Position numbers and translations under genes: made by a program
Notes under the pieces: generated by a model
The model's database searches: none
What the model was told of the DNA's origin: nothing
What the model saw: only the letters and a program-made list of their open reading frames with translations
Shown here: one piece after another, positions 1 to 64,000 of the stretch
How the letters are laid out: every line of letters starts with the position of its first letter
Position numbering within the stretch: the first letter of the stretch is position 1
Assembly (NCBI RefSeq): GCF_003385895.1
Contig: NZ_QRDQ01000007.1
Location: 620,001-684,000, forward strand
DNA: 64,000 bases
Source: Flavobacterium cutihirudinis
GTDB taxonomy: Bacteria; Bacteroidota; Bacteroidia; Flavobacteriales; Flavobacteriaceae
Direction of reading: 5' to 3'

Positions 1-299
1 CTATGATCAAAAATCGTTGGTATCTCGTTATTTTCGAATATTGGTGTATTTGCTCTTTTTCGTATAAAAATCGGCCCGCTTGATTGATAAGGAGAATTTG
101 TTTTATGATGTTTGTATGGCAAAAGAAGGACTTCTTCACCAATTTCTGCATCTTCTAAGCTTATTCTGCAAGGAAATCCCGGAAATTTATCAACTGTCAT
201 CTTGATTGCACCAATTTTTTCCAGTTCCTGATTCGTTAAATCGAAAAAGCCTAAAAATTCTTCATGATTTAAAGGCTTGATTTTAAAATTTGCTTTCAT
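1..299 (-). CDS. DUF1203 family protein (5' part, cut by window edge)
   Basis: This is the first roughly 99 codons of a gene that runs off the left end of the window. The start is the ATG on the minus strand at 299, giving MKANFKIKPLNHEEFLGFF. The visible part carries the DUF1203 pattern: a central PGFPCRISLEDA stretch, then EEVLLLPY and SPYQSSGPIFIR. Nothing is firmly known of what DUF1203 proteins do; they are small soluble proteins without a signal peptide. The C-terminal third lies outside the window. Family assignment is from motif recognition; function is unknown. Confidence 0.75.
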   Translation of the reverse strand, partial: MKANFKIKPLNHEEFLGFFDLTNQELEKIGAIKMTVDKFPGFPCRISLEDAEIGEEVLLLPYKHHKTNSPYQSSGPIFIRKRANTPIFENNEIPTIFDH

Positions 300-398
300 A
301 ATTTTTTAAGCAAAAATCATTTATTTTCGAATGTTAGAAAATCCAAATCTTGCTATGTTTGAGCAATTTCAATGCGTAAGTACATTCTGAAGAATAGT

Positions 399-1184
399 CT
401 ATTTTGAGAGCAGTTTTTTAATTTCACTAGCTATGTCGTCCAAATTCCCATCTTTATTGCCCATTGCAACATATTTTACAACGCCGTTTTGATCGATTAC
501 AAAGTTTTTAGGAATTGAGTTTGTAGCATAATCGTTCCATATTTTTTGGGTTGGGTCAATGCCAAAATTAAAGTTCAAACCATCGTTTCTTAATTTCACT
601 ACTTTTTTTGCAACAACATTTTCAGGTTCTCCAATTGAGATGGCCAAAAGTACAAAATCATCATTTTTGAAAGGTTCAAGAATTTTTGTCGGAATATCAT
701 AAAACTCCTGTAAGCATGGTCCGCACCAGGTTGCCCAGAAATTCACAAGAACAACTTTGCCTTTTAGATCAGAGAGTTTTACTTCTTTTCCGTCAATTAA
801 TTTTAAGGTAAAGTCTTTTGCAGTGTCATTTACATTTAAGACAAATTGCTCTTTCTTAACTACAACTCTTTTTTCTGGTGGTGAAGCTTTGATTTTTTTA
901 TCGTTTTCAAGTTTTTCCTGTTCGGTATAAATTCCGACCACTATAATAAACTCTTTATCACCAATTTTATCACCAAATTTTTTCGCTAATTCATTTCGTT
1001 CTTCTTCGCTAACTCCTTTATTCATTGATTTAACGTAACCTTCGCTGCCGTATTTCTCAACTTGTTGCATTGTAACAATTTCATTATTGATTATAATAAC
1101 GTTTTCAGGCTTTTTGGCAACATTATTTTGTGCATAAAAGTTGTTGGCAACTAATAGAATTGCAAGACAAATTAGTTTTTTCAT
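399..1184 (-). CDS. TlpA-like thioredoxin-fold thiol-disulfide protein, exported
   Basis: A 261-residue exported protein with a cleavable signal peptide (MKKLICLAILLVANNFYAQ). Residues about 20-115 form a charged segment I do not recognise. Residues about 117-255 form a TlpA/AhpC-TSA thioredoxin fold with the redox pair WCGPC at Cys154 and Cys157, the usual FWATWCGPC context and the downstream IPKNFVIDQNG strand with its cis-proline. Such proteins reduce or exchange disulfides in the periplasm, for example during cytochrome maturation, but this partner is unknown. It is a single gene, 89 bases downstream of the NERD gene on the same strand. A second, shorter TlpA protein lies at 38713-39210. 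Confidence 0.85.
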   Translation of the reverse strand: MKKLICLAILLVANNFYAQNNVAKKPENVIIINNEIVTMQQVEKYGSEGYVKSMNKGVSEEERNELAKKFGDKIGDKEFIIVVGIYTEQEKLENDKKIKASPPEKRVVVKKEQFVLNVNDTAKDFTLKLIDGKEVKLSDLKGKVVLVNFWATWCGPCLQEFYDIPTKILEPFKNDDFVLLAISIGEPENVVAKKVVKLRNDGLNFNFGIDPTQKIWNDYATNSIPKNFVIDQNGVVKYVAMGNKDGNLDDIASEIKKLLSK

Positions 1185-1273
1185 GGATTAGGTTTTGTAG
1201 TTTTTGATAAATATAGCATTTTTTATAAGAGAAATTTTAATTATTTAAAGAAACACAAAAAATGATAACACGA

Positions 1274-2377
1274 CTAAACACTTAATTTAGAGCGGATTTT
1301 CTCTTGTTCGGAAAATTTGAGAAGGAAATCAGCAATCATTTCTGTTTCTTCAAAAAGAAAGCTTGGATTGAAGCATTTTATGTAAGGAAGTAATTCGTTT
1401 AATGTGACGATTTTTACGAATTGAAATTCCTCAGAAGGCTTATTATTAGTAAAAACAACAATATTTTTGATAGGAACTTTTCTATTTCCCCAATAGTGTC
1501 TGGCTAAATTTTGATGTAAGTTTTCCAATTCATTGTTTAGCATTATATATACAGCAAAATTAGTTCTAAGAATTTGCTCAACGGGTGATCGCAATTTTGA
1601 ATTATTTATGGAATCATTACTCCAGTTTTTTGTTTCAATTAAGAAAATACCAGATGGAGAAAGAAGAAGATGATCAATTTGAATCGAATGAATACGATCG
1701 TTATTACTTTTATTATAGATTGGAGGATTGAAAGTGCAGCAAAAATCATTAATCAAAATATAATCATCTGAGAGTTTTTTGAGTAAATCTTCTACTTTTT
1801 TCTCGCCAATTGCGCCATAAATAGTATTGTTTAGATTTTCAATTATTTCCTTTTTTTTCTCAAATGCCTGTAAAGATAAAAAACTGCTTTCGTTTACTGC
1901 ATCTTGAAAATTCCCTGAAATATAGGCTAAACGTTTATTTTTTTCGGAAAGTATTTTTTTTGCCCGATAAGAAAAAAGAGCAACATCAAACTGAAATTTA
2001 AGTTGTGAAAACCAAAACTTTATACAAAGTATAAGATTAAGCCAATAATCTTTTATTGTTGGAATAATTTTAGAATTAGTTGCTGGAAGATTTTCAATTT
2101 CTTGATTTAGATTGCCAAGTTTTTGTTTTAATTGATCTTGAAGATTATTTTTATTTTGCTGAATTGTTTCTTTTAATTCTAAAATTTCTTTTTCAAGAGA
2201 TACATTTTCTTCTTGCACAAAAAGTGTATGATCCGCGATAATTTGTTTTTCATGAAACTGATAGTTTTTACGAAAATGAATCAATTCACTCAGCGTGCGA
2301 AATTCGTCAATATTATATCTGACTAAATGAATCTGCAAGGCATTCAGGCATCCGATTGTATTGTAAACTTTGCACAT
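1274..2377 (-). CDS. NERD domain-containing protein
   Basis: A 367-residue protein. The N-terminal half is helical, with a heptad-rich stretch at about residues 45-90 likely to form a coiled coil, followed by an aromatic segment (about 105-135). The C-terminal half (about 180-300) is a nuclease-related NERD domain: an IYGAIGEKKVEDLL start, then IQIDHLLLSPSGIFLIETKNW, with the Asp and the Glu-x-Lys core of the PD-(D/E)xK fold. NERD domains are thought to act on DNA and occur fused to helicases, kinases and topoisomerase zinc fingers; here the domain is alone with a coiled coil. No defence-system partner sits beside it. Substrate is unknown. Confidence 0.8.
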   Translation of the reverse strand: MCKVYNTIGCLNALQIHLVRYNIDEFRTLSELIHFRKNYQFHEKQIIADHTLFVQEENVSLEKEILELKETIQQNKNNLQDQLKQKLGNLNQEIENLPATNSKIIPTIKDYWLNLILCIKFWFSQLKFQFDVALFSYRAKKILSEKNKRLAYISGNFQDAVNESSFLSLQAFEKKKEIIENLNNTIYGAIGEKKVEDLLKKLSDDYILINDFCCTFNPPIYNKSNNDRIHSIQIDHLLLSPSGIFLIETKNWSNDSINNSKLRSPVEQILRTNFAVYIMLNNELENLHQNLARHYWGNRKVPIKNIVVFTNNKPSEEFQFVKIVTLNELLPYIKCFNPSFLFEETEMIADFLLKFSEQEKIRSKLSV

Positions 2378-2420
2378 TTTTGTTCTTGCTTAGGATCATA
2401 AGAAATATTTAGAGATTTTA

Positions 2421-2882
2421 TTATGATTGCATTTTCGATAATTCGACTTCAAGTTTATCAAAGTTTTCTTCGTTTTTATCGACAACGTACGGTTTCAATT
2501 TCTGGCATTCTTCGGCGGTTTCGAAAAGCATTTTGAAAACTACTTTTGTCTCATTTTCAGAAATGGTTTCAAATGTTGTCAGGATTTGAAACAACGGTTT
2601 CGAATGTCGTTTCCAAGCAATAAGATTTGGTTTGTCAATTTTTATAAATTCACATTCATTTTCATAATTTCCTTTTTCGGGGCCGTGCATTGTAAAAATC
2701 CATTTTCCGCCTACGCGAAAGTCAAATTCATGGAAAGTATTAGTGAAGCCTTTTGGTCCCCACCAGTTTTTTAAATGATCAGGATTACTCCAGGCTTTAA
2801 AAACCAATTCCTGTGGAAAATTTAGAATTCGCGTTGTCACGATTTCTGATTCAGGCGTGGTTGAAAGGATATCAGAAGTCAT
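2421..2882 (-). CDS. SRPBCC / AHSA1 (START-like) domain protein
   Basis: A small soluble protein of the activator-of-Hsp90-ATPase-1-like START family. Diagnostic features are RILNFPQELVFKAWSNPDHL near the N-terminus, the WWGPKGF loop, FDFRVGGKW, and the FETISENETKVVF strand. These helix-grip proteins bind hydrophobic ligands in a central cavity; bacterial members are mostly uncharacterised. I place the start at the ATG at 2882 (MTSDIL), because the in-frame ATG eight codons upstream adds residues not usual for the family. Size (153 residues) is normal. It sits between two unrelated genes on the same strand. Confidence 0.85.
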   Translation of the reverse strand: MTSDILSTTPESEIVTTRILNFPQELVFKAWSNPDHLKNWWGPKGFTNTFHEFDFRVGGKWIFTMHGPEKGNYENECEFIKIDKPNLIAWKRHSKPLFQILTTFETISENETKVVFKMLFETAEECQKLKPYVVDKNEENFDKLEVELSKMQS

Positions 2883-2956
2883 TCTGCAAAGTTTTAAATT
2901 AAACAAAAATGAAGCAGTATAAAGTTAATATAAATTTCTTAAAATTAATAGGTTAG

Positions 2957-3424
2957 CTAAATGGTTTCAAGATTATCCCATTGATATTCTATTTTGTTCA
3001 TCTTAATATAATATGGAATAAGCAATAGGATTTCTAATCGCAAAGAGAAATGTCCGTTTTCTGTAGTCAATGGAAGTATAAACATAGAAACGAGACAAAT
3101 TACAACTCCAACTATTGCATCGATTTTTGCAATTGAAATGGCATTTGCTTTTTCAAACCAAAGTAAATAACCGGCATATCCTTTTAATGAAATGACTAAA
3201 ATAATAAAAAACCCAACAAGAGAGTAAGCTGTATTGGTTTCAAAACCATATAATGACAAGTGAACATTTGTTGAAAAAGCGCTTGCTATAATTGTACCTA
3301 GTCCGCAAACGGCCATAAACATGAAAATCCAGCAAAATGTTTTAATCCACCAAGGCAATAGTTTTCTTCTGATGATTTCCGGTTTGTCAAATTCGTCAAA
3401 TTGGCTTTGTAATTCTTCACTCAT
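2957..3424 (-). CDS. Hypothetical membrane protein
   Basis: A 155-residue integral membrane protein that I cannot assign to a named family. After a charged N-terminus (MSEELQSQFDEFDKPEIIRRK) there are four hydrophobic segments at about residues 25-48, 65-90, 96-117 and 128-141, with short loops between them. The fourth is short and may be only partly inserted. No catalytic or metal-binding motif is visible. It is a single gene between the antiporter and the SRPBCC gene on the same strand, about 110 bases downstream of the antiporter. Confidence 0.75.
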   Translation of the reverse strand: MSEELQSQFDEFDKPEIIRRKLLPWWIKTFCWIFMFMAVCGLGTIIASAFSTNVHLSLYGFETNTAYSLVGFFIILVISLKGYAGYLLWFEKANAISIAKIDAIVGVVICLVSMFILPLTTENGHFSLRLEILLLIPYYIKMNKIEYQWDNLETI

Positions 3425-3537
3425 GGTTTTTTGTTTTGTTTTGGTTGTTAGTTAGTAATGTAAGATCGAATATTTATCGAAAGTAAAATCGTAAAATGGA
3501 AAAGATATTTATGTAAATATAAAAGAAACTTTTTTGA

Positions 3538-4806
3538 TTAGGATGTAATATCATTTTTGGCATTTATTTTTTTTACAACCCAAGGCAACGTAAGTCCTTG
3601 ACCAATTATGGTTATCAAAACAACCGCTACTGAAATAAAAATTATGGCATTTCGATGCGGAAACGGAGTTCCGTCTTCCAAAAATTTAGGCAAACCTAAA
3701 GCAATTGCCAGCGAAACAATACCACGCATTCCTGACCATGCAATTATAAAACTGTTTTTTGAATCCAATAAAGCATGTTCGCTTACTTTTCGTTTTTTCT
3801 TGATGTTTTTGAGATATGTTTTTTGCAAATTTATTTTTTGCAGAAATATCCTCACCATTCTGGTCAATAAAGCGACGATTGTAATTATTAAGGCATAACC
3901 AATGTAAGGCAGAATCATTCCGTTGTCAATATCTTTTAAAACGTATCTAAAATTAAGTCCGATCAGGATAAAAATTAATCCGTTAAGCAAAAAGATGATC
4001 ACGTCCCAAAGACTTTTAGAATTGGTTTTTAATTTTTCGGGCAAGATTTTATTGCTTAAACGCGCCATTGCCAAACCTAGAAATACAACAGCAATTACTC
4101 CAGAAACATGCAAATGCTCTGCAACAAGATAAGTCACAAATGGCATTAAAAGCATAAAACTGACAGTAACGTTAATATTGTTTCGGACTTTTGTTAGAAT
4201 GAAAGCTAAGATTTTGCCCATAACAAAGCCTACAAAAAAACCGCCTCCAAGCAAAAACATGAATTGAAAGGTCGCTTTCCAAAGCACAAAAACAGAACCC
4301 ATAACTGCTGCGACTGCAAAACGATACGCGACTAACGCAGAGGCATCATTAATTAGACTTTCGCCTTCTAGTATTGTCAGCGTTTTTTCAGGAATGTCAA
4401 GACCTCTTGTGATGTTTATGGCCGCAACGGCATCTGTTGCAGAAAGTATAGAGCCAAGCACAAATGACAAAGGCCAGCTCATGCCGGGAATCATATAATG
4501 AGAAACGACAGCGATCCAAAATGTAGTTAGAAAAACCAACGGAATGGCTAATGTACTTATCGTACTAAGGTTTGTTTTAAAATGTTTTGGCGAAATATTA
4601 AATGAAGCATCATACAATAATGGAGGTAAAAAGATCAGGAAAATAATTTCCGGATTAATTTCTATTTCATTCATTGTCGGAATAAATCCGATTGCAACTC
4701 CAACAATTACCAAAAGAATAGGGAAGGGCAGTTTTGATTTTTCGGCAAAAGCAGAAATTCCAATTACGATGGCTAATATGAAAATGATGATGGTGTAGTT
4801 TTCCAT
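3538..4806 (-). CDS. Na+/H+ antiporter, CPA1 (NhaP/NHE) family
   Basis: A 422-residue inner-membrane cation:proton antiporter with about twelve hydrophobic segments. CPA1 hallmarks are the SATDAVAAINITRG motif in TM4 (usual consensus ATDPVAV) and EGESLINDASALVAYRF in TM5 with the Asn-Asp ion-binding pair. WSGMRGIVSLAIALGLP near the C-terminus is also typical. It would exchange cytoplasmic Na+ or K+ for external protons, for pH and salt homeostasis. The protein stops soon after the membrane domain, with no large C-terminal regulatory tail. It is divergent from dnaK, the two starts being 280 bases apart. Confidence 0.92.
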   Translation of the reverse strand: MENYTIIIFILAIVIGISAFAEKSKLPFPILLVIVGVAIGFIPTMNEIEINPEIIFLIFLPPLLYDASFNISPKHFKTNLSTISTLAIPLVFLTTFWIAVVSHYMIPGMSWPLSFVLGSILSATDAVAAINITRGLDIPEKTLTILEGESLINDASALVAYRFAVAAVMGSVFVLWKATFQFMFLLGGGFFVGFVMGKILAFILTKVRNNINVTVSFMLLMPFVTYLVAEHLHVSGVIAVVFLGLAMARLSNKILPEKLKTNSKSLWDVIIFLLNGLIFILIGLNFRYVLKDIDNGMILPYIGYALIITIVALLTRMVRIFLQKINLQKTYLKNIKKKRKVSEHALLDSKNSFIIAWSGMRGIVSLAIALGLPKFLEDGTPFPHRNAIIFISVAVVLITIIGQGLTLPWVVKKINAKNDITS

Positions 4807-4907
4807 TTTTCGGAATTTAGGCGAATGGCTAATTTAGTTATTTGGGTCTTCAATAAATTTCTAATTTAGAAAAAAATAAGAAATGATTTGTATTAATGAG
4901 TTGGTAA

Positions 4908-5036
4908 TGACAGCTAAAATATAGTTATGCCACGTTTGTCATGTTTTAAAAATGTCATGTTGTCAGATGATTTTTAAGGTTCTGACGGCAAAACTGACAA
5001 TTTTATTTAGTTTTTTATATTGGCACAAAGATTGAC
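4908..5036 (+). promoter_or_regulatory. dnaK upstream region: sigma-54-like element and TGTCA/TGACA boxes
   Basis: TGGCAC at 5021-5026 and TTGAC at 5032-5036 have exactly the spacing of a -24/-12 sigma-54 promoter (GG at 5022-5023 and G at 5034 are 12 apart); only the last base of the -12 TTGC is off. Upstream lies a cluster of half-sites: TGACA at 4908, TGTCA at 4937, 4953 and 4961, TGACG at 4983 and TGACA at 4995. These could bind an activator. No CIRCE element (HrcA operator) is present. That this drives heat-shock expression of dnaK is inference. Confidence 0.5.
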
Positions 5037-5086
5037 TTATGCCACCTGAGTTAATAAAATTAAATCAAAAATTAAATATATAAAAA

Positions 5087-6970
5087 ATGGGTAAAATAAT
5101 CGGAATTGACTTAGGTACGACGAACTCTTGTGTTTCTGTAATGGAAGGTAACGAAGCAGTTGTTATCCCTAACGCAGAAGGAAAAAGAACTACACCATCT
5201 ATCATCGCTTTTGTTGAAGGTGGAGAAATTAAAGTAGGTGATCCTGCAAAAAGACAAGCAGTAACGAATCCTACAAAAACGATTGCTTCTATTAAACGTT
5301 TTATGGGACACACTTTTGCTGAAACTCAAGATGAGGCAAAAAGAGTTCCTTACAGTGTTGTAAAAGGTGACAACAATACTCCACGTGTGGATATTGACGG
5401 TCGTTTATACACTGCTCAAGAATTGTCTGCAATGACACTTCAAAAAATGAAAAAAACTGCTGAAGACTATTTAGGTCAAACTGTAACTGAAGCGGTTATT
5501 ACTGTTCCTGCTTACTTTAACGATGCGCAACGTCAAGCTACTAAAGAAGCTGGTGAAATCGCTGGTCTTAAAGTTATGCGTATCATCAACGAGCCAACTG
5601 CTGCTGCACTTGCTTACGGATTAGATAAAAAAGGAACTGATCAAAAAATTGCTGTTTACGATTTAGGTGGAGGTACTTTTGATATCTCTGTTCTTGAATT
5701 AGGAGACGGTGTATTTGAAGTATTATCTACAAATGGTGATACTCACTTAGGTGGTGATGATTTTGACCAAGTTATTATTGACTGGTTAGCTGACGAATTC
5801 AAATCTGAAGAAGGAATTGATTTACGTTTAGATCCAATGTCATTACAGCGTTTGAAAGAAGCTGCTGAGAAAGCTAAGATTGAATTATCATCTTCTGCTG
5901 AAACAGAAATCAACTTACCATACGTAACTGCTACTGCTTCTGGACCAAAACACTTAGTGAAAAAATTATCTAGAGCTAAATTTGAGCAATTATCTGATAC
6001 TTTAGTAAAACGTTCTATGGAGCCAGTTGCTAAAGCATTAAAAGATGCAGGTTTATCTACATCTGATATCGACGAAGTAATCCTTGTTGGAGGTTCTACT
6101 CGTATGCCAAGAATCGCTGACGAAGTTGAAAAATTCTTCGGTAAAAAAGCATCTAAAGGTGTTAACCCTGATGAGGTTGTTGCTATTGGAGCTGCTATTC
6201 AAGGTGGAGTTTTATCTGGAGATGTAAAAGATGTATTGTTACTTGACGTAACACCTCTTTCTTTAGGTATCGAAACTATGGGTGGTGTATTGACTAAATT
6301 AATCGAGTCTAACACAACTATCCCAACTAAAAAATCTCAAGTATTCTCTACTGCTGCTGATTCTCAACCATCTGTTGAAATCCACGTATTACAAGGAGAA
6401 AGAGCAATGGCTGCTGATAACAAAACTATCGGTCGTTTCCACTTAGATGGTATTCCACCAGCACCAAGAGGAGTTCCTCAAATCGAAGTAACTTTCGATA
6501 TCGATGCTAATGGTATCATCAAAGTTTCTGCAACTGACAAAGGAACTGGAAAATCTCACGATATCCGTATCGAAGCTTCTTCTGGTTTAACAGCTGAAGA
6601 AATCGAAAAAATGAAAAAAGATGCAGAAGCTAACGCTGATGCTGACAGAATTGCAAAAGAAAGAGCTGAGAAATTGAACGAAGCTGACAGTACTATTTTC
6701 CAAACTGAATCTCAATTGAAAGAGTTAGGAGATAAATTGACAGACGATCAAAAAACAGCTATCGAATACGCTTTAACTGAATTGAGAATGGCTCACCAAT
6801 CTCAAGATCTTGACGCAATCCAAAAAGGATTAGACAATGTAAATGCAGCTTGGAAAACAGCTACAGAAGCAATGTACGCTCAAGGAGGTGAAGGACAACA
6901 AGCTGCTCCACAACAAGAGCAGTCTTCTGGAGACAACGTAGAAGACGTTGAATTCGAAGAGGTAAAATAA
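5087..6970 (+). CDS. dnaK: Molecular chaperone DnaK (Hsp70)
   Basis: A complete 627-residue Hsp70. The nucleotide-binding domain opens with [20 protein letters not shown], has [14 protein letters not shown] and ends at about residue 375 with [12 protein letters not shown] and the interdomain linker [15 protein letters not shown]. The substrate-binding beta domain follows to about 500, then a helical lid and an acidic tail ending in EDVEFEEVK, as in other bacterial DnaK. It folds nascent and stress-damaged proteins in the cytoplasm with DnaJ and GrpE, neither of which lies nearby. It is monocistronic, with a good terminator at 7019-7049. Codon use is more biased than in its neighbours, as expected of a highly expressed gene. 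Confidence 0.99.
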
Positions 6971-6978
6971 TTTACTCC

Positions 6979-7093
6979 GTAGAGACGCACTGCAGTGCGA
7001 CTTTGCAATTGAATATTAAAACCGAGTCAGAAATGGCTCGGTTTTTTTTATGCCTATAATTTAGGTAGAGGTGCACTGCAGTGCGTCTTTTTT
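6979..7093. repeat. Two copies of a dispersed palindromic repeat flanking the dnaK terminator
   Basis: Copy one contains CGCACTGCAGTGCG (6986-6999), a perfect 14-base palindrome inside GTAGAGACGCACTGC. Copy two contains GCACTGCAGTGC (7073-7084) inside GTAGAGGTGCACTGC and ends in GCGTCTTTTTT. Both share the leader GTAGAG. The pair brackets the dnaK terminator. They look like REP-type elements, which I recall as frequent in Flavobacterium intergenic DNA. Confidence 0.7.
7019..7049 (+). terminator. dnaK terminator
   Basis: AAACCGAG (7019-7026) pairs with CTCGGTTT (7037-7044), a 10-base loop lies between, and a run of T follows. It is a rho-independent terminator about 50 bases after the dnaK stop. 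Confidence 0.9.
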
Positions 7094-7171
7094 AGAGGTC
7101 TTCATAAAATGATAATTGTCATTTCCCATTCAAATTCTTTTTCGTAATATTACTATTGTAAATTTTCATGA

Positions 7172-8242
7172 ATGAGAAAGATAAAATACAAGAAAGGGCG
7201 CAAACTGCAGCATACTAGTTTAGAGTATACTGGATCTCACAAAGATTTTCAAACAGAGATGCAGCTTTTTGTATATAATGATACTGAGATTACAGAATAT
7301 GAGAAGTTTAATCCTTTAGCCTTAAATTCTTGTTTTGACTATTCAAAAAACAATTGGCTTAATATTCATGGCTTAAATGATATTACTCTTATTAAAACAA
7401 TCGGAGCGCATTTTGCACTAGACGATTTTTTACTGGCAGATATCTTAAATACCACCAAAAGAACGAAATTAGAAGAACAGCAAGGCGTTTTATTTTTCAA
7501 TATAAAATCACTTTTGCCCTCAGAATCTTCAGATGATTTGAAAGTGGAGCAGCTTAGTTTTATTTTGAAAGACGGAATTTTGATTTCATTTCAGGAAAAA
7601 CGAAGCGATTTCTTTACACATGTTCGCGAACGTCTTCGTACACATGCTGGAATTGTAAGAACAAAAAAAGTAGATTATCTTCTTTATTTATTATTAGATG
7701 CTGTAATGGAGAATTTTTACATTACGATAGAAGATGAGGAGAATAACATTGAGGAACTTATTAATTTGACTAAAAAGGGAGCTGATCCTGTTATTTTGGA
7801 AAAAATTGAAAACCACCGCGATAACTTTAATTTTTTAAAACGTTCGATAGTGCCGCTCCGCGATTCGTTATACTATCTCAAAACGATCAAAGACGACGAA
7901 ACAAATGGTTTAATTCAAAAAGATACTTTTAATTTCTTCATCAGACTGCATCAAAAGAGTTTGGAACTTTTGGAGCAAATTGAATCCGATATGAGTTCAC
8001 TAGAAAGCGCTTCTAACTTTTATTTTTCGGAGCAAAGCCGGAAAATGAATGAGATTATGAAAACACTAACTATAATTTCAGCCATATTTATTCCACTTAC
8101 TTTTATTGTTGGAGTCTATGGAATGAATTTCGAATATATGCCTGAACTTCGCGAAAAAAACGGCTATTTCATTGTAATGGGTAGCATGTTTTTATTGGTT
8201 ATAGCCTTAATTATATATTTCAAAAAAAGGCGTTGGTTTTAA
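7172..8242 (+). CDS. corA: CorA family magnesium/cobalt transporter
   Basis: A 356-residue inner-membrane Mg2+ channel. The first 290 residues form the cytoplasmic funnel, rich in charged helices. Two C-terminal transmembrane helices follow: the first (about 298-318) ends in the signature YGMNF, whose GMN loop forms the pore entrance, and the second (about 330-350) leads to a basic tail KKRRWF. Length and architecture are normal for CorA, which works as a homopentamer. The gene stands alone between dnaK and pta on the same strand. Confidence 0.95.
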   Translation: MRKIKYKKGRKLQHTSLEYTGSHKDFQTEMQLFVYNDTEITEYEKFNPLALNSCFDYSKNNWLNIHGLNDITLIKTIGAHFALDDFLLADILNTTKRTKLEEQQGVLFFNIKSLLPSESSDDLKVEQLSFILKDGILISFQEKRSDFFTHVRERLRTHAGIVRTKKVDYLLYLLLDAVMENFYITIEDEENNIEELINLTKKGADPVILEKIENHRDNFNFLKRSIVPLRDSLYYLKTIKDDETNGLIQKDTFNFFIRLHQKSLELLEQIESDMSSLESASNFYFSEQSRKMNEIMKTLTIISAIFIPLTFIVGVYGMNFEYMPELREKNGYFIVMGSMFLLVIALIIYFKKRRWF

Positions 8243-8305
8243 AAGTTTACAAATTGTAGAAAAAATATACTAAATATAAAATTGTTGATATTTAAAACAT
8301 GAATC

Positions 8306-10399
8306 ATGAGTAAAGCAATATATATAGCAACCAGTGATCAAAACAGCGGAAAATCGATTATTACACTCGGTTTAATGAGTATTTTGATTGGTAAAACCGC
8401 CAAAGTTGGGTATTTCCGACCTATAATTGAAGATTTCGTTGATGGCGAGCAAGACAACCACATCGAAACGGTTTTGTCGCATTTTAACCTCGATATTAAG
8501 TTTGAAGATGCTTATGCAATTACGAAAAGTCAATTAATCAAGAAGAAAAACAAAGGTAAAATAGGGGAAGTTTTAGATTTAATAATTGAAAAATATAAAA
8601 AGCTCGAAGAACGTCTTGATTTTGTATTGGTTGAAGGAACAAGTTTTGCTGGCGAAGGAACTTCGATCGAATTGGACTTAAATGTTCTGATTGCAAAAAA
8701 TCTCGGAATTCCGACTATTATAATTGGCTCAGGAGTTGGAAAAACATTAGAAGAACTTGTAGACAGCTTGTATTTGGTTTATGATTCTTTTAAAATAAAA
8801 GAAGTTGAAGTTTTATCGGTTTTTGCGAATAAAGTGCAACCGGAAAATATTGAATTGGTAACTAAAAGTCTTCAGAAAAGCCTTCCGCCAAGTGTGTTAG
8901 TGAATACAATTCCGTTGATTTCAAGTTTGAATAATCCAACAATGCAGGAAATTGTAAACGAATTGGATGCCAAAGTATTGTTTGGAGAAAATTATCTGAA
9001 TAACGAAATTGGGCATTACAGCGTTGGAGCAATGCAATTGCATAATTACTTAGTTCATTTGCATGACAACGCACTTGTAATAACGCCAGGAGACCGTTCT
9101 GATATTATTTTGGGTGCTTTACAGGCCAACGAATCAGCAAATTATCCGACGATCTCAGGAATTATCCTGACAGGGAATATTGTTCCTGAAGAAAGTATTT
9201 TGAAACTTATAGAAGGACTTTCTGCCATTGTTCCTATTATTGCTGTTGATGGAGGAACTTATAATATTACAAATAAAATAGGCTCAATTAAATCCGAAAT
9301 TTATGCTAACAATACGCATAAAATAGAAACATCGATAAATACTTTTGAAAAATATGTTGATATTGAATCGTTATCGCAACGAGTAATCACTTTTGAGGCA
9401 GAAGGTATGACGCCAAAGATGTTTCAGTACAATATGGTTAAAAGAGCTAAGCAACATCGTAAACATATTGTTCTGCCGGAAGGAAATGATGACAGAATTA
9501 TTATGGCAGCTTCAAGATTGCAAGATATGGATGTGGTCGATATTTCTATTATTGGCGATAAAAAACAAATTGAAAACAAAGTTGCCGAACTTGGACTTAC
9601 ATTCGATTTCTCAAAAGTAAAAATTATCAACCCAAAAGAATCCGAACTGTTCGAGGATTATGCTAATACCTATTATGAGCTTCGAAAAGCTAAAAACATT
9701 AGTATTACGATGGCAAGAGATTTAATGGAAGACGTATCGTATTTTGGAACTATGATGGTTTACAAAGGACATGCCGATGGAATGGTTTCCGGCGCAGCAC
9801 ATACTACACAACATACGATTTTACCTGCTTTGCAATTCATTAAAACAAAACCAAACTCTTCTGTAGTTTCTTCTGTATTCTTTATGTGTTTGGAAGATCG
9901 AGTTTCTGTTTTTGGCGATTGTGCTATTAATCCAAATCCAACAGCGGAGCAATTGGCAGAAATTGCGATTTCGTCAGCAGAATCGAGCTCAGCTTTCGGA
10001 ATTGAACCAAAAATTGCGATGCTTTCTTATTCATCCGGAGCATCAGGAAAAGGAGATGAAGTAGACAAAGTTAGAACGGCTACCGAAATCGTAAAACAAA
10101 AACGTCCAGATTTAAAAATTGAAGGACCAATTCAATATGACGCAGCGGTAGATCGTGCAGTTGGAAAAAGCAAAATGCCAGATTCTGAAGTAGCTGGGCA
10201 GGCAAGTGTATTGATCTTCCCTGATTTAAATACAGGAAACAATACTTATAAAGCGGTTCAGAGAGAAACTGGAGCTTTGGCAATCGGTCCAATGCTTCAA
10301 GGTCTAAATAAGCCTGTAAACGATTTAAGCCGAGGTTGTACTGTAGACGATATTATAAATACGGTTGTAATTACCGCTATTCAAGCGCAAGGATTGTAG
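8306..10399 (+). CDS. pta: Phosphate acetyltransferase
   Basis: A 697-residue long-form Pta that interconverts acetyl-CoA plus phosphate with acetyl phosphate plus CoA in the cytoplasm. It has three parts: an N-terminal P-loop BioD-like domain (TSDQNSGKS at about residue 10), a central DRTGG domain (about 220-330, with ISGIILTGN), and the C-terminal catalytic PTA_PTB domain (about 375-697) with LPEGNDDRIIMAA, GMVSGAAHTT and LSYSSGASGKGDE. The short Pta form lacks the first two domains, so this one is probably allosterically controlled. ackA follows 132 bases downstream on the same strand, giving the usual acetate overflow pair. Confidence 0.97.
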   Translation: MSKAIYIATSDQNSGKSIITLGLMSILIGKTAKVGYFRPIIEDFVDGEQDNHIETVLSHFNLDIKFEDAYAITKSQLIKKKNKGKIGEVLDLIIEKYKKLEERLDFVLVEGTSFAGEGTSIELDLNVLIAKNLGIPTIIIGSGVGKTLEELVDSLYLVYDSFKIKEVEVLSVFANKVQPENIELVTKSLQKSLPPSVLVNTIPLISSLNNPTMQEIVNELDAKVLFGENYLNNEIGHYSVGAMQLHNYLVHLHDNALVITPGDRSDIILGALQANESANYPTISGIILTGNIVPEESILKLIEGLSAIVPIIAVDGGTYNITNKIGSIKSEIYANNTHKIETSINTFEKYVDIESLSQRVITFEAEGMTPKMFQYNMVKRAKQHRKHIVLPEGNDDRIIMAASRLQDMDVVDISIIGDKKQIENKVAELGLTFDFSKVKIINPKESELFEDYANTYYELRKAKNISITMARDLMEDVSYFGTMMVYKGHADGMVSGAAHTTQHTILPALQFIKTKPNSSVVSSVFFMCLEDRVSVFGDCAINPNPTAEQLAEIAISSAESSSAFGIEPKIAMLSYSSGASGKGDEVDKVRTATEIVKQKRPDLKIEGPIQYDAAVDRAVGKSKMPDSEVAGQASVLIFPDLNTGNNTYKAVQRETGALAIGPMLQGLNKPVNDLSRGCTVDDIINTVVITAIQAQGL

Positions 10400-10531
10400 T
10401 TAATTGCGAATTGTAAATTTTACCGTTTCTTGAAAAATGTTTTTATTTCAATCTAAATTCACGATTAAAAATTAAGTCTTAAAAAAAGACTCAGCATCTT
10501 AATGACTTAGAAACTTAGCAACTTAAAAAAA

Positions 10532-11716
10532 ATGAAAATATTAATTATAAACTCAGGAAGTTCATCTATTAAATATCAATTAATGGTTATGCCGGAAAAC
10601 GAAGTAATTTGTTCTGGTATGATTGACAGAATTGGTTTAGAAACTTCAAACGTAACCTTTAAAACAGCATCAAATTCAATAGAAGAATCGCTTCCTATTC
10701 CAACTCACAAAGTAGGTTTGCAAAAAGTGGCAAATATGCTTTTAGATGCAGAAAAAGGCGTAATAAAATCAACTTCAGAGATTGCGGCTGTCGGTCATCG
10801 CGTCGTGCATGGTGGTAGTGAGTTTAGCGATACTGTGAAGATTAATGATAAAGTAAAACAGAAAATTAAACAGCTTTTCGAATTGGCTCCGCTTCATAAT
10901 CCGGCTAATTTAGAAGGAATTATTGTGGCTGAGGAAATCTTTAGTTCTGCCGAACAAATTGCTGTTTTTGATACTGCTTTTCACCAAACTATGCCGGAAG
11001 TAGCTTATAAATATGCGATTCCGAATTATCTTTTGACAGAAAATAAAGTTCGTGTGTATGGTTTTCACGGAACTAGTCATAAATACGTTTCTGAAAAAGC
11101 AATTGCTAATTTAGAAAAGAATTCAAAAATTATTACAATCCATTTAGGAAATGGTTGTAGTATGGCTGCTATTCAAAACGGAAAATGTATTGATACTACT
11201 ATGGGATTTTCTCCATCAAACGGTTTGATTATGGGAACCCGCGCCGGTGACATTGATCAGTCTGTGATATTTTATATGATTAAAAATCTAAATTATACTC
11301 CAGACGAAGTAAATGCTATTTTATTGAAACAAAGCGGAATGCTTGGTCTTACTGGCTATAGTGATCTTAGAGACATTGAGGCAGAAGCCGCAAAAGGAAA
11401 TAAAGATTGTCAATTAGCGCTTTTAATGAATGCATACAGGATTAAAAAAACGATAGGAGCTTATGCCGCGGCATTAAATGGATTAGATGCTATAGTATTT
11501 ACAGCCGGAATTGGCGAGAATTCGTCTTATATGCGCCAATTGGTTTGTACGGATATGGATTATTTTGGAATTGAAATTGATGCAGAAAAAAATCAAATTC
11601 GATCAAAAGAAGTGAGGGAAATCAATAAAGCTGATTCAAGAGCCAAAGTTTTGGTAGTTCCAACAGATGAAGAATATGAAATTGCCAATCAGGTTTATAA
11701 CTTACTTCAAAACTAA
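10532..11716 (+). CDS. ackA: Acetate kinase
   Basis: A 394-residue ASKHA-fold kinase that turns acetyl phosphate plus ADP into acetate plus ATP, the second half of the pathway begun by Pta. The N-terminal signature MKILIINSGSSSIKYQL, the central VFDTAFHQTMP, the HLGNGCSMAAI phosphate loop, GTRAGDIDQS, and FTAGIGENSSYMR near the C-terminus are all intact. It is followed at once by a perfect-palindrome terminator. The 132-base gap from pta contains only short AT-rich repeats, so pta-ackA may be co-transcribed. Confidence 0.97.
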   Translation: MKILIINSGSSSIKYQLMVMPENEVICSGMIDRIGLETSNVTFKTASNSIEESLPIPTHKVGLQKVANMLLDAEKGVIKSTSEIAAVGHRVVHGGSEFSDTVKINDKVKQKIKQLFELAPLHNPANLEGIIVAEEIFSSAEQIAVFDTAFHQTMPEVAYKYAIPNYLLTENKVRVYGFHGTSHKYVSEKAIANLEKNSKIITIHLGNGCSMAAIQNGKCIDTTMGFSPSNGLIMGTRAGDIDQSVIFYMIKNLNYTPDEVNAILLKQSGMLGLTGYSDLRDIEAEAAKGNKDCQLALLMNAYRIKKTIGAYAAALNGLDAIVFTAGIGENSSYMRQLVCTDMDYFGIEIDAEKNQIRSKEVREINKADSRAKVLVVPTDEEYEIANQVYNLLQN

Positions 11717-11736
11717 TTTTTAAAATTAAACAACAT

Positions 11737-11764
11737 AAAAGCTTCTCAATTGAGAAGCTTTTTT
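11737..11764 (+). terminator. ackA terminator (perfect palindrome)
   Basis: AAAAGCTTCTCAATTGAG begins a perfect 26-base palindrome ending in AGAAGCTTTT. It has long A and T flanks, so it could act in both directions. Confidence 0.9.
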
Positions 11765-11790
11765 ACGTTATATAAATCAATATTTGTCAT

Positions 11791-11798
11791 TATCTTTG
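11791..11798 (+). promoter_or_regulatory. Bacteroidota -7 element before the glycan-locus regulator
   Basis: TATCTTTG at 11791-11798 matches the -7 consensus TAnnTTTG exactly. No clear TTG was found about 19 bases upstream. It lies just before the TTG start at 11817 and would place the transcript start near 11805. Confidence 0.5.
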
Positions 11799-11816
11799 AC
11801 TATAAAAACGAATATT

Positions 11817-14561
11817 TTGAAAACGATACTATATAAATTTCTTTTCTTCTTTTTCATCGCTTCGCAACTTCAGGCACAAGAATTACTTCCTTTCGTTGAA
11901 AACTACAATAAATCAGATTATCAAGGAGATAACCAAATCTGGAACATCGCCCAAGGAAGAGATAAAGCAATGTATTTTGCCAATAATCATTATCTTTTAA
12001 GATATGATGGTGTAGTTTGGGAAAAATATTTTTTACCTAATAAAACGATTATTCGTTCTATCTTAATTGAGGGCGACCGCATTTATTCAGGGTCATATAA
12101 AGAATTTGGATATTGGCATAGAAAAAATGGTAAGATGTATTATGTTTCCATTACCAAAAATCTAAGATTATTTGACGAAAAAGATAATGAAGAAATCTGG
12201 AAAATTTTCAGGTATAATGGCGCATTGTATTTTCAATCCTTTAATGATGTATTTATTTATGATGGAAAACAAATTAAGAAAATCAAATTTCCATTTTTGA
12301 TTTCTTATTGTTTCGTTGTAGATAAAAATCTCTATGTTGCTTCGGTAAATAAAGGTATTTTTAGAATGAATGGATCTAGAATTTCAAATCCAAAAGGATG
12401 GGATATTCTTAAAAATACGGTTGTACATGCTATTGAAAAGTACAAAGACAAAGCATATATTTTTACACAAAAAAGAGGAATTTTTACTATTGAAAAAAAT
12501 GGACTTAAAGCTTGGGATAATCCGCTAAATGAAACTCTGAAATCTAACGGAATTAATGTCGCAAAATTTATTAAAAATGACAAACTTGTTGTAGGAACGG
12601 GAAATAAAGGTGTTTTTATATTCGATTTCAAAACTAATACGTATAAGAACATTGATAGAAATAATGTTCTAATGAACAATTCTGTTTTAACCATTGGTTT
12701 TGATAAAGAAGGTGATTTGTGGCTTGGCCTTGATAACGGAATTGCTCATGTTGAGGTTAATTCGCCAATTTCATTTTTTTATGATAACTCCGGTATTTTA
12801 GGTTCTGTTTATTCTGTTGCTACAACGGCAAAGGGTTATTTAATTGCTTCAAATCATGGTATTTTCGAATTTGATTCGGGTATTTTTAAATTGTTACCCA
12901 ATACACAAGGGCAAGGTTGGAATATTACGAAAATTGGAAATAAATATCTAATAGGCCACAACGACGGAACTTTTTGCTATGAAAATGGGGCTTTAACTAA
13001 AGTTAATAATGTAAGCGGCGGATGGAATTTATCTAAAAGTATTATAAATGACACCTATTTTCAGTCGACTTACAGCGGTGTTTTAGTTTATAGTGATATT
13101 TCTGATTTAGCTAAAAGTAAAGAATTTAAAGATCTTACCAAACCAATTAAATATGTCGCTCAAAATAAAAGAAATGAGATTTGGGCAGCAGATAATTATC
13201 GTGGTTTGTATCGTGTACTTTTTGACGAAAATTACAATACTTTAAATGTTGAAAATATAACACAACAAAGTAAGATTAAAAATGACTTTGGCGTTAAGAT
13301 TTTTGAATTCAGAGAAGAAATTCTTTTTTTAATAAATAATGTTTGGTATACCTTCAATTCTATCTCCAATAAATTGGAGGAAAATGAATTGTTCAACAGT
13401 AATTTCAAAAATATTTCGGATGTTGTAGCAATCGATGAAAATCATTTTATTGTATTGCAGGATGGTATTTTATATCATATTTATGCAGATGGAAATAAGT
13501 TTTTATGGAACATTATTCAGGAGAAATATTACAAAGGAAAGTTGATTAATGAAAATCTTCGAATTTTTAAAAGTAATAACCATTATTTGATGAATTTGGA
13601 TGATGGGTTTATTTCGCTTCAATTAGGATATCAAAACAAACAAAATAAAGGCGTAAAGGTCGAAGCTTACAATGATGAATCTTTATTGGAAGATGGCGGG
13701 AAAATTAAACACAATACGGAACTTACGATAAATGTTATTTCCGGTATATATGGAGCAAGTAAGCCTAATTTGTTTTATCAGATTAACAGAGAGAAAAAAT
13801 TTATTCCAATTTCGAATGGAAAAATAGTACTGAACAATTTAAGCAGTGGTTCTCATTCTATAATTATATTTAAGCATGACGGTGCCAGTTATGAAGAAGT
13901 ATCCAGTTTTGACTTCAAGGTTTCTCAGCCGTGGTATTTTTCATTTTGGATGATTATACTTTATTTGTTGCTAATAGGAGCAATCCTCTTTTTCTATTAT
14001 AAATGGAATAAGTTGCGTTATACCCAAAAACTTAAATTGCAAGGAGAAGAATTAAAGCATCAGCGTGAAATTCTTGAAATGGAACTCAAAAAAGAAAATG
14101 AACTAAACCTTCAGGAATATGAAAAACACATTCTGGAACTCGAGTTGCAAACTAAATCTTCAGAAGTTGCCGGAAAATCTCTATCTATTGCCAAACAAAG
14201 CGAAATGATTGATAATATTCAGAATATTCTAGATTCTGAAAAAGACTTCAATAAATTGAAGAGTGAAATCAAAAAAGTCATTAAAATTAATGAGGTAAAC
14301 AAACATGAATGGGAGATTTTTGAAACCAATCTGAATCAGATTCACAATGAGTTTATAATTAATTTGTCCAAGAAGTTTCCAAATCTTACTCCAAAGGATA
14401 TAAAACTGTGTGTTTATCTTAAAATGAACCTTTCTTCAAAGGAAATTGCGCCTATGATGAACATCTCTTTCAGAGGTGTAGAATTACACAGATATCGATT
14501 AAGAAAGAAGCTAAACCTTTCGCAAGAAGAAAACCTATCAAAATTTTTATTAACTGTGTAA
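11817..14561 (+). CDS. Transmembrane one-component regulator: beta-propeller sensor, Y_Y_Y domain, LuxR-type HTH
   Basis: This regulator of about 914 residues spans the inner membrane. A signal peptide (MKTILYKFLFFFFIASQLQAQ) leads to a long periplasmic region of Reg_prop-type propeller blades (for example DKEGDLWLGLDNGIAHVEV). A Y_Y_Y (triple-tyrosine) domain, one transmembrane helix (about 710-730, FWMIILYLLLIGAILFF), a coiled coil and a C-terminal LuxR-type helix-turn-helix (FPNLTPKDIKLCVYLKMNLS, then SKEIAPMMNIS) follow. There is no kinase or receiver domain. Such proteins sit beside susCD pairs and are thought to bind the imported oligosaccharide. I choose the TTG at 11817: the frame opens at a TTG at 11784, but a -7 promoter element at 11791-11798 lies between them. 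susC is 244 bases downstream. Confidence 0.9.
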   Translation: MKTILYKFLFFFFIASQLQAQELLPFVENYNKSDYQGDNQIWNIAQGRDKAMYFANNHYLLRYDGVVWEKYFLPNKTIIRSILIEGDRIYSGSYKEFGYWHRKNGKMYYVSITKNLRLFDEKDNEEIWKIFRYNGALYFQSFNDVFIYDGKQIKKIKFPFLISYCFVVDKNLYVASVNKGIFRMNGSRISNPKGWDILKNTVVHAIEKYKDKAYIFTQKRGIFTIEKNGLKAWDNPLNETLKSNGINVAKFIKNDKLVVGTGNKGVFIFDFKTNTYKNIDRNNVLMNNSVLTIGFDKEGDLWLGLDNGIAHVEVNSPISFFYDNSGILGSVYSVATTAKGYLIASNHGIFEFDSGIFKLLPNTQGQGWNITKIGNKYLIGHNDGTFCYENGALTKVNNVSGGWNLSKSIINDTYFQSTYSGVLVYSDISDLAKSKEFKDLTKPIKYVAQNKRNEIWAADNYRGLYRVLFDENYNTLNVENITQQSKIKNDFGVKIFEFREEILFLINNVWYTFNSISNKLEENELFNSNFKNISDVVAIDENHFIVLQDGILYHIYADGNKFLWNIIQEKYYKGKLINENLRIFKSNNHYLMNLDDGFISLQLGYQNKQNKGVKVEAYNDESLLEDGGKIKHNTELTINVISGIYGASKPNLFYQINREKKFIPISNGKIVLNNLSSGSHSIIIFKHDGASYEEVSSFDFKVSQPWYFSFWMIILYLLLIGAILFFYYKWNKLRYTQKLKLQGEELKHQREILEMELKKENELNLQEYEKHILELELQTKSSEVAGKSLSIAKQSEMIDNIQNILDSEKDFNKLKSEIKKVIKINEVNKHEWEIFETNLNQIHNEFIINLSKKFPNLTPKDIKLCVYLKMNLSSKEIAPMMNISFRGVELHRYRLRKKLNLSQEENLSKFLLTV

Positions 14562-14622
14562 GATTTGCTTTTGAATTTTATACATATTCTATTTTTTTAC
14601 TTCTTTTTTTATATAATTCTAA

Positions 14623-14749
14623 TACATCATTACTACATCATAAGGTAATGTTAACGAAAATAAATTAACAAATAGGGTATTGATTTTTAGTACTATACGA
14701 ATGTTTTTTAACACAATGATGTAGCTATGTAGTAGTGCAAACTGATGTA
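14623..14749. promoter_or_regulatory. susC upstream region with four TGATGTA boxes
   Basis: The 244-base gap before susC has TACATCA at 14623-14629 and 14634-14640 (11 apart) and its complement TGATGTA at 14717-14723 and 14743-14749 (26 apart). The two pairs therefore face each other in inverted orientation. Related GTAGTA sequences sit beside them. This is a plausible operator array for the LuxR-type regulator encoded just upstream. Binding is inferred from position and repetition only. No good -33/-7 promoter could be fixed here. Confidence 0.45.
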
Positions 14750-14805
14750 CTACAACGTTGTAATTGTTTAATTTGGCTCTACTAACTTAAACGATTACGT
14801 ACTGT

Positions 14806-17800
14806 ATGAAAAATTTTATTTTTAGCTTTTTAGCACTCTTGTTGCTGCCTACCTACATGATGGGGCAAGCACAAGCAATTAAAGGAAAAGTAGTGGACAG
14901 CAGCGGAATGGGTATTCCTGGAGCAATAATTGCTTCATCTGATGCGAGGGCGACTGCTGACGCAGATTTCGACGGAAACTTCACAATTAATGCAAAACCT
15001 GGAGACATCTTAAAAGTTTCTATGTTAGGTTTTGATGCAGTTTCTGTACCGGCAACTGCCGCACCAATGACAATTACTTTAAAGGAGGCAGGTGATACTG
15101 CTTTAAAAGAAGTACTGGTAATTGGTTACGGTACAAGAAAGAAAATTGATAATACTTCGGCTGTAAGCTCAATTAAGTCAGAAGAAATTACCAAAATGAA
15201 GGTTTTAAACGCTTCGCAAGCTATACAAGGTAAAGCTGCCGGAGTTCAGGTTTCTACTTCAGATGCACCAGGAAGCACGCCTTCAGTTGTAATTAGGGGA
15301 GCAGGTACTGCATTAGGAGGAAGAAATCCTTTATATGTTGTAGATGGTATGCCTACTGAAAATATCAATAATATTAATACTAATGATATTACGTCTTATG
15401 AAATTTTAAAAGACGCTTCGTCATTAGCTATTTATGGTACAAGAGGTGCAAATGGTGTAATTATGATTACAACCAAAGCTGGTAAAGGAAAACTTACTGT
15501 AGATGTAGAAAGCTTTGCAGGGGTTAGAAGTCCTTTAAAAACTGTAAAAATGGCAAATGCTGATGAGTATGTTCGTTACAGCAACGCCGCTTACATCAAC
15601 GATTTTCCTCAAGGAAGATTTTCTGCAAATCAGCCATACAATACTGATTGGCTAGATGCAATCACAAGAACAGGATCTTATACTCAGAATAATATTGCGA
15701 TTTCAGGATCTTCAGAAAATGTAAAATATTTTTTTAGTGTTGGAAATTATGAAGAAAAAGGAATTTTAAACGGATCTGATTACGGTCGTACAACGATTAG
15801 AAATAATAATGAGTTTAAACTTTCTGATAAGGTAAAAATAACTCAAAATTTAAGCGTAAGTAGTATAAAAAATACACCAATGCCTTTAAGTGCATTTACT
15901 AATGCTTACAGACAATCTCCTCTAGTTCCTGTTCGTTATGCTGATGGTAAATACGGTGTGCCATTTGTTTCTAATGGAATTGTTGCTGAAAGTGGTACAT
16001 CTTTTAACAATGTTGGAAATCCTGTAGCTCAATTAGATTATACAAATGAACAGCAGCAAACTGTTATGTTGCAAGGTGGATTGAAATTAGATTATGATAT
16101 TATTAAATCTTTAAAATTTACTTCACAATTTAACGGAGAATATTATAACTACAAGCAATATAATTATGTAGATAATCAGGCTCTTTGGTTGTCAGCAGAT
16201 CCTACTCGTGTAGTATCAAAGTATCCTGGCGATTTGAACATAAACACTTTGACAAGAGGTAGAGACGAATATTTTAATTGGAATTTATCTAACTATCTTA
16301 CATACAATAAACTTTTTGCAGAAATTCACGACGTTGAAGTTACAGCAGGTATTGAAGCAAATGTTCAAGGAACCAGAGAGAAGTTAACTATTGACAGAAA
16401 GAATGTAAATGCGAACTCAAATTACTGGTCTTTAAAAGATGTTAATGTTGCAGGTACTGTTACAGGTTTTAAAGACGAGGCTCTTAATCAAAGAAGATTA
16501 GCATCTTATTTTGCACGTTTTCAATATAAATTGCTAGACAGATATTTGGTAACAGGTACTGTAAGACGTGATGGTTCATCTCAATTTGCTGAAGACAAAC
16601 GTTGGGGAACATTTCCATCTGTTGGTTTAGGATGGATAGTTTCAAAAGAAAGTTTTTTGAGTAATGTAGAGCCAATTAATCTATTAAAAATTAGAGGTTC
16701 TTGGGGTAGATTAGGAAATCAAAATGTACCTCTTAATACTCAGCTATTAACTTCAGGACTTGATTATTCTGGATTAGGTTCTGGTACTACAATTAATTCG
16801 CAAGTAGATCCTAATTTATCTTGGGAAATTGTTGAAGAACTTTCAGGAGGTTTTGATTTTGAAGTGCTGGATAGCAGATTAAAAGGATCATTTGATGTGT
16901 ATGATAAAAATACAACAAATACAATTTTGAATGTTAAACCATATTCAACTTCTGGAATTACGGTAGCTACACCAGCACATGTTGGAGAAGTATCTAATAA
17001 AGGTTATGAAATTGCTTTACGTTGGGATGATAAAATAACTGACAATTTAAGTTACTGGGTGGGAGGAAATTTTTCTCACAATAAAAATGAACTTACAAGT
17101 CTTAAAAACGTTCAGTTAAATCCAATTATTGGAGGAAGTTTAGGAAATGGTCAAAACACTAAAATTCTTGATAATACTTCTGTAGGACAACCGTTAGGTA
17201 GTTTTTTCATGTATGAATATGCAGGAGTTGATCCAACAAATGGTCAAATGTTATACTACAAAGCAGATGGGTCTAAGGTTGCTCAATCAGGATTAGACGA
17301 ACTTAAAGATAAAAAATACGTAGGTTCTCTTTTACCAACGTCTAATTATGGAGTTACTTTAGGATTAACTTACAAAAACATTGATTTCTCTGTTGATGGT
17401 TATGGAACAGGAGGAGCAAAAGTTTATAATGGAAAAAAAGCACAAAGATTTGGAGGAGAAAATGTAGAAGCTTCTATGGCTAATGGTTTTTGGACACCAA
17501 CGAATACTACATCTTCAATTCCAGCACCTTCTAATTTAGTTCCTTATGCTTCAACATATTATTTAGAATCTGCGGACTTCTTTAGAATCAATAACATCAC
17601 TTTAGGATATAAACTTCCATTAAGAGAAAACAACTTTATTAGCTATTGTAGATTATATGTAAATGCAATTAACCCATTTATTACACAAAAATTCTCTGGA
17701 TTCTCACCAGATGTAGTTTCTGATGGTAAGTTAGTTGAAGGTACTCAGGGTGTTGAGCTAGATGCTTACCCTTCATTGAGATCATTTGTTGTAGGTGCAA

Positions 17801-17814
17801 ATTTAAAATTTTAA
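14806..17814 (+). CDS. SusC/RagA family TonB-dependent outer-membrane transporter
   Basis: A 1002-residue outer-membrane importer. After the signal peptide (MKNFIFSFLALLLLPTYMMGQ) comes a carboxypeptidase-regulatory-like beta-sandwich (about 24-95, IKGKVVDSSGMGIPGA). The plug domain begins at about 105 (EVLVIGYGTRKK) and carries PLYVVDGMPTENINNIN and ILKDASSLAIYGTRGANGVI, all standard for SusC. A 22-strand barrel ends in an aromatic Phe (GANLKF). No STN domain is present, so it should not signal through an anti-sigma factor, which fits the separate regulator upstream. With SusD, four bases downstream, it imports oligosaccharides powered by TonB; by context the substrate is a beta-1,2-linked glucan fragment. 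Confidence 0.97.
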   Translation: MKNFIFSFLALLLLPTYMMGQAQAIKGKVVDSSGMGIPGAIIASSDARATADADFDGNFTINAKPGDILKVSMLGFDAVSVPATAAPMTITLKEAGDTALKEVLVIGYGTRKKIDNTSAVSSIKSEEITKMKVLNASQAIQGKAAGVQVSTSDAPGSTPSVVIRGAGTALGGRNPLYVVDGMPTENINNINTNDITSYEILKDASSLAIYGTRGANGVIMITTKAGKGKLTVDVESFAGVRSPLKTVKMANADEYVRYSNAAYINDFPQGRFSANQPYNTDWLDAITRTGSYTQNNIAISGSSENVKYFFSVGNYEEKGILNGSDYGRTTIRNNNEFKLSDKVKITQNLSVSSIKNTPMPLSAFTNAYRQSPLVPVRYADGKYGVPFVSNGIVAESGTSFNNVGNPVAQLDYTNEQQQTVMLQGGLKLDYDIIKSLKFTSQFNGEYYNYKQYNYVDNQALWLSADPTRVVSKYPGDLNINTLTRGRDEYFNWNLSNYLTYNKLFAEIHDVEVTAGIEANVQGTREKLTIDRKNVNANSNYWSLKDVNVAGTVTGFKDEALNQRRLASYFARFQYKLLDRYLVTGTVRRDGSSQFAEDKRWGTFPSVGLGWIVSKESFLSNVEPINLLKIRGSWGRLGNQNVPLNTQLLTSGLDYSGLGSGTTINSQVDPNLSWEIVEELSGGFDFEVLDSRLKGSFDVYDKNTTNTILNVKPYSTSGITVATPAHVGEVSNKGYEIALRWDDKITDNLSYWVGGNFSHNKNELTSLKNVQLNPIIGGSLGNGQNTKILDNTSVGQPLGSFFMYEYAGVDPTNGQMLYYKADGSKVAQSGLDELKDKKYVGSLLPTSNYGVTLGLTYKNIDFSVDGYGTGGAKVYNGKKAQRFGGENVEASMANGFWTPTNTTSSIPAPSNLVPYASTYYLESADFFRINNITLGYKLPLRENNFISYCRLYVNAINPFITQKFSGFSPDVVSDGKLVEGTQGVELDAYPSLRSFVVGANLKF

Positions 17815-17818
17815 TATC

Positions 17819-19282
17819 ATGAAAAGAATATATATATCAATGTTTGTACTTTCTGGATTATTCTTATCTGGATGTTCAAATGATTTTTTAGATGTAGAAC
17901 CAACAGAAGCTATTCCAGCTGATCCAAATTTGGTAAATAGTGATGATGGAGCTAAAGGCTTTGTTACTGCAATTTACAATCAATTTTTAGGATGGGAAAT
18001 GTCTTCTTTTGGATGGAATGCAGTCTCAAGTATAATCTCAGATGATGCTGATAAAGGATCAGATCCAGGAGATACAGGGGGAGATAAAGATATTGTTGAT
18101 GCATTGACATATAATGCTTCAACAGCATCATTTGAATCTACTTGGAATGCAAATTATGCAGGAATTAACAGATGTAATCAAGCATTAGCAATGTTCCCTA
18201 AATTAGATAAAGCATCACCTGATTTAAAAGCAAGATTAGTTGGAGAAACAAAATTCATGAGAGCTTTCATGTATTTTACTTTAGTAAAAGGGTATGGCGG
18301 AGTTCCAATCATAGATCATTTGGCTACCGTTCCAATTTCTGAAGAAGATAGAAAAATGCAATTGACACGTAAGTCAGTGGCTGAAGTTTATGCCTTTATA
18401 GAACAAGATTTAAATGATGCTATTGCGGCTCTACCTGTAAAATCAGCATATACTGGAGCAGATGTTGTAAGAGCTTCTAAAGGAGCTGCATATGCTTTAT
18501 TAGCAAAAGTAAATCTATACCAAAAAAACTGGCAAAAAGTAATTGACAATTGTGATAAAGTAACAGGTTATTCTTTAGTTTCTGATTATGCTTTACAGTA
18601 TAAAAAAGAAGGAGAATTTGGTCCAGAATCTATTTTCGAAATAAACGGAGTAGGTTCAACTTCTAGCCCTGGATTCGGAATTGGAAATTATACTGTTTCT
18701 CAAGCACCTCGTGGAGCTGGAGGTTGGGGTTGGGGATTCAATACACCAACTAAAGGTTTAGCAGATGCATATGAGGCAGGAGATGTTAGAAGAGCTGCTA
18801 CAATTATTTTCAGAGGTTCAACATTGTATGATGGTAGAGAAGTAGCATCAACTGTAGCAAACCCAAGATATAATTATAAAGCATATTCATCATCTTTTTA
18901 TAATCAAGAATTTACAGATACAAATCTTAGATATTTAAGATATGCCGAAGTTATCTTAATGAAAGCTGAAGCCTTAAATGAATTAGGAGACACATCAGCA
19001 GCGATTCCTTTAGTAAATCAGATTCGTAAAAGAGCAGGTTTAGGAAATACTCCTTTCACTTCGCAAAGTGATATTAGAAAAGCAATCTATAAAGAAAGAA
19101 GATTAGAATTTGCTTTTGAGCATGACAGATGGTTTGATATTGTTAGAACAGGACAAGCTGAAGCAGCAATGGCAGCAGATGGCAAAACTTTTATTGTTGG
19201 AAAACATGAGTTATGGCCTATACCAACTTCATTCTTAAGAGAAGCGAATGGACTTTCTGACCAAAATCCAGGTGGATATTAA
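17819..19282 (+). CDS. SusD/RagB family surface glycan-binding lipoprotein
   Basis: A 487-residue lipoprotein with the lipobox LFLSGC; Cys19 is followed by SNDFLD, an acidic surface-export type signal. The rest is the helical TPR-rich SusD fold: FMRAFMYFTLVKGYGGVPII, then VNQIRKRAGLG and the C-terminal YKERRLEFAFEHDRWFDIVRTG, all diagnostic. It forms the hinged lid of the SusC transporter and chooses the ligand. The stop is followed by a strong stem-loop that separates the transport genes from the enzymes downstream. Substrate is inferred from the neighbouring GH144 and GH3 enzymes. Confidence 0.97.
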   Translation: MKRIYISMFVLSGLFLSGCSNDFLDVEPTEAIPADPNLVNSDDGAKGFVTAIYNQFLGWEMSSFGWNAVSSIISDDADKGSDPGDTGGDKDIVDALTYNASTASFESTWNANYAGINRCNQALAMFPKLDKASPDLKARLVGETKFMRAFMYFTLVKGYGGVPIIDHLATVPISEEDRKMQLTRKSVAEVYAFIEQDLNDAIAALPVKSAYTGADVVRASKGAAYALLAKVNLYQKNWQKVIDNCDKVTGYSLVSDYALQYKKEGEFGPESIFEINGVGSTSSPGFGIGNYTVSQAPRGAGGWGWGFNTPTKGLADAYEAGDVRRAATIIFRGSTLYDGREVASTVANPRYNYKAYSSSFYNQEFTDTNLRYLRYAEVILMKAEALNELGDTSAAIPLVNQIRKRAGLGNTPFTSQSDIRKAIYKERRLEFAFEHDRWFDIVRTGQAEAAMAADGKTFIVGKHELWPIPTSFLREANGLSDQNPGGY

Positions 19283-19295
19283 TCAAAATCTTAAA

Positions 19296-19329
19296 AATCA
19301 CTTCCTTCAGGAAACTGAAGGAAGTGATT
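19296..19329 (+). promoter_or_regulatory. Intercistronic stem-loop between susD and the glucanase gene
   Basis: AATCACTTCCTTCAG (19296-19310) pairs fully with CTGAAGGAAGTGATT (19315-19329) around a GAAA tetraloop. The stem is 15 bp. What follows is ATTTTC rather than a clean T run, so it may terminate only partly, or protect the 3' end of the susCD message and let enzyme genes be made at a lower level. Confidence 0.75.
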
Positions 19330-19354
19330 ATTTTCAAAATCTTAAATTTTTATA

Positions 19355-20731
19355 ATGGTTAGAATTTCAGTTTTATTTTTAGCTTTTACTTTCTTTAGTT
19401 GTGGATCTAGTGCTGATAAGTTAAAAGGAAATACGGTAGAAAATAGTTCTGGCGTTGCTACATTAACTGATGAACAGCTTTTAGATGCTGTTCAAAAACA
19501 AACGTTTAAATATTTCTGGGATTACGCAGAACCTAATTCTGGATTGGCGAGGGAACGTTATCATCCAGACGGAAATTATCCAGAAAATGATTCCAATATT
19601 GTAACTACAGGTGGTTCAGGTTTTGGATTAATGGCTCTTGTTTCAGGAATGTCTCAAGGATATATTACTAAAGAACAAGGAGTAGATAGACTTAACAAAA
19701 TTGCATATTTTTTAGGTAAAGCAGATCGTTTTCACGGTGCATGGTCACATTGGATTGATGGAAATACAGGAAAAGTAAAGCCTTTTGGAACCAAAGATAA
19801 TGGTGGAGATTTAGTTGAAACTTCATTTTTGGTTGCAGGAATGATTACCGTTCGTGAATATCTAAAAGACGGTTCTGAAAAAGAAAAAGCAGTAGCTCAA
19901 AAATATGATGCACTATGGCAAGGTGTGGACTGGCAATGGTACACTAACAATAAAAACGTTTTGTATTGGCACTGGTCACCAACTTATGATTGGCAAATGA
20001 ACTTTGCTTTACAGGGATATAATGAATGTTTGATTACTTATGTAATGGCAGCATCTTCGCCAACGCATACAATTGACGCTAAAGTATATCATGAGGGCTG
20101 GGCTAGAAATGGTGGAATTGTTTCTTCAAAAACAAAATATAATATTCCACTTATTTTAAAGCATAATGGAGCAGAAGAATTTGGTGGGCCTTTATTTTGG
20201 GCGCATTATTCTTATGTCGGTTTAGATCCAAATCAATTGAGTGATAAATACGCTAATTATTGGGATTTGAATGTAAATCAAACCAAAATCAATTATGATT
20301 ATTGTGTAGAAAATCCAAATAAAAATGCAGGATATGGTCCTGAATATTGGGGTTTAACAGCATCATATTCAAGAAATCCTGATGGTTCAATTGGTTATAA
20401 CGCACACATGCCAAGCAATGATCAAGGTGTAGTTTCTCCAACCGCTGCAATCAGTTCAATTGTCTATACTCCAAAAGAATCGATGGCTTTTATCCGCAAT
20501 TTATATGAAAATCATAACGAAGAAACTTGGGGAGATGCAGGTTTTTATGATGCATTAAGTTTAGGAAATAAATGGGTAGCAAAACGATATTTAGCAATAG
20601 ATCAAGGTCCTGAAGTTGTAATGATCGAAAATTATAGAACAGGATTATTGTGGAAATTGTTTATGAATGCACCAGAAGTAAAACAAGGTCTAACAAAACT
20701 TGGATTTAAATCTGGAAAATACGGGATCTAA
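19355..20731 (+). CDS. GH144-type endo-beta-1,2-glucanase (glycoamylase-like domain), lipoprotein
   Basis: A 458-residue surface or periplasmic lipoprotein (FTFFSC lipobox, Cys16) with the (alpha/alpha)6 domain annotated as glycoamylase, the family that contains GH144 endo-beta-1,2-glucanases of Chitinophaga and Parabacteroides. Typical stretches are LLDAVQKQTFKYFWDYA, VTTGGSGFGLMALVSGM, DNGGDLVETSFLVAGM and HWSPTYDWQMNFALQGYNE. It should cut linear or cyclic beta-1,2-glucan into sophoro-oligosaccharides. It is the first enzyme gene after susCD and is followed, 8 and 10 bases apart, by the esterase and GH3 genes. Family call is strong; the beta-1,2 specificity rests on the family plus the GH3 neighbour. 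Confidence 0.82.
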   Translation: MVRISVLFLAFTFFSCGSSADKLKGNTVENSSGVATLTDEQLLDAVQKQTFKYFWDYAEPNSGLARERYHPDGNYPENDSNIVTTGGSGFGLMALVSGMSQGYITKEQGVDRLNKIAYFLGKADRFHGAWSHWIDGNTGKVKPFGTKDNGGDLVETSFLVAGMITVREYLKDGSEKEKAVAQKYDALWQGVDWQWYTNNKNVLYWHWSPTYDWQMNFALQGYNECLITYVMAASSPTHTIDAKVYHEGWARNGGIVSSKTKYNIPLILKHNGAEEFGGPLFWAHYSYVGLDPNQLSDKYANYWDLNVNQTKINYDYCVENPNKNAGYGPEYWGLTASYSRNPDGSIGYNAHMPSNDQGVVSPTAAISSIVYTPKESMAFIRNLYENHNEETWGDAGFYDALSLGNKWVAKRYLAIDQGPEVVMIENYRTGLLWKLFMNAPEVKQGLTKLGFKSGKYGI

Positions 20732-20739
20732 AAAATAAC

Positions 20740-21453
20740 ATGAAATATAAATTAGCTTTTTTATCTCTTTTAGTTTCCTTTTTAGGCTTTAGCCAAAGTG
20801 AAACAACCGGAAAAATTAATACCGTTATAATGTCGAAGTATGAACTTGGTTATGTACTGCATAAACCGGCAAATACAAAAGAGAAAAAACCTTTAATAGT
20901 TTTTCTTTCTGGAGATGGTGAAAAAGGAACTGATATTGAAAAAGTAAAAATTCATGGTCCCTTACAGTATTTAAAAACACATCAATTAGATGCTTACGTT
21001 CTGGCTCCACAGTGTAAAGAGAATGAAAATTGGGATATTGAATCGATTTATCAGCTCATTGTAAAAATTCAGAAAGAAAACAAAATCGATTCAGAAAGAA
21101 TATATGTTACTGGTTTGAGCTCAGGAGGTTGGGCTTCTTGGAATTTGGCTTTTGCACATCCGGATCTATTTGCAGCTAACGTACCTGTCGCTGGTTTTGT
21201 AGATTTAATTCAGTTAGAGCACGCTTGTGAAATAGCCAATATTCCAACCAGAATTTACCACGGGTTATTAGATGATATAGTAAACGTGAACTATGCGATC
21301 ACGATTTACAAAGAATTAAAAAAATGCAATGCAAAAGATGTAAAGCTGACCATTTTTGACGATGCAAACCACAACAGCTGGACAAGAGTTTATGATAATC
21401 AGGAAATCTATGACTGGATGTTTCAGCAGAAAAAAACGAATACAAACAAATAA
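20740..21453 (+). CDS. Secreted alpha/beta-hydrolase (esterase / dienelactone-hydrolase-like)
   Basis: A 237-residue alpha/beta hydrolase with a signal peptide (MKYKLAFLSLLVSFLGFSQS). The nucleophile is Ser127 in GLSSGGWASW; the Asp in GLLDDIVNV and the His in DDANHNSW complete the triad. It resembles the PUL-associated proteins labelled prolyl-oligopeptidase-family or phospholipase/carboxylesterase, which are usually sugar esterases. Sitting between the glucanase and the GH3 beta-glucosidase, it most likely removes acyl groups (for example succinyl) from the glycan. That substrate is an inference; nothing in the sequence names it. It is translationally close to both neighbours. Confidence 0.8.
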   Translation: MKYKLAFLSLLVSFLGFSQSETTGKINTVIMSKYELGYVLHKPANTKEKKPLIVFLSGDGEKGTDIEKVKIHGPLQYLKTHQLDAYVLAPQCKENENWDIESIYQLIVKIQKENKIDSERIYVTGLSSGGWASWNLAFAHPDLFAANVPVAGFVDLIQLEHACEIANIPTRIYHGLLDDIVNVNYAITIYKELKKCNAKDVKLTIFDDANHNSWTRVYDNQEIYDWMFQQKKTNTNK

Positions 21454-21463
21454 ATAAATTAGA

Positions 21464-23764
21464 ATGAAAAACAAATTAGTCTTGCTTTTTTTAGGATGTG
21501 CTGTTTTGGGTTACGCTCAAAAGAAGCCTGCTAAAAATACAGTAAAAATTAAACCAAAGTCTGAATTTGTAGCAGAGTTAATGTCAAAAATGACTTTAGA
21601 CGAGAAATTGGGTCAGTTAAACTTGCCGACATCTGGTGATATTACCACAGGGCAGGCAAACAGCTCAAATGTGGCAAAAAATATTGCTGAAGGTAAAGTG
21701 GGCGGTTTGTTCAACATTAAATCAGTTCAAAAAATTAAAGAAGTACAGAAAATTGCTGTTGAAAAAAGCCGTTTAAAGATTCCGTTGCTTTTTGGTATGG
21801 ACGTTATTCATGGTTACGAAACAACATTCCCAATTCCATTAGGATTATCTTGTACTTGGGATATGGCTTTAATTGAAAGAAGTGCTCAAATTGCTGCTAA
21901 AGAAGCAAGTGCAGATGGAATCAACTGGACATTTTCTCCAATGGTTGATATTTCTCGTGATCCTCGTTGGGGAAGAGTTTCTGAAGGTTCAGGAGAAGAT
22001 CCGTACTTAGGAAGCCAAATTGCAAAAGCAATGGTAAACGGTTACCAGCAGCATGATCTTTCAAAAAACAACTCAATTTTAGCTTGCGTAAAACACTTCG
22101 CATTATATGGAGCTCCAGAAGGCGGACGTGATTACAACACCGTAGATATGAGCCACATTAGAATGTTTAATGACTATTTTCCTCCATACAAAGCGGCAGT
22201 TGACGCTGGCGTAGGTTCGGTTATGGCATCTTTTAACGAAGTTGACGGAATTCCAGCAACGGGAAACAAATGGTTAATGACAGATGTTTTAAGAAAACAA
22301 TGGGGTTTCAAAGGATTTGTAGTAACCGATTTTACTGGAATTCCTGAAATGATTCCGCACGGAATGGGAGATTTACAACAAGTTTCTGCTTTAGCATTAA
22401 ATGCAGGAGTTGAAATGGATATGGTTGGAGAAGGTTTCTTAGGAACTTTGAAAAAATCTTTAGACGAAGGAAAAGTAAAAATCGAAACAATCGATAATGC
22501 TGTAAAACTTATTTTAGAAGCAAAATACGATTTAGGATTATTCCAGGATCCATACAAATATTGTGATGAGAAAAGAGCTAAAACTGAAATCTTCACAACA
22601 GACAGCAGAAAAGAAGCACGTCAAATCGCATCACAATCATTGGTATTGTTGAAAAACCAAAACCAATTATTACCACTTAAAAAATCAGGTACAATTGGTT
22701 TAATCGGACCATTGGCAGATGCTAAAGAAAACATGCCAGGAACTTGGAGTGTGGCTACAAAAATGGAAAATGCTGTTTCATTATTAAGAGGAATTAAAGA
22801 AGTTGCTGGAGCTGGAACGAAAGTTTTATATGCAAAAGGAAGCAATTTAGATTACGATGAAACTTTTGAAACTAATGCTACAATGTTCGGTAAAACGTTA
22901 CACCGTGATGCTCGTACAAAAGAAGAATTATTAGCAGAAGCTTTGAAAGTGGCTGAGCAGTCAGATGTAATTGTGGCGGCTTTAGGAGAATCTGCAGAAA
23001 TGAGTGGTGAATCAAGCAGCCGTACAAACTTGGAAATTCCACAAGCTCAAAAAGATTTATTGAATGCTTTATTGAAAACAGGAAAACCAGTTGTTTTGGT
23101 TTTATTTGACGGACGTCCATTAGTAATTACTGATGAAGAAAAAACAGTGCCTGCCATTTTAAATGCTTGGTTTGCGGGTACAGAAGCGGGTTATGCTATT
23201 GCTGATGTACTATTTGGAGATGTAAACCCTTCTGGAAAATTGACTTCAACTTTCCCAAGAAGTGTTGGTCAATTGCCAATTTACTACGCACACAAAAATA
23301 CAGGAAGACCACTTTCTAATACAGAAGGAAAATTCGAAAAATTCAGATCAAACTATATTGACGAAAGAAACGAGCCTTTATTTCCATTCGGATTTGGTTT
23401 AAGCTATACAACTTTCGATTATTCAAATATTAAAATTTCTTCGGATAAAATGAACGCGACTGGAAAAGTAAAAGTAACAGTTGATGTAGCGAACACAGGA
23501 AATTTTGACGGAAAAGAAACGGTTCAATTATATATTAGAGATTTAGTTGGTTCTGTAACAAGACCAGTTAGAGAATTGAAAGGTTTTCATAAAATAACAC
23601 TTAAAAAAGGTGAAAAACAAACAGTAAGTTTTGACATTACTGTTGAAGATTTAAAATTTTATAATTCTGACTTACAATTTGTAGCAGAACCTGGACAGTT
23701 TGAAGTTTTCGTTGGAGGAAATTCAGCTGCCGACAAGAAAGTTAGTTTTGAGTTAACTAATTAA
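21464..23764 (+). CDS. GH3 beta-glucosidase (BglX type)
   Basis: A 766-residue exported enzyme (signal MKNKLVLLFLGCAVLGYAQ). The N-terminal (beta/alpha)8 barrel holds GMDVIHGYETTFPIPLGL and WTFSPMVDISRDPRWGR, and the catalytic nucleophile Asp289 in FVVTDFTGI. The second alpha/beta domain carries the acid/base region MSGESSSRTNLEIP. A fibronectin-III-like domain ends the protein (about 665-766). It releases glucose from the non-reducing end of beta-gluco-oligosaccharides in the periplasm. A related Bacteroides thetaiotaomicron GH3 prefers sophorose-type beta-1,2 substrates, which would fit the glucanase upstream. It ends the first enzyme transcript, with a terminator 23 bases on. Confidence 0.95.
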   Translation: MKNKLVLLFLGCAVLGYAQKKPAKNTVKIKPKSEFVAELMSKMTLDEKLGQLNLPTSGDITTGQANSSNVAKNIAEGKVGGLFNIKSVQKIKEVQKIAVEKSRLKIPLLFGMDVIHGYETTFPIPLGLSCTWDMALIERSAQIAAKEASADGINWTFSPMVDISRDPRWGRVSEGSGEDPYLGSQIAKAMVNGYQQHDLSKNNSILACVKHFALYGAPEGGRDYNTVDMSHIRMFNDYFPPYKAAVDAGVGSVMASFNEVDGIPATGNKWLMTDVLRKQWGFKGFVVTDFTGIPEMIPHGMGDLQQVSALALNAGVEMDMVGEGFLGTLKKSLDEGKVKIETIDNAVKLILEAKYDLGLFQDPYKYCDEKRAKTEIFTTDSRKEARQIASQSLVLLKNQNQLLPLKKSGTIGLIGPLADAKENMPGTWSVATKMENAVSLLRGIKEVAGAGTKVLYAKGSNLDYDETFETNATMFGKTLHRDARTKEELLAEALKVAEQSDVIVAALGESAEMSGESSSRTNLEIPQAQKDLLNALLKTGKPVVLVLFDGRPLVITDEEKTVPAILNAWFAGTEAGYAIADVLFGDVNPSGKLTSTFPRSVGQLPIYYAHKNTGRPLSNTEGKFEKFRSNYIDERNEPLFPFGFGLSYTTFDYSNIKISSDKMNATGKVKVTVDVANTGNFDGKETVQLYIRDLVGSVTRPVRELKGFHKITLKKGEKQTVSFDITVEDLKFYNSDLQFVAEPGQFEVFVGGNSAADKKVSFELTN

Positions 23765-23786
23765 GTTGGTTTATTGATTAGTAATT

Positions 23787-23822
23787 AGCCCTTCGTGTTT
23801 GGTTAGCGAAGGGCTTTTTTTC
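23787..23822 (+). terminator. GH3 gene terminator
   Basis: AGCCCTTCG (23787-23795) pairs with CGAAGGGCT (23807-23815), followed by seven T. It divides the locus into a glucanase-esterase-GH3 unit and a GDPD-GH43 unit. Confidence 0.9.
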
Positions 23823-23854
23823 TAAAATAAAAATCAATTTTAAAATTAAACGAA

Positions 23855-24631
23855 ATGAAAAATTTTAGAGTATGGAGTTCAGCTGTACTACTGGTTGTTT
23901 TTTCTTCCTGCACTGCACAGAAAAATGCAATTGTAGCACATCGTGGCGCATGGAAAAAGAATAATCTTCCTGAAAACTCTCTCGCGTCGTTAAGACATGC
24001 AATCGATTTAAAATTACCGGGTTCAGAATTTGATGTTTGGAGAACGGCAGACGATTCACTTGTCATCAATCATGATGCACATTATAATAAACTACTTATT
24101 GAAGAAACTAAATATGCTGATTTAATAGCTTTTAAACTTTCTAACGGAGAAAAACTTCCAACGTTGCACGAATATATTTCGGAAGGAAAAAGAAACAATA
24201 AACACACGCTTTTGGTGTGCGAAATAAAACCTTCAGAAATCAGTAAAGAAAGAGGGCAAAAAACCGCTTTAATGTCGGTTGAAGTCATTAAAAAACTAAA
24301 GGCAGACAAAAACACTTGTTACATCAGTTTTGATTACGAGATTCTAAAAGCAATAAGAAAAGCAGATCCTAAAACTTCTTTGCAATATTTGGAAGGAAAT
24401 AAATCTCCTAAAGAAGTTAAAGCAGATAAAATTAACGGAGTTGATTATCATTATTCAGTCTTTAAAAAACATCCGGAATGGATTCAGGAAGCAAAGGATA
24501 ATAAAATTATTCTAAACGCTTGGACGGTAAATGAAGCTTCAGATATGGATTGGATTATAGAGCATAAATTCAATTACATCACCACAAACGAACCAGAACT
24601 TTTAAGTGAGCGATTAAAAATCAAAAAATAA
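23855..24631 (+). CDS. Glycerophosphodiester phosphodiesterase family lipoprotein
   Basis: A 258-residue lipoprotein (lipobox VFSSC) with a complete GDPD TIM barrel. The catalytic and metal-binding pattern is intact: VAHRGAWKKNNLPENSLAS, then EFDVWRTADDSLVINHD, CEIKPS, and the C-terminal LNAWTVNEASDMDWI. The family hydrolyses glycerophosphodiesters with Ca2+ or Mg2+ and a His-His pair. As a membrane-anchored exported protein inside a beta-1,2-glucan locus, it is well placed to remove phosphoglycerol groups that decorate proteobacterial cyclic and periplasmic glucans; this role is inferred from context. A general role in phospholipid salvage is the alternative. It is 28 bases ahead of the GH43 gene. 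Confidence 0.9.
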   Translation: MKNFRVWSSAVLLVVFSSCTAQKNAIVAHRGAWKKNNLPENSLASLRHAIDLKLPGSEFDVWRTADDSLVINHDAHYNKLLIEETKYADLIAFKLSNGEKLPTLHEYISEGKRNNKHTLLVCEIKPSEISKERGQKTALMSVEVIKKLKADKNTCYISFDYEILKAIRKADPKTSLQYLEGNKSPKEVKADKINGVDYHYSVFKKHPEWIQEAKDNKIILNAWTVNEASDMDWIIEHKFNYITTNEPELLSERLKIKK

Positions 24632-24659
24632 TCCTGAGCTTACTAACATCAATCAAACA

Positions 24660-26579
24660 ATGAAAAAAAGATATAAACTGTTTGCGTTGCCAATTTTATT
24701 TGTGATCCTTTTTAATCACAATCTTTTGGCCCAAAAAGTAGGTAAAACCGAATGGTTTGATCCTAATAAACCTGCCACTACTTATTGTAACCCAATTAAT
24801 ATTGGTTACAATTATACAACTTACAATCATAACGGAATTCCATATTCCCGTCGTTCTAGCGCAGATCCCGTTATTATAACTTATAAAGGCGAATATTATT
24901 TGTTTGCGACGAATCAGGCTGGTTTCTTTTGGAGTAAAGACATGTCAGATTGGAATTTCGTTTACGGAAGTTTTCAAAGACAGCCAGGTGATGATGACCA
25001 ATGTGCGCCGGCTGCTTGGGTTGTAAATGACACTTTGTTTTATGTAGGTTCAACATGGAAAAGAGATCATCCAATATGGAAAACGGCTGATCCAAAATCA
25101 GGAAGATGGACACGTCACGTAGATAAAGCAATGCTTCCAACCTGGGATCCTGCTATTTTTCAGGACGATGACAAAAAAGTGTACATGTATTACGGTTCAA
25201 GTGGAAAATTACCGCTTGTTGGTGTAGAAGTAGATTATAATACCTGGCTTCCAAAAGGAAATCAGGCTGATTACGCAGAATTGTATAAAGCGACTGAAGT
25301 TGAGGATATTCAGAAAGTGTACGGAAAAGTGAAAGAAGTGGCAATTTTAGATCCGTCAGCTCACGGTTGGGAACGTTTTGGACCCAATAATGATATGGAA
25401 CCAGCACCTTGGGGCAATTTTATAGAAGGAGCTTGGATGACGAAACACAACGGAAAATATTACATGCAATATGGAGCTCCCGCTACTGAATTTAAAGGTT
25501 ATGCAAATGGTGTTCATGTTGGTGATAATCCGTTAGGGCCATTTGTGTATCAAAAACATAATCCAATGTCTTATAAACCAGGCGGATTTGTAATTGGAGC
25601 AGGACATGGAAATACTTTCGCAGATAACTATGGAAATTATTGGAACACAGGAACGTGCAAAATATCTATAAAAGATCGTTTTGAACGTCGTATCGATATG
25701 TTTCCTGCCGGATTCGATAAAGATGATGTAATGTATTCTATTACTTCGTATGGAGATTTTCCAATCGTATTGCCAACAGGTAACCGAGATCAGACAAAAG
25801 GTGCTTCATCAGGTTGGATGTTACTTTCGTATAAAAAACCTGTAACAGTTTCTTCTTCTGAAGAATGTATGGAAGTTGAAACGCACAGAATGGATAATGG
25901 CGGTAAAAAAGTGTATGAGAAATTCTGTTATGGTCCTGAGAATTTGACCGATGAAAATATTCAGACTTATTGGTCTGCCAAAACAAGTAACCCGGGTGAA
26001 TGGCTTCAAATGGATTTAGGAAGACAAATGGAAATTAATGCATTGCAGATTAATTATGCAGATCATAAAGCAACGCAGTATAATAAAGCAATGGATATTT
26101 ATTATCAGTATAAAATATTCATGTCTGATGATGCTGTAAATTGGACTTTGGTTGTCGATAAATCTAAAAATGATAAAGATGTGCCACACGATTATGTTGA
26201 ATTGAGTAAATCTATAAAAGCGCGTTACATCAAAATGGAGAATATTCATAATGCTTCTGGATTATTTGCTATTTCAGATTTCAGAGTTTTTGGAAAAGGA
26301 TTGGCAGTAGAACCAAAAACAGTTTCTTCTTTTAAAGTAGACAGAAATAAAAAAGATTCCCGAAATGCTATGATTTCCTGGAAAAAACAAAGTGACGCAA
26401 TTGGCTATACGATTTACTACGGAATTAGTCCGGAAAAATTGTATAATAACATAATGGTTTACGACCAGAATTCATACGATTTTAGAGGTTTGGATAAAGG
26501 GACAAATTATTATTTTACAATTGAAGCTTTTAATGAAAATGGTATTGGTCAAAAAAGTAAAATTTTGGAAGTGAAGTAA
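24660..26579 (+). CDS. GH43-like glycoside hydrolase with F5/8-type C (discoidin) and fibronectin III domains
   Basis: A 639-residue exported enzyme (signal ending in HNLLAQ). Residues about 40-400 form a five-bladed GH43-type propeller. The likely catalytic trio is Asp69 in SSADPVII, Asp163 in TWDPAIFQDDD and Glu256 in IEGAWM. Residues about 410-545 resemble a discoidin carbohydrate-binding domain (WSAKTSNPGEWLQMDLG), and 548-639 a fibronectin III domain. GH43 members mostly remove arabinose, xylose or galactose, so the natural bond here is uncertain and its presence in a beta-1,2-glucan locus is odd. It is the last gene of the second enzyme unit. Confidence 0.8.
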   Translation: MKKRYKLFALPILFVILFNHNLLAQKVGKTEWFDPNKPATTYCNPINIGYNYTTYNHNGIPYSRRSSADPVIITYKGEYYLFATNQAGFFWSKDMSDWNFVYGSFQRQPGDDDQCAPAAWVVNDTLFYVGSTWKRDHPIWKTADPKSGRWTRHVDKAMLPTWDPAIFQDDDKKVYMYYGSSGKLPLVGVEVDYNTWLPKGNQADYAELYKATEVEDIQKVYGKVKEVAILDPSAHGWERFGPNNDMEPAPWGNFIEGAWMTKHNGKYYMQYGAPATEFKGYANGVHVGDNPLGPFVYQKHNPMSYKPGGFVIGAGHGNTFADNYGNYWNTGTCKISIKDRFERRIDMFPAGFDKDDVMYSITSYGDFPIVLPTGNRDQTKGASSGWMLLSYKKPVTVSSSEECMEVETHRMDNGGKKVYEKFCYGPENLTDENIQTYWSAKTSNPGEWLQMDLGRQMEINALQINYADHKATQYNKAMDIYYQYKIFMSDDAVNWTLVVDKSKNDKDVPHDYVELSKSIKARYIKMENIHNASGLFAISDFRVFGKGLAVEPKTVSSFKVDRNKKDSRNAMISWKKQSDAIGYTIYYGISPEKLYNNIMVYDQNSYDFRGLDKGTNYYFTIEAFNENGIGQKSKILEVK

Positions 26580-26601
26580 TTTTAGGTATAAGATTTTTTT
26601 T

Positions 26602-26646
26602 AAAGCTCAGATTGTAAAGAATGAATTTGCAATCTGAGCTTTTTTT
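26602..26646 (+). terminator. Terminator at the end of the glycan locus
   Basis: AAAGCTCAGATTG (26602-26614) pairs with CAATCTGAGCTTT (26630-26642), then a T run. It marks the likely end of the polysaccharide-utilisation locus. Confidence 0.92.
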
Positions 26647-26746
26647 GTTAAAAGACTAAAGAAAAGCTTCTGAAATGTAAAGAATTTTGTTCCTTTGTGA
26701 ATATGTCACAGGCATACCAAAGAACTCCAAAATTACTATAACAACT

Positions 26747-28138
26747 ATGAAAAAAACGATTCTTTTAACTGCATTAGTTTTAAGCGGATTAACATCTGTT
26801 GCTCAGTCAACAGATCAAAACAACATCAAATTATTTTACAAAAAAGCATTAACCGAAGCTAAATGTTATTCTTGGCTAGAATATTTATCGAATGATATCG
26901 GAAGCCGTTTGTCTGGTTCTAAAGGTGCGGCAGAGGGTGTAGAATACACTAAAAGACAATTAGAAAGTCTTGGGTTAGACAAAGTGTATCTTCAGGAAGT
27001 AATGGTGCCACATTGGGTTAGAGGAGAAAAAGAAACCGCTTACGTTTTAGACGGAAAAGTAAAAACAGTCGTGCCAATTTGCGCATTGGGAGGTTCTGTT
27101 GCAACTCCAAAAACAGGAATTACCGCTGAGGTGATTGAAGTACAGGGTATTAAAGAATTAAACGAGTTAGGGACAGATAAAGTAAAAGGTAAAATTGTGT
27201 TTTTCAATAGACCAATGAATCCGGAAAACATTGAAACTTTTACATCTTATGGTGCATGCGTTGATCAAAGATACGCAGGTGCTAAAGAAGCAGCAAAACT
27301 GGGTGCTGTAGGATCAATTGTTCGTTCTATGAATTTACGTTTAGACGACTTTCCTCATACAGGAGCTCAAAGTTATGGAGATCTTCCAAAGGAGCAATAT
27401 ATTCCTACGGCTGCCATCAGTACAAATGGAGCGGAATTATTAAGTAAATCATTAAAAGTAAATCCAGCTTTGAAATTTTATTTCAAACAATCTTGTGAAA
27501 CATTACCGGATGTATTATCATACAATGTAATTGGAGAATTAACAGGTACTGTAACTCCTCAAAACATTATGGTTGTTGGAGGACATTTAGATTCTTGGGA
27601 TTTAGCCGATGGTTCTCATGATGATGGAGCAGGAGTAGTGCAAAGTATGGAAGTATTAAGAATATTGAAAAACTTAAATTACAAACCTAAAAATACGATT
27701 CGTGTTGTTTTATTCATGAATGAAGAAAATGGCGGAAAAGGAGGAGCTAAATATGAAGAAGTTTCTAAACAAAAGAAAGAGAATCATATTTTTGCTTTAG
27801 AAAGTGATTCAGGCGGATTTTCTCCAAGAGGATTTTCTATTGAAGCTGACGATGCTAATTTGAAAAAAATTCAGGGATATAAAGATCTTTTCGAGCCATA
27901 TTTAGTACATAGTTTTACAATTGGGCACGCAGGTTCAGATATTGGTCACTTAACTTCACAAGCAATTGTTAAAGCTGGTTTAAAACCGGATTCACAACGT
28001 TACTTTGATTATCATCACGCTGCAAATGATAAATTTGATGCTATTAATAAAAGAGAATTAGAACTTGGAGCTGCAACAATGACTTCTTTGATGTATTTGT
28101 TAGATCAAAACGGAATCGAATTACCGAAAGCGAACTAA
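26747..28138 (+). CDS. Secreted M28 family metallopeptidase (aminopeptidase)
   Basis: A 463-residue exported zinc peptidase. Start chosen at the ATG at 26747 (MKKTILLTALVLSGLTSVAQS, a clear signal peptide); the in-frame ATG 20 codons upstream only adds non-signal residues. A protease-associated (PA) insert lies at about 110-250. The catalytic domain has all five M28 zinc ligands in order: GGHLDSWD, SHDDGAG, MNEENGG, ESDSGG and YHHAANDKFD. M28 enzymes trim amino acids from peptides, working in the periplasm or outside the cell. It stands alone between two terminators, so I do not count it as part of the glycan locus. Confidence 0.93.
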   Translation: MKKTILLTALVLSGLTSVAQSTDQNNIKLFYKKALTEAKCYSWLEYLSNDIGSRLSGSKGAAEGVEYTKRQLESLGLDKVYLQEVMVPHWVRGEKETAYVLDGKVKTVVPICALGGSVATPKTGITAEVIEVQGIKELNELGTDKVKGKIVFFNRPMNPENIETFTSYGACVDQRYAGAKEAAKLGAVGSIVRSMNLRLDDFPHTGAQSYGDLPKEQYIPTAAISTNGAELLSKSLKVNPALKFYFKQSCETLPDVLSYNVIGELTGTVTPQNIMVVGGHLDSWDLADGSHDDGAGVVQSMEVLRILKNLNYKPKNTIRVVLFMNEENGGKGGAKYEEVSKQKKENHIFALESDSGGFSPRGFSIEADDANLKKIQGYKDLFEPYLVHSFTIGHAGSDIGHLTSQAIVKAGLKPDSQRYFDYHHAANDKFDAINKRELELGAATMTSLMYLLDQNGIELPKAN

Positions 28139-28158
28139 GATTCTAAAAATCGATATAT

Positions 28159-28198
28159 AAAAAAGGCTGTCATTTTTTTTGACAGCCTTTTTTTTTTG
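28159..28198 (+). terminator. M28 peptidase gene terminator
   Basis: AAAAGGCTGTCA (28161-28172) pairs with TGACAGCCTTTT (28180-28191) with long A and T flanks. It is probably bidirectional, also serving the minus-strand gene that ends at 28219. Confidence 0.92.
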
Positions 28199-28218
28199 TT
28201 ATAAAATCTAGTTTGTAT

Positions 28219-28521
28219 TTAAAGCCTCATCACAATCAAATAATACAAAAAGGTTATCGGAATATTAGAAAGTAAAATCAGTAGTTTAATCCCAATTTCT
28301 TTGCGTTGCTGTGGCAAGTGAACAAGTTTTTCTATTAAATGAAAAAGCATAATCGAGTTGACCACAATACCTGCTAAAGCGAACGGCCACGCCACAACAA
28401 AAATTATAGAATTTTCATTTGAAAGAACATAAAGAATAAATAAAAGTGTACTGATTATAAATGTTCCAACGGCTAATTCAATAGATTGTTTTTCTTCAAA
28501 TGGTTTATCAATTGTTTTCAT
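28219..28521 (-). CDS. Small hypothetical membrane protein
   Basis: A 100-residue protein with three hydrophobic segments (about 18-37, 42-62 and 78-98) and a Glu-rich N-terminus (MKTIDKPFEEKQSIELAVG). No known family is recognised. Its ATG lies 4 bases after the stop of the Coq4-like gene, so the two are almost surely co-transcribed and perhaps translationally coupled. That suggests a membrane partner for the Coq4-like protein, but there is no direct evidence. Confidence 0.75.
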   Translation of the reverse strand: MKTIDKPFEEKQSIELAVGTFIISTLLFILYVLSNENSIIFVVAWPFALAGIVVNSIMLFHLIEKLVHLPQQRKEIGIKLLILLSNIPITFLYYLIVMRL

Positions 28522-28525
28522 GACT

Positions 28526-28978
28526 TTAAATTTTAAAAGTTTGTCGAATAGTTTGAACAGGCAAAAAGAGCATTTTTGAAAAATCTAAATAATGAAACGG
28601 AAGCGCATTTTTTCCTTTTTTATATTCCCGAATGAAGTAAGGTATTCGTTTGGGATAAAATATAGTTCCCGATAAAATAACCATATACAAATACAAACTT
28701 CTCTTTCCGTTTCCAAGCAGATAATACTGCATTCCGATTTCTTCGTAAACAGAAACTCCCGTGCAAGTTAGAACATGAATAATATCATGATCCTCCAGTT
28801 TTTCCTGAATATCAAAATGATTTAAGTAAAGAAAACTTCCTAAACCATAACCTAAACTTTCTTCGGGATAGTCCATTAGTTTGCTTTTTTCAATTTTCCA
28901 AGGATCGTTTTTCTTATAGTATTTTTGATACGGCTTTTTAGAACATTCATACAATTTCTCAATTAGATAATCTCTCAT
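28526..28978 (-). CDS. Coq4-like protein
   Basis: A 150-residue protein carrying the Coq4 metal motif HDxxH-x11-E: the run DHDIIHVLTCTGVSVYEE fits it exactly. Coq4 organises ubiquinone synthesis in mitochondria and has been linked to decarboxylation of the ring precursor. Flavobacteria respire with menaquinone, so a ubiquinone role is unlikely and the true substrate is unknown. Flanking helices (ESLGYGLGSFLYLNHF and the LYLYMVILSGTIFYP region) also fit the mostly helical Coq4 fold. It is the first gene of a two-gene operon with the small membrane protein. Confidence 0.75.
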   Translation of the reverse strand: MRDYLIEKLYECSKKPYQKYYKKNDPWKIEKSKLMDYPEESLGYGLGSFLYLNHFDIQEKLEDHDIIHVLTCTGVSVYEEIGMQYYLLGNGKRSLYLYMVILSGTIFYPKRIPYFIREYKKGKNALPFHYLDFSKMLFLPVQTIRQTFKI

Positions 28979-29026
28979 AAATATATTTTTAAAAGTTCTT
29001 TGAATTTCAAAGTAAAATAGTAAATA

Positions 29027-29056
29027 AAAAAGCCAGAAATAGTAACTTAACTAGCT
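29027..29056 (-). terminator. Terminator of the YiiX-like gene
   Basis: Read on the minus strand, AAAAAGCTAG pairs with CTGGCTTTTT (one G-U pair) around a 10-base loop, then T-rich sequence. It lies about 10 bases after the gene's stop codon. Confidence 0.65.
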
Positions 29057-29066
29057 TTTTATTATA

Positions 29067-29741
29067 TTAGTAAGTGTCGATAACCGTTTTTAATAACATA
29101 GAATCGGCAAGATCAGAAGGAGCAACGACTTTTTCTTCGAGTGGAATTTCGTTTCCATAACGTTCTGCTAGTATTTTTTGAACCCTAGGATCTTTTAAAT
29201 TAAAATCCTTCAATTCTCTAAGTTTTGATAATTCGATTCCTGCAGCATTTTTGTAAATTTTCCAAACCAATTCCGAACAATAGATTCGGTTGTCTGTCCA
29301 TTCAAAATAAGCATCATATTCTTTGCCATCAAATTGCTGACTATAGGCTTTCATTTTTTCTAAAAGATGCGAATTTAAAGCACTTTCATTTTTTAATCTT
29401 TTAACAACATATTTGTCATCTTTTCCGTGTTGAATCCAGTCTTCCAACGGAGTTAATTTTACAGGCTGAACAGCTTCAAATACAAACCATTTTCCGTTAA
29501 TGTTGTAAATAATACCACAATGTGAAAACTTTGAATTTGTTGCAATACGAACTGCTTCACACTGTTTAGATTCCGAAGTCTGAAAGATAATATCACCGTC
29601 CTTATATTTTTCCGACTTCGTTTTTTCTGATTGATTTCCTGTAAAGGGATTATTAGGAAAAACTTTTATCGCCACAAACAGCGCGCATCCAAAACTTAGA
29701 AGAAAAGTGAGTAGGAGAAACAGGTATTTATTCTTTTTCAT
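29067..29741 (-). CDS. YiiX-type permuted papain-like amidase/peptidase (NlpC/P60 superfamily)
   Basis: A 224-residue protein with an N-terminal signal or anchor (FLLLTFLLSFGCALFVA). The domain begins with KDGDIIFQTS, followed by KFSHCGIIY with the conserved His, and IYCSELVWKIY with the catalytic Cys placed late, the circularly permuted order of YiiX/DUF830 enzymes. Members cleave amide or ester bonds in peptidoglycan peptides or lipids; the substrate here is not known. It acts outside the cytoplasm by its leader. It has its own terminator and no evident operon partner. Confidence 0.82.
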   Translation of the reverse strand: MKKNKYLFLLLTFLLSFGCALFVAIKVFPNNPFTGNQSEKTKSEKYKDGDIIFQTSESKQCEAVRIATNSKFSHCGIIYNINGKWFVFEAVQPVKLTPLEDWIQHGKDDKYVVKRLKNESALNSHLLEKMKAYSQQFDGKEYDAYFEWTDNRIYCSELVWKIYKNAAGIELSKLRELKDFNLKDPRVQKILAERYGNEIPLEEKVVAPSDLADSMLLKTVIDTY

Positions 29742-29783
29742 AAAGCATAATTTAAAGTACTTTGAGTTATAAAGTAAATAATA

Positions 29784-29820
29784 AAAAAAATAGCTGCCAA
29801 ATAAAATGACAGCTATTTTT
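29784..29820 (-). terminator. Terminator of the outer-membrane protein gene
   Basis: AAAAATAGCTG (29786-29796) pairs with CAGCTATTTTT (29810-29820). On the minus strand it follows the stop at 29840 by about 20 bases and ends in a T run. Confidence 0.85.
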
Positions 29821-29839
29821 CTAAATATATTTTATGCGA

Positions 29840-30745
29840 TTAGATTCTGAAAATCCCTCCAACAGCAATAATTCTCTGGAAGAAGAAGAAGTCCTGCGAA
29901 GCTTTGTCTTCATTGCTAACAGTAGTTCTGATATCCTGCATATTGATGTAGCCTCCTTTTAACTCTCCTTGAACATAGAAATGTTTGAAAAAAGTAATGT
30001 TAAGACCTGCTTTTGCAGAAACACCATAACCGGAAACATGAAAATCATCATGACGTTCTTTACCTAAAAGAGTAGTATTTGTTTTTGGATACAAAAGACC
30101 AGCTCCTAAACCTTCGGTTAAGTTAATCTGAACTTTATCAATATTTGGTAAACCAAACCATTTAGAAACATCATCAAATCTGGCAACCTCAGTATTAATA
30201 TAGTTTAAGCCATCTGTATGTTCATACATTAAAAAAGCCGGGCCGTTTACATTTATTTCCCCATTGCCATAACCACCTTCTTTAGCTCCTCCCTGAGACA
30301 TGTCAACAGGAGTATTATTGTAATTACCATTGTAAATTGATGCGGGATCGTCTGCAGGTAAATTGATATTTCCTGTTACATTCGCGATTTGATTCTGTGT
30401 CATTACATATTTCATGTGGTCTACGCCAATTGTTACACTGTAATGATCGCTGAAAAAATAACCTAATCTCAAATTAGTTTGCGGAATAGTCATATTTACA
30501 GGATTAACATAATCAACATGCCATCCCTTTGGTTTGTCATGAGCCGCCATATTATCGACAGTAAAGTTGTAATCTTTCCCTCTAAAAGTCACATCAGATT
30601 TTGAGTAACTTTCTCTATTTCCTCCCCACATTACAAAGAATTTTCCTTTATTGTGGGCAGCATATTTTTGTACCGGAATTTCGTCCTGAGCAAATGTGCT
30701 TAATGAAACACAAGTCAGAAGGAAAAATAAAAATTTTGTTTTCAA
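29840..30745 (-). CDS. Putative outer-membrane beta-barrel protein
   Basis: A 301-residue protein with a signal peptide (MKTKFLFFLLTCVSLSTFAQ). The body has alternating hydrophobic strands (TNLRLGYFFSDHYSVTIGVDH, VSAKAGLNITFFKHFYVQGEL) and ends in FRI, which fits an OmpA/OmpW-like or outer-membrane beta-barrel fold of about 8-10 strands. Similar proteins appear in flavobacteria without a known function. It lies 20 bases after kdsA on the same strand, so it may be co-transcribed with that lipopolysaccharide gene. Barrel assignment is from pattern only. Confidence 0.7.
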   Translation of the reverse strand: MKTKFLFFLLTCVSLSTFAQDEIPVQKYAAHNKGKFFVMWGGNRESYSKSDVTFRGKDYNFTVDNMAAHDKPKGWHVDYVNPVNMTIPQTNLRLGYFFSDHYSVTIGVDHMKYVMTQNQIANVTGNINLPADDPASIYNGNYNNTPVDMSQGGAKEGGYGNGEINVNGPAFLMYEHTDGLNYINTEVARFDDVSKWFGLPNIDKVQINLTEGLGAGLLYPKTNTTLLGKERHDDFHVSGYGVSAKAGLNITFFKHFYVQGELKGGYINMQDIRTTVSNEDKASQDFFFFQRIIAVGGIFRI

Positions 30746-30764
30746 AGAACTTAAGTATTATAAA

Positions 30765-31583
30765 TTAAAAGGCATTTACTGTTTTTCTAATGGCAACTAA
30801 CTTGTTCATTAAACCTTCAAAATAGTCTAAATGAAGCATATTTGCACCATCACTTTTAGCATTAGCAGGATCAAAATGTGTTTCGATAAAAATACCATCT
30901 ACACCAACTGCGATACCAGCTTTTGCAACAGTTTCGATCATGTCTGGTCTTCCGCCTGTAACTCCTGCCGTTTGGTTTGGCTGTTGTAAAGAGTGTGTTA
31001 CGTCTAGAACAGTAGATGCATATTGTTGCATAGTAGGGATTCCTCTAAAATCAACAATCATATCCTGATAGCCAAACATAGTACCACGATCAGTAACCAT
31101 TACATTTTCGTTATTGCAATCTAATACTTTTTGAACTGCGTGTTTCATGCTTTCCGGACTCATAAATTGTCCTTTTTTCAAGTTTACCACTTTTCCTGTA
31201 TTTGCTGCAGCAACAACAAGATCAGTCTGGCGTACTAAGAAAGCTGGAATTTGTAGAACATCTACATATTGTGCAGCCATATCGGCATCTTCATTGGTAT
31301 GAATGTCGGTAACAGTTGGAACGTGAAAAGTTTCTGAAACTTTTCTTAAGATTTTTAAAGCTTTTTCGTCACCAATTCCTGAAAAACTATCAATTCTAGA
31401 ACGGTTTGCTTTTTTAAAAGATCCTTTAAATACATAAGGAATCTGAAGTTTGTCGGTAATACCAACTAATTTTTCAGCAATTCTAAGAGCCATTTCTTCT
31501 CCTTCAATAGCGCAAGGTCCTGCTAATAAAAAGAAATTTCCGCTGTCAGTATGCTTAATTTGTGGAATATTGTGTATGTTCAT
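30765..31583 (-). CDS. kdsA: 3-deoxy-8-phosphooctulonate synthase (KDO-8-phosphate synthase)
   Basis: A 272-residue TIM-barrel enzyme joining phosphoenolpyruvate and arabinose-5-phosphate to make KDO-8-phosphate for the lipid A inner core. Conserved blocks: LLAGPCAIEGEEMALRIAE, FKGSFKKANRSRIDSFSGIG, VTDIHTNEDA, DVLQIPAFLVRQTDL and MVTDRGTMFGYQDMIVDFR. Start chosen at the ATG at 31583 (MNIHNIPQ). The in-frame ATG at 31607 overlaps a perfect -7 promoter element (TACCTTTG on the minus strand, 31605-31612), so it would be upstream of the transcript. The 272-residue size is normal. Confidence 0.97.
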   Translation of the reverse strand: MNIHNIPQIKHTDSGNFFLLAGPCAIEGEEMALRIAEKLVGITDKLQIPYVFKGSFKKANRSRIDSFSGIGDEKALKILRKVSETFHVPTVTDIHTNEDADMAAQYVDVLQIPAFLVRQTDLVVAAANTGKVVNLKKGQFMSPESMKHAVQKVLDCNNENVMVTDRGTMFGYQDMIVDFRGIPTMQQYASTVLDVTHSLQQPNQTAGVTGGRPDMIETVAKAGIAVGVDGIFIETHFDPANAKSDGANMLHLDYFEGLMNKLVAIRKTVNAF

Positions 31584-31604
31584 AGTATGAATTTTTTGAC
31601 AGTG

Positions 31605-31612
31605 CAAAGGTA
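31605..31612 (-). promoter_or_regulatory. -7 promoter element of kdsA
   Basis: On the minus strand these bases read TACCTTTG, an exact match to TAnnTTTG, 22 bases before the kdsA ATG. No clear TTG is found 19 bases further upstream. Confidence 0.6.
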
Positions 31613-31683
31613 GTTATGATTTATGAGTTTGAGATGAAGATTTAAGATTATTTTATGAAGCTATTCCTGCTATTCGCTACAAT

Positions 31684-31775
31684 ATTTTTCTCTAAAACTT
31701 TTTTTTCCAAAGTCTGTTCAGGAGCTTCCTCCGGTCGCTCTGTCCAGCCAGGAAAAAATAAGTTTTAGAGAAAAA
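31684..31775. repeat. Long inverted repeat (dispersed-element-like hairpin)
   Basis: The left arm (31684-31708) starts ATTTTTCTCTAAAACTT and the right arm (31751-31775) is its complement, with one inserted base, giving about 25 paired bases. The loop holds GGAGCTTCCTCCGGTCG. Sequence around it (GCTATTCCTGCTATTCGC before, ATCAGGGCTAGG after) resembles a dispersed Flavobacterium repeat I have seen in other genomes. It lies between the NAT gene end and kdsA. Confidence 0.65.
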
Positions 31776-31861
31776 TGATTTCCGCTTCTATCAGGGCTAG
31801 GAGTTTAGTGGAATTTTGGGTTTTTCGGAGTAAAATTCCCAAACAAAATAAAAAATGAACT

Positions 31862-32653
31862 TTAAAATTTCAAATTAAAATCAGTTTCAAGAATACTTTT
31901 CAAGTCTTCATCTTCAAATGAAGTTATTTCTGTTTTACCATTAAGAACCGATTTTATAGAATTTTTAAAAAGTATTTTTTTGCCCAATGGATTTTGTAAA
32001 ACAACAATTAAATTCTGCACAAAAAAAGAATCCGGATGTGAGTAATTATAATAATTGGCAGGTTTAAAATCAATCCATCTTTGAGGCGTCAGATCAAAAG
32101 AATATAAATTCGACCATTCTTTTCCAATTAAAACTTGCAATAAATATTCATCATTTTCAGTTTTAAGTAAAGTAAAAGTATCAGAATCTTGTTGGATTTC
32201 CTTTCCAGTTTTACTTAGTTTTAAAGGCTCCCGAATACTATTTCCGCCAAAACCCAAATCAATTAGATAATCTTCATTTTCGATTGTAGCAATAATGCCA
32301 AAATGAGTTTTGGCATTTTCTCCGGGATTTACCATTGGCCGCGCCGCAATATAGTAATGCGGAATCCCGATTTCCTGCAGCATCAAAGAAAATATACCGT
32401 TTATTTGATAACAATATCCGCCACGCTTTTTAGTAACGATTTGATCTACAATATCATCTCCATTCAAAGAAATAATTTTTCCGGCCTGAACATCAATATC
32501 TTCAAAAGGAACTGTAAATAACTGAGATTGCATAAGTTTTTTGATTCCGGCAAGAGTCAGTTCAATTTCTCCTGAAAATTTTACTCGATCTAAGTATTGT
32601 TGTAAATTGAAATTTGAAGCTTCAATTTTATAGTGATTTTTCAATTGTGTCAT
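31862..32653 (-). CDS. Arylamine N-acetyltransferase
   Basis: A 263-residue cytoplasmic enzyme that moves acetyl from acetyl-CoA to aromatic amines or hydrazines. The papain-like triad is visible: Cys81 in KKRGGYCYQIN, His in AKTHFGII and Asp in YLIDLGFGG. The N-terminal LAGIKKLMQSQLFTVPFEDID and the linker after the triad match the NAT family, and length is typical. It is monocistronic. The physiological substrate in free-living bacteria is unclear; drug or xenobiotic acetylation is the known activity of the family. Confidence 0.93.
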   Translation of the reverse strand: MTQLKNHYKIEASNFNLQQYLDRVKFSGEIELTLAGIKKLMQSQLFTVPFEDIDVQAGKIISLNGDDIVDQIVTKKRGGYCYQINGIFSLMLQEIGIPHYYIAARPMVNPGENAKTHFGIIATIENEDYLIDLGFGGNSIREPLKLSKTGKEIQQDSDTFTLLKTENDEYLLQVLIGKEWSNLYSFDLTPQRWIDFKPANYYNYSHPDSFFVQNLIVVLQNPLGKKILFKNSIKSVLNGKTEITSFEDEDLKSILETDFNLKF

Positions 32654-32772
32654 TGTAACGTAATTTTGTTAGTTTCAAAATGAAACTTAAATTCATAAAA
32701 TTCAAATTAATTGAACTTATGTAAAGTTACAAATTCTCTTGCAGTAAGAAAATTTTCCTTTTGACAGCAAAA

Positions 32773-33228
32773 TTATTTTGCAATAGATTTTTTATTTTGG
32801 ATATAAAATTTCCAAAAAAATACTTGTCCAACAAGAAACAAAAAGGAGATAAAAATATTCAGAACAACAATAATCTTAATGTTATTTATAAAGTCATCAA
32901 GTTCTAAAGTTTCAGGATTGCTAAATCCTTAAAGACTAAATTTTCCAACAACAATTGCGGGTAGTGTAAGCAAAAGGTGGATTAAAAAGGATTTACTGTC
33001 TATTTTAGTTGTTGTTTTTGAAAGTTTCCAATAACAGATTGTGACGATTAAAAGAATTAAAAATTTGATTCCATTCGAAATAATTTGGCCTGGAATAAAT
33101 GTAGAGTGCCAACCCGGAACTATTGAATACAATAAATCAGAATTGAATAAGAAAAGAATAATGTTATATGGAAAGATGATCAAACACAAAATTGCGAAAG
33201 TTAAAAATGATAATTTAGTGCTAATCAT
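32773..33228 (-). pseudogene. Small membrane protein gene interrupted by an in-frame TAA
   Basis: Translation from the ATG at 33228 runs 99 codons (three or four hydrophobic segments) to a TAA at 32929-32931. The same frame then continues open for 51 codons, GFSNPETLELDDFINNIK and a further hydrophobic helix (IIVVLNIFISFLFLVGQ), to a natural TAA at 32773-32775. The continuation looks coding, so the gene probably encoded about 151 residues and carries one nonsense change. The short product may still be made. It is the last gene of a four-gene operon of unknown function. No family recognised. Confidence 0.65.
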
Positions 33229-33256
33229 AAAATTAAATTTTTACTTTTTTGTGGTT

Positions 33257-33571
33257 TTATTTTTCGTAAGATCTCTTTATAAAATATTGAACTATAATAA
33301 CAATGAAAAGGATTAAAGTAAACAAAAAAGAAAAGAAAAATATTCCAATTACTCCCATTCCACATCTAAAAGTATCTCCTTTAAGGCTTTCATTGAAATT
33401 ATATGAAGCAACAGAATAGGCTAATATTGTTAATACAAATTGTAATATCAAGCTGAATAATGAAATAGTTCCAAATTGAAATGGTATGCTTTCGGCGATA
33501 GCTTTTCTTCCAAAAATAAGTTGAAAAAATAGAGGTAAAAGGATTAAAATAAATGGAGATATTCCGTACAT
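33257..33571 (-). CDS. Small hypothetical membrane protein
   Basis: A 104-residue protein with three hydrophobic segments (about 5-20, 35-55 and 72-97) and a basic C-terminus. No family recognised. Its ATG is 4 bases after the stop of the preceding gene (33575), and it is followed 28 bases on by the nonsense-interrupted gene, so it belongs to one compact transcript with both. No motif suggests a function. Confidence 0.7.
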   Translation of the reverse strand: MYGISPFILILLPLFFQLIFGRKAIAESIPFQFGTISLFSLILQFVLTILAYSVASYNFNESLKGDTFRCGMGVIGIFFFSFLFTLILFIVIIVQYFIKRSYEK

Positions 33572-33574
33572 AAA

Positions 33575-33961
33575 TTAGTTTTTAGCAACTGTTTCTAACA
33601 TTTTTTTATTCTTTAAATCTATTATTTTTTGATAACTCAATTCGCTAATTTTTAATTCATCTTTTGTTTTGAAAACCTCATATTTGTTTTCAATTCCATT
33701 TATATAAATTAACTCGTATAAATCTAAAGTATCATTTTCTTTTGTGAGCACGTCGGCTCTTTTCCAGGTTTTTGTAATTATACCAAACTTTTGAGTTTGT
33801 TTATTTATAATAATATCTCCATTTTTAGCATCAAAATAAACTTCTTGCAAATCGCCGTAATGATCTTCAATTTCAATTAAGTATAATCCCCAAGTTATAA
33901 AACAAAAAAATATAAGAGATACGCTCAATACTCTTAGAATAATTTTCTTTTTCATAATCAA
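33575..33961 (-). CDS. Hypothetical membrane-anchored protein
   Basis: A 128-residue protein with one N-terminal hydrophobic segment (LRVLSVSLIFFCFITWGLYL), then a soluble domain with several beta-like strands (DAKNGDIIINKQTQKFGII, DTLDLYELIYINGIENKYE). The first codons MIMKKK offer two starts; the second Met at 33955 gives the more usual MKKK leader. It sits 5 bases after the lipoprotein gene and 3 before the next membrane gene. No known family; function unknown. Confidence 0.7.
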   Translation of the reverse strand: MIMKKKIILRVLSVSLIFFCFITWGLYLIEIEDHYGDLQEVYFDAKNGDIIINKQTQKFGIITKTWKRADVLTKENDTLDLYELIYINGIENKYEVFKTKDELKISELSYQKIIDLKNKKMLETVAKN

Positions 33962-33966
33962 TTAAA

Positions 33967-34419
33967 TTACTCCTTCTTCAATCCCAATCCCATCGGAACC
34001 ATTAAAATTCCTTTTTCATAAATATTCAAATATAGCGTAATTGGTTTTTTCTGACCTTCCCATGTCAATTCATAAACATTTAAAAATCCAGCTCCCATGT
34101 CGCTTCTTTTTGTTGGGAAAGGACAGCAGGTTTCTAATCGTTTGTACTTGATTTTTTCACCATTCGGGCCAGTAAGCGCATTTAGAAAACGAGTTTCGTT
34201 TAAAGCTTCGTCTCTTGTATTTCTGAAAAAAAGATTTACAGGGTAATCAGGGTCATAACCATATTTCTTGTCTTTGCTAAAAAGGGTTATGGCAAACATA
34301 TCCTCTTTCTTCAAAACTAAATCCGGTGCATTATCATCAACATTTTTCAAAGTCGATTTTGTGCTCACGCACGAAGTGGCCGAAATTAGAACAGCAAAAA
34401 AAAGTATTATTTTTTTCAT
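33967..34419 (-). CDS. Hypothetical lipoprotein (first gene of an orphan operon)
   Basis: A 150-residue lipoprotein (lipobox SATSC, Cys17). The mature part is beta-rich with a notable ETCCPFPTKRSDMGAGFLNVYE block and a C-terminal KGILMVPMGLGLKK. Relatives in flavobacteria sometimes carry an aldolase name that I consider a mislabel, since there is no barrel here. It heads a tight four-gene operon (33967, 33575, 33257, 32773) of one lipoprotein and three small membrane proteins. It faces away from the lysoplasmalogenase gene only by a 111-base gap and is on the same strand. Confidence 0.75.
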   Translation of the reverse strand: MKKIILFFAVLISATSCVSTKSTLKNVDDNAPDLVLKKEDMFAITLFSKDKKYGYDPDYPVNLFFRNTRDEALNETRFLNALTGPNGEKIKYKRLETCCPFPTKRSDMGAGFLNVYELTWEGQKKPITLYLNIYEKGILMVPMGLGLKKE

Positions 34420-34530
34420 GGTTTAAGAGTATTTATAGGATAAAAGTAAAAAATTCCGTTTGTAAATTAAAAGGACTTTGATGTTATTTCTAAAATTCAA
34501 TAACAGTTATGTTAATCCAGTTCTACTTAC

Positions 34531-35208
34531 TTATTCCTTTTGCTTTGGATTTAGTTTTAGTATACCTACAACAATCAGATATTGTGCCATAAGATACGTC
34601 AGCATGATAAAAAATGAACTTTTCTCAATTGAAAAGTAGAATTTGTTAATAGCCAGAATACTGTCCGAAATAACAAATATAATAGCTCCAGCCACGACAT
34701 ACAGATTACCTGGTTTTTTCCAAACCAAATAGCCATTAAAAGCAAATAAAAGCATGATTGAAATTACAGTAGCATAAACAATTACAGGGATTTTTAAATC
34801 CCCTAAACTTGGCAAAAGCAAAGTGAGCATTCCAACCAGATATAAGGCAATTGCGATACTGCCAATCCCAAATAAAGTTACGTTTCTCTTGATTTCTCCT
34901 TTAGTTTGTTTGTTAAAAAGTACACAATAAAGAATATGCGAAATTAGAAAGGAGACCAATCCTAATATGAAATAAATCTCACCTAAATCTGCAAAAAGCA
35001 ATATAACATCTCCAATCCAGGAAAAAAGTAACGTAAACAAAAGTAAATTTTGCGAAGGAAATTTTCTGTAAAAATAAGCGCCTAAACTTAAGAGCGGAAT
35101 TAAGGCCGGCTTTAGAAAACAATCTAAATTTTCATATCCAAGAAATAAAACAAGGAGATAAAAAATGCTAAAAATAATGTAGACTTTAAAAAATGTTGCG
35201 TTTCTCAT
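34531..35208 (-). CDS. YhhN family lysoplasmalogenase-like membrane protein
   Basis: A 225-residue protein with about eight transmembrane helices. YhhN/TMEM86 signatures are seen: LLFSWIGDVILLF, VVAGAIIFVISDSILAINKF, and the C-terminal MLTYLMAQYLIVVG. TMEM86-type enzymes hydrolyse the vinyl-ether bond of lysoplasmalogens to an aldehyde and a glycerophospho-base. The bacterial YhhN branch is less studied. It lies 7 bases after the alkylglycerol-monooxygenase-like gene, so the two form an operon, and both families act on ether lipids. Confidence 0.85.
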   Translation of the reverse strand: MRNATFFKVYIIFSIFYLLVLFLGYENLDCFLKPALIPLLSLGAYFYRKFPSQNLLLFTLLFSWIGDVILLFADLGEIYFILGLVSFLISHILYCVLFNKQTKGEIKRNVTLFGIGSIAIALYLVGMLTLLLPSLGDLKIPVIVYATVISIMLLFAFNGYLVWKKPGNLYVVAGAIIFVISDSILAINKFYFSIEKSSFFIMLTYLMAQYLIVVGILKLNPKQKE

Positions 35209-35215
35209 TTTGGGG

Positions 35216-36487
35216 TTACAAATTTATTGGTTGGTTTTGGGGTGTTTTAAAGTGGGTGGTTACAAAGAAAATCGTTGTTAAAAGCGAGATACTTAAATAA
35301 CCCAATATAATATAATTACTAAACGGAATGGTGTTGCTTAATCCAAACCAATCGCCATAGTAAGCTATAATTCCGGCTGCAATTAAAAATCGGAATCCTT
35401 CCCATAGTATAGCGTATTTACTCTTGTCCATCAATTCAGTATAACTGTAAATGGTTATAAGAATAAAGAAACCATAGATGAAAATATTGGGCAAGCCAAT
35501 TTTTGCAATATTATCAAATAAATAAGTAACAAATAAAAGTGTTATCAAAACTTGTGTCACAGACCAGTAAATAAGTTGTGGCGAATTTTGCGTTCCGTAT
35601 TTGTCGAAATCAAAAACGTTTTCAATTTTGTTAACCGGATATTTTTCTTCAAAATTTTCTGGTCGCCAGCCTGTAGGTTTAAACCAGATTGTAAACTTAT
35701 CTTGCCATCTTTCTGCTCGCCATGCATCGCTAATTAATAAAGCTAAATGCTGAAAATTTATCCGAATCGGATTCCAAGTATTTGCTGGTCTTGTTATACC
35801 AAAAACAGGTGGAACATCATCTAATTCGGCCTGAAAAGTACCGAAAAGTTTGTCCCAGAAAATAAAGATCTGAGAATGATTTTTGTCTAAATATTCAGGA
35901 TTAATGGCATGATGTACACGATGATGAGAAGGCGTAACCAAAATATGTTCAAGAAATCCCATTTTCTTGATATGTTTGGTGTGATACCAGAACTGTAAAA
36001 ACAAATGCAATGGTAAAGTAATGGCAATAACGGTTGCTGGAACGCCTAAAAGTGCGGCAGGAATCAATAAAAAAGTAAACAAATTTACCAAACTTGCAAT
36101 TGGCTGACGAAGTGCACAAGCAAGATTGAATTCTTCACTGCTGTGATGAATGGCGTGTTTGTTCCAGAAAAGATTGATTTGATGTGCCCATCGATGACTC
36201 CAATAGCCATAAAAATCAATTACAAAAAAAGCAATACAGTAGGAGAGAACATTAGCTTCTTGATGAAAAATGGCAATTTTAGAAACCATCCATTCATAAG
36301 ATATAAAAGTCAGGCTCAATCCCAAAACATCTTTTACAGAGTTTGTTATTCCTGAGCTAATGCTGGAAACGCTATCGATTAAAGGTGCAGTGTCGTCCTT
36401 TTTATAAATACCGTATATTTTTTCAATTATAATTAAAACTAAAAAAACAGGTGTAGCAATAATTAATATCTTTCCGTATTCTTCCAT
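35216..36487 (-). CDS. Fatty acid hydroxylase superfamily, alkylglycerol monooxygenase-like
   Basis: A 423-residue membrane di-iron protein. The histidine cluster of the family is complete: HRWAHQ, NKHAIHHSSEEFNL and SHHRVHH. Beyond that, ALRQP after the second box, FWDKLFGTFQAELDDVPP and FGITRPANTWNP match the alkylglycerol monooxygenase (TMEM195) branch more than C-5 sterol desaturases. Such an enzyme would cleave the O-alkyl bond of glyceryl ethers with oxygen and a reduced pterin. A further block of helices lies at about 300-415. It starts the operon with the lysoplasmalogenase-like gene. The exact substrate in this bacterium is inferred. Confidence 0.85.
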   Translation of the reverse strand: MEEYGKILIIATPVFLVLIIIEKIYGIYKKDDTAPLIDSVSSISSGITNSVKDVLGLSLTFISYEWMVSKIAIFHQEANVLSYCIAFFVIDFYGYWSHRWAHQINLFWNKHAIHHSSEEFNLACALRQPIASLVNLFTFLLIPAALLGVPATVIAITLPLHLFLQFWYHTKHIKKMGFLEHILVTPSHHRVHHAINPEYLDKNHSQIFIFWDKLFGTFQAELDDVPPVFGITRPANTWNPIRINFQHLALLISDAWRAERWQDKFTIWFKPTGWRPENFEEKYPVNKIENVFDFDKYGTQNSPQLIYWSVTQVLITLLFVTYLFDNIAKIGLPNIFIYGFFILITIYSYTELMDKSKYAILWEGFRFLIAAGIIAYYGDWFGLSNTIPFSNYIILGYLSISLLTTIFFVTTHFKTPQNQPINL

Positions 36488-36538
36488 AAAAAAACATTCT
36501 ATTTTATTTCAAATATAGAATAAAATAGAATGTTTTTT
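36488..36538 (-). terminator. clpS terminator
   Basis: AACATTCTATTTTATT pairs with AATAAAATAGAATGTT around a 10-base loop, with A and T runs on either side. It lies directly after clpS (stop at 36552) and just upstream of the hydroxylase start. Confidence 0.85.
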
Positions 36539-36551
36539 AAATTATTTGTAT

Positions 36552-36827
36552 TTAAACAATTTCGGCGCTAAGTCCAGCTTCCAAAAGTTGTGTACATTGA
36601 GGTTTTAGTTTGTCTATCGGACCCGTTTTTACGGTGCATTTTCCGTTGTAATGTACAATTAAGGAACATTGTTCTGCTTGTTCAGCCGTGTGGTTGCAAA
36701 CGCGCATCAAAGTATCAATAACGTGGTCAAATGTATTTACATCGTCGTTGTACATAATGATTTCGTTATTAAAACCTGTCGCTTCTTTTTCCCGAACTCT
36801 TTCTCTTACTTTTTCTTTAGTACTCAT
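36552..36827 (-). CDS. clpS: ATP-dependent Clp protease adaptor ClpS
   Basis: A 91-residue adaptor that hands N-degron proteins to the ClpAP/ClpCP protease. The core is intact: EIIMYNDDVNTFDHVIDTL, HTAEQAEQCSLIVHYNGKC and the C-terminal LEAGLSAEIV. The Asn-Asp of YNDD and the following helix form the N-end-recognition pocket. It starts 35 bases after prmA and shares its transcript, an arrangement common in flavobacteria. It ends in a strong hairpin. Confidence 0.95.
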   Translation of the reverse strand: MSTKEKVRERVREKEATGFNNEIIMYNDDVNTFDHVIDTLMRVCNHTAEQAEQCSLIVHYNGKCTVKTGPIDKLKPQCTQLLEAGLSAEIV

Positions 36828-36862
36828 CTTGTCTAGTTTTTGTACTTTGTAATTACTAATAA

Positions 36863-37696
36863 CTAATTTACGTATTTTAATGAAACCCAGTTGTTTCTTT
36901 GAAGCTTTTTAACATACGTTAACCCTTTTTCAACGCAAGAAGCATCAATAAAAGGAATGTCTTCTTCATAAAAACCACTGAAAAGAATAATTCCTTTTGG
37001 GTTTAAAGCATCAACGTAAGCCTGCATATCGTTCAACAAAATATTTCTGTTGATATTCGCAATAATTAAATCGTATTTTTTTCCTGCCAACAAAGCAGCA
37101 TCACCTTCGTAAACGCTAATATGCTTGCAATTATTACGCTCAGCATTTTCAATAGAATTCAGATAACACCAGTTGTCAATATCAATGGCATCGATTGGTT
37201 CAGCGCCTTTCATTTCGGCTAAAATGGCCAAAATTGCAGTACCGCAACCCATATCTAAAGTTTTAAGACCTTTCACATCCATTTCAAGTAAATGCTGAAT
37301 CATCATGTGTGTTGTTTCATGATGTCCGGTTCCAAAACTCATTTTTGGTTCAATTAAGATATCAAATTCAGCATCAGTTTTTGGGTGAAAAGGAGCGCGA
37401 ACATGACATTTTCCATCAACATCAATTGGTTCAAAGTTTTTCTCCCATTCTTCATTCCAGTTTACCTGATCAATTTCTTCAATGGTATATTCAATTTTAA
37501 ATTCTTCCGATTGTAAAATATAAATATCATCCAGAATATTCTCATCCCATAAATCTTTCTTCACAAAAGCTGAAATTCCGTTTTCTGTTTCAGTAAAACT
37601 TTCAAACGCTTTTTCTCCCAATTCTGCAACTAAAATTTCTGAACCAAGTTCTTTCGGTTCAATTGTAAAATGATATCCTAAATATATATTCGACAT
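36863..37696 (-). CDS. prmA: Ribosomal protein L11 methyltransferase
   Basis: A 277-residue S-adenosylmethionine-dependent enzyme that trimethylates ribosomal protein L11. An N-terminal substrate-recognition domain (about 1-110, ending WNEEWEKNFEPI) leads to a Rossmann domain with SFGTGHHETTHMM, LDMGCGTAILAI, IDIDNWCYLNS and the catalytic-site DLIIANINRNILL. Length is normal. A perfect -7 element (TACCTTTG, minus strand, 37711-37718) is 14 bases ahead of the ATG, giving a very short leader. clpS is downstream in the same operon. Confidence 0.95.
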   Translation of the reverse strand: MSNIYLGYHFTIEPKELGSEILVAELGEKAFESFTETENGISAFVKKDLWDENILDDIYILQSEEFKIEYTIEEIDQVNWNEEWEKNFEPIDVDGKCHVRAPFHPKTDAEFDILIEPKMSFGTGHHETTHMMIQHLLEMDVKGLKTLDMGCGTAILAILAEMKGAEPIDAIDIDNWCYLNSIENAERNNCKHISVYEGDAALLAGKKYDLIIANINRNILLNDMQAYVDALNPKGIILFSGFYEEDIPFIDASCVEKGLTYVKKLQRNNWVSLKYVN

Positions 37697-37710
37697 AAAT
37701 AATTTTTTTG

Positions 37711-37718
37711 CAAAGGTA
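37711..37718 (-). promoter_or_regulatory. -7 promoter element of prmA-clpS
   Basis: The minus strand reads TACCTTTG, matching TAnnTTTG, 14 bases ahead of the prmA start. No convincing TTG is seen at the expected upstream distance. Confidence 0.55.
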
Positions 37719-37784
37719 AGAATAGAAAGCAGAAGTAACTTATAAATCTAGAAGAACATTGATAATTTAAGAATTATTTAAAAC

Positions 37785-37816
37785 AAAAAAGTGTTTGCAT
37801 CAGCAAACACTTTTTT
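37785..37816 (-). terminator. tpiA terminator
   Basis: AAAAAAGTGTTTGC pairs with GCAAACACTTTTTT around the loop ATCA: 14 pairs with T tails on both strands. It lies about 90 bases after the tpiA stop, beyond the heptamer repeat. Confidence 0.9.
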
Positions 37817-37833
37817 TTATAATGTAAGATTTC

Positions 37834-37903
37834 AAAATCTAAAATCTAAAATCTAAAATCTAAAATCTAAAATCTAAAATCTAAAATCTAAAATCTAAAA
37901 TCT
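37834..37903. repeat. Tandem repeat, ten perfect copies of AAAATCT
   Basis: Ten uninterrupted 7-base units fill 37834-37903, starting 4 bases past the tpiA stop codon and inside its 3' untranslated region. There are no spacers. A perfect heptamer array of this sort can change length by slippage. Its transcript would be a run of UUUUAGA ahead of the terminator hairpin. Confidence 0.95.
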
Positions 37904-37907
37904 AAAA

Positions 37908-38660
37908 TTAGATAGCAGTTACAATTGCTAAGAAATCATCAGCTTTTAAAGCAGCACCTCCAATTAAACCACCATCTACGTCTGGTTTAGAGAAAATTTC
38001 TTTTGCATTGTCTGGTTTTACAGAACCACCATACAAAATAGAAACTTCATCAGCGATTTCAGCTCCAAAAGCTTTACGAATAGTTTCTCTGATGAATTCG
38101 TGCATTTCCTGCGCTTGTTCTGGTGAAGCTGTTTCTCCGGTTCCGATAGCCCAAACTGGCTCGTAAGCTAAAACAACTTTAGACCAAGATTCTTTTGCAA
38201 TGTGGAATAATCCGTCACGTAATTGGTTTTCAACAATATTGAAATGATTTCCTGATTGACGGTCTTTTAATTCTTCTCCAAAACAGAAAATAACAGTCAT
38301 GTCATGTTTCAAAGCAGTGTCAACTTTGTTTGCGATCAATGCATCTGTTTCGTGGAAAATAGCTCTGCGCTCTGAGTGACCTAGAATTACAGTATTAACA
38401 CCAATGCTTGTCAACATATCAGCAGAAATTTCTCCTGTAAAAGCACCACCTTCAGCTTGGTGAACGTTTTGTGCAGAAACACTGATTGTAGTGTTTTTTA
38501 CTTTTGCAGCAGCAGCTTGTAAGTTTACAAATGTTGGTGCTACAATTACCTGTGCAGTAGTTTGTGCTGGTATTTTAGTGATTAATTCGCTTAATAATTC
38601 TTCAGTCTGTGCTGCGTTTTTATGCATTTTCCAGTTTCCTGCAACAATCTTTTTTCTCAT
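37908..38660 (-). CDS. tpiA: Triose-phosphate isomerase
   Basis: A 250-residue TIM barrel that interconverts dihydroxyacetone phosphate and glyceraldehyde-3-phosphate in glycolysis. Catalytic residues are all visible: Lys in AGNWKMHKN, His in ILGHSERR and Glu in VLAYEPVWAIGTGE, plus the phosphate loop ILYGGSVKPDN and GGLIGGAAL. It lies 52 bases downstream of a TlpA-like gene and probably shares its promoter. A heptamer repeat and terminator follow. Confidence 0.98.
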   Translation of the reverse strand: MRKKIVAGNWKMHKNAAQTEELLSELITKIPAQTTAQVIVAPTFVNLQAAAAKVKNTTISVSAQNVHQAEGGAFTGEISADMLTSIGVNTVILGHSERRAIFHETDALIANKVDTALKHDMTVIFCFGEELKDRQSGNHFNIVENQLRDGLFHIAKESWSKVVLAYEPVWAIGTGETASPEQAQEMHEFIRETIRKAFGAEIADEVSILYGGSVKPDNAKEIFSKPDVDGGLIGGAALKADDFLAIVTAI

Positions 38661-38712
38661 TTTGGTAGTTTTTATTATTCTTTTAATTTTTTGTTTTTGT
38701 GGTAATTACAGA

Positions 38713-39210
38713 TTATTTTAAACCTTGTAATGTTGCGTTTATTTTATCGAAATCAGTTTCGATTGCGCGGTACAATACAATTTTTCCGGTTTTGTCAACA
38801 ATGATATATCTTGGAATCCAATCTAAATCGATCGCTTTTCCAAAAACACCTTTCATTCCGTCATTCATCATATAATGATCACCTTTGTTTAATTCGTGTT
38901 TTTCGATTCCGGCTTTCCATTTATCAGCAGTTTTGTCAGCTGAAAGAAATAGGTACGAAACATCAGGATTATTTGCTTGTAATTCTTTTACTTTTGGCAT
39001 TGCTTTTACGCAGTCGCCACACCATGAAGCCCAAACCTCAATAACTAAAGTTTTTCCTTTGTATTTTTTTAAAATGTTTTTGAAAGAAACCTGACTTCCA
39101 TCTGAAGCTAATAATTTTTCAGACAATGCCTCTTTTGAAAACTCAGTTTTTTGAGCCTGAGAACATGAAAATGTAATAAACGCAATAACGACTAGGGCTA
39201 ACTGTTTCAT
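38713..39210 (-). CDS. TlpA-like thioredoxin-fold lipoprotein
   Basis: A 165-residue exported thiol-disulfide protein. The leader MKQLALVVIAFITFSCSQAQ has a lipobox-like Cys16. The thioredoxin fold has LVIEVWASWCGDCVKAMPK with Cys64 and Cys67, YLFLSADKTADKWK, and the cis-Pro strand DWIPRYIIVDKTG. Role in the envelope is reductive; target unknown. A full promoter (TTTG, 18 bases, TAACTTTG) precedes it, and tpiA follows on the same strand, so this gene heads the tlpA-tpiA transcript. Confidence 0.88.
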   Translation of the reverse strand: MKQLALVVIAFITFSCSQAQKTEFSKEALSEKLLASDGSQVSFKNILKKYKGKTLVIEVWASWCGDCVKAMPKVKELQANNPDVSYLFLSADKTADKWKAGIEKHELNKGDHYMMNDGMKGVFGKAIDLDWIPRYIIVDKTGKIVLYRAIETDFDKINATLQGLK

Positions 39211-39248
39211 ATTTTATTTTAATTATTTTTTATTAAGTACTGAATTCA

Positions 39249-39278
39249 CAAAGTTAATCAAACAAATGGAATGCCAAA
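39249..39278 (-). promoter_or_regulatory. Promoter of the tlpA-tpiA transcript
   Basis: On the minus strand TTTG (39275-39278), an 18-base spacer and TAACTTTG (39249-39256) make a full Bacteroidota promoter, 38 bases ahead of the ATG at 39210. Confidence 0.75.
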
Positions 39279-39478
39279 TGGAGATTAACAAAATTTGAAG
39301 AGTCGTTTATTTTATCACAAAACTGCAGTTTTGGGTTAGAAAAAGCGGAATGAAATCGTAATAGTAGACGCAAAATCCATTCGTTTTTTAGAATGTTATT
39401 TTGAAAAGGCTATTAAATATTTAAAATTTCTGACTTGATAGAGCTTTTAGATTAAAAAAAACGTCAGCGGTTAATCAA

Positions 39479-39515
39479 AAAAAGCTTCAATAAATATATT
39501 TTACTGAAGCTTTTT
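39479..39515 (-). terminator. Terminator downstream of the alpha/beta-hydrolase gene
   Basis: AAAAAGCTTCA (39479-39489) pairs with TGAAGCTTTTT (39505-39515), followed on the minus strand by a T run. It sits 20 bases after the second, presumably original stop of the hydrolase frame. Confidence 0.8.
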
Positions 39516-39601
39516 AAAGTATTTAATTTCGATGTTTAATTCAAATCATAATTGCCGTTTGCCCATTTTTTGCTTGGAGCAATCCAATTGTCGGCAGCTT
39601 T

Positions 39602-40195
39602 TTATAAAAATCCGTGTTTTAGACCTGTATTCAGTTCAATTTCTTTGAAATGATTGACTTTAAGTTTTGAAGTTTCTTTTCTTTTAATTGCCGAAACGCC
39701 ATAAATATCTGATTTTTCGTAAATGGTTAAAATGTTTCCACAAAAGTTGATTTCCGGAAATTTTTCTATGTCCGTATCCATAAAACAACCTATAAAAACA
39801 AAATTCATATCTGGATTAGCAACAAAAGTCGAAACAAATTGTGCAATATAACCACCTTTTGAAGTTCCAATTACGGTAATATGGTTTGGAGGAACACCTT
39901 GCTTAAGAAGTTTTTTAACCTGTTTTGCTATTTTTTCAGCATAGTCGTACGCATCTGTATTGTTCTTTCTAATTTCACTGTAAACAATAAAGTTGTCCTT
40001 TCTAAAAGAAGCTAAAATCTCGTTGTATTCAGCTTTTCCATATTCCGGATGAGGTACATTTAAAGGATTTTGTTCTATGTAGGCATTGTGTAGAAAGAAA
40101 ATGTAACGTTGGTCTTTATTGGTTTGACTAAAAGTAGTAATTGAAAAAAAAGAAATAAGTAAAAATGAGAAATATAATTTTTGAAATTGTCGCAT
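39602..40195 (-). CDS. Exported alpha/beta-hydrolase, C-terminally shortened by a nonsense codon
   Basis: A 197-residue exported protein (signal ending in FFSITTFSQ) with an alpha/beta-hydrolase core: the nucleophile elbow GTSKGGYIAQF and a final His in LKHGF. The frame stops at a TAA at 39602-39604 but stays open for 21 more codons (KAADNWIAPSKKWANGNYD, then LN) to a TAA at 39536-39538, followed by a proper terminator. The extension is Trp-rich and reads as the true C-terminus, so TAA probably replaced a Tyr codon (TAT or TAC). The catalytic His precedes the stop, so some activity may remain. Substrate unknown. Confidence 0.7.
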   Translation of the reverse strand: MRQFQKLYFSFLLISFFSITTFSQTNKDQRYIFFLHNAYIEQNPLNVPHPEYGKAEYNEILASFRKDNFIVYSEIRKNNTDAYDYAEKIAKQVKKLLKQGVPPNHITVIGTSKGGYIAQFVSTFVANPDMNFVFIGCFMDTDIEKFPEINFCGNILTIYEKSDIYGVSAIKRKETSKLKVNHFKEIELNTGLKHGFL

Positions 40196-40217
40196 ATAGT
40201 ATATAATTTTTGGCCAT

Positions 40218-40245
40218 AAAAAAAGTCCAGTTGATGTCGGACTTT
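40218..40245 (-). terminator. Terminator of the DUF6934 cassette
   Basis: AAAGTCC (40222-40228) pairs with GGACTTT (40239-40245); read on the minus strand a T run follows. It lies about 20 bases after the stop of the 50-residue ORF. Confidence 0.75.
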
Positions 40246-40265
40246 AATAAGTTACAATTTTGATT

Positions 40266-40418
40266 TTATAAATTTATATTAAAGGTAAGCTTATTAATCT
40301 CTTCTTGTTTACCTGATTCTATAATTTTTAAATTGTCTAATTTTCTATCAATTTTTATTTTAGAATTAGTAGAAGCATTTTTAATTTCAGCTGAAACTTT
40401 CTTGACTGTAGTTTTCAT
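40266..40418 (-). CDS. Small 50-residue protein overlapping the DUF6934 gene
   Basis: The frame runs from the ATG at 40418 to a TAA at 40266: MKTTVKKVSAEIKN at the start, Lys-rich, ending INKLTFNINL. It is predicted helical and soluble with no signal peptide. Its ATG overlaps the TGA of the DUF6934 gene (ATGA), the classic sign of translational coupling, and a terminator follows. That coupling, rather than any recognised motif, is the reason I call it a gene. It may be the small partner of a two-gene module such as a toxin-antitoxin pair; no evidence beyond layout. Confidence 0.6.
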   Translation of the reverse strand: MKTTVKKVSAEIKNASTNSKIKIDRKLDNLKIIESGKQEEINKLTFNINL

Positions 40419-40888
40419 AATTCTTTTCTTTTAATGATAAAACCAAAAAAATCTCCATTTACTTGGAAAGGAGCACTAATAACATTTCCAAACTCATTCT
40501 TTATTGCTCCAAAGATAATGAAAGTTTCGGATAATTCTTCTAAATTAATTGAGATGGCTCTTCTATATAAACGTGTTCTTCCTAGTGTACTGCCTTTAAA
40601 AAAGACAATCTTTTCGGGATATTTTTCTGTGAAAATATAAACCGATTTAGCAACTGTTGCTAAAATCATATTTCTATCCCCATTGTTTGTAATTATCGAA
40701 TCGTCTATGGCATATTTTTTATTAACTGCATTATAAATTAAATCTCCAAATGCTAAATTGTAGATTTCTTTAGATTGAGTTGGACTAAAAATTATGACTT
40801 TCTTTATTTCTCCGTTTGGACCATTACTTTTAAATTCAAAAATAGATGTTTCAGTATTTCTGTAGAGTTCATATTGCGAATGTTTCAT
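40415..40888 (-). CDS. DUF6934 family protein
   Basis: A 157-residue soluble protein that I recognise as the Bacteroidota family DUF6934. Conserved stretches are YELYRNTETSIFEFKSNGP near the N-terminus, NGDRNMILATVAKSVYIF, and FFKGSTLGRTRLYRRAISINL with a cluster of Arg and Lys. Function is unknown. The gene overlaps a 50-residue ORF by the ATGA motif and the pair has its own terminator, so they form an independent module. It interrupts a gene neighbourhood (DUF1599, BT_3928-type, tpiA) that is usually continuous in the phylum. Confidence 0.8.
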   Translation of the reverse strand: MKHSQYELYRNTETSIFEFKSNGPNGEIKKVIIFSPTQSKEIYNLAFGDLIYNAVNKKYAIDDSIITNNGDRNMILATVAKSVYIFTEKYPEKIVFFKGSTLGRTRLYRRAISINLEELSETFIIFGAIKNEFGNVISAPFQVNGDFFGFIIKRKEL

Positions 40889-40929
40889 TATCTTGATGTG
40901 ATTCGCGAAAATACGAAATTTAAGTAAAA

Positions 40930-40958
40930 AAAAAGCTACAAATACATTTATAGCTTTT
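40930..40958 (-). terminator. Terminator of the BT_3928-type gene
   Basis: AAAAGCTACAAAT pairs with ATTTATAGCTTTT (one G-U pair); on the minus strand it ends in a long T run about 25 bases after the gene. Confidence 0.85.
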
Positions 40959-40983
40959 AGTTTATTATTACGTTATTGTTATC

Positions 40984-42084
40984 TTACAATTTCAAATCAT
41001 CAACATCATTATAATGTACTTTCTGAACAATAGTTCCGTTGTGAAGTACTACAATACTTGGATTTGCTCTTTCAACTGTTTTTAAAGCGGTTGCATCACA
41101 GAAATAGAAATCGGTATCCAAACCATATTGTTTTTTTGCTTTTGCAATTTCGTCAGCGCCCGAAGCAGTCATTGCAACCACTTTATAGCCTTTTGCTTTA
41201 GCATCAGCGGAAACTTTAGCCAGTTTTTTCATTCCGGCTGCTTCAGATAAAGCTAAATCGTATGTAACAAAAATCACTAATTTTGGTTCTTTTAATAATT
41301 CTTCTTTATAATCGGAATCATCTTTTGTCATGGTAAAATCATGAATTGGAGGAATATAGCCTTCTGTAATAACTTTGTCCTTACGGTCAACAAAAGTTGC
41401 GCCTTCAGGAATATTCATTAAATCTTTCTCGGTAAATTCTTTGTCGACACCGTTTACTTTGTAAATAAAAATCATTTCAACCACCGATTTTGGTGCACCT
41501 TCCGGAATTTCCATTCCTTTCTCAATATTTGTTCCAACTTTATAAGGACGGAAATCTTTTATCGGATTATGATTTAATACCCAAACAGCCATTAAAGCAC
41601 ATAAAACAACACTTACATACACCGCAAAGTTTGTTTTTGGAGTGTCGAATAATGGTTTTATTAGTTTTTGATTGAAGAATAAAATCAAAATAAAGAATAA
41701 TAAAACAACATCTTTTGTGAATGATTGCCAAGGTGTTAAGTGTAATGCATCACCAAAACAACCACAATCTTTTACAACATCAAAATAAGCAGAGTAGAAG
41801 GTAAGGAAAGTGAAGAAAACAATTAAAAGTAATAAAGCCCAAATCGTTAGTTTTGATTTGTAGCCAACCAATAACATTACACCTAAAACTACTTCCAGAA
41901 TTACTAAAAATACTGCTAATCCTAAAGCCAAAGGTTCTAAAAATGGCATATTGAAAACCGGTTCGCTAAAATATTCAGCCAGTTTATAAGAGAAACCAAC
42001 GGGATCGTTCAGTTTGATTAATCCAGAAATGATAAATAAAACGCCGACAAATAATCGGGAAAATTGAGTAATGATGTTTTTCAT
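40984..42084 (-). CDS. BT_3928-type protein: DoxX/MauE-like membrane domain plus thioredoxin-like domain without CxxC
   Basis: A 366-residue inner-membrane protein. Residues 1-140 hold four helices of the DoxX/MauE type, with the paired cysteines in VVKDCGCFGDALHLTPWQS characteristic of MauE-like methylamine/redox proteins; a further helix is at about 150-170. The rest is periplasmic and ends in a thioredoxin-like domain (about 255-366, KLVIFVTYDLALSEAAGM) in which both redox Cys are missing. The family is found next to DUF1599 and tpiA across Bacteroidota, as here. A role in disulfide or electron transfer is plausible but unproven. Confidence 0.85.
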   Translation of the reverse strand: MKNIITQFSRLFVGVLFIISGLIKLNDPVGFSYKLAEYFSEPVFNMPFLEPLALGLAVFLVILEVVLGVMLLVGYKSKLTIWALLLLIVFFTFLTFYSAYFDVVKDCGCFGDALHLTPWQSFTKDVVLLFFILILFFNQKLIKPLFDTPKTNFAVYVSVVLCALMAVWVLNHNPIKDFRPYKVGTNIEKGMEIPEGAPKSVVEMIFIYKVNGVDKEFTEKDLMNIPEGATFVDRKDKVITEGYIPPIHDFTMTKDDSDYKEELLKEPKLVIFVTYDLALSEAAGMKKLAKVSADAKAKGYKVVAMTASGADEIAKAKKQYGLDTDFYFCDATALKTVERANPSIVVLHNGTIVQKVHYNDVDDLKL

Positions 42085-42179
42085 GAGAATTTATTTGGGA
42101 TTTTTTTTGCCACGAATTTTACGAATTGATTTGTGAAATTGCTTCGCCTGTTCGCTATCGCTCGGGTCGTGGCAGACTT

Positions 42180-42719
42180 TTATTTGATCGGATTTAAGAT
42201 TAAAGCAAAAACAGCGTAATTAATCATATCCTGATAATTAGCATCGATTCCTTCAGAAACTAAAGTTGCGCCTTTGTTGTCTTCAATTTGCTTAACGCGA
42301 AGGAGTTTCTGCAAAATCAAATCGGTTAATGAACTCACTCGCATATCACGCCATGCTTCACCGTAATCGTGATTTTTAGCTTCCATTAAGTCTTTTGTAA
42401 GTTTAACTTTAGCATCATACAATTCAGTTGCTTTTTCAACATCAAGATCGGGTTGATCAACAACGCCCAGTTCCAACTGAATTAAAGCCATAATCGAATA
42501 ATTGATGATTCCGATAAATTCTCCTTTTTCATCTTCATCTACTTTACGGACATCATTTTCCTGTAAACTTCTGATTCGTTGCGCTTTTATGAAAATTTGA
42601 TCGGTCAATGATGGAAGTCTTAAAATTCTCCACGCACTGCCGTAATCTTTCATTTTATTGATAAACAAGGTTCGGCAAACCGTGATTACATTATCAAATT
42701 CAAGGGAAGTATTCTTCAT
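42180..42719 (-). CDS. DUF1599 domain protein
   Basis: A 179-residue soluble protein made of two similar halves. The first has KMKDYGSAWRILRLPSLTD and IGIINYSIMALIQLE; the second has KNHDYGEAWRDMRVSSLTD and QDMINYAVFALI. DUF1599 is also called nucleotide-modification-associated domain 1, from its occurrence in phage base-modification clusters, but the chromosomal copy conserved next to BT_3928/tpiA has no proven job. It lies upstream of the BT_3928-type gene on the same strand and is divergent from folP. Confidence 0.88.
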   Translation of the reverse strand: MKNTSLEFDNVITVCRTLFINKMKDYGSAWRILRLPSLTDQIFIKAQRIRSLQENDVRKVDEDEKGEFIGIINYSIMALIQLELGVVDQPDLDVEKATELYDAKVKLTKDLMEAKNHDYGEAWRDMRVSSLTDLILQKLLRVKQIEDNKGATLVSEGIDANYQDMINYAVFALILNPIK

Positions 42720-42773
42720 TTATTGCTGTATATTTGCTTAAATTTTTTCAAAAATAGGGATTAAATTAAAGAG

Positions 42774-42850
42774 TTTCAAGTTTCAGGTTTTCTTTGTTTC
42801 AAGTTTTTTCTTAACAAAGTGTTAATGCGGGATAACTTGAAACCTGAAAC
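42774..42850. repeat. Nested inverted repeats between DUF1599 and folP
   Basis: GTTTCAGGTTT (42780-42790) pairs with AAACCTGAAAC (42840-42850), and GTTTCAAGTT (42796-42805) with AACTTGAAAC (42834-42843). The same TTGAAAC words recur just before folP. It may form a hairpin in the folP leader or be a dispersed repeat. Confidence 0.55.
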
Positions 42851-42869
42851 AAATAAAACTTGAAACAAA

Positions 42870-43694
42870 ATGCTGATTAACTGCAAAGGCGAACTTATAG
42901 ATTTAGCGATTCCAAAAGTAATGGGAATTCTAAATGTTACGCCAAATTCTTTCTTTGACGGAGGAAAATATAAAAACGAAGACGAGATTATTTCTCAAGT
43001 TGATAAAATGCTTTCTGAAGGCGCAACATTTATCGACATTGGTGCATATTCGAGTAAACCGAGTGCCGAATTTGTTTCGGAACAAGAAGAAATCAACCGA
43101 ATAGTTCCAGCGATTGAATTGATTTTAAAGCATTTTCCAAACGCACTATTATCAATCGACACTTTTAGAGCCGAAGTTGCAAAAGCAAGCATTGAAAGTG
43201 GCGCAGCTATTATAAATGATATTGCAGCCGGAGAACTTGACGACAAAATGTTTGAGATTATTGCAAAATATAACGTTCCGTACATTATGATGCACATGCG
43301 CGGAAATCCTCAAACAATGCAGAGTTTGACGCAGTACGATGATATTGTAAAAGAAATGCTTTTCTATTTCTCAGAAAAAGTGAAAAAGGCAAGAAGTTTA
43401 GGAATAAATGATTTGATTTTAGATCCAGGTTTTGGATTCGCCAAAACAACTGATCAGAATTATGAAGTCATGCAAAAAATGGAACTTTTTAATTTGTTAG
43501 AATTACCCGTTTTAGCTGGAATTTCCAGAAAATCGATGATTTATAAAACGCTTGATATTACGCCACAAGAAGCTTTAAACGGTACAACTTTTTTAAATAC
43601 GATTGCTTTAATGAAAGGTGCGAAAATACTTCGTGTACATGATGTGAAAGAAGCTGTGGAATGTGTGGCTTTATATAATAAATTGAGTTTATAA
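42870..43694 (+). CDS. folP: Dihydropteroate synthase
   Basis: A 274-residue TIM-barrel enzyme of folate synthesis that joins 7,8-dihydropterin pyrophosphate and p-aminobenzoate; it is the target of sulfonamides. Motifs: VMGILNVTPNSFFDGGKY, IDIGAYSSKPSA, MMHMRGNPQTMQ, ILDPGFGFAKT and AGISRKSMIYK. Length is standard. It is transcribed alone, divergent from DUF1599, and is followed by a 28-bp dispersed inverted repeat. Confidence 0.97.
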   Translation: MLINCKGELIDLAIPKVMGILNVTPNSFFDGGKYKNEDEIISQVDKMLSEGATFIDIGAYSSKPSAEFVSEQEEINRIVPAIELILKHFPNALLSIDTFRAEVAKASIESGAAIINDIAAGELDDKMFEIIAKYNVPYIMMHMRGNPQTMQSLTQYDDIVKEMLFYFSEKVKKARSLGINDLILDPGFGFAKTTDQNYEVMQKMELFNLLELPVLAGISRKSMIYKTLDITPQEALNGTTFLNTIALMKGAKILRVHDVKEAVECVALYNKLSL

Positions 43695-43715
43695 TAGAAT
43701 TATTCGCTTGGTTTT

Positions 43716-43815
43716 GTCATTTCGACGAAGGAGAAATCTTCGTTGCTAGATCGGCAAAGATTGGATTCTCGTTGTCGAGCTACTTGCGAAGATTTCTCCT
43801 TCGTCGAAATGACAT
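43716..43815. repeat. Dispersed inverted repeat with perfect 28-bp arms
   Basis: The arm at 43716-43743 (TGTCATTTCGACGAAGG...) is perfectly complementary to 43788-43815, with a 44-base loop. This GTCATTTCGACGAAGGAG type of element is, as I recall, scattered in many Bacteroidota genomes. It sits between folP and the lipoprotein gene and may also act as a terminator for folP. Confidence 0.85.
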
Positions 43816-43841
43816 ACTTTGTGTAAAATGAATTAAAAAAT

Positions 43842-44474
43842 ATGAAATACTTTACTCTAATCATTGTTTTCCTTCTTTTCTCCTGCGGAAAAAAAGAAGA
43901 CGTTTTACTTCCAAAATCAAATATTACAATTGTAAAAGACGTACAAGATCTTTCACCAATCTACATCTTTTTTAAAGTTGATGGAAAAGATACGATAGCC
44001 GATCTAAATAGAAAAAGTGCTATTATTTCAACCAATTGGATTTTTAATATAGATAAACGTCTGCCTTTGAAATTGGTAGTTCCGCAGGTTATCAAAATGC
44101 AAGAAAAGAAAAGAGCTGACAGCGCACATAAAAACGAAAATGCCCAAGATTATTATTCCTACGCAGATTCAATCGGAAAGAATTTAGCCTTTTTACCTTT
44201 CACGAAAGTATATTATAAAATGGAAAAGCCTGCTAAAGTGAATTTTGTAGTTTATTTTAGAAAAGGGAAAAAGCAGGTTTTTATGGGAAATAAGGAAATA
44301 AAAATAGCAGAAATATTAAAGTATTTCTACAGTATAAAATTTGAAAAAGTACCAGATTTAGTTTTCGTATTTGATAAAAACATGAGTTATGAAGAATATA
44401 TTCAATACAAAATTGAACTTCAAAAACATGTTACTCATAATCTTGATAGACTTCCAGTAGAATTCATTTTTTAG
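43842..44474 (+). CDS. Hypothetical lipoprotein
   Basis: A 210-residue lipoprotein (leader MKYFTLIIVFLLFSC, Cys15, then GKKED). The mature part has a repeated strand pattern (VQDLSPIYIFFKVDGKD, KVNFVVYFRKGKKQVFM) and a charged helix (EEYIQYKIELQKHVTHNL). I do not recognise a family. It follows the dispersed inverted repeat and is convergent with rlmH, 40 bases away. Function unknown. Confidence 0.75.
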   Translation: MKYFTLIIVFLLFSCGKKEDVLLPKSNITIVKDVQDLSPIYIFFKVDGKDTIADLNRKSAIISTNWIFNIDKRLPLKLVVPQVIKMQEKKRADSAHKNENAQDYYSYADSIGKNLAFLPFTKVYYKMEKPAKVNFVVYFRKGKKQVFMGNKEIKIAEILKYFYSIKFEKVPDLVFVFDKNMSYEEYIQYKIELQKHVTHNLDRLPVEFIF

Positions 44475-44514
44475 AAACTGCGATTAAACAATTAAACAAA
44501 TCAAGGATTAACCA

Positions 44515-44988
44515 TTATTGATGATGATAAGGTTCATTTCGTAAAATTGTAAATCCGCGGTACAATTGTTCGATGAAAAATAAACGAACCATTTGATGTG
44601 AAAACGTCATCAGCGAAAGTGAAACTTTGCCTTGAGCTTTTTTGTAAACCGTTTCAGAAAATCCGTAAGGTCCGCCAATTACGAAAACTAATGTTTTTAC
44701 TCCAGAATTCATTTTCTTTTGCAATTCTTCAGAAAAACCTACACTGGAGAAGTTTTTTCCGTTTTCATCCAATAAAATTAATTGATCCGTTGCAGAAAGT
44801 TTTGCCAGAATCAATTCGCCTTCTTTTTCTTTTTGCTGACTTTCAGATAAGTTTTTTACGTTTTTGATATCGGGAATAATTTCCAAATCAAATTTGATAT
44901 AAAACGACAAACGTTTGGTGTAATCGTCAATCAAAGTCTGAAGCGATTTATTATCTGTTTTGCCAATGGCGATGAGTTTGATGTTCAT
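44515..44988 (-). CDS. rlmH: 23S rRNA (pseudouridine1915-N3)-methyltransferase RlmH
   Basis: A 157-residue SPOUT methyltransferase that modifies pseudouridine 1915 in helix 69 of 23S rRNA. The trefoil-knot motifs are present: FVIGGPYGFSETVYKKAQGK, LSLMTFSHQMVRLFFIEQLY and the C-terminal RNEPYHHQ (usual YHH/YHR). N-terminal KLIAIGKTDNKSLQTLI is also standard. Length is typical. It is a single gene. Confidence 0.97.
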   Translation of the reverse strand: MNIKLIAIGKTDNKSLQTLIDDYTKRLSFYIKFDLEIIPDIKNVKNLSESQQKEKEGELILAKLSATDQLILLDENGKNFSSVGFSEELQKKMNSGVKTLVFVIGGPYGFSETVYKKAQGKVSLSLMTFSHQMVRLFFIEQLYRGFTILRNEPYHHQ

Positions 44989-45191
44989 TTGTTAAGTTTT
45001 TTTGCCACGAATTCCTCGAATTATCACAAATTTATTTTAAACATATAGAGACATAGTTTCTCTTTGTTTGTAGAAGGCGTTTCACTAATTGCATGCATAT
45101 AGCTATGTGTTAAAGCTTGCTTTTTCTTTAATCTTAAACAGAAACAATTAAATCTATGTTTCTATGTGTTTAATTGTTTGTGCAAAGCAAT

Positions 45192-45497
45192 TTATTGTTT
45201 TTTATTCTCAAAAACGGTTTCAAAATGTTCTACAACAGGAAACGGTTCATAATAATGATGTAAAATCTTTTTCCATTCCAAATACGCTTCAGAAGTTCTA
45301 AAACCAATGGTATGATCTTCAAGTGTGTTCCAATCTACCAATAAAAGATATTTATTTTCGACTTCAATGCATTTCTCTAAGCGATGACCTAAATAACCTT
45401 CAATTGATGAAATGTATTGACTTGCTTTTGCAAAATCAGCTTCAAATTTTGATGCTAATTCTGGTTTTATGAAAAGATAAACGGCTTCTAAAATCAT
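45192..45497 (-). CDS. Antibiotic-biosynthesis-monooxygenase (ABM) domain protein
   Basis: A 101-residue protein of the dimeric ferredoxin-like ABM fold: MILEAVYLFIKPELASKFE, then YISSIEGYLGHRLEKC, YLLLVDWNTLEDHTIGFR and ILHHYYEPFPVVEHF. Members include quinol monooxygenases and heme-degrading IsdG, but most are of unknown role, and no catalytic residue set can be picked out here. It sits alone between rlmH and a dispersed inverted repeat. Confidence 0.82.
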   Translation of the reverse strand: MILEAVYLFIKPELASKFEADFAKASQYISSIEGYLGHRLEKCIEVENKYLLLVDWNTLEDHTIGFRTSEAYLEWKKILHHYYEPFPVVEHFETVFENKKQ

Positions 45498-45525
45498 TTT
45501 AAAGGCAATTTTATTTGCTTGATCT

Positions 45526-45565
45526 GCTAAATCTGCGGGAAAAAATATACTCTCGCAGATTTAGC
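45526..45565. repeat. Inverted repeat GCTAAATCTGCG
   Basis: GCTAAATCTGCG (45526-45537) pairs with CGCAGATTTAGC (45554-45565). TCTGCTAAATCTGCGGG is a word I recall as recurring in Flavobacterium spacers. It follows the adenosine deaminase gene on the minus strand and may end its transcript. Confidence 0.7.
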
Positions 45566-45588
45566 GGATTTGACAGATTTTTATTTTA

Positions 45589-47004
45589 TTAATTTTTGGA
45601 GAACTTAGATTCAAAAGCTTTAAATCTATTATCAAGATCTTTAATCAATTGCTTTTTAACCGATTCATCCTGGATAAAACTATAATTAATACTGTTGTAA
45701 ACGTATTGTTTTATTGTTGCATACGAAACGTCCTGATATCTTTTGGCTAATAAAACATATTGTTCCGTCATATTACTTCTTAAAATCCCGGCATCATCTG
45801 TACTGATAACAATTGGCACATTAAATTCTTTGTAAAGTGTAAACGGATGTCTGTTTTCTTTCACTTTTAAAATGAATTCGTTGCTCGTTAAATTAATCTC
45901 AATCGGAATATTTTTTTTTGACATATATTTTAGTAAATCATACGAGTTGGCTTCGTAGGCAATATCAACTCCGTGACCAATTCGGTTTGCTCCGGCAATA
46001 TAAATGGCATCGTTAATATGCCACGTTAAATCTTCCGGCTGAACCAATCCTAAAGTCAATTCTCCTGCGTGAAGCGTATATTTTACATTCGGAAATTTAT
46101 CGTGACAGTATTTAAACATTATCATGTGAAGCCAATAATCTTTCATGGAAGTTTGTCCGTGTTCAGGAGAAACGATGTTTACGCCGGCAGTTAATTTGCT
46201 TTCGCTTGACGAAATAAAAGCGATAACCAGATTTTTAAACAAATCTACAGGTTCCATAAAGCGAAGCACAAAGTTTTGATAACGCATTGTAAATTTTTCG
46301 TCATCTATTTTTAAGTCTTTATGAAGTTTAGCTAAGAAATTGGTATTGAAATCCTCAGCATATTTTTTAGCCTCTTTTTTCTGAAGCGATTTATACAATT
46401 CATCTAAAAGTTTTAGAACTGCTTTCTCATCTTTTTGAGTAGAAGCCTGACGTAATTTTGTATTGAAATCAGTTAAATCTGAAACATTCATATCACACGG
46501 AATGGTAGATAATTGTGTTTCGATATAACTTACATTTTCGGCAATGGCGCGCTTTTTTAATTCGAGCATTCCTTCCGCAAAATGCCCAGGAATTGTCGGC
46601 TCAAATTTCATAAATGAATCAAAAAACTGATCGTCAGACGGCACAGATCCATTATAATCTTTGATCGACCAAGTCTGCATAATTTGCTGTTCGTAATAAT
46701 CTAATTTCCCTTTTTCTTTAATAGAGGAGAAGTTTTCCCAATTTCCTTTTGCAGGTTTTGTTTTCGAAACTTCCAAAGTTTCTAAATTCAGATAAAAGTC
46801 TTCGGATATTGCTCTTTCTAAAAGTGGTTCTGCGTAAATTGATCCTGAAAAATGGTGGTGTAAATCGCCTCCTTTTGGCATTTGTTGAAAAAAAGCTGTT
46901 AAGAGAGCTTCATTATTTCTGATTTTTTCTAAATAACTCTCAGCCGATTGAGAAAAGCCGATTTGTGTTATAAAAATACAGAAAAGCGTAATTATCCTTG
47001 TCAT
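45589..47004 (-). CDS. Secreted adenosine deaminase family protein (ADGF-like)
   Basis: A 471-residue amidohydrolase with a signal peptide (MTRIITLFCIFITQIGFSQS). The zinc site and catalytic residues of adenosine deaminase are present: GGDLHHHFSGS, TLHAGELTLG (His and Glu), IGHGVDIAYE and VISTDDAGIL. It is longer than cytosolic Add (about 340), with inserts at about 60-240 like eukaryotic secreted ADGF/ADA2. It should deaminate (deoxy)adenosine to inosine in the periplasm or outside, for purine scavenging. A -7 element (TATATTTG, minus strand, 47026-47033) is about 20 bases upstream of the ATG. Confidence 0.88.
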   Translation of the reverse strand: MTRIITLFCIFITQIGFSQSAESYLEKIRNNEALLTAFFQQMPKGGDLHHHFSGSIYAEPLLERAISEDFYLNLETLEVSKTKPAKGNWENFSSIKEKGKLDYYEQQIMQTWSIKDYNGSVPSDDQFFDSFMKFEPTIPGHFAEGMLELKKRAIAENVSYIETQLSTIPCDMNVSDLTDFNTKLRQASTQKDEKAVLKLLDELYKSLQKKEAKKYAEDFNTNFLAKLHKDLKIDDEKFTMRYQNFVLRFMEPVDLFKNLVIAFISSSESKLTAGVNIVSPEHGQTSMKDYWLHMIMFKYCHDKFPNVKYTLHAGELTLGLVQPEDLTWHINDAIYIAGANRIGHGVDIAYEANSYDLLKYMSKKNIPIEINLTSNEFILKVKENRHPFTLYKEFNVPIVISTDDAGILRSNMTEQYVLLAKRYQDVSYATIKQYVYNSINYSFIQDESVKKQLIKDLDNRFKAFESKFSKN

Positions 47005-47025
47005 ACTCTAAGTTTAAATTACGCG

Positions 47026-47033
47026 CAAATATA
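47026..47033 (-). promoter_or_regulatory. -7 promoter element of the adenosine deaminase gene
   Basis: The minus strand reads TATATTTG, an exact TAnnTTTG, about 20 bases ahead of the ATG at 47004. A TTTG lies 24 bases further upstream, slightly beyond the usual spacing. Confidence 0.55.
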
Positions 47034-47131
47034 CGAGTTTTCGGAGAAATTTGAAAACAAAGTTTTCAAAGTGACAAAGGTACAGAGGTGCAAAGTGACA
47101 AAGTTTTAAAGAAATGTGTATTATAAAAAAT

Positions 47132-47156
47132 AAAAAAGACGCACAAAAGTGCGTCT
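47132..47156 (-). terminator. Terminator of the pirin-OsmC-GNAT operon
   Basis: AGACGCAC (47137-47144) pairs with GTGCGTCT (47149-47156) around AAAA; the minus strand ends in TTTTTT. The GACGCAC arms resemble the dispersed palindrome near 6986 and 7073. Confidence 0.8.
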
Positions 47157-47215
47157 CAGTATTAAAAAATATTAGGTATAAAGAGAAACCTCTGACCCTT
47201 TGTTACTTTGTTCCT

Positions 47216-47500
47216 TCAAGAAAAAAGCACATCACGAATTTCTTCAACTTTATCAAAAACGCTTTTAGCAAAAGGACAAAGTGGAATAATTTTCAAATTA
47301 TTAGCTCTTGCATATTCTACTGAAGCCATAACTAACTTTTTACCAACACCTTTTCCGTTAAAATCAGGACTTACTTCAGTGTGATCAATTATAAATTTTG
47401 AATCTCCTGCCCAAGTGTAGGTCATTTTTCCAGCTTGTTTTCCGTCTTCTACAGCTTCAAAATAGCCTCTTCTTGTATCGTTTATTTGTTGAATTTCCAT
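47216..47500 (-). CDS. Small GNAT N-acetyltransferase (YidJ/GtlA-like)
   Basis: A 94-residue compact GNAT of the single-domain type: FIIDHTEVSPDFNGKGVGKKLV carries the acetyl-CoA loop (Q/R-x-x-G-x-G/A, here NGKGVG), followed by ARANNLKIIPLCPFAKSVF. The Cys in CPFA is usual for this branch. Targets of these mini-GNATs are unknown. Its ATG is 6 bases after the OsmC stop, so it ends the operon pirin, OsmC, GNAT. Confidence 0.88.
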   Translation of the reverse strand: MEIQQINDTRRGYFEAVEDGKQAGKMTYTWAGDSKFIIDHTEVSPDFNGKGVGKKLVMASVEYARANNLKIIPLCPFAKSVFDKVEEIRDVLFS

Positions 47501-47505
47501 TGTAA

Positions 47506-47901
47506 TTATATTAATGTGGTTTTAATTTCGATTGAGTGTGTCAGTGTTTTGTGAATTGGACAGCTGTTTGCAATCGTTTCCAATCTTTGTCTTTGCGTTT
47601 CGTCTACTTCGCCAATTACTTCAATTCTTCTGGTAAATGAGGTACAATTTCGTTCTGAATCTCTTTCAAAATCAATTTTGATATTGATTTCTTCGACATT
47701 CCATTGCTTGCGATTGATGTACATTCGTAAAGTAATTAATGTGCAAGAAGCCAATGATGAAGCCAAAAGTTCAGTAGGGTTTAATCCTAAATTTTTTCCA
47801 CCCAATTCCTGTGGTTCGTCTGAAATTAAAATATTTCCGCTTGCAGAAGTAATTTCCGTTCGATACAAACGCGTATCTATTTTTGCTGAAAGTGTATTCA
47901 T
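47506..47901 (-). CDS. OsmC family peroxiredoxin-like protein
   Basis: A 131-residue dimeric protein of the OsmC/Ohr family that reduces organic or fatty-acid hydroperoxides. Both redox cysteines are present: LLASSLASCTLITLRMY and ANSCPIHKTLTHS. The preceding EPQELGGKNLGLNPTELL matches the family. It starts 3 bases after the pirin stop. With pirin it makes a stress-response pair often seen in this phylum. Confidence 0.93.
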   Translation of the reverse strand: MNTLSAKIDTRLYRTEITSASGNILISDEPQELGGKNLGLNPTELLASSLASCTLITLRMYINRKQWNVEEINIKIDFERDSERNCTSFTRRIEVIGEVDETQRQRLETIANSCPIHKTLTHSIEIKTTLI

Positions 47902-47903
47902 AA

Positions 47904-48785
47904 TTATTTGATTCTTGGTTCAGGTAATGGAACAAATTCGGTTTCGCCCGGAACTTTTGGGAAAGTTTGTTCGGTCCAATCTTTTTTTGCTTTTTCGAGT
48001 AATTCTTTATCCGAAGAAACGAAGTTCCAAAAGATAAAATGTTCTTCAGGAAACGGCTGTCCGCCAAAGATATAAACCGTAGAGTTCTCAGAAATTTCAA
48101 ACTCACAAAGAGAAGCTTCAGTGGTAATTAAAATTTGTTTCGGATCATAAACGTGTTCACCATTTTTGATGCTTCCTTCTAAAATATATAAACCGCTTTC
48201 GCCGAATAAATGATGTCCAATATTGATTTTCTTAGCTTCTTTGCTTTTAATTTCAATAAAATAAAGCGGACTGTAAACAGGAACTGGCGATTTTTTTCCG
48301 AAAGCTTCACCAGCAATCAATTTGTATGAAACACCATCTTCTTCCCAAGCCGGAATATCTTCTGCTTCAACGTGTGTAAAATTCGGTTCCATTTGTTCCA
48401 ATTCTTTTGGAAGCGCAACCCAAATCTGTAATCCGTGAAGCATTTTGTCTGAATGTCTTAAGTATTCTGGAGTTCTTTCAGAATGTACTATTCCTTTTCC
48501 GGCCGTCATCCAGTTTACTGCGCCGGGTTTTATTTCTAATTCGGTTCCTAAACTATCGCGGTGCATAATGCTTCCTTCAAACAAAAAAGTCAATGTAGAA
48601 AGTCCGATATGCGGATGCGGAGGAACATCCATATTTTCATGATCACTTAAATGCGCAGGTCCCATATGATCGATAAATACAAATGGTCCAACGGCACGCT
48701 TTTCGCGGAAAGGCAATAAACGCCCGACCATAAAATTGCCAATATTGGCTGAGCGTTCTTCGATAATTAAACTGATATTTGACAT
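47904..48785 (-). CDS. Pirin family protein (cupin)
   Basis: A 293-residue double-cupin protein. The N-terminal cupin has the metal ligands VPPHPHIGLSTLTFLFEG (two His) and KGIVHSERTPE (His and Glu), the quercetinase-like iron site of pirins. The C-terminal pirin domain (about 170-285) contains FIEIKSKEAKKINIG. Start chosen at 48785 (MSNISLIIEER). The in-frame ATG at 48818 lies inside a -7 promoter element, so it cannot be the start of the same transcript. Pirins have been reported as quercetinases or redox sensors; role here unknown. It heads the operon with OsmC and a GNAT. Confidence 0.93.
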   Translation of the reverse strand: MSNISLIIEERSANIGNFMVGRLLPFREKRAVGPFVFIDHMGPAHLSDHENMDVPPHPHIGLSTLTFLFEGSIMHRDSLGTELEIKPGAVNWMTAGKGIVHSERTPEYLRHSDKMLHGLQIWVALPKELEQMEPNFTHVEAEDIPAWEEDGVSYKLIAGEAFGKKSPVPVYSPLYFIEIKSKEAKKINIGHHLFGESGLYILEGSIKNGEHVYDPKQILITTEASLCEFEISENSTVYIFGGQPFPEEHFIFWNFVSSDKELLEKAKKDWTEQTFPKVPGETEFVPLPEPRIK

Positions 48786-48815
48786 GTGGTATTTTGATTT
48801 GATTTGATTTGAAAA

Positions 48816-48823
48816 CAAAATTA
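48816..48823 (-). promoter_or_regulatory. -7 promoter element of the pirin operon
   Basis: The minus strand reads TAATTTTG, matching TAnnTTTG, about 30 bases before the pirin ATG at 48785. No clear TTG is seen at the expected distance. Confidence 0.5.
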
Positions 48824-48957
48824 CAGTTGTGATAGAAATCTGTAACTTAATTTAGATTAAGAAAAGTTGTTTTTTTGTATTAACTATAAAAGTAAGGAAA
48901 ATGTAGAATAATTCAAATTCTTCTTTTTTGTTAATGTGAAGCAAGGTTTGTTTTTTT

Positions 48958-49028
48958 GTTAGACTGAGCGGAGTCGAAGTCCCGCATGCTGAATCACTTT
49001 GCGGCACTTCGACTCCGCTCAGTCTGAC
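48958..49028. repeat. Dispersed inverted repeat with AGACTGAGCGGAGTCGAAGT arms
   Basis: The arm at 48958-48980 pairs with 49006-49028 over 23 bases with one mismatch; the loop is 25 bases. I recall this GAGCGGAGTCGAAGT element as one of the commonest intergenic repeats in flavobacteria. It lies just after the AlkC-like gene, whose transcript it could terminate. Confidence 0.85.
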
Positions 49029-49054
49029 AATATTGATGAAGATTTTGTCTCTGT

Positions 49055-50155
49055 TTAATCAATCAATTCAAATTCCAAAACTTCACTTTCTGTTCCATTA
49101 ATAATAATCGACAATTGATGCATTCCAGTATGAAAAACTCTCGTCGTAATTAACTTAAAAGACTGATTTCTTTCAACTTTAGTCAATTGATTCGGATGGT
49201 AAATTTTCTCACTGATTTTAAAGACTTTTTTAGCCAAATGTCCTTTTGCTTTTTTATAATGAACCGCATATTCTAAACGAATCGTTTTAGCTTCTTCATT
49301 TTTATTATTTAAATGAAATTGAAACTGAAGATAATCTCCAATTTTCACAATCGGCGTTTTGATTTCAAAAGAAGAAAGTTCAATATTGGTGCTTTCTAAA
49401 CCATAATGGTTTAAAATTTCAGGATGACCTTGTTTTAATAAAGTTCTGCATCCGTGTTTTATAATTCCGTCTGTTTCTTTGCTATGACCTTTCCATCTAT
49501 TCGCAATTTCTAATACAATTTCTGGATTATCTTTTACAATATCATTTAGGTTATTAGCAACGCTTCTGCGAACATATTCTGAAGGATCGTTTTTTAGGTT
49601 TTCCAAAATAGGAAGAATAGAAGAAGGGTCTTTTTTAAGAAACGGAATCGCCATTGCCCACGGTAATCTCGGGCGTGAACCTTCGCTGGCTAAACGACGA
49701 ACATGATGATTTTCGTGCAAAGACCATTTAATCATTTCGTCAATCATTTTTTCTTTATACTTTAAAATAAAAGGACGAACGGCAAACTCACAACTTATAA
49801 ATTGGGTTATTGATACAAAGGCTTTCGCCGAAGTTTTAAAATCATCTAAACCATATATTTCGATATAATCAGCAAAGAAAATGAAAGCCAAATTACTATC
49901 TGCAAAGTTGTTTTTCTTTAGATTTTTAATGATTTTATCGATTAAAGAAACGGCTTCAGGAAAATTTTGAGGTATAAATTGATGAAAGACAACAGTTGTA
50001 TGTTTCATTCTTTCTTTCCATTCTTTTTGCGCAAAATTGCCTTCGTAAATGGCTTCAATAAATTTTTGTTTGTTGAATGTTGGATGCACTTCGGCGACAG
50101 CCTGACCAAATTTTTCGTAAAAAGAAACCGAATAAATATCTTTAATTAATCCCAT
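49055..50155 (-). CDS. AlkC-like DNA alkylation repair protein (HEAT repeats plus Ig-like domain)
   Basis: A 366-residue DNA glycosylase-like protein. Residues about 1-240 are HEAT-like helical repeats, with HHVRRLASEGSRPRLPWAMA and DPSEYVRRSVANNLND, the conserved block of the AlkD/AlkC superfamily. Residues about 255-366 form a beta-sandwich (VKIGDYLQFQFHLNN, TTRVFHTGMHQLSIIING) matching the Ig-like C-terminal domain of AlkC. AlkC removes 3-methyladenine and related bases without flipping them out. It is monocistronic and divergent from nadC. Confidence 0.88.
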   Translation of the reverse strand: MGLIKDIYSVSFYEKFGQAVAEVHPTFNKQKFIEAIYEGNFAQKEWKERMKHTTVVFHQFIPQNFPEAVSLIDKIIKNLKKNNFADSNLAFIFFADYIEIYGLDDFKTSAKAFVSITQFISCEFAVRPFILKYKEKMIDEMIKWSLHENHHVRRLASEGSRPRLPWAMAIPFLKKDPSSILPILENLKNDPSEYVRRSVANNLNDIVKDNPEIVLEIANRWKGHSKETDGIIKHGCRTLLKQGHPEILNHYGLESTNIELSSFEIKTPIVKIGDYLQFQFHLNNKNEEAKTIRLEYAVHYKKAKGHLAKKVFKISEKIYHPNQLTKVERNQSFKLITTRVFHTGMHQLSIIINGTESEVLEFELID

Positions 50156-50358
50156 GATTTTGTTTGAATGAACCTCAAAGATATTTAATTGAACGCTTAT
50201 TAAGGGAGTAAGTTTTGTTAAGAATTGTAACTTTTTTTTCTGAATATCTTAAAGGTTAAAAAAGAGATATTTAATGTTTTATGTAATTTTTCATGTTGTT
50301 GGAACTTTCAAATCGATAAAATATATCCTAATTTAGCATTATTATTAAAAATAGAAAA

Positions 50359-51216
50359 ATGATAAGCGAAGCTCAATTTCAAGCAGAATTACAACTTTTA
50401 ATCAGTAATGCCATTAGAGAAGATGTGGGACCAGGCGATTACAGTTCGCTGGCGTGCATTCCTGACACTGCTCATGGTCAGGCGAAACTATTGGTAAAAG
50501 ATCAGGGAATCATTGCCGGAGTTGAACTTGCTAAAATGATATTTGAACATGTAGATCCAAAACTAAAAGTAAAAAAATTTATTGAAGACGGTACGCGTGT
50601 AGAATATGGCGAAATTGTTTTTGAAGTTTCCGGAAGTTCTCAATCTATTTTAAAAGCCGAAAGAGTGGTTTTGAATACCATGCAGAGAATGTCGGCGATT
50701 GCAACAAAAACAAATCATTTGATGCAACTTTTAGAAGGAACAAACGCTAAAATATTAGATACACGTAAAACAACGCCAAATTTTAGAGTGGCAGAAAAAT
50801 GGGCTGTAAAAATTGGCGGAGGCGAAAATCATCGTTATGCTTTGTATGATATGATTATGCTGAAAGATAATCATATTGATTTTGCGGGCGGCATTACACG
50901 CGCTATTTCTAAAACAAAAGAATATCTAAAAGAGAATAATCTTGATCTGAAAATTATTGTTGAAGCTCGAAATTTAGATGAAATAAGAGAAATTTTATTG
51001 AGTGATGGAGTTCATAGAATCCTGATAGACAACTTTAACTATGAAGATACAAAAACGGCAGTAAATTTGATTGGTTCAAAATGTCAGACAGAATCTTCGG
51101 GAAATATCAGCGAAAAAACAGTTCGTGAGTATGCTTTATGTGGAGTAAATTATATATCGTCTGGAGCTTTGACGCATTCTGTCTATAATATGGATTTGAG
51201 TTTGAAAGCGTTTTAA
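50359..51216 (+). CDS. nadC: Nicotinate-nucleotide diphosphorylase (carboxylating)
   Basis: A 285-residue enzyme of NAD synthesis that converts quinolinate and PRPP to nicotinate mononucleotide. Characteristic blocks are AIREDVGPGDYSSLA, NTMQRMSAIATKT, DTRKTTPNFRVAEKWAVKIGG, DMIMLKDNHI and SGNISEKTVREYA. Length is normal. It stands alone, divergent from the AlkC-like gene across a 203-base gap. The spacer ends in AATTTAGC about 30 bases upstream of the ATG, a weak -7 candidate only. Confidence 0.97.
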   Translation: MISEAQFQAELQLLISNAIREDVGPGDYSSLACIPDTAHGQAKLLVKDQGIIAGVELAKMIFEHVDPKLKVKKFIEDGTRVEYGEIVFEVSGSSQSILKAERVVLNTMQRMSAIATKTNHLMQLLEGTNAKILDTRKTTPNFRVAEKWAVKIGGGENHRYALYDMIMLKDNHIDFAGGITRAISKTKEYLKENNLDLKIIVEARNLDEIREILLSDGVHRILIDNFNYEDTKTAVNLIGSKCQTESSGNISEKTVREYALCGVNYISSGALTHSVYNMDLSLKAF

Positions 51217-51255
51217 GTTTTGAGTTATAAGTTTTGAGTTTAAAATGACTGCAAA

Positions 51256-52035
51256 ATGAATTTAAAAATAGTATTCTTAATTTTATTTAATCAATATCTT
51301 ATCGCACAAAATAAACCTGATGTTTATGTAAATTATACAAAACAAGCTGTCGAAAATATGTCAGATGTTGAATTTATTAGTCAGTCGACTTTTTGCGAAA
51401 TAGATATATTTTCTAATTCAACTTTTCGTTTTATCAGTCGCCCTTATATTAGTTGTTTGACTTGGAGAGAAATAAAAGGAAATTGGGAGAAGAACAATGA
51501 CATTTATAAATTTCTAAGTCAATATGAAGTTATAGAAAATGATTTGCGGTTTAAATTTAAAAGTGATACAACACAAAAATATTTATTGAAATTTAAGACT
51601 GATAAAAATTCTGGTCTGAGAAATCGAAAAATTAAAATTCAATTTATGTATAATTTTAATGATAAAATTAGTGATATAGATCGGGAATATGTTTTAAATG
51701 AAAATAATTCGGTTGAGATTCCATTTTTAGAAATCCCAAACCTAGAAAAACTTGCATCATTTAGAGTTGAATATCAATTAAATGTTAATGAAAAGAGATT
51801 CGGGTATATTACTGAAAATAAGATAACTAATTTAAAGGAGAAAGATATTCCAAATATTATCGAAATTGAATTTGTTGAAATTCCTAACAAGGAAATTGTT
51901 TACAGAACAACTCTAGGTAGAATAAAAGATAGAAAATTAGAAATCATTTCATCAGATAAAACAAAAACAACATTGCCAGATTATTTTGATGAAATTGCAT
52001 TTGAAAAATATTATGAAATTCAAGAGGTAAATTGA
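51256..52035 (+). CDS. Hypothetical exported protein
   Basis: A 259-residue protein with a signal peptide (MNLKIVFLILFNQYLIAQ). The mature part is beta-rich, with no family recognised. A 21-base direct repeat starting AAATTGAATTTG occurs inside the gene (51863-51883) and again 8 bases past the stop (52043-52063), in the same reading frame: IEFVEI is encoded both times. The frame after the TGA runs only 13 codons further. This hints that the 3' end has been duplicated or eroded. It lies between nadC and the YihY gene. Confidence 0.7.
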   Translation: MNLKIVFLILFNQYLIAQNKPDVYVNYTKQAVENMSDVEFISQSTFCEIDIFSNSTFRFISRPYISCLTWREIKGNWEKNNDIYKFLSQYEVIENDLRFKFKSDTTQKYLLKFKTDKNSGLRNRKIKIQFMYNFNDKISDIDREYVLNENNSVEIPFLEIPNLEKLASFRVEYQLNVNEKRFGYITENKITNLKEKDIPNIIEIEFVEIPNKEIVYRTTLGRIKDRKLEIISSDKTKTTLPDYFDEIAFEKYYEIQEVN

Positions 52036-52134
52036 ATAAAGAAAATTGAATTTGTTGAAATTCATATTGAGTCTTAAATAAAAATCCAAAATAAAAAGTC
52101 TAATGATCTAAAAGGTCTAAAAATCTAAAAATAT

Positions 52135-53058
52135 ATGTCGCAAGAGATAGAAGCTCGGATTGAAAAAATACCGGTGGTACGTTTTTTAGCCCGACTTTTG
52201 AAGAGAATTAAATTGCCTTGGCTGGAAGGTTTTTCGCTGTATGATTTGATCGAAATGTACGTTATCGGAATTATTGACGGTGCATTTTCTTATCATGCAA
52301 GTGCGGTTTCTTTTAGCTTTTTTATGGCTTTATTTCCATTTGCGTTATTTATTCTAAACTTAATTCCGTTTATCCCGATCGATAATTTTCAGGACGATTT
52401 TTTGCAGTTCGTGCAACAGAGCGTTCCGCCAAATACTTTTGATGCGATCAGTAAAATTATCAGCGATATCTTAAATAATAGTCACTCAGGATTATTATCA
52501 ACCGGTTTTTTTCTGTCAATTTTTTTGATGGCAAATGGTATTAATGGAATCTTAAGTGGTTTTGAATCTTCTAAACATGTTTTTGATAAACGCGGATTTC
52601 TACATCAATATTTGGTGGCGCTGGCGATTTCACTTGTAATGACCATAATTTTGTTTGTAACCGTGGCAACTATTGTCGTTTTTGAGGTATTTATTCAAAA
52701 AACAATTATACAAGACGTGCTCAGTGATCGAATTCCGTTGATTATTTTGGGTCGATATTTGTTTGTTGTTTTAATGATTTTGATAACATCTTCAATATTA
52801 TTGCGTTATGGTACTAAACAGTACAATAAAGTGCCTTTTATAAGTATTGGATCTGTTTTTACAACCGTCCTAATTGTTATATCTTCGTTCTTTTTTGGGA
52901 TTTGGGTTATAAAATTTTCAAAATATAACGAACTTTATGGTTCAATTGGTACATTATTAATTCTAATGTTTTACATTTGGATAAACTGTATGATTCTGCT
53001 TTTAGGGTTCGAATTGAATGCTACTATCAGAAAATTAAAACAAAAAAAAAATAAATAA
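52135..53058 (+). CDS. YihY/BrkB family inner-membrane protein
   Basis: A 307-residue protein with about six transmembrane helices. Family signs: IIDGAFSYHASAVSFSFFMALFPF, then FALFILNLIPFIP, the FQDDFLQFVQQSVPP loop, and the C-terminal YGSIGTLLILMFYIWINCMILLLG. The family was once called ribonuclease BN, which is wrong for this protein; its function is unknown (possibly transport). The N-terminal 30 residues (SQEIEARIEKIPVV) are cytoplasmic. It is followed 2 bases on by the DUF2147 gene. Confidence 0.92.
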   Translation: MSQEIEARIEKIPVVRFLARLLKRIKLPWLEGFSLYDLIEMYVIGIIDGAFSYHASAVSFSFFMALFPFALFILNLIPFIPIDNFQDDFLQFVQQSVPPNTFDAISKIISDILNNSHSGLLSTGFFLSIFLMANGINGILSGFESSKHVFDKRGFLHQYLVALAISLVMTIILFVTVATIVVFEVFIQKTIIQDVLSDRIPLIILGRYLFVVLMILITSSILLRYGTKQYNKVPFISIGSVFTTVLIVISSFFFGIWVIKFSKYNELYGSIGTLLILMFYIWINCMILLLGFELNATIRKLKQKKNK

Positions 53059-53060
53059 GT

Positions 53061-53486
53061 ATGAAAAATTTGATGCTAACTATCGGAGTGTTCTTCTTTG
53101 CCCTGACCATGCAAAGTCAAAGTGTAATTGGAAAATGGAAAACAATTGACGATGAAACCGGAGAAGCAAAATCAATCGTAGAGGTTTACGAAAAATCAGG
53201 AAAAGTTTATGGTAAAGTAGTAGAAATACTTCGTGAAAATCATAAAAAAGATGTTTGTTCAAAATGCGATGGAGCAGAGAAAAACAAACCTATTCTTGGA
53301 ATGATTATCATCAACGGACTTAAAAAAGACGGTTCAGAATATAACGGAGGAACAATTTTAGATCCAACAAACGGAAAAAAATACAAATGTTATATCGAAT
53401 TAGATTCTGCTGATAAATTAAAAGTTCGCGGTTATGTTGGTGTTTCTATTATGGGAAGAACACAATACTGGACACGAGTGAAATAA
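53061..53486 (+). CDS. DUF2147 family exported protein
   Basis: A 141-residue exported protein (signal ending in LTMQSQS). The DUF2147 fold is clear: VIGKWKTIDDETGEAKSIVEV, then SGKVYGKVVEILR, a Cys pair in VCSKCDGAEKNKPILGM, and DPTNGKKYKCYIELD with RGYVGVSIMGRTQYWTRV. Members are lipocalin-like beta-barrels of unknown ligand. The start is 2 bases after the YihY gene, and the metallo-beta-lactamase gene begins 14 bases further, so the three genes likely share a transcript. Confidence 0.92.
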   Translation: MKNLMLTIGVFFFALTMQSQSVIGKWKTIDDETGEAKSIVEVYEKSGKVYGKVVEILRENHKKDVCSKCDGAEKNKPILGMIIINGLKKDGSEYNGGTILDPTNGKKYKCYIELDSADKLKVRGYVGVSIMGRTQYWTRVK

Positions 53487-53500
53487 TTAATTCAAAATAA

Positions 53501-54247
53501 ATGCGAAAATTAGCTTCGATAATTTTATTCTTAGTTTTAACTTCAAATAGTTTTGGACAATCTAAGAATTCGCCATTACAAATAAGTCATCTTACGGGTG
53601 ACTTTTATGTTTATAAAACGTTTCATGATTATAAAGGAACGCTTATTTCTGCCAATGCCATGTATCTTGTTACAGATAAAGGTGTTGTTCTATTTGATGC
53701 TCCGTGGGATAAAACACAGTTTCAACCTTTATTAGATTCTATAAAAGCCAAACATAATAAAGATGTGATAATGCTTTTTGCTACGCACTCACATGAGGAT
53801 CGCGCAGGTGGATTTGATTTTTACAGAAAAAAAGGAATCAAAACCTATTCTATAAAACTGACTGACGATATTCTTAAAAAGAAAAACGAACCCAGAGCAG
53901 AATTCATAACTCCGAATGATAAAATTTTTACGGTTGGACAGTATACTTTTGACGTTTACTACCCGGGAAAAGGCCATGCACCAGACAATATTGTTGTTTG
54001 GTTTGATAAAGAAAAAGTGCTTTATGGAGGTTGTTTTGTAAAAAGTGCCGATGCTCAGGATCTTGGATATTTAGGTGATGCCGATGTGAAAGAATGGAAG
54101 AAATCAATTGAGAAAGTTCAGACGAAATTCAGGAATCCAAAGTATATTATTCCAGGGCATGACGATTGGAAAAATATTGAATCTCTAAATCATACTTTGA
54201 AATTGGTTGATGAGTATTTGGCTCAAAAATCTAACGTGAAAGAATAA
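53501..54247 (+). CDS. Subclass B1 metallo-beta-lactamase (IND/BlaB/JOHN type)
   Basis: A 248-residue zinc beta-lactamase with a signal peptide (MRKLASIILFLVLTSNSFGQ). All B1 zinc ligands are there: THSHEDRAGG (His116, His118 and Asp120 in the standard B1 numbering), GKGHAPDNIVVW (His196), LYGGCFVKS (Cys221) and IPGHDDW (His263). LGDADVKEW also fits the chromosomal B1 enzymes of Chryseobacterium and Flavobacterium. It would hydrolyse penicillins, cephalosporins and carbapenems in the periplasm. The position after DUF2147, with no transposon or integron nearby, points to an intrinsic gene. The exact allele cannot be told without alignment. Confidence 0.94.
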   Translation: MRKLASIILFLVLTSNSFGQSKNSPLQISHLTGDFYVYKTFHDYKGTLISANAMYLVTDKGVVLFDAPWDKTQFQPLLDSIKAKHNKDVIMLFATHSHEDRAGGFDFYRKKGIKTYSIKLTDDILKKKNEPRAEFITPNDKIFTVGQYTFDVYYPGKGHAPDNIVVWFDKEKVLYGGCFVKSADAQDLGYLGDADVKEWKKSIEKVQTKFRNPKYIIPGHDDWKNIESLNHTLKLVDEYLAQKSNVKE

Positions 54248-54265
54248 TTTGTAAATTCCAATAAT

Positions 54266-54655
54266 ATGAAGCGTTCATTGTTTTTTGCAATTGCCGGAAT
54301 TGGATCTTTGGGTTTTGGTGTTGTTATGTACTTATTTCCGGAATTTATTTCTGCTGTTTTTGGAATGCAATCAAGCACTGAAACTTCAAGTTTGTATAAA
54401 GGTCTGGCGGGATTAATTATAGGTTCCGGTGTTTTGAATTTTTTAGTAAAAGACGAACATGATTCTGTAGTTTTAAAAAAGGTTTTAATTGCAAATATGA
54501 TCTCTCATTTTTTGGGGATTACAGCAGATATTTATGGACTTTTTAATGGCGTTTTATCTGTTTCCGGAATTGCTCCTGTTGAGTTGGTACATTTATTTGT
54601 TGGTATAGGTTCTTTTATTTATTATAAAAAAATTCAAATTGAAAAGAATAATTAG
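54266..54655 (+). CDS. Hypothetical small membrane protein
   Basis: A 129-residue protein with four hydrophobic helices (about 5-27, 43-62, 68-90 and 100-120), the layout of small DoxX/DUF4345-like proteins, though no motif decides. It starts 18 bases after the metallo-beta-lactamase gene and ends 36 before priA on the same strand. Helices contain Gly-rich faces (LAGLIIGSGVLNFL). Function unknown. Confidence 0.75.
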   Translation: MKRSLFFAIAGIGSLGFGVVMYLFPEFISAVFGMQSSTETSSLYKGLAGLIIGSGVLNFLVKDEHDSVVLKKVLIANMISHFLGITADIYGLFNGVLSVSGIAPVELVHLFVGIGSFIYYKKIQIEKNN

Positions 54656-54691
54656 ATTTTGTAATTATTCAAGATATATTAAAAAAATCCA

Positions 54692-57142
54692 ATGCATTTT
54701 ATCGAAGTTATTTTACCGCTTTCCTTAGCAAAAACGTTTACTTATCGTATTTCTGAGGCTGAATATCATTTCATTAAAAAAGGAATGCGCGTGGCGGTAC
54801 CTTTTGGTAAAAATAAAATATACACGGCACTTGTTCTGGATATTCATGAAAATGCGCCAACATTATATGAAGCCAAAGAAATTCATCAGATTTTAGACGA
54901 AAAACCAATTGCGACCGAAATCCAAATTAAACATTGGCTTTGGATTGCAAATTATTATATGTGCGGAATTGGCGATGTTTATCGCGGTGCTTTTCCGACA
55001 GGATTATTATTGGAAAGTGAAACCATTGTTTCGCATAAACCAGAAGTTCTTGTTAATGATTCTGAACTTTCTGATGATGAATTTTTGGTTTACGAAGCTT
55101 TACAGCATCAAAGTTCGTTGAAGGTTCAGGAAATCGCTTCGATTTTAAATAAGAAAAATATACTTCCGGTTCTTCAAAAATTGATAAGCAAAGACATTAT
55201 TGTTTTAGAAGAAGAAATTAAAGAAAGCTACAAGCCAAAATTGGTTCGGTATGTAAAATTGCATTCCAAATATGAATCGGATAATGGTTTGGCCGAGTTG
55301 CTTGAAGTACTAAAAAATGCCAATAAACAAAAGGAAATTGTTTTGGCTTATTTTCAACTTAATGCTTCAGAAAAAAAGCCAATTACAGTAAAAAAACTTA
55401 CTGAAGTTTCGAATGTAACACCGGCGGTTGTAAAAGCTTTAATCGAAAAAGAGATTTTTGAAGAGTATTATTTACAGCATGATAGGGTTTCGTTTAACGG
55501 AGAAAAATCAGAAAAAGAACTTCGGTTAAGTGAAGCTCAGGAAAATGCTTTTCTTGCGATAAAAGAGAGTTTTTCTGAGAAAGAAGTTTGTCTGTTGCAT
55601 GGTGTTACTGCAAGTGGGAAAACAGAAATCTACATTAAATTAATCGAAGAATATCTGCAGACAGGAAAACAAATTTTGTATTTGCTTCCTGAAATTGCAT
55701 TGACTACTCAATTAGTTTCGCGTTTACGACTTCATTTTGGAGATAAAGTGGCTGTTTTTCATTCCAAATACAGTAATAATGAAAGAGTTGAGGTTTGGAG
55801 GCAAACGTTGGAAAATTCACCAAAAGCACAAATTGTAATAGGAGCGAGGTCGGCTTTGTTTTTGCCGTTTAATGATTTAGGATTGTTAATTGTTGATGAA
55901 GAGCACGAGCAGACTTTTAAACAGACAGATCCCGCGCCAAGATATCATGCAAGAGATTCTGCAATAGTTTTGGCGAATTTTCACAATGCCAAAGTATTAT
56001 TAGGATCGGCAACGCCAAGTATTGAGACTTATTTTAATACACAGAATGATAAATACGGTTTAGTAACACTTACAGAACGATACAAAAATGTTCGTATGCC
56101 TGAAGTTGTTTTGGTCGATTTGAAAGACAAGCATTTCAGAAAAAGAATGACGGGGCATTTTAGTGATCTTTTAATCGAAGAAATTGCTGAAGCGTTGTCT
56201 TTCGGTGAGCAAGTGATTTTATTCCAAAACAGAAGAGGATATTCTCCAATTATAGAATGTTTGACCTGTGGGCACGTTCCACATTGCCAGCAATGCGATG
56301 TGAGTTTGACTTATCATAAACATAAAAATCAACTTCGTTGCCATTATTGTGGGTATTCGATCGCAAAGCCAACGAATTGTCATAGTTGTTCGAGTATTGA
56401 TTTGACTACTAAAGGCTTTGGGACTGAACAGATAGAGCAGGAGTTGATATCTCTTTTCCCTAAAGCTAAAACAGCTCGAATGGATCAGGATACAACGAGA
56501 GGGAAATTTGGCTTTGAGAAAATCATTGATACGTTTAAAAATAGAGAAATTGATATTTTAGTCGGAACACAAATGCTGGCTAAAGGTTTGGATTTTGATA
56601 ATGTAAGTTTGGTCGGGATTATGAATGCTGACAATATGTTGCATCATCCGGATTTCAGAGCTTTTGAGCGCAGTTTTCAAATGATGACTCAAGTTGCCGG
56701 AAGAGCGGGAAGATCTGAAAAACAAGGGAAAGTTGTGATTCAGACCTATAATCCAAATCATAATACAATTCAGCAAGTTACAAACCATAATTATATAGGT
56801 ATGTATAAGGAGCAATTGTACGATCGCCAAATCTATAAATATCCTCCTTATTTCAGGATTATAAAGCTTACAATAAAACATAAAGATTTTGACAAGCTGA
56901 AAGAAGGTTCTATGTGGTTGTATCAGGTTTTAAGTCAAAACTTGAATATGCCCGTCTTAGGTCCGGAAGAGCCAGCTATAAGCCGAATCAGAAATGAATA
57001 TATAAGAACGATATTAATTAAGATTCCGCAAAACCTGCATTTAGGAAACACAAAAAAAACTATTCAGAAAATGCTGAATAGTTTTGAAGCTGTTGCTCAA
57101 TACAGAGCTATAAAAGTTGTAGTGAATGTCGATTTTTATTAA
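54692..57142 (+). CDS. priA: Primosomal protein N' (replication restart helicase PriA)
   Basis: An 816-residue 3'-5' DNA helicase that restarts collapsed replication forks. The N-terminal DNA-binding domain (FIEVILPLSLAKTFTYRI) precedes the helicase core with Walker A GVTASGKTEIY, DEEHEQTFKQ and GSATPSIETY. Eight zinc cysteines lie in ECLTCGHVPHCQQCDVSL and RCHYCGYSIAKPTNCHSC. The C-terminal helicase motifs GTQMLAKGLDFDNVSLVG and TQVAGRAGRSEKQG are intact. Its TAA overlaps that of the convergent LytTR gene by two bases (TTAA). Confidence 0.97.
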   Translation: MHFIEVILPLSLAKTFTYRISEAEYHFIKKGMRVAVPFGKNKIYTALVLDIHENAPTLYEAKEIHQILDEKPIATEIQIKHWLWIANYYMCGIGDVYRGAFPTGLLLESETIVSHKPEVLVNDSELSDDEFLVYEALQHQSSLKVQEIASILNKKNILPVLQKLISKDIIVLEEEIKESYKPKLVRYVKLHSKYESDNGLAELLEVLKNANKQKEIVLAYFQLNASEKKPITVKKLTEVSNVTPAVVKALIEKEIFEEYYLQHDRVSFNGEKSEKELRLSEAQENAFLAIKESFSEKEVCLLHGVTASGKTEIYIKLIEEYLQTGKQILYLLPEIALTTQLVSRLRLHFGDKVAVFHSKYSNNERVEVWRQTLENSPKAQIVIGARSALFLPFNDLGLLIVDEEHEQTFKQTDPAPRYHARDSAIVLANFHNAKVLLGSATPSIETYFNTQNDKYGLVTLTERYKNVRMPEVVLVDLKDKHFRKRMTGHFSDLLIEEIAEALSFGEQVILFQNRRGYSPIIECLTCGHVPHCQQCDVSLTYHKHKNQLRCHYCGYSIAKPTNCHSCSSIDLTTKGFGTEQIEQELISLFPKAKTARMDQDTTRGKFGFEKIIDTFKNREIDILVGTQMLAKGLDFDNVSLVGIMNADNMLHHPDFRAFERSFQMMTQVAGRAGRSEKQGKVVIQTYNPNHNTIQQVTNHNYIGMYKEQLYDRQIYKYPPYFRIIKLTIKHKDFDKLKEGSMWLYQVLSQNLNMPVLGPEEPAISRIRNEYIRTILIKIPQNLHLGNTKKTIQKMLNSFEAVAQYRAIKVVVNVDFY

Positions 57143-57837
57143 GACGAAGTAGATAATGCTTTAACTAAATCCTCTTTTTTGTTTCGGCTTAAAGGAATTT
57201 TTGTAATTCCGATTTCTGCAAATTTGCTGTTGAAGCGTTCTACTTTATCAATATTAATGATATAGGACTTGTGCACACGAATAAATTTATCTTTTGATAA
57301 ATCGTTCTCAAAAGATTTCATTGTTGAAAGTACCAAGTTGCTGTCATCTTCAGTAACCACTCTAACATAATCTCCAAAAGCTTCAATCCATTTGATTTTA
57401 GCTGTGAAGATTTTAAGTTTTTTCAGGTTACTTTTAATGAAAATATGTTCGCCTTCTTCTTCTTTAACTTCTTTTTTAAGTAGGTGCATATCGATTGCTC
57501 TTTTGACAGAAGCATTGAATCGATCAACTGCGATTGGTTTTTGCAGATAATCGGTGGCGTCGTAGTCAAAAGCTTTTAAAGCGTATTCAGCTTTAGAAGT
57601 AATAAATATAATCTGCGGTTTTGATTTTAGTCCGTCAAGGAAGTCAAAACCGTTAATAACAGGCATTTCAATATCTAGAAATATTAAATCGATATTATTT
57701 AAAGAGATACAGCTTTTTGCTTCTATTGCATTAGAAAAATCCCCGATTAAGTGCAAACCTGGGTGATTATTAACTAATTTTGCAATAATGGTCCTCTGTA
57801 TAGAACTATCATCTACAACAACACAGTTTAGTTTCAT
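57139..57837 (-). CDS. LytTR-family response regulator
   Basis: A 232-residue two-component regulator. The receiver domain (about 1-118) has the acidic pair VVDDS, phosphoacceptor Asp55 in LIFLDIEMPVING and Lys in DYLQKPIAVD. The LytTR DNA-binding domain (about 135-230) has IKSNLKKLKIFTAKIKWIE, FGDYVRVVTED and RVHKSYIINIDKVERF. No histidine kinase is nearby, so its sensor is encoded elsewhere. Target genes are unknown. It is convergent with priA, their stop codons overlapping, and divergent from the rpsF operon. Confidence 0.95.
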   Translation of the reverse strand: MKLNCVVVDDSSIQRTIIAKLVNNHPGLHLIGDFSNAIEAKSCISLNNIDLIFLDIEMPVINGFDFLDGLKSKPQIIFITSKAEYALKAFDYDATDYLQKPIAVDRFNASVKRAIDMHLLKKEVKEEEGEHIFIKSNLKKLKIFTAKIKWIEAFGDYVRVVTEDDSNLVLSTMKSFENDLSKDKFIRVHKSYIINIDKVERFNSKFAEIGITKIPLSRNKKEDLVKALSTSS

Positions 57838-57953
57838 AACATTTAAATTTAGAATAAATTCAGGATAGCATTAGTAAAAGTATTATTTTTTTGTAAAAAA
57901 AACTAAACTGAGCATAGATTTTTTGCATTATGACGAATAAAAGCAAAAAAGAG

Positions 57954-57983
57954 TTGTTTATTTAAATTTAATGCTTACTTTTG
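57954..57983 (+). promoter_or_regulatory. Promoter of the rpsF-rpsR-rplI operon
   Basis: TTG (57954-57956), a 19-base spacer and TACTTTTG (57976-57983) match the Bacteroidota consensus exactly, giving a leader of about 25 bases before rpsF. It is the clearest promoter in the window. Confidence 0.85.
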
Positions 57984-58014
57984 CACCCAATTTTAACAAA
58001 TAAATATTGTATTT

Positions 58015-58356
58015 ATGAATCATTATGAAACTGTTTTCATTTTAAATCCCGTTTTATCTGAGGTTCAGGTGAAGGAAACAGTAACGAAATTTGAAGAATT
58101 TCTTACTAGTAGAGGAGCTGAAATGGTATCGAAAGAGGATTGGGGTCTTAAAAAAATGGCTTACGAAATCCAAAACAAAAAAAGTGGTTTTTACCATTTA
58201 TTCGAATTCAAAGTAGCTGGAGAAGTTCTAATTGCTTTTGAAACTGAATTTAGACGTGACGAAAGAGTTATGCGTTTCTTAACTGTAAGTTTAGACAAAC
58301 ATGCTATTTCATGGGCGGAGAGAAGAAGAGCTAAATTAAAATCTACTAAAGCGTAA
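58015..58356 (+). CDS. rpsF: 30S ribosomal protein S6
   Basis: A 113-residue small-subunit protein that pairs with S18 on the 16S rRNA platform. Standard blocks: [36 protein letters not shown] and [19 protein letters not shown]. First gene of the rpsF-rpsR-rplI operon, five bases ahead of rpsR. The leader is too short to hold the S6:S18 autoregulatory motif known from other bacteria. Confidence 0.98.
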
Positions 58357-58361
58357 TTATT

Positions 58362-58658
58362 ATGTCTACAATTGAGCAATCTGCAAAAGGAAAAAAAGAC
58401 GGAGATATCAGATATTTAACGCCTTTAAACATTGAAACTAACAAAACTAAAAAGTATTGCCGTTTCAAAAAATCTGGAATCAAATACATCGATTATAAAG
58501 ATGCTGATTTCTTATTGAAATTCGTAAATGAGCAAGGAAAAATTCTTCCTCGTCGTTTAACTGGAACTTCATTAAAATACCAAAGAAAAGTTTCTGTAGC
58601 TGTAAAAAGAGCTCGTCACTTAGCTTTAATGCCATACGTGGCCGATTTATTAAAATAG
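58362..58658 (+). CDS. rpsR: 30S ribosomal protein S18
   Basis: A 98-residue protein that binds 16S rRNA together with S6. The core is [18 protein letters not shown], then [32 protein letters not shown], usual for S18. The N-terminus (about 25 residues) is an extension typical of Bacteroidota. Middle gene of the operon; rplI follows 69 bases on. Confidence 0.98.
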
Positions 58659-58727
58659 TATAAAGAAAATCTAGTCGCTGGTTTCTGTTTTATCAGAACC
58701 TAACTTCTAAAATATAAGGACAACAAC

Positions 58728-59168
58728 ATGGAAATTATTTTAAAACAAGACGTACAAAACTTAGGATTTAAAGATGATGTAGTATCTGTAAAACCTGGTT
58801 ACGGTCGTAACTTTTTAATTCCTCAAGGTTTTGCTACTTTAGCAACTCCTTCTGCTAAAAAAGTTTTAGCTGAAAACCTAAAACAAAGAGCACATAAAGA
58901 AGCTAAAGTTGTTGCTGATGCTAAAGCATTAGCTGAAACTTTAAAAGCTCTTGAAATTAAACTTACTGCAAAAGCTGGTGGAGAGAAACTTTTTGGTTCT
59001 ATCACAAACATCGATATTGCAGAAGCTTTAGAAAAATCAGGTAACGCTATTGATAGAAAATTCATCACTAGTGGTATCGTTAAACGTACTGGAAAATACA
59101 ATGCTACAGTTCGTTTACACAGAGATGTTATCGTAGAATTAGCGTATGAAATCATCGCTGAAAAATAA
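58728..59168 (+). CDS. rplI: 50S ribosomal protein L9
   Basis: A 146-residue large-subunit protein: N-terminal RNA-binding domain (MEIILKQDVQNLGFKDDVVSV, GYGRNFLIPQGFA), a long connecting helix (about 40-75), and the C-terminal domain with FGSITNIDIAEAL and FITSGIVKRTGKY. The 69-base gap before it contains a small hairpin (GGTTTCTG with CAGAACC) that could tune L9 synthesis. The operon ends in a UUCG-loop terminator 32 bases on. Confidence 0.98.
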   Translation: MEIILKQDVQNLGFKDDVVSVKPGYGRNFLIPQGFATLATPSAKKVLAENLKQRAHKEAKVVADAKALAETLKALEIKLTAKAGGEKLFGSITNIDIAEALEKSGNAIDRKFITSGIVKRTGKYNATVRLHRDVIVELAYEIIAEK

Positions 59169-59200
59169 CATTTTGTTAACTTCTTGTTAATAAAATATCA

Positions 59201-59229
59201 AAATCACTCTTCGGAGTGATTTTTTTTTG
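59201..59229 (+). terminator. rpsF-rpsR-rplI operon terminator
   Basis: AAATCACTC (59201-59209) pairs with GAGTGATTT (59214-59222) around a TTCG tetraloop, followed by a run of T. Confidence 0.93.
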
Positions 59230-59268
59230 CCTATTTTCGAGTTGAATAACTAACTCAAAATCAGGAAA

Positions 59269-62200
59269 ATGAAAAAAATCTTTGTGTTAATGCTGTTTTT
59301 GCTTGGACTCACCGTGGTCACAGGGCAAACTACTACTTCAAGTATTAAAGGAATTGTTAAAAGCTCTTCAAATGAGCTGCTGCCAGGTGCTGGTATTTTA
59401 GCAATTCATACACCAACCGGAACAAAATACTCTGCTGTTTCTAACGAAGATGGAAGATTTAGTATTTTGAATATGAGAATTGGAGGACCGTACAAAATTG
59501 TGGTAACATTTGTAGGTTTTCAGGATCAGGAATATTCGGATGTGTATCTGGATCTGGGAAAACCATTTAATATGGATGTATTGTTGGCTGATCAAAGTCA
59601 AACTCTGGAAGAAGTTAAGGTTACTGCTAAAGATAAAGTCTTTAAAAGTGGAAAAACAGGAGCTGAAACTACGATTGGCAGAAGAGAGTTAACGGCCTTG
59701 CCAACAATTTCAAGATCTGCTGAAGATTTTACCCGTTTGGAGCCAACAGCGAGTGGTGGATCTTTCGGTGGAAGAAATGATCAGTATAATAATTATTCTT
59801 TAAACGGTGCAGTTTTTAATAACCCTTTTGGTTTAGATGCTGCAACCCCTGGAGGGCAGACTGGTGCGCAGCCAATTTCGTTAGATGCAATTGAGCAAAT
59901 TCAAGTTGCTACAGCTCCTTACGATGTTACTTTGTCTGGTTTTACTGGAGCTTCAGTAAATGCGGTTACAAAGTCTGGAAGCAATGAGTTTCATGGTACT
60001 GCTTATGCTTTTTACAGAAATCAGGATTTGACAGGAAGCAAGGTAAAAGGGGAGAAAATATTTGTGCCTTCTCTGGAGCAAACTCAGGCTGGATTTAGTT
60101 TGGGAGCGCCAATAATTAAAGATAAATTATTTATTTTCGGGAATTTTGAAATTGATAAACGAAGTGATTTAGGATCTAACTTTGTTGCAAATAATAATGA
60201 CGGCGTTACCGGAATTAATGAATCGAGAGTTTTGGAATCTGATTTAATTGCGGTTTCAAATGCTTTGGCAAATTTGGGTTATAATACTGGAGCTTATCAG
60301 GGATTTAAACATGAATCTAATTCAAGTAAAGGAATTATAAAATTAGACTGGAACATTAATGATAATCATAAATTGGCAGTGATTTATAATTTTCTAGACG
60401 CATCAAAAGATAAACCGGCACACCCAACCGCTCTTGGATTTAGAGGGCCAAGTGCTTCAATTTTACAATTTCAGAATTCGGGCTATGAAATTAATAATAA
60501 ATTAAGTTCGTTTTTAGTGGAGCTGAATTCAAAATTTAGTGAAACAGTTTCGAATAAGTTACAGGCTGGTTACACACATTTTAATGATTATAGAGATCCG
60601 TTTTCTGTTCCGGCACCTGTAATAAATATTCAGGACGGGGCAGGATCAAATTATATAATTGCCGGCCATGAACCTTTCTCGATAAATAATACTTTAGATC
60701 AAAAAGTAATTCAGATCACAGATAATTTGACTTATACTGTTGGTAAACATGTATTTACTTTTGGTGGTTCTTTCGAGAAATTTGCCTTCAAAAATTCCTT
60801 TAACCTGGCAGGATATGATAATTTCGGGAATCCTAATGGTTACGCGGGAACATTCTTTACTCCGTATTTCACAGTGCAAGATTTCTTAGATGATGCTGCT
60901 AAACCTTATGCATCAAGTATTATTGCCCAAAATCTTAAATATGCTCAGGATACTTATAATACAAAAAGTCAGTTTGCGGTAGGAAGTGATGGCGGATGGA
61001 AATTAGCTGAGTTAAATGTAGGTCAATTGGCTTTTTATGCACAGGATGATATTAGTGTAAATGATGATTTTAAATTGGCTATTGGTTTAAGAATTGACAA
61101 ACCTTTGTATTTTAATACTGCAGATTTGATCCAGAAGTATATTGATACTGATAATGGAGGCTCTGGTAGAGATAATAGCATAGATTATTATAATCCACAG
61201 ACTGGTCAGGAAGTAAAATTAATTTCGACTGATTTGCCTAGTGATAAAATCCTTTGGTCGCCAAGAGTTGGGTTTAACTGGGATGTAAAAGGAGATGCGA
61301 CTTCTCAACTTAGAGGAGGATCTGGGATTTTTACAGGAAGAATTCCGTTTGTTTGGTTAGGAAATCAGGTAAGTGGTGCTGATGATAGCTTTTTGCAAAT
61401 TATGGATCCGAGTTTTAAATGGCCACAAGTGTGGAGATCAAGTTTAGGTTATGATCATAGATTTGAAAGCAATTATATCGTATCGCTTGATTTGGCTTAT
61501 AATAAAGATATCAATGGCGTACATGTTCAGAACTGGGGTTTAAAGCCTCCAACAGGAACTTTGGCGGGTGTTGATAACAGATTGATTTATACGGCAGCAG
61601 ACCATGGAGCAAACAATGCTTATGTAATGACTAATTCAGATAAAGGAAGTGCCTTTACGGCAACTGTAAAAGTGCAAAAAACTTTTCTGAATGGGTTATA
61701 TGCAAGTGTGGCTTATAATTATTTAAAATCGCAAGATGTTAACTCAATTGAAGCAGAAATCACTGGAGATGCATTTGCTTTTAATCCGGCTTTAGGAAAT
61801 GTAAATAACGATGTTTTGTCTAATTCGAAATATGGTGATACACACCGATTTATTGGAGTAGCATCAAAAAAATGGAAATATGGAAAAGACAAATGGGCGA
61901 CTACAGTTTCTACCTTTTTAGAGTATGCTCAGGGCGGACGCTATAATTATACTTACGGCGGGGATATTAATGGTGACGGCTCTTCTGTTAACGATTTAAT
62001 TTATATTCCAACAACGGCCGAGATTGGACAAATGAATTTTAGTGCTCCAGGTCAGGCAGCTGCTTTTGATGCGTTTATTTCTCAGGATAAATACATGAAA
62101 GATAGAAGAGGGCAATATGCAGACCGTTATGGTGCTATATCTCCATGGAGAGGAAGATGCGATCTTAAAGTAATGCAGGATTACAATTTTAGAGTTTCTT

Positions 62201-62439
62201 CGGCATCTGAGAAAACAAATACAATTCAGTTTAGTATAGATGTTTTGAACTTTGGGAATTTGATAAATTCTGATTGGGGCGTTGTACAAGTACCTACAAG
62301 TGTTCAGCCAATTGGTGTGACTGTCGCAGGAAATGTGCCAACATACACATTTAATAATACGCTTGTAAAAACATACAATTATGATGCGAGTTTGACATCG
62401 AGATGGCAAGCACAATTTGGTATCAGATACATTTTTTAG
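59269..62439 (+). CDS. Oar-like TonB-dependent receptor
   Basis: A 1056-residue outer-membrane protein. After the signal peptide (ending in VVTGQ) come a carboxypeptidase-regulatory-like domain (about 25-110, SIKGIVKSSSNELLPGA) and a plug (about 115-240) with RSAEDFTRLEPTASGGSFGGR, NYSLNGAVFNNPFG and SLDAIEQIQVATAPYDVTLSG. The barrel ends in FGIRYIF. It belongs to the Oar branch, named for a Myxococcus adhesion protein, rather than SusC: there is no SusD neighbour. Ligand unknown; peptides or protein secretion have been suggested for relatives. It is monocistronic with a strong terminator. Confidence 0.93.
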   Translation: MKKIFVLMLFLLGLTVVTGQTTTSSIKGIVKSSSNELLPGAGILAIHTPTGTKYSAVSNEDGRFSILNMRIGGPYKIVVTFVGFQDQEYSDVYLDLGKPFNMDVLLADQSQTLEEVKVTAKDKVFKSGKTGAETTIGRRELTALPTISRSAEDFTRLEPTASGGSFGGRNDQYNNYSLNGAVFNNPFGLDAATPGGQTGAQPISLDAIEQIQVATAPYDVTLSGFTGASVNAVTKSGSNEFHGTAYAFYRNQDLTGSKVKGEKIFVPSLEQTQAGFSLGAPIIKDKLFIFGNFEIDKRSDLGSNFVANNNDGVTGINESRVLESDLIAVSNALANLGYNTGAYQGFKHESNSSKGIIKLDWNINDNHKLAVIYNFLDASKDKPAHPTALGFRGPSASILQFQNSGYEINNKLSSFLVELNSKFSETVSNKLQAGYTHFNDYRDPFSVPAPVINIQDGAGSNYIIAGHEPFSINNTLDQKVIQITDNLTYTVGKHVFTFGGSFEKFAFKNSFNLAGYDNFGNPNGYAGTFFTPYFTVQDFLDDAAKPYASSIIAQNLKYAQDTYNTKSQFAVGSDGGWKLAELNVGQLAFYAQDDISVNDDFKLAIGLRIDKPLYFNTADLIQKYIDTDNGGSGRDNSIDYYNPQTGQEVKLISTDLPSDKILWSPRVGFNWDVKGDATSQLRGGSGIFTGRIPFVWLGNQVSGADDSFLQIMDPSFKWPQVWRSSLGYDHRFESNYIVSLDLAYNKDINGVHVQNWGLKPPTGTLAGVDNRLIYTAADHGANNAYVMTNSDKGSAFTATVKVQKTFLNGLYASVAYNYLKSQDVNSIEAEITGDAFAFNPALGNVNNDVLSNSKYGDTHRFIGVASKKWKYGKDKWATTVSTFLEYAQGGRYNYTYGGDINGDGSSVNDLIYIPTTAEIGQMNFSAPGQAAAFDAFISQDKYMKDRRGQYADRYGAISPWRGRCDLKVMQDYNFRVSSASEKTNTIQFSIDVLNFGNLINSDWGVVQVPTSVQPIGVTVAGNVPTYTFNNTLVKTYNYDASLTSRWQAQFGIRYIF

Positions 62440-62463
62440 TAAAGTAAAAAAAGTTATAAATTT

Positions 62464-62491
62464 GCCCTCGCGTTTGCGAGGGCTTTTTTTT
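62464..62491 (+). terminator. Terminator of the Oar-like receptor gene
   Basis: GCCCTCGC pairs with GCGAGGGC around GTTT (62464-62483), followed by eight T. Unusually GC-rich for this genome. Confidence 0.93.
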
Positions 62492-62533
62492 GTAAAAAAT
62501 CAAAAGTCTTTTAAACGTTTAAACTTTACAAAA

Positions 62534-63007
62534 ATGAAATACGCAAGATTAACAAAAGAGCAATTTGATGAATTGCATGCAGAATTTGCCAGTTTTTTAG
62601 CAACTCAAGCAATTGATAAAGCAGAGTGGGATTCTCTTAAAACCAACAAGCCTGAAGTTGCTGAACAGGAATTAGATGTTTTTTCAGATTTGATTTGGGA
62701 AGGTGTTTTGTCAAGAGCTGAATTTTTGGAACATTTTTCAAAAAACCATATTTTTCTTTTTCAATGTTTTGATACTCATGTACAGTCAATTGTATTAAAA
62801 GCATTAGTTCCAGAGACGGATTTTTTAAGTCAGGAAGGTTTGCAATGGCTAAGCGACAATATGTTTACTGAAAATATTGAAATGAAAGTTGGTAAAAAAG
62901 TGTTTACTGAAGATCGAAATGCATCTATTTTTCAATTAATTCAACAGGGAGCTTTTTTAAGTGATGGACAATTGTTTAAACAGATCAATAGTATTATCGA
63001 GTCTTAA
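62534..63007 (+). CDS. DUF6495 family protein
   Basis: A 157-residue soluble protein starting MKYARLTKEQFDELHAEF. An upstream in-frame ATG at 62417 overlaps the receptor gene and crosses its terminator, so I reject it. It is mostly helical and acidic (AEQELDVFSDLIWEGVL, then LFQCFDTHVQSIVLKALVP, IENKM-like charged ends), which I recognise as the flavobacterial family DUF6495. Function unknown. It is the last convincing gene before about 0.9 kb of apparently non-coding DNA. Confidence 0.8.
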   Translation: MKYARLTKEQFDELHAEFASFLATQAIDKAEWDSLKTNKPEVAEQELDVFSDLIWEGVLSRAEFLEHFSKNHIFLFQCFDTHVQSIVLKALVPETDFLSQEGLQWLSDNMFTENIEMKVGKKVFTEDRNASIFQLIQQGAFLSDGQLFKQINSIIES

Positions 63008-63033
63008 GAGTTTTTTAAATTTTTAAATACAAT

Positions 63034-63075
63034 AAAAGGTTAAACAAATGGAATTTTCATTGTTTAGCCTTTTTG
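63034..63075 (+). terminator. Terminator of the DUF6495 gene
   Basis: AAAAGGTTAAACAA pairs with TTGTTTAGCCTTTT (one G-T pair) and a T-rich tail follows, about 30 bases after the stop. Confidence 0.75.
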
Positions 63076-63950
63076 TATTTTTTTAACAGTTGTTTAATTT
63101 TTATTGTTTTTTTAAACAGGTACTTTTACGTGTTTTTTTATAAAGAAGCAATAATTTAGGATTTTGATTAAAATAATGTAGGTTTTGTCTGTTGTTTTTT
63201 GAATTTGTTAAATTAGAGCTGATAAAAATCCTTTACAATGTAGGATTTTACTTTAAATATTTCAATTTTGTCTAATCTTTTGCTTTTGTAGTTTTAATTC
63301 TACAATCCGTTTATTGCCTTGAAATAGCTACTTTTTCCTATAAAAAACGCCGTTTTTGATACTTCTATACTGTTGTATTTACTTCGAAGATCAAAAGTAT
63401 GCTTGTTTTGTATTTTTCTTTTCCTTAATTTTAGAATAATAAAAGTTAAACAAAATAGTCTGATGTCTTTTTGAAACCATCTTTAAAACTTGTTTTTGTT
63501 TAATGTTGTCAATTAAAAAAGTCTGTGTAATAATAAGCCTGTATTAAATAACTTAAATTAGTTTGCATATGGAAATGACAATTACTCTAATTATTAAGTT
63601 CGTATTTGCGATTCAAATTCTGTTAGTCTCATTTTTTATCTTTTTTGAATTTACTTCTATAGTAAATTTTATTTCAACTAATATATTTCATAAAAATTAT
63701 AATAGTTCAAGTTTTTCATTTTCAAATCCCAATCGGCGATTTTGTGAGTGAAAAACTTTTTTGTGTTTATTCGTCTCAAACAGATGGATAAGGATCAAAA
63801 AATCGTATCTCAATTATTTTAAATTAAATGACTAATTTAAAATAGCGAAAAGTTCTCAGAGGACTAATCAACTTCTTTGAATATTGAGGTATTCTATATA
63901 ATAATAAAATTCCCCCCGTTTAGCTCAACTTAAATTTTCTTTTTTGAAAA
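63076..63950. other. About 0.9 kb without a convincing gene
   Basis: Very AT-rich sequence. The longest open frame (ATG at 63569, to 63751) gives a 60-residue peptide with one hydrophobic stretch (LIIKFVFAIQILLVSFFIFF) and no family; I do not call it. No tRNA or named RNA was recognised. It could hold a promoter for the next operon or an unrecognised small RNA. Confidence 0.5.
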
Positions 63951-64000
63951 TTAAGCATTTAATAAATCGCTCCTTTTGGAAGACTGATTCAGATCTTTAT
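63951..64000 (-). CDS. Possible C-terminal end of a gene entering from the right
   Basis: On the minus strand an open frame runs from the window edge through LNQSSKRSDLLNA to a TAA at 63951-63953. Only 16 codons are visible. The residues are of an ordinary coding kind, but this is too short to assign. Confidence 0.25.
   Translation of the reverse strand, partial: KDLNQSSKRSDLLNA

Follow-up and report, generated by a model that had tools for sequence, protein, structure and literature searches.

A PUL of the beta-1,2-glucan type in Flavobacterium cutihirudinis with an exported GDPD that may remove phosphodiester decorations

Phosphoglycerol has long been known as a decoration of periplasmic glucans. 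In the open-access literature searched, no enzyme by which a scavenger removes this group has been described and no paper on a GDPD within a PUL was found; groups working on beta-1,2-glucans may have reported some phosphoglycerol-removing enzyme. A locus of Flavobacterium cutihirudinis, in which the gene of an exported GDPD stands in line with that of a GH144 glucanase, raises the question of what such a protein contributes to the degradation of a glucan. The window analysed comprises 64,000 nucleotides (contig NZ_QRDQ01000007.1, positions 620,001 to 684,000, forward strand). There is, in our judgement, about an even chance that the locus is a PUL for beta-1,2-glucans of other bacteria, in which the GDPD hydrolyses phosphodiester substituents, most likely phosphoglycerol.

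Eight genes, all of them open frames on the + strand, follow each other head to tail and closely packed at 11784-26579 of the window; the gene behind them is added as last line.

11784..14561, + strand: one-component regulator of the LuxR/Reg_prop type with a beta-propeller-type N-terminal part and a LuxR-type HTH (start codon 11784 or 11817)
14806..17814, + strand: susC, SusC-type TonB-dependent transporter (TIGR04056, 724 bits, 4e-217)
17819..19282, + strand: susD, predicted SusD-type glycan-binding lipoprotein (SusD/NanU models matched below cut-offs; lipobox-like Cys by eye)
19355..20731, + strand: GH144 of the endo-beta-1,2-glucanase type, probable lipoprotein and lead backbone cutter (PF10091, 263 bits; PDB 5gzh)
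20740..21453, + strand: exported alpha/beta-hydrolase esterase, candidate deacylase (Peptidase_S9/Abhydrolase_2/DLH; PDB esterase 3doh, 1.2e-25)
21464..23764, + strand: GH3 beta-glucosidase, predicted periplasmic (3u48, 1173 bits; 5xxl, 1098 bits; BglX model over cut-off)
23855..24631, + strand: exported GDPD of a PUL subfamily, predicted remover of phosphodiester decorations (PF03009, 89 bits)
24660..26579, + strand: exported GH43 with F5/8 type C and fn3 (Pfam GH43, 64.3 bits)
26687..28138, + strand: M28 peptidase, a neighbour probably outside the locus, which it borders in many genus relatives too

This succession in one direction, as read in the initial annotation, is borne out by the frames and the family matches; equally, the regulator gene proposed there stands, with its start at 11817, as given there, or at 11784. 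By eye, the regulator has one apparent TM stretch. The gaps from susC onward measure 4, 72, 8, 10, 90 and 28 bp, with 244 bp upstream of susC; pta and ackA precede the locus, the M28 peptidase comes after it, and among 10 further window genes scanned glycan-degrading families are absent. Adjacent susC and susD genes, CAZymes and a regulator identify the locus as a PUL and, because its gene order is kept across the genus, it is more than a chance assembly. The own genome holds GH144 once and PF03009 three times, with just one of these matches within the locus.

The nature of the backbone is the best-supported part of the reading. In a sequence search, GH144 matches PDB 5gzh (Endo-beta-1,2-glucanase) with E 1.8e-177 over residues 14-453, which is near full length, and in the alignment to the solved endo-beta-1,2-glucanase 5gzh/5gzk KDNGGDLVETSF and YNECL are conserved and the acidic residues kept, some of these residues presumably having the roles that we assign to them. 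Equally, GH3 aligns well with 3u48 and, over its full length, with 5xxl, which we take to be BT_3567. Since both proteins match solved enzymes of the beta-1,2-glucan type, beta-1,2-glucan is, as judged from these sequences, the likely backbone. The available part of a review counts GH144 among the beta-1,2-glucanase families and names E142 as a residue of CpSGL (PMC11842490).

Several peculiarities of GH144 loci may be recorded here. In five genus loci (L063, L071, L078, L082, L084), GH144 and, less so, susC/susD (window 14806-20731) have apparently been exchanged as a cassette within an otherwise constant locus, with 58-60% identity to the window for GH144, 91-97% for GH3 and 91-94% for GH43; in all five a LamG-domain gene precedes GH144. 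Second GH144 copies (L092:6243-10808, L093:8983-13262, L094:6402-10763) are unusually long or adjoining ORFs; in L092 a single protein of 1521 aa combines GH144 with an alpha-L-fucosidase domain and a Por secretion tail, whereas L093 has GH144 and alpha-L-fucosidase as neighbouring ORFs. Of 20 GH144 loci of non-genus Flavobacteriaceae (L143-L162), 14 carry two GH144 genes and 11 a sulfatase-family gene, the latter in agreement with the remark, in the available text of PMC6499787, that GH144 PULs are among the abundant PULs of Bacteroidetes and that marine ones add a sulfatase.

How regularly does the GDPD accompany GH144? A GH144 match is present in 62 of 150 genus genomes, the own included, and the counts refer to 57 primary GH144 loci read beside that of the window, seven of the 67 match rows beyond the window's having been left out (five partial, two second copies). 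The loci read span 3-21 kb, so that a gene past the edge is counted as absent, in the tree labels as well. Gene labels in relatives derive from Pfam for the loci scanned and otherwise from BLAST against labelled examples, and the distances between GH144 and GDPD in the genus, family and class samples were compared by eye. The regulator is found in 55 of the 57 loci, GH3 likewise in 55, GH43 in 50, the esterase in 45 and the GDPD in 25, in all of which it lies between GH3 and GH43; 32 loci are devoid of it. Of 102 PF03009 matches in 61 other genus genomes, one gene being split into two matches, 25 fall by eye into the GH144 locus and 77 outside; two of the 77 (G062, G043) score like the locus subfamily but are on different contigs, their assemblies being fragmented. 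Mapped onto a regulator tree built from 55 loci, presence or absence of the GDPD switches at least five times, with 23 of the 25 GDPD loci united in one main clade, in which three of 26 rows are without GDPD, and two (L055, L091) outside it.

The protein itself exceeds the PF03009 cut-off of 23.6 bits by far and displays the conserved H/R/E/D/H/E set of the family, with H29, R30, E58, D60, H73, E123 and K125, presumably with catalytic roles, unchanged throughout the 146 domains of the subfamily. By eye, the N-terminus presents a signal-like stretch followed by a lipobox-like Cys; a crude lipobox pattern is matched by 14 of 25 genus GDPDs and by 43 of 61 GH144 ORFs. The structural model, a GDPD barrel (pLDDT 89.6), is closest to 7wwc (Z 36.0, rmsd 1.4, 233 aligned) and 3no3 (Z 35.3), with glycerol-3-phosphate-bound 3qvq at Z 27.3 and 5t9c (GlpQ) at Z 26.7 (rmsd 2.2, 227 aligned). 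The closest solved relative is a GDPD-glucanase fusion, and 7wwc holds laminaritriose. The canonical UgpQ/GlpQ type is not what is found in the locus: compared with 2pz0 and with one own paralogue, the window subfamily is missing the TNGxG loop that follows the second conserved His in canonical GDPDs and that we take to belong to the GDPD insertion near the active site. A more open site would suit a polymer-bound diester.

Beyond the genus, the linkage is patchy. In 299 Flavobacteriaceae-type genomes, which comprise the own genome and one member of the genus, a GDPD of the subfamily (E 1e-30) occurs 23 times and GH144 (E 1e-60) in 75 genomes, the former count likewise being one of genomes; none of the 14 non-genus genomes with both genes has them linked, short contigs being able to hide a case, and none of the 20 non-genus GH144 loci read holds a GDPD. 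In the class sample the GDPD occurs in 28 of 395 genomes; 16 of the 23 carriers outside the family also have GH144, with linkage in one of the 16 (G742, 0 bp between the ORFs). The Chitinophagaceae-type family, to which G742 appears to belong, has the GDPD in 55 of 244 genomes and GH144 in 46 of the 52 newly tested, which gives, G742 and G818 included, 48 genomes with both genes. Six of the 48 have them within 10 kb (0.42 expected under random placement) and four within ~1 kb (0.04 expected); the P value for the 10-kb distance, 6e-6 or 8e-5 without the seed genome, takes no account of relatedness, two of the linked genomes being from one genus, or of the tendency of PUL genes to cluster. Fifteen of the best 80 of 377 named GDPD loci hold GH144, seven of these with an esterase-family gene, which is no frequency because the 80 are those most similar to a GDPD linked with GH144; within this selection, Lacibacter cauensis, Lacibacter luteus, Ferruginibacter and Chitinophagaceae MAGs are represented. 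One such locus (L189) reads susC-susD-LamG-GH144-GDPD-GH3, and two others (L195, L204) nearly repeat the window's set in the order GH144-GH144-Exo_endo_phos-GH43-GH3-GDPD, with an esterase before the GDPD in L204. In a further Chitinophagaceae locus, preceded by a sigma/FecR pair of regulators, GH144 and GDPD are succeeded by a gene of the alpha-galactosidase type (Melibiase_2; L165:8078-9442). Linkage in relatives, proposed with the initial annotation as a check, is found in part of the genus and in a minority of the Chitinophagaceae-type genomes with both genes, and is missing from the other Flavobacteriaceae sampled and rare in the class outside the family.

The GDPD tree, with 146 domains of the subfamily and an outgroup (147 in all), places the genus GDPDs paired with GH144 into one clade of 26 rows (SH-aLRT 100), adjoined on weak forks (68-85) by L260, L211, the GDPD-GH16 fusion L246 and the GH16-neighboured L125, L250 and L252. 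The GH144-paired GDPDs of Chitinophagaceae are placed elsewhere, and the pairing needs nine changes on the tree, at least four of them on supported branches. Inheritance of the paired GDPDs as one module was considered and dismissed, a single clade being rejected with AU p 1.4e-93 on the 112 of 147 rows left after removal of duplicates, of twelve rows with long branches, of the outgroup and of most GDPDs from the genus. The pairing has thus arisen more than once, and nothing speaks more strongly for a useful action of the GDPD on the substrate of GH144 than this repeated, independent association.

GH144 is not the only glucanase with which the subfamily associates. Every long GDPD ORF, but none of the short ones, is matched by a GH16 profile built here; fusions of the GDPD to GH16, a family of the beta-1,3-glucanase type, make up 10 of 20 loci from Flavobacteriaceae, five of 20 from the class and 22 of 80 named ones (the best 80 of 377), in total 37 of 120 ORFs (80 of the 120 being that best 80 of 377), with confirmation by Pfam in three. 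Many of the fusions sit in loci of the order regulator-susC-susD-fusion-Exo_endo_phos-GH3. As the GDPD is shared with these GH16 contexts, it is a glucan-PUL module and no beta-1,2-glucan speciality. The initial annotation's beta-1,2-glucan-type PUL holds, with GDPD and esterase recurring beside GH144 in the genus and in Chitinophagaceae; its view of a dedicated system is not supported, in the light of the unlinked other Flavobacteriaceae, the genus loci without GDPD and the GH16 loci.

The same distribution bears on the proposal that the GDPD is a general glycerophosphodiesterase, carried as PUL cargo to scavenge phosphate or glycerol from lipids, with the GH144 pairing a product of PUL modularity. 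It would account for the GDPD being absent from 32 of 57 genus and 20 of 20 other GH144 loci, for its presence in GH16 loci and for the 40 of 146 rows labelled 'other', whose loci are without a recognised PUL gene. However, none of the 77 other PF03009 matches in the 61 genus genomes is within the GH144 locus, and the fusions to GH16 together with the repeated placement beside glucanases point to a glucan-bound substrate; we regard the cargo proposal as unlikely, though not negligible.

An Exo_endo_phos gene is present in 12 of 20 Flavobacteriaceae GDPD loci (Pfam of one), its product being related to PDB 4c1r, a mannosyl-6-phosphatase; such genes recur as neighbours of GDPD-GH16 fusions and also within some of the GH144 loci (L131:11012-11848, L146, L150, L195, L204). 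The GDPD might therewith remove phosphocholine or phosphoethanolamine instead of phosphoglycerol, the Exo_endo_phos protein of those other loci taking off the remaining sugar phosphate. According to a title in the reference list of PMC4881576, the beta-(1,3);(1,6) cyclic glucan of B. japonicum (Bradyrhizobium) is phosphocholine-substituted, and OPGs bear succinate, phosphoglycerol and phosphoethanolamine in the available part of PMC11842490. Weighed against the missing Exo_endo_phos gene in the window locus, its occurrence in two of 57 genus loci and the glycerol-3-phosphate held by GDPD relatives solved with product (3qvq, 5t9c), this alternative appears improbable. The cyclic glucans of S. 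fredii HH103, for which the available text of PMC4881576 reports phosphoglycerol as the only substituent, add a further parallel: the GH144 and GH16 contexts of the GDPD mirror, suggestively only, the phosphoglycerol-beta-1,2 and phosphocholine-beta-1,3/1,6 cyclic glucans of rhizobia, which would explain both contexts, while laminarin-type PULs would also explain that of GH16.

The remaining enzymes fit less readily. The esterase has only alpha/beta-hydrolase family matches, from which an action on succinyl or acetyl may at most be conjectured. GH43 (cut-off 32.2 bits) has D69, D163, D169 and E256 invariant in 18 of 18 sequences, among them presumably the catalytic triad; by sequence, even the best-matching solved enzyme is only weakly similar to it (6.7e-12). 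An assignment of its specificity by fold was abandoned, as in the low-confidence model (pLDDT 70.5) many rows of arabinofuranosidases, xylosidases and arabinanases are tied, so that no target can be named. Decoration with phosphoglycerol and succinyl does not explain GH43, nor GH97 of the sister loci. A heteropolysaccharide or teichoic-acid-like polymer of beta-1,2-glucose, pentose and glycerol phosphate, with GH43 trimming the pentose and the GDPD the glycerol phosphate, would suit the presence of GH43 in 50 of 57 genus loci, its nearest folds and the GDPD folds of phage spike proteins (9f5m, 9eul), but GH43 matches solved enzymes so weakly, and GH144 and GH3 look so much like homoglucan enzymes, that we consider such a substrate quite improbable.

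GH97 is encoded in 17 of the 57 genus loci, all of them without GDPD (L059:13422-15509 and 16 further), the two never occurring together (Fisher 4e-6). The idea of strict alternatives was given up: the regulator tree leaves four to five independent contrasts, with which a sign test cannot reach 0.05, and Chitinophagaceae loci hold both side by side (L192, L193, L245; L186 by Pfam). One member searched is close to the alpha-glucosidases 8wg0 and SusB. As alpha-1,6-closed beta-1,2-glucans exist (PMC11842490, available part), GH97 could conceivably open such rings.

From the gene content, the families, the conserved catalytic residues, the gene order and the repeated pairing, we infer a substrate, cellular places and an order of steps for what would be a PUL targeting beta-1,2-glucans made by other bacteria. 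GH144, probably at the cell surface, would cleave a cyclic or linear glucan, the pieces of which would be taken in by SusCD; the esterase would remove acyl esters, the GDPD would hydrolyse phosphodiester-linked substituents, most likely phosphoglycerol, that otherwise block the exo-enzyme, and GH3 would release glucose. Against this course of events stand the 0 of 14 and 1 of 16 linked genomes, the GH16 fusions, the genus loci without GDPD and a mismatch in stereochemistry: the phosphoglycerol of OPGs is sn-1, whereas characterised GlpQ prefers sn-glycerol-3-phosphate. A wider proposal, which we offer as tentative and rather doubtful, is that the subfamily is a general Bacteroidota module stripping phosphodiester decorations off proteobacterial periplasmic glucans, phosphoglycerol from beta-1,2-glucans with GH144 and phosphocholine from beta-1,3/1,6-glucans when fused to GH16, with Exo_endo_phos finishing the work in some loci. 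Neighbours' osmoregulatory polymers would then become food for carbon and phosphorus. If the reading of the locus is right, a candidate enzyme for the removal of phosphoglycerol by a scavenger is named, a GDPD in GH144 or GH16 loci becomes a genomic marker for bacteria that consume the envelope glucans of rhizobia and other Proteobacteria, and the enzyme might serve as a tool for mapping substituent positions.

In comparison with known systems, the window GH3 is alike, at 1098 bits over full length, to 5xxl, taken to be the B. thetaiotaomicron GH3. A GH3 of that organism prefers beta-1,2-glucooligosaccharides (PMC11842490, available part). With UgpQ/GlpQ-type glycerophosphodiesterases (2pz0, 5t9c) the window GDPD shares the fold and the conserved residues, while the TNGxG loop of that type is missing from its subfamily. 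Its GDPD domain is 52% identical, by structural alignment, to that of the GDPD-glucanase 7ww4/7wwc (Z 36.0), in which, unlike the free-standing protein beside GH144, the GDPD is fused to a beta-1,3(4)-glucanase; the source organism is Pedobacter terrae (PMC12448869, available part), the literature search yielded no paper describing these structures, and the available text of a modelling paper states that there is none. Like the GH144 beta-1,2-glucan PULs of Bacteroidetes, the window locus is a PUL with GH144, but the available text of PMC6499787 mentions phosphodiesterases (PF00149, PF01663) only for susC/D loci without CAZymes and not a GDPD with GH144. PULs of this kind are thus already described and the GDPD is the unusual element of the window locus, as initially remarked of its pairing with a beta-1,2-glucanase, although it is no singular case, recurring in the genus and in Chitinophagaceae; what is new is a recurrent, testable phosphodiesterase component in an already known kind of PUL.
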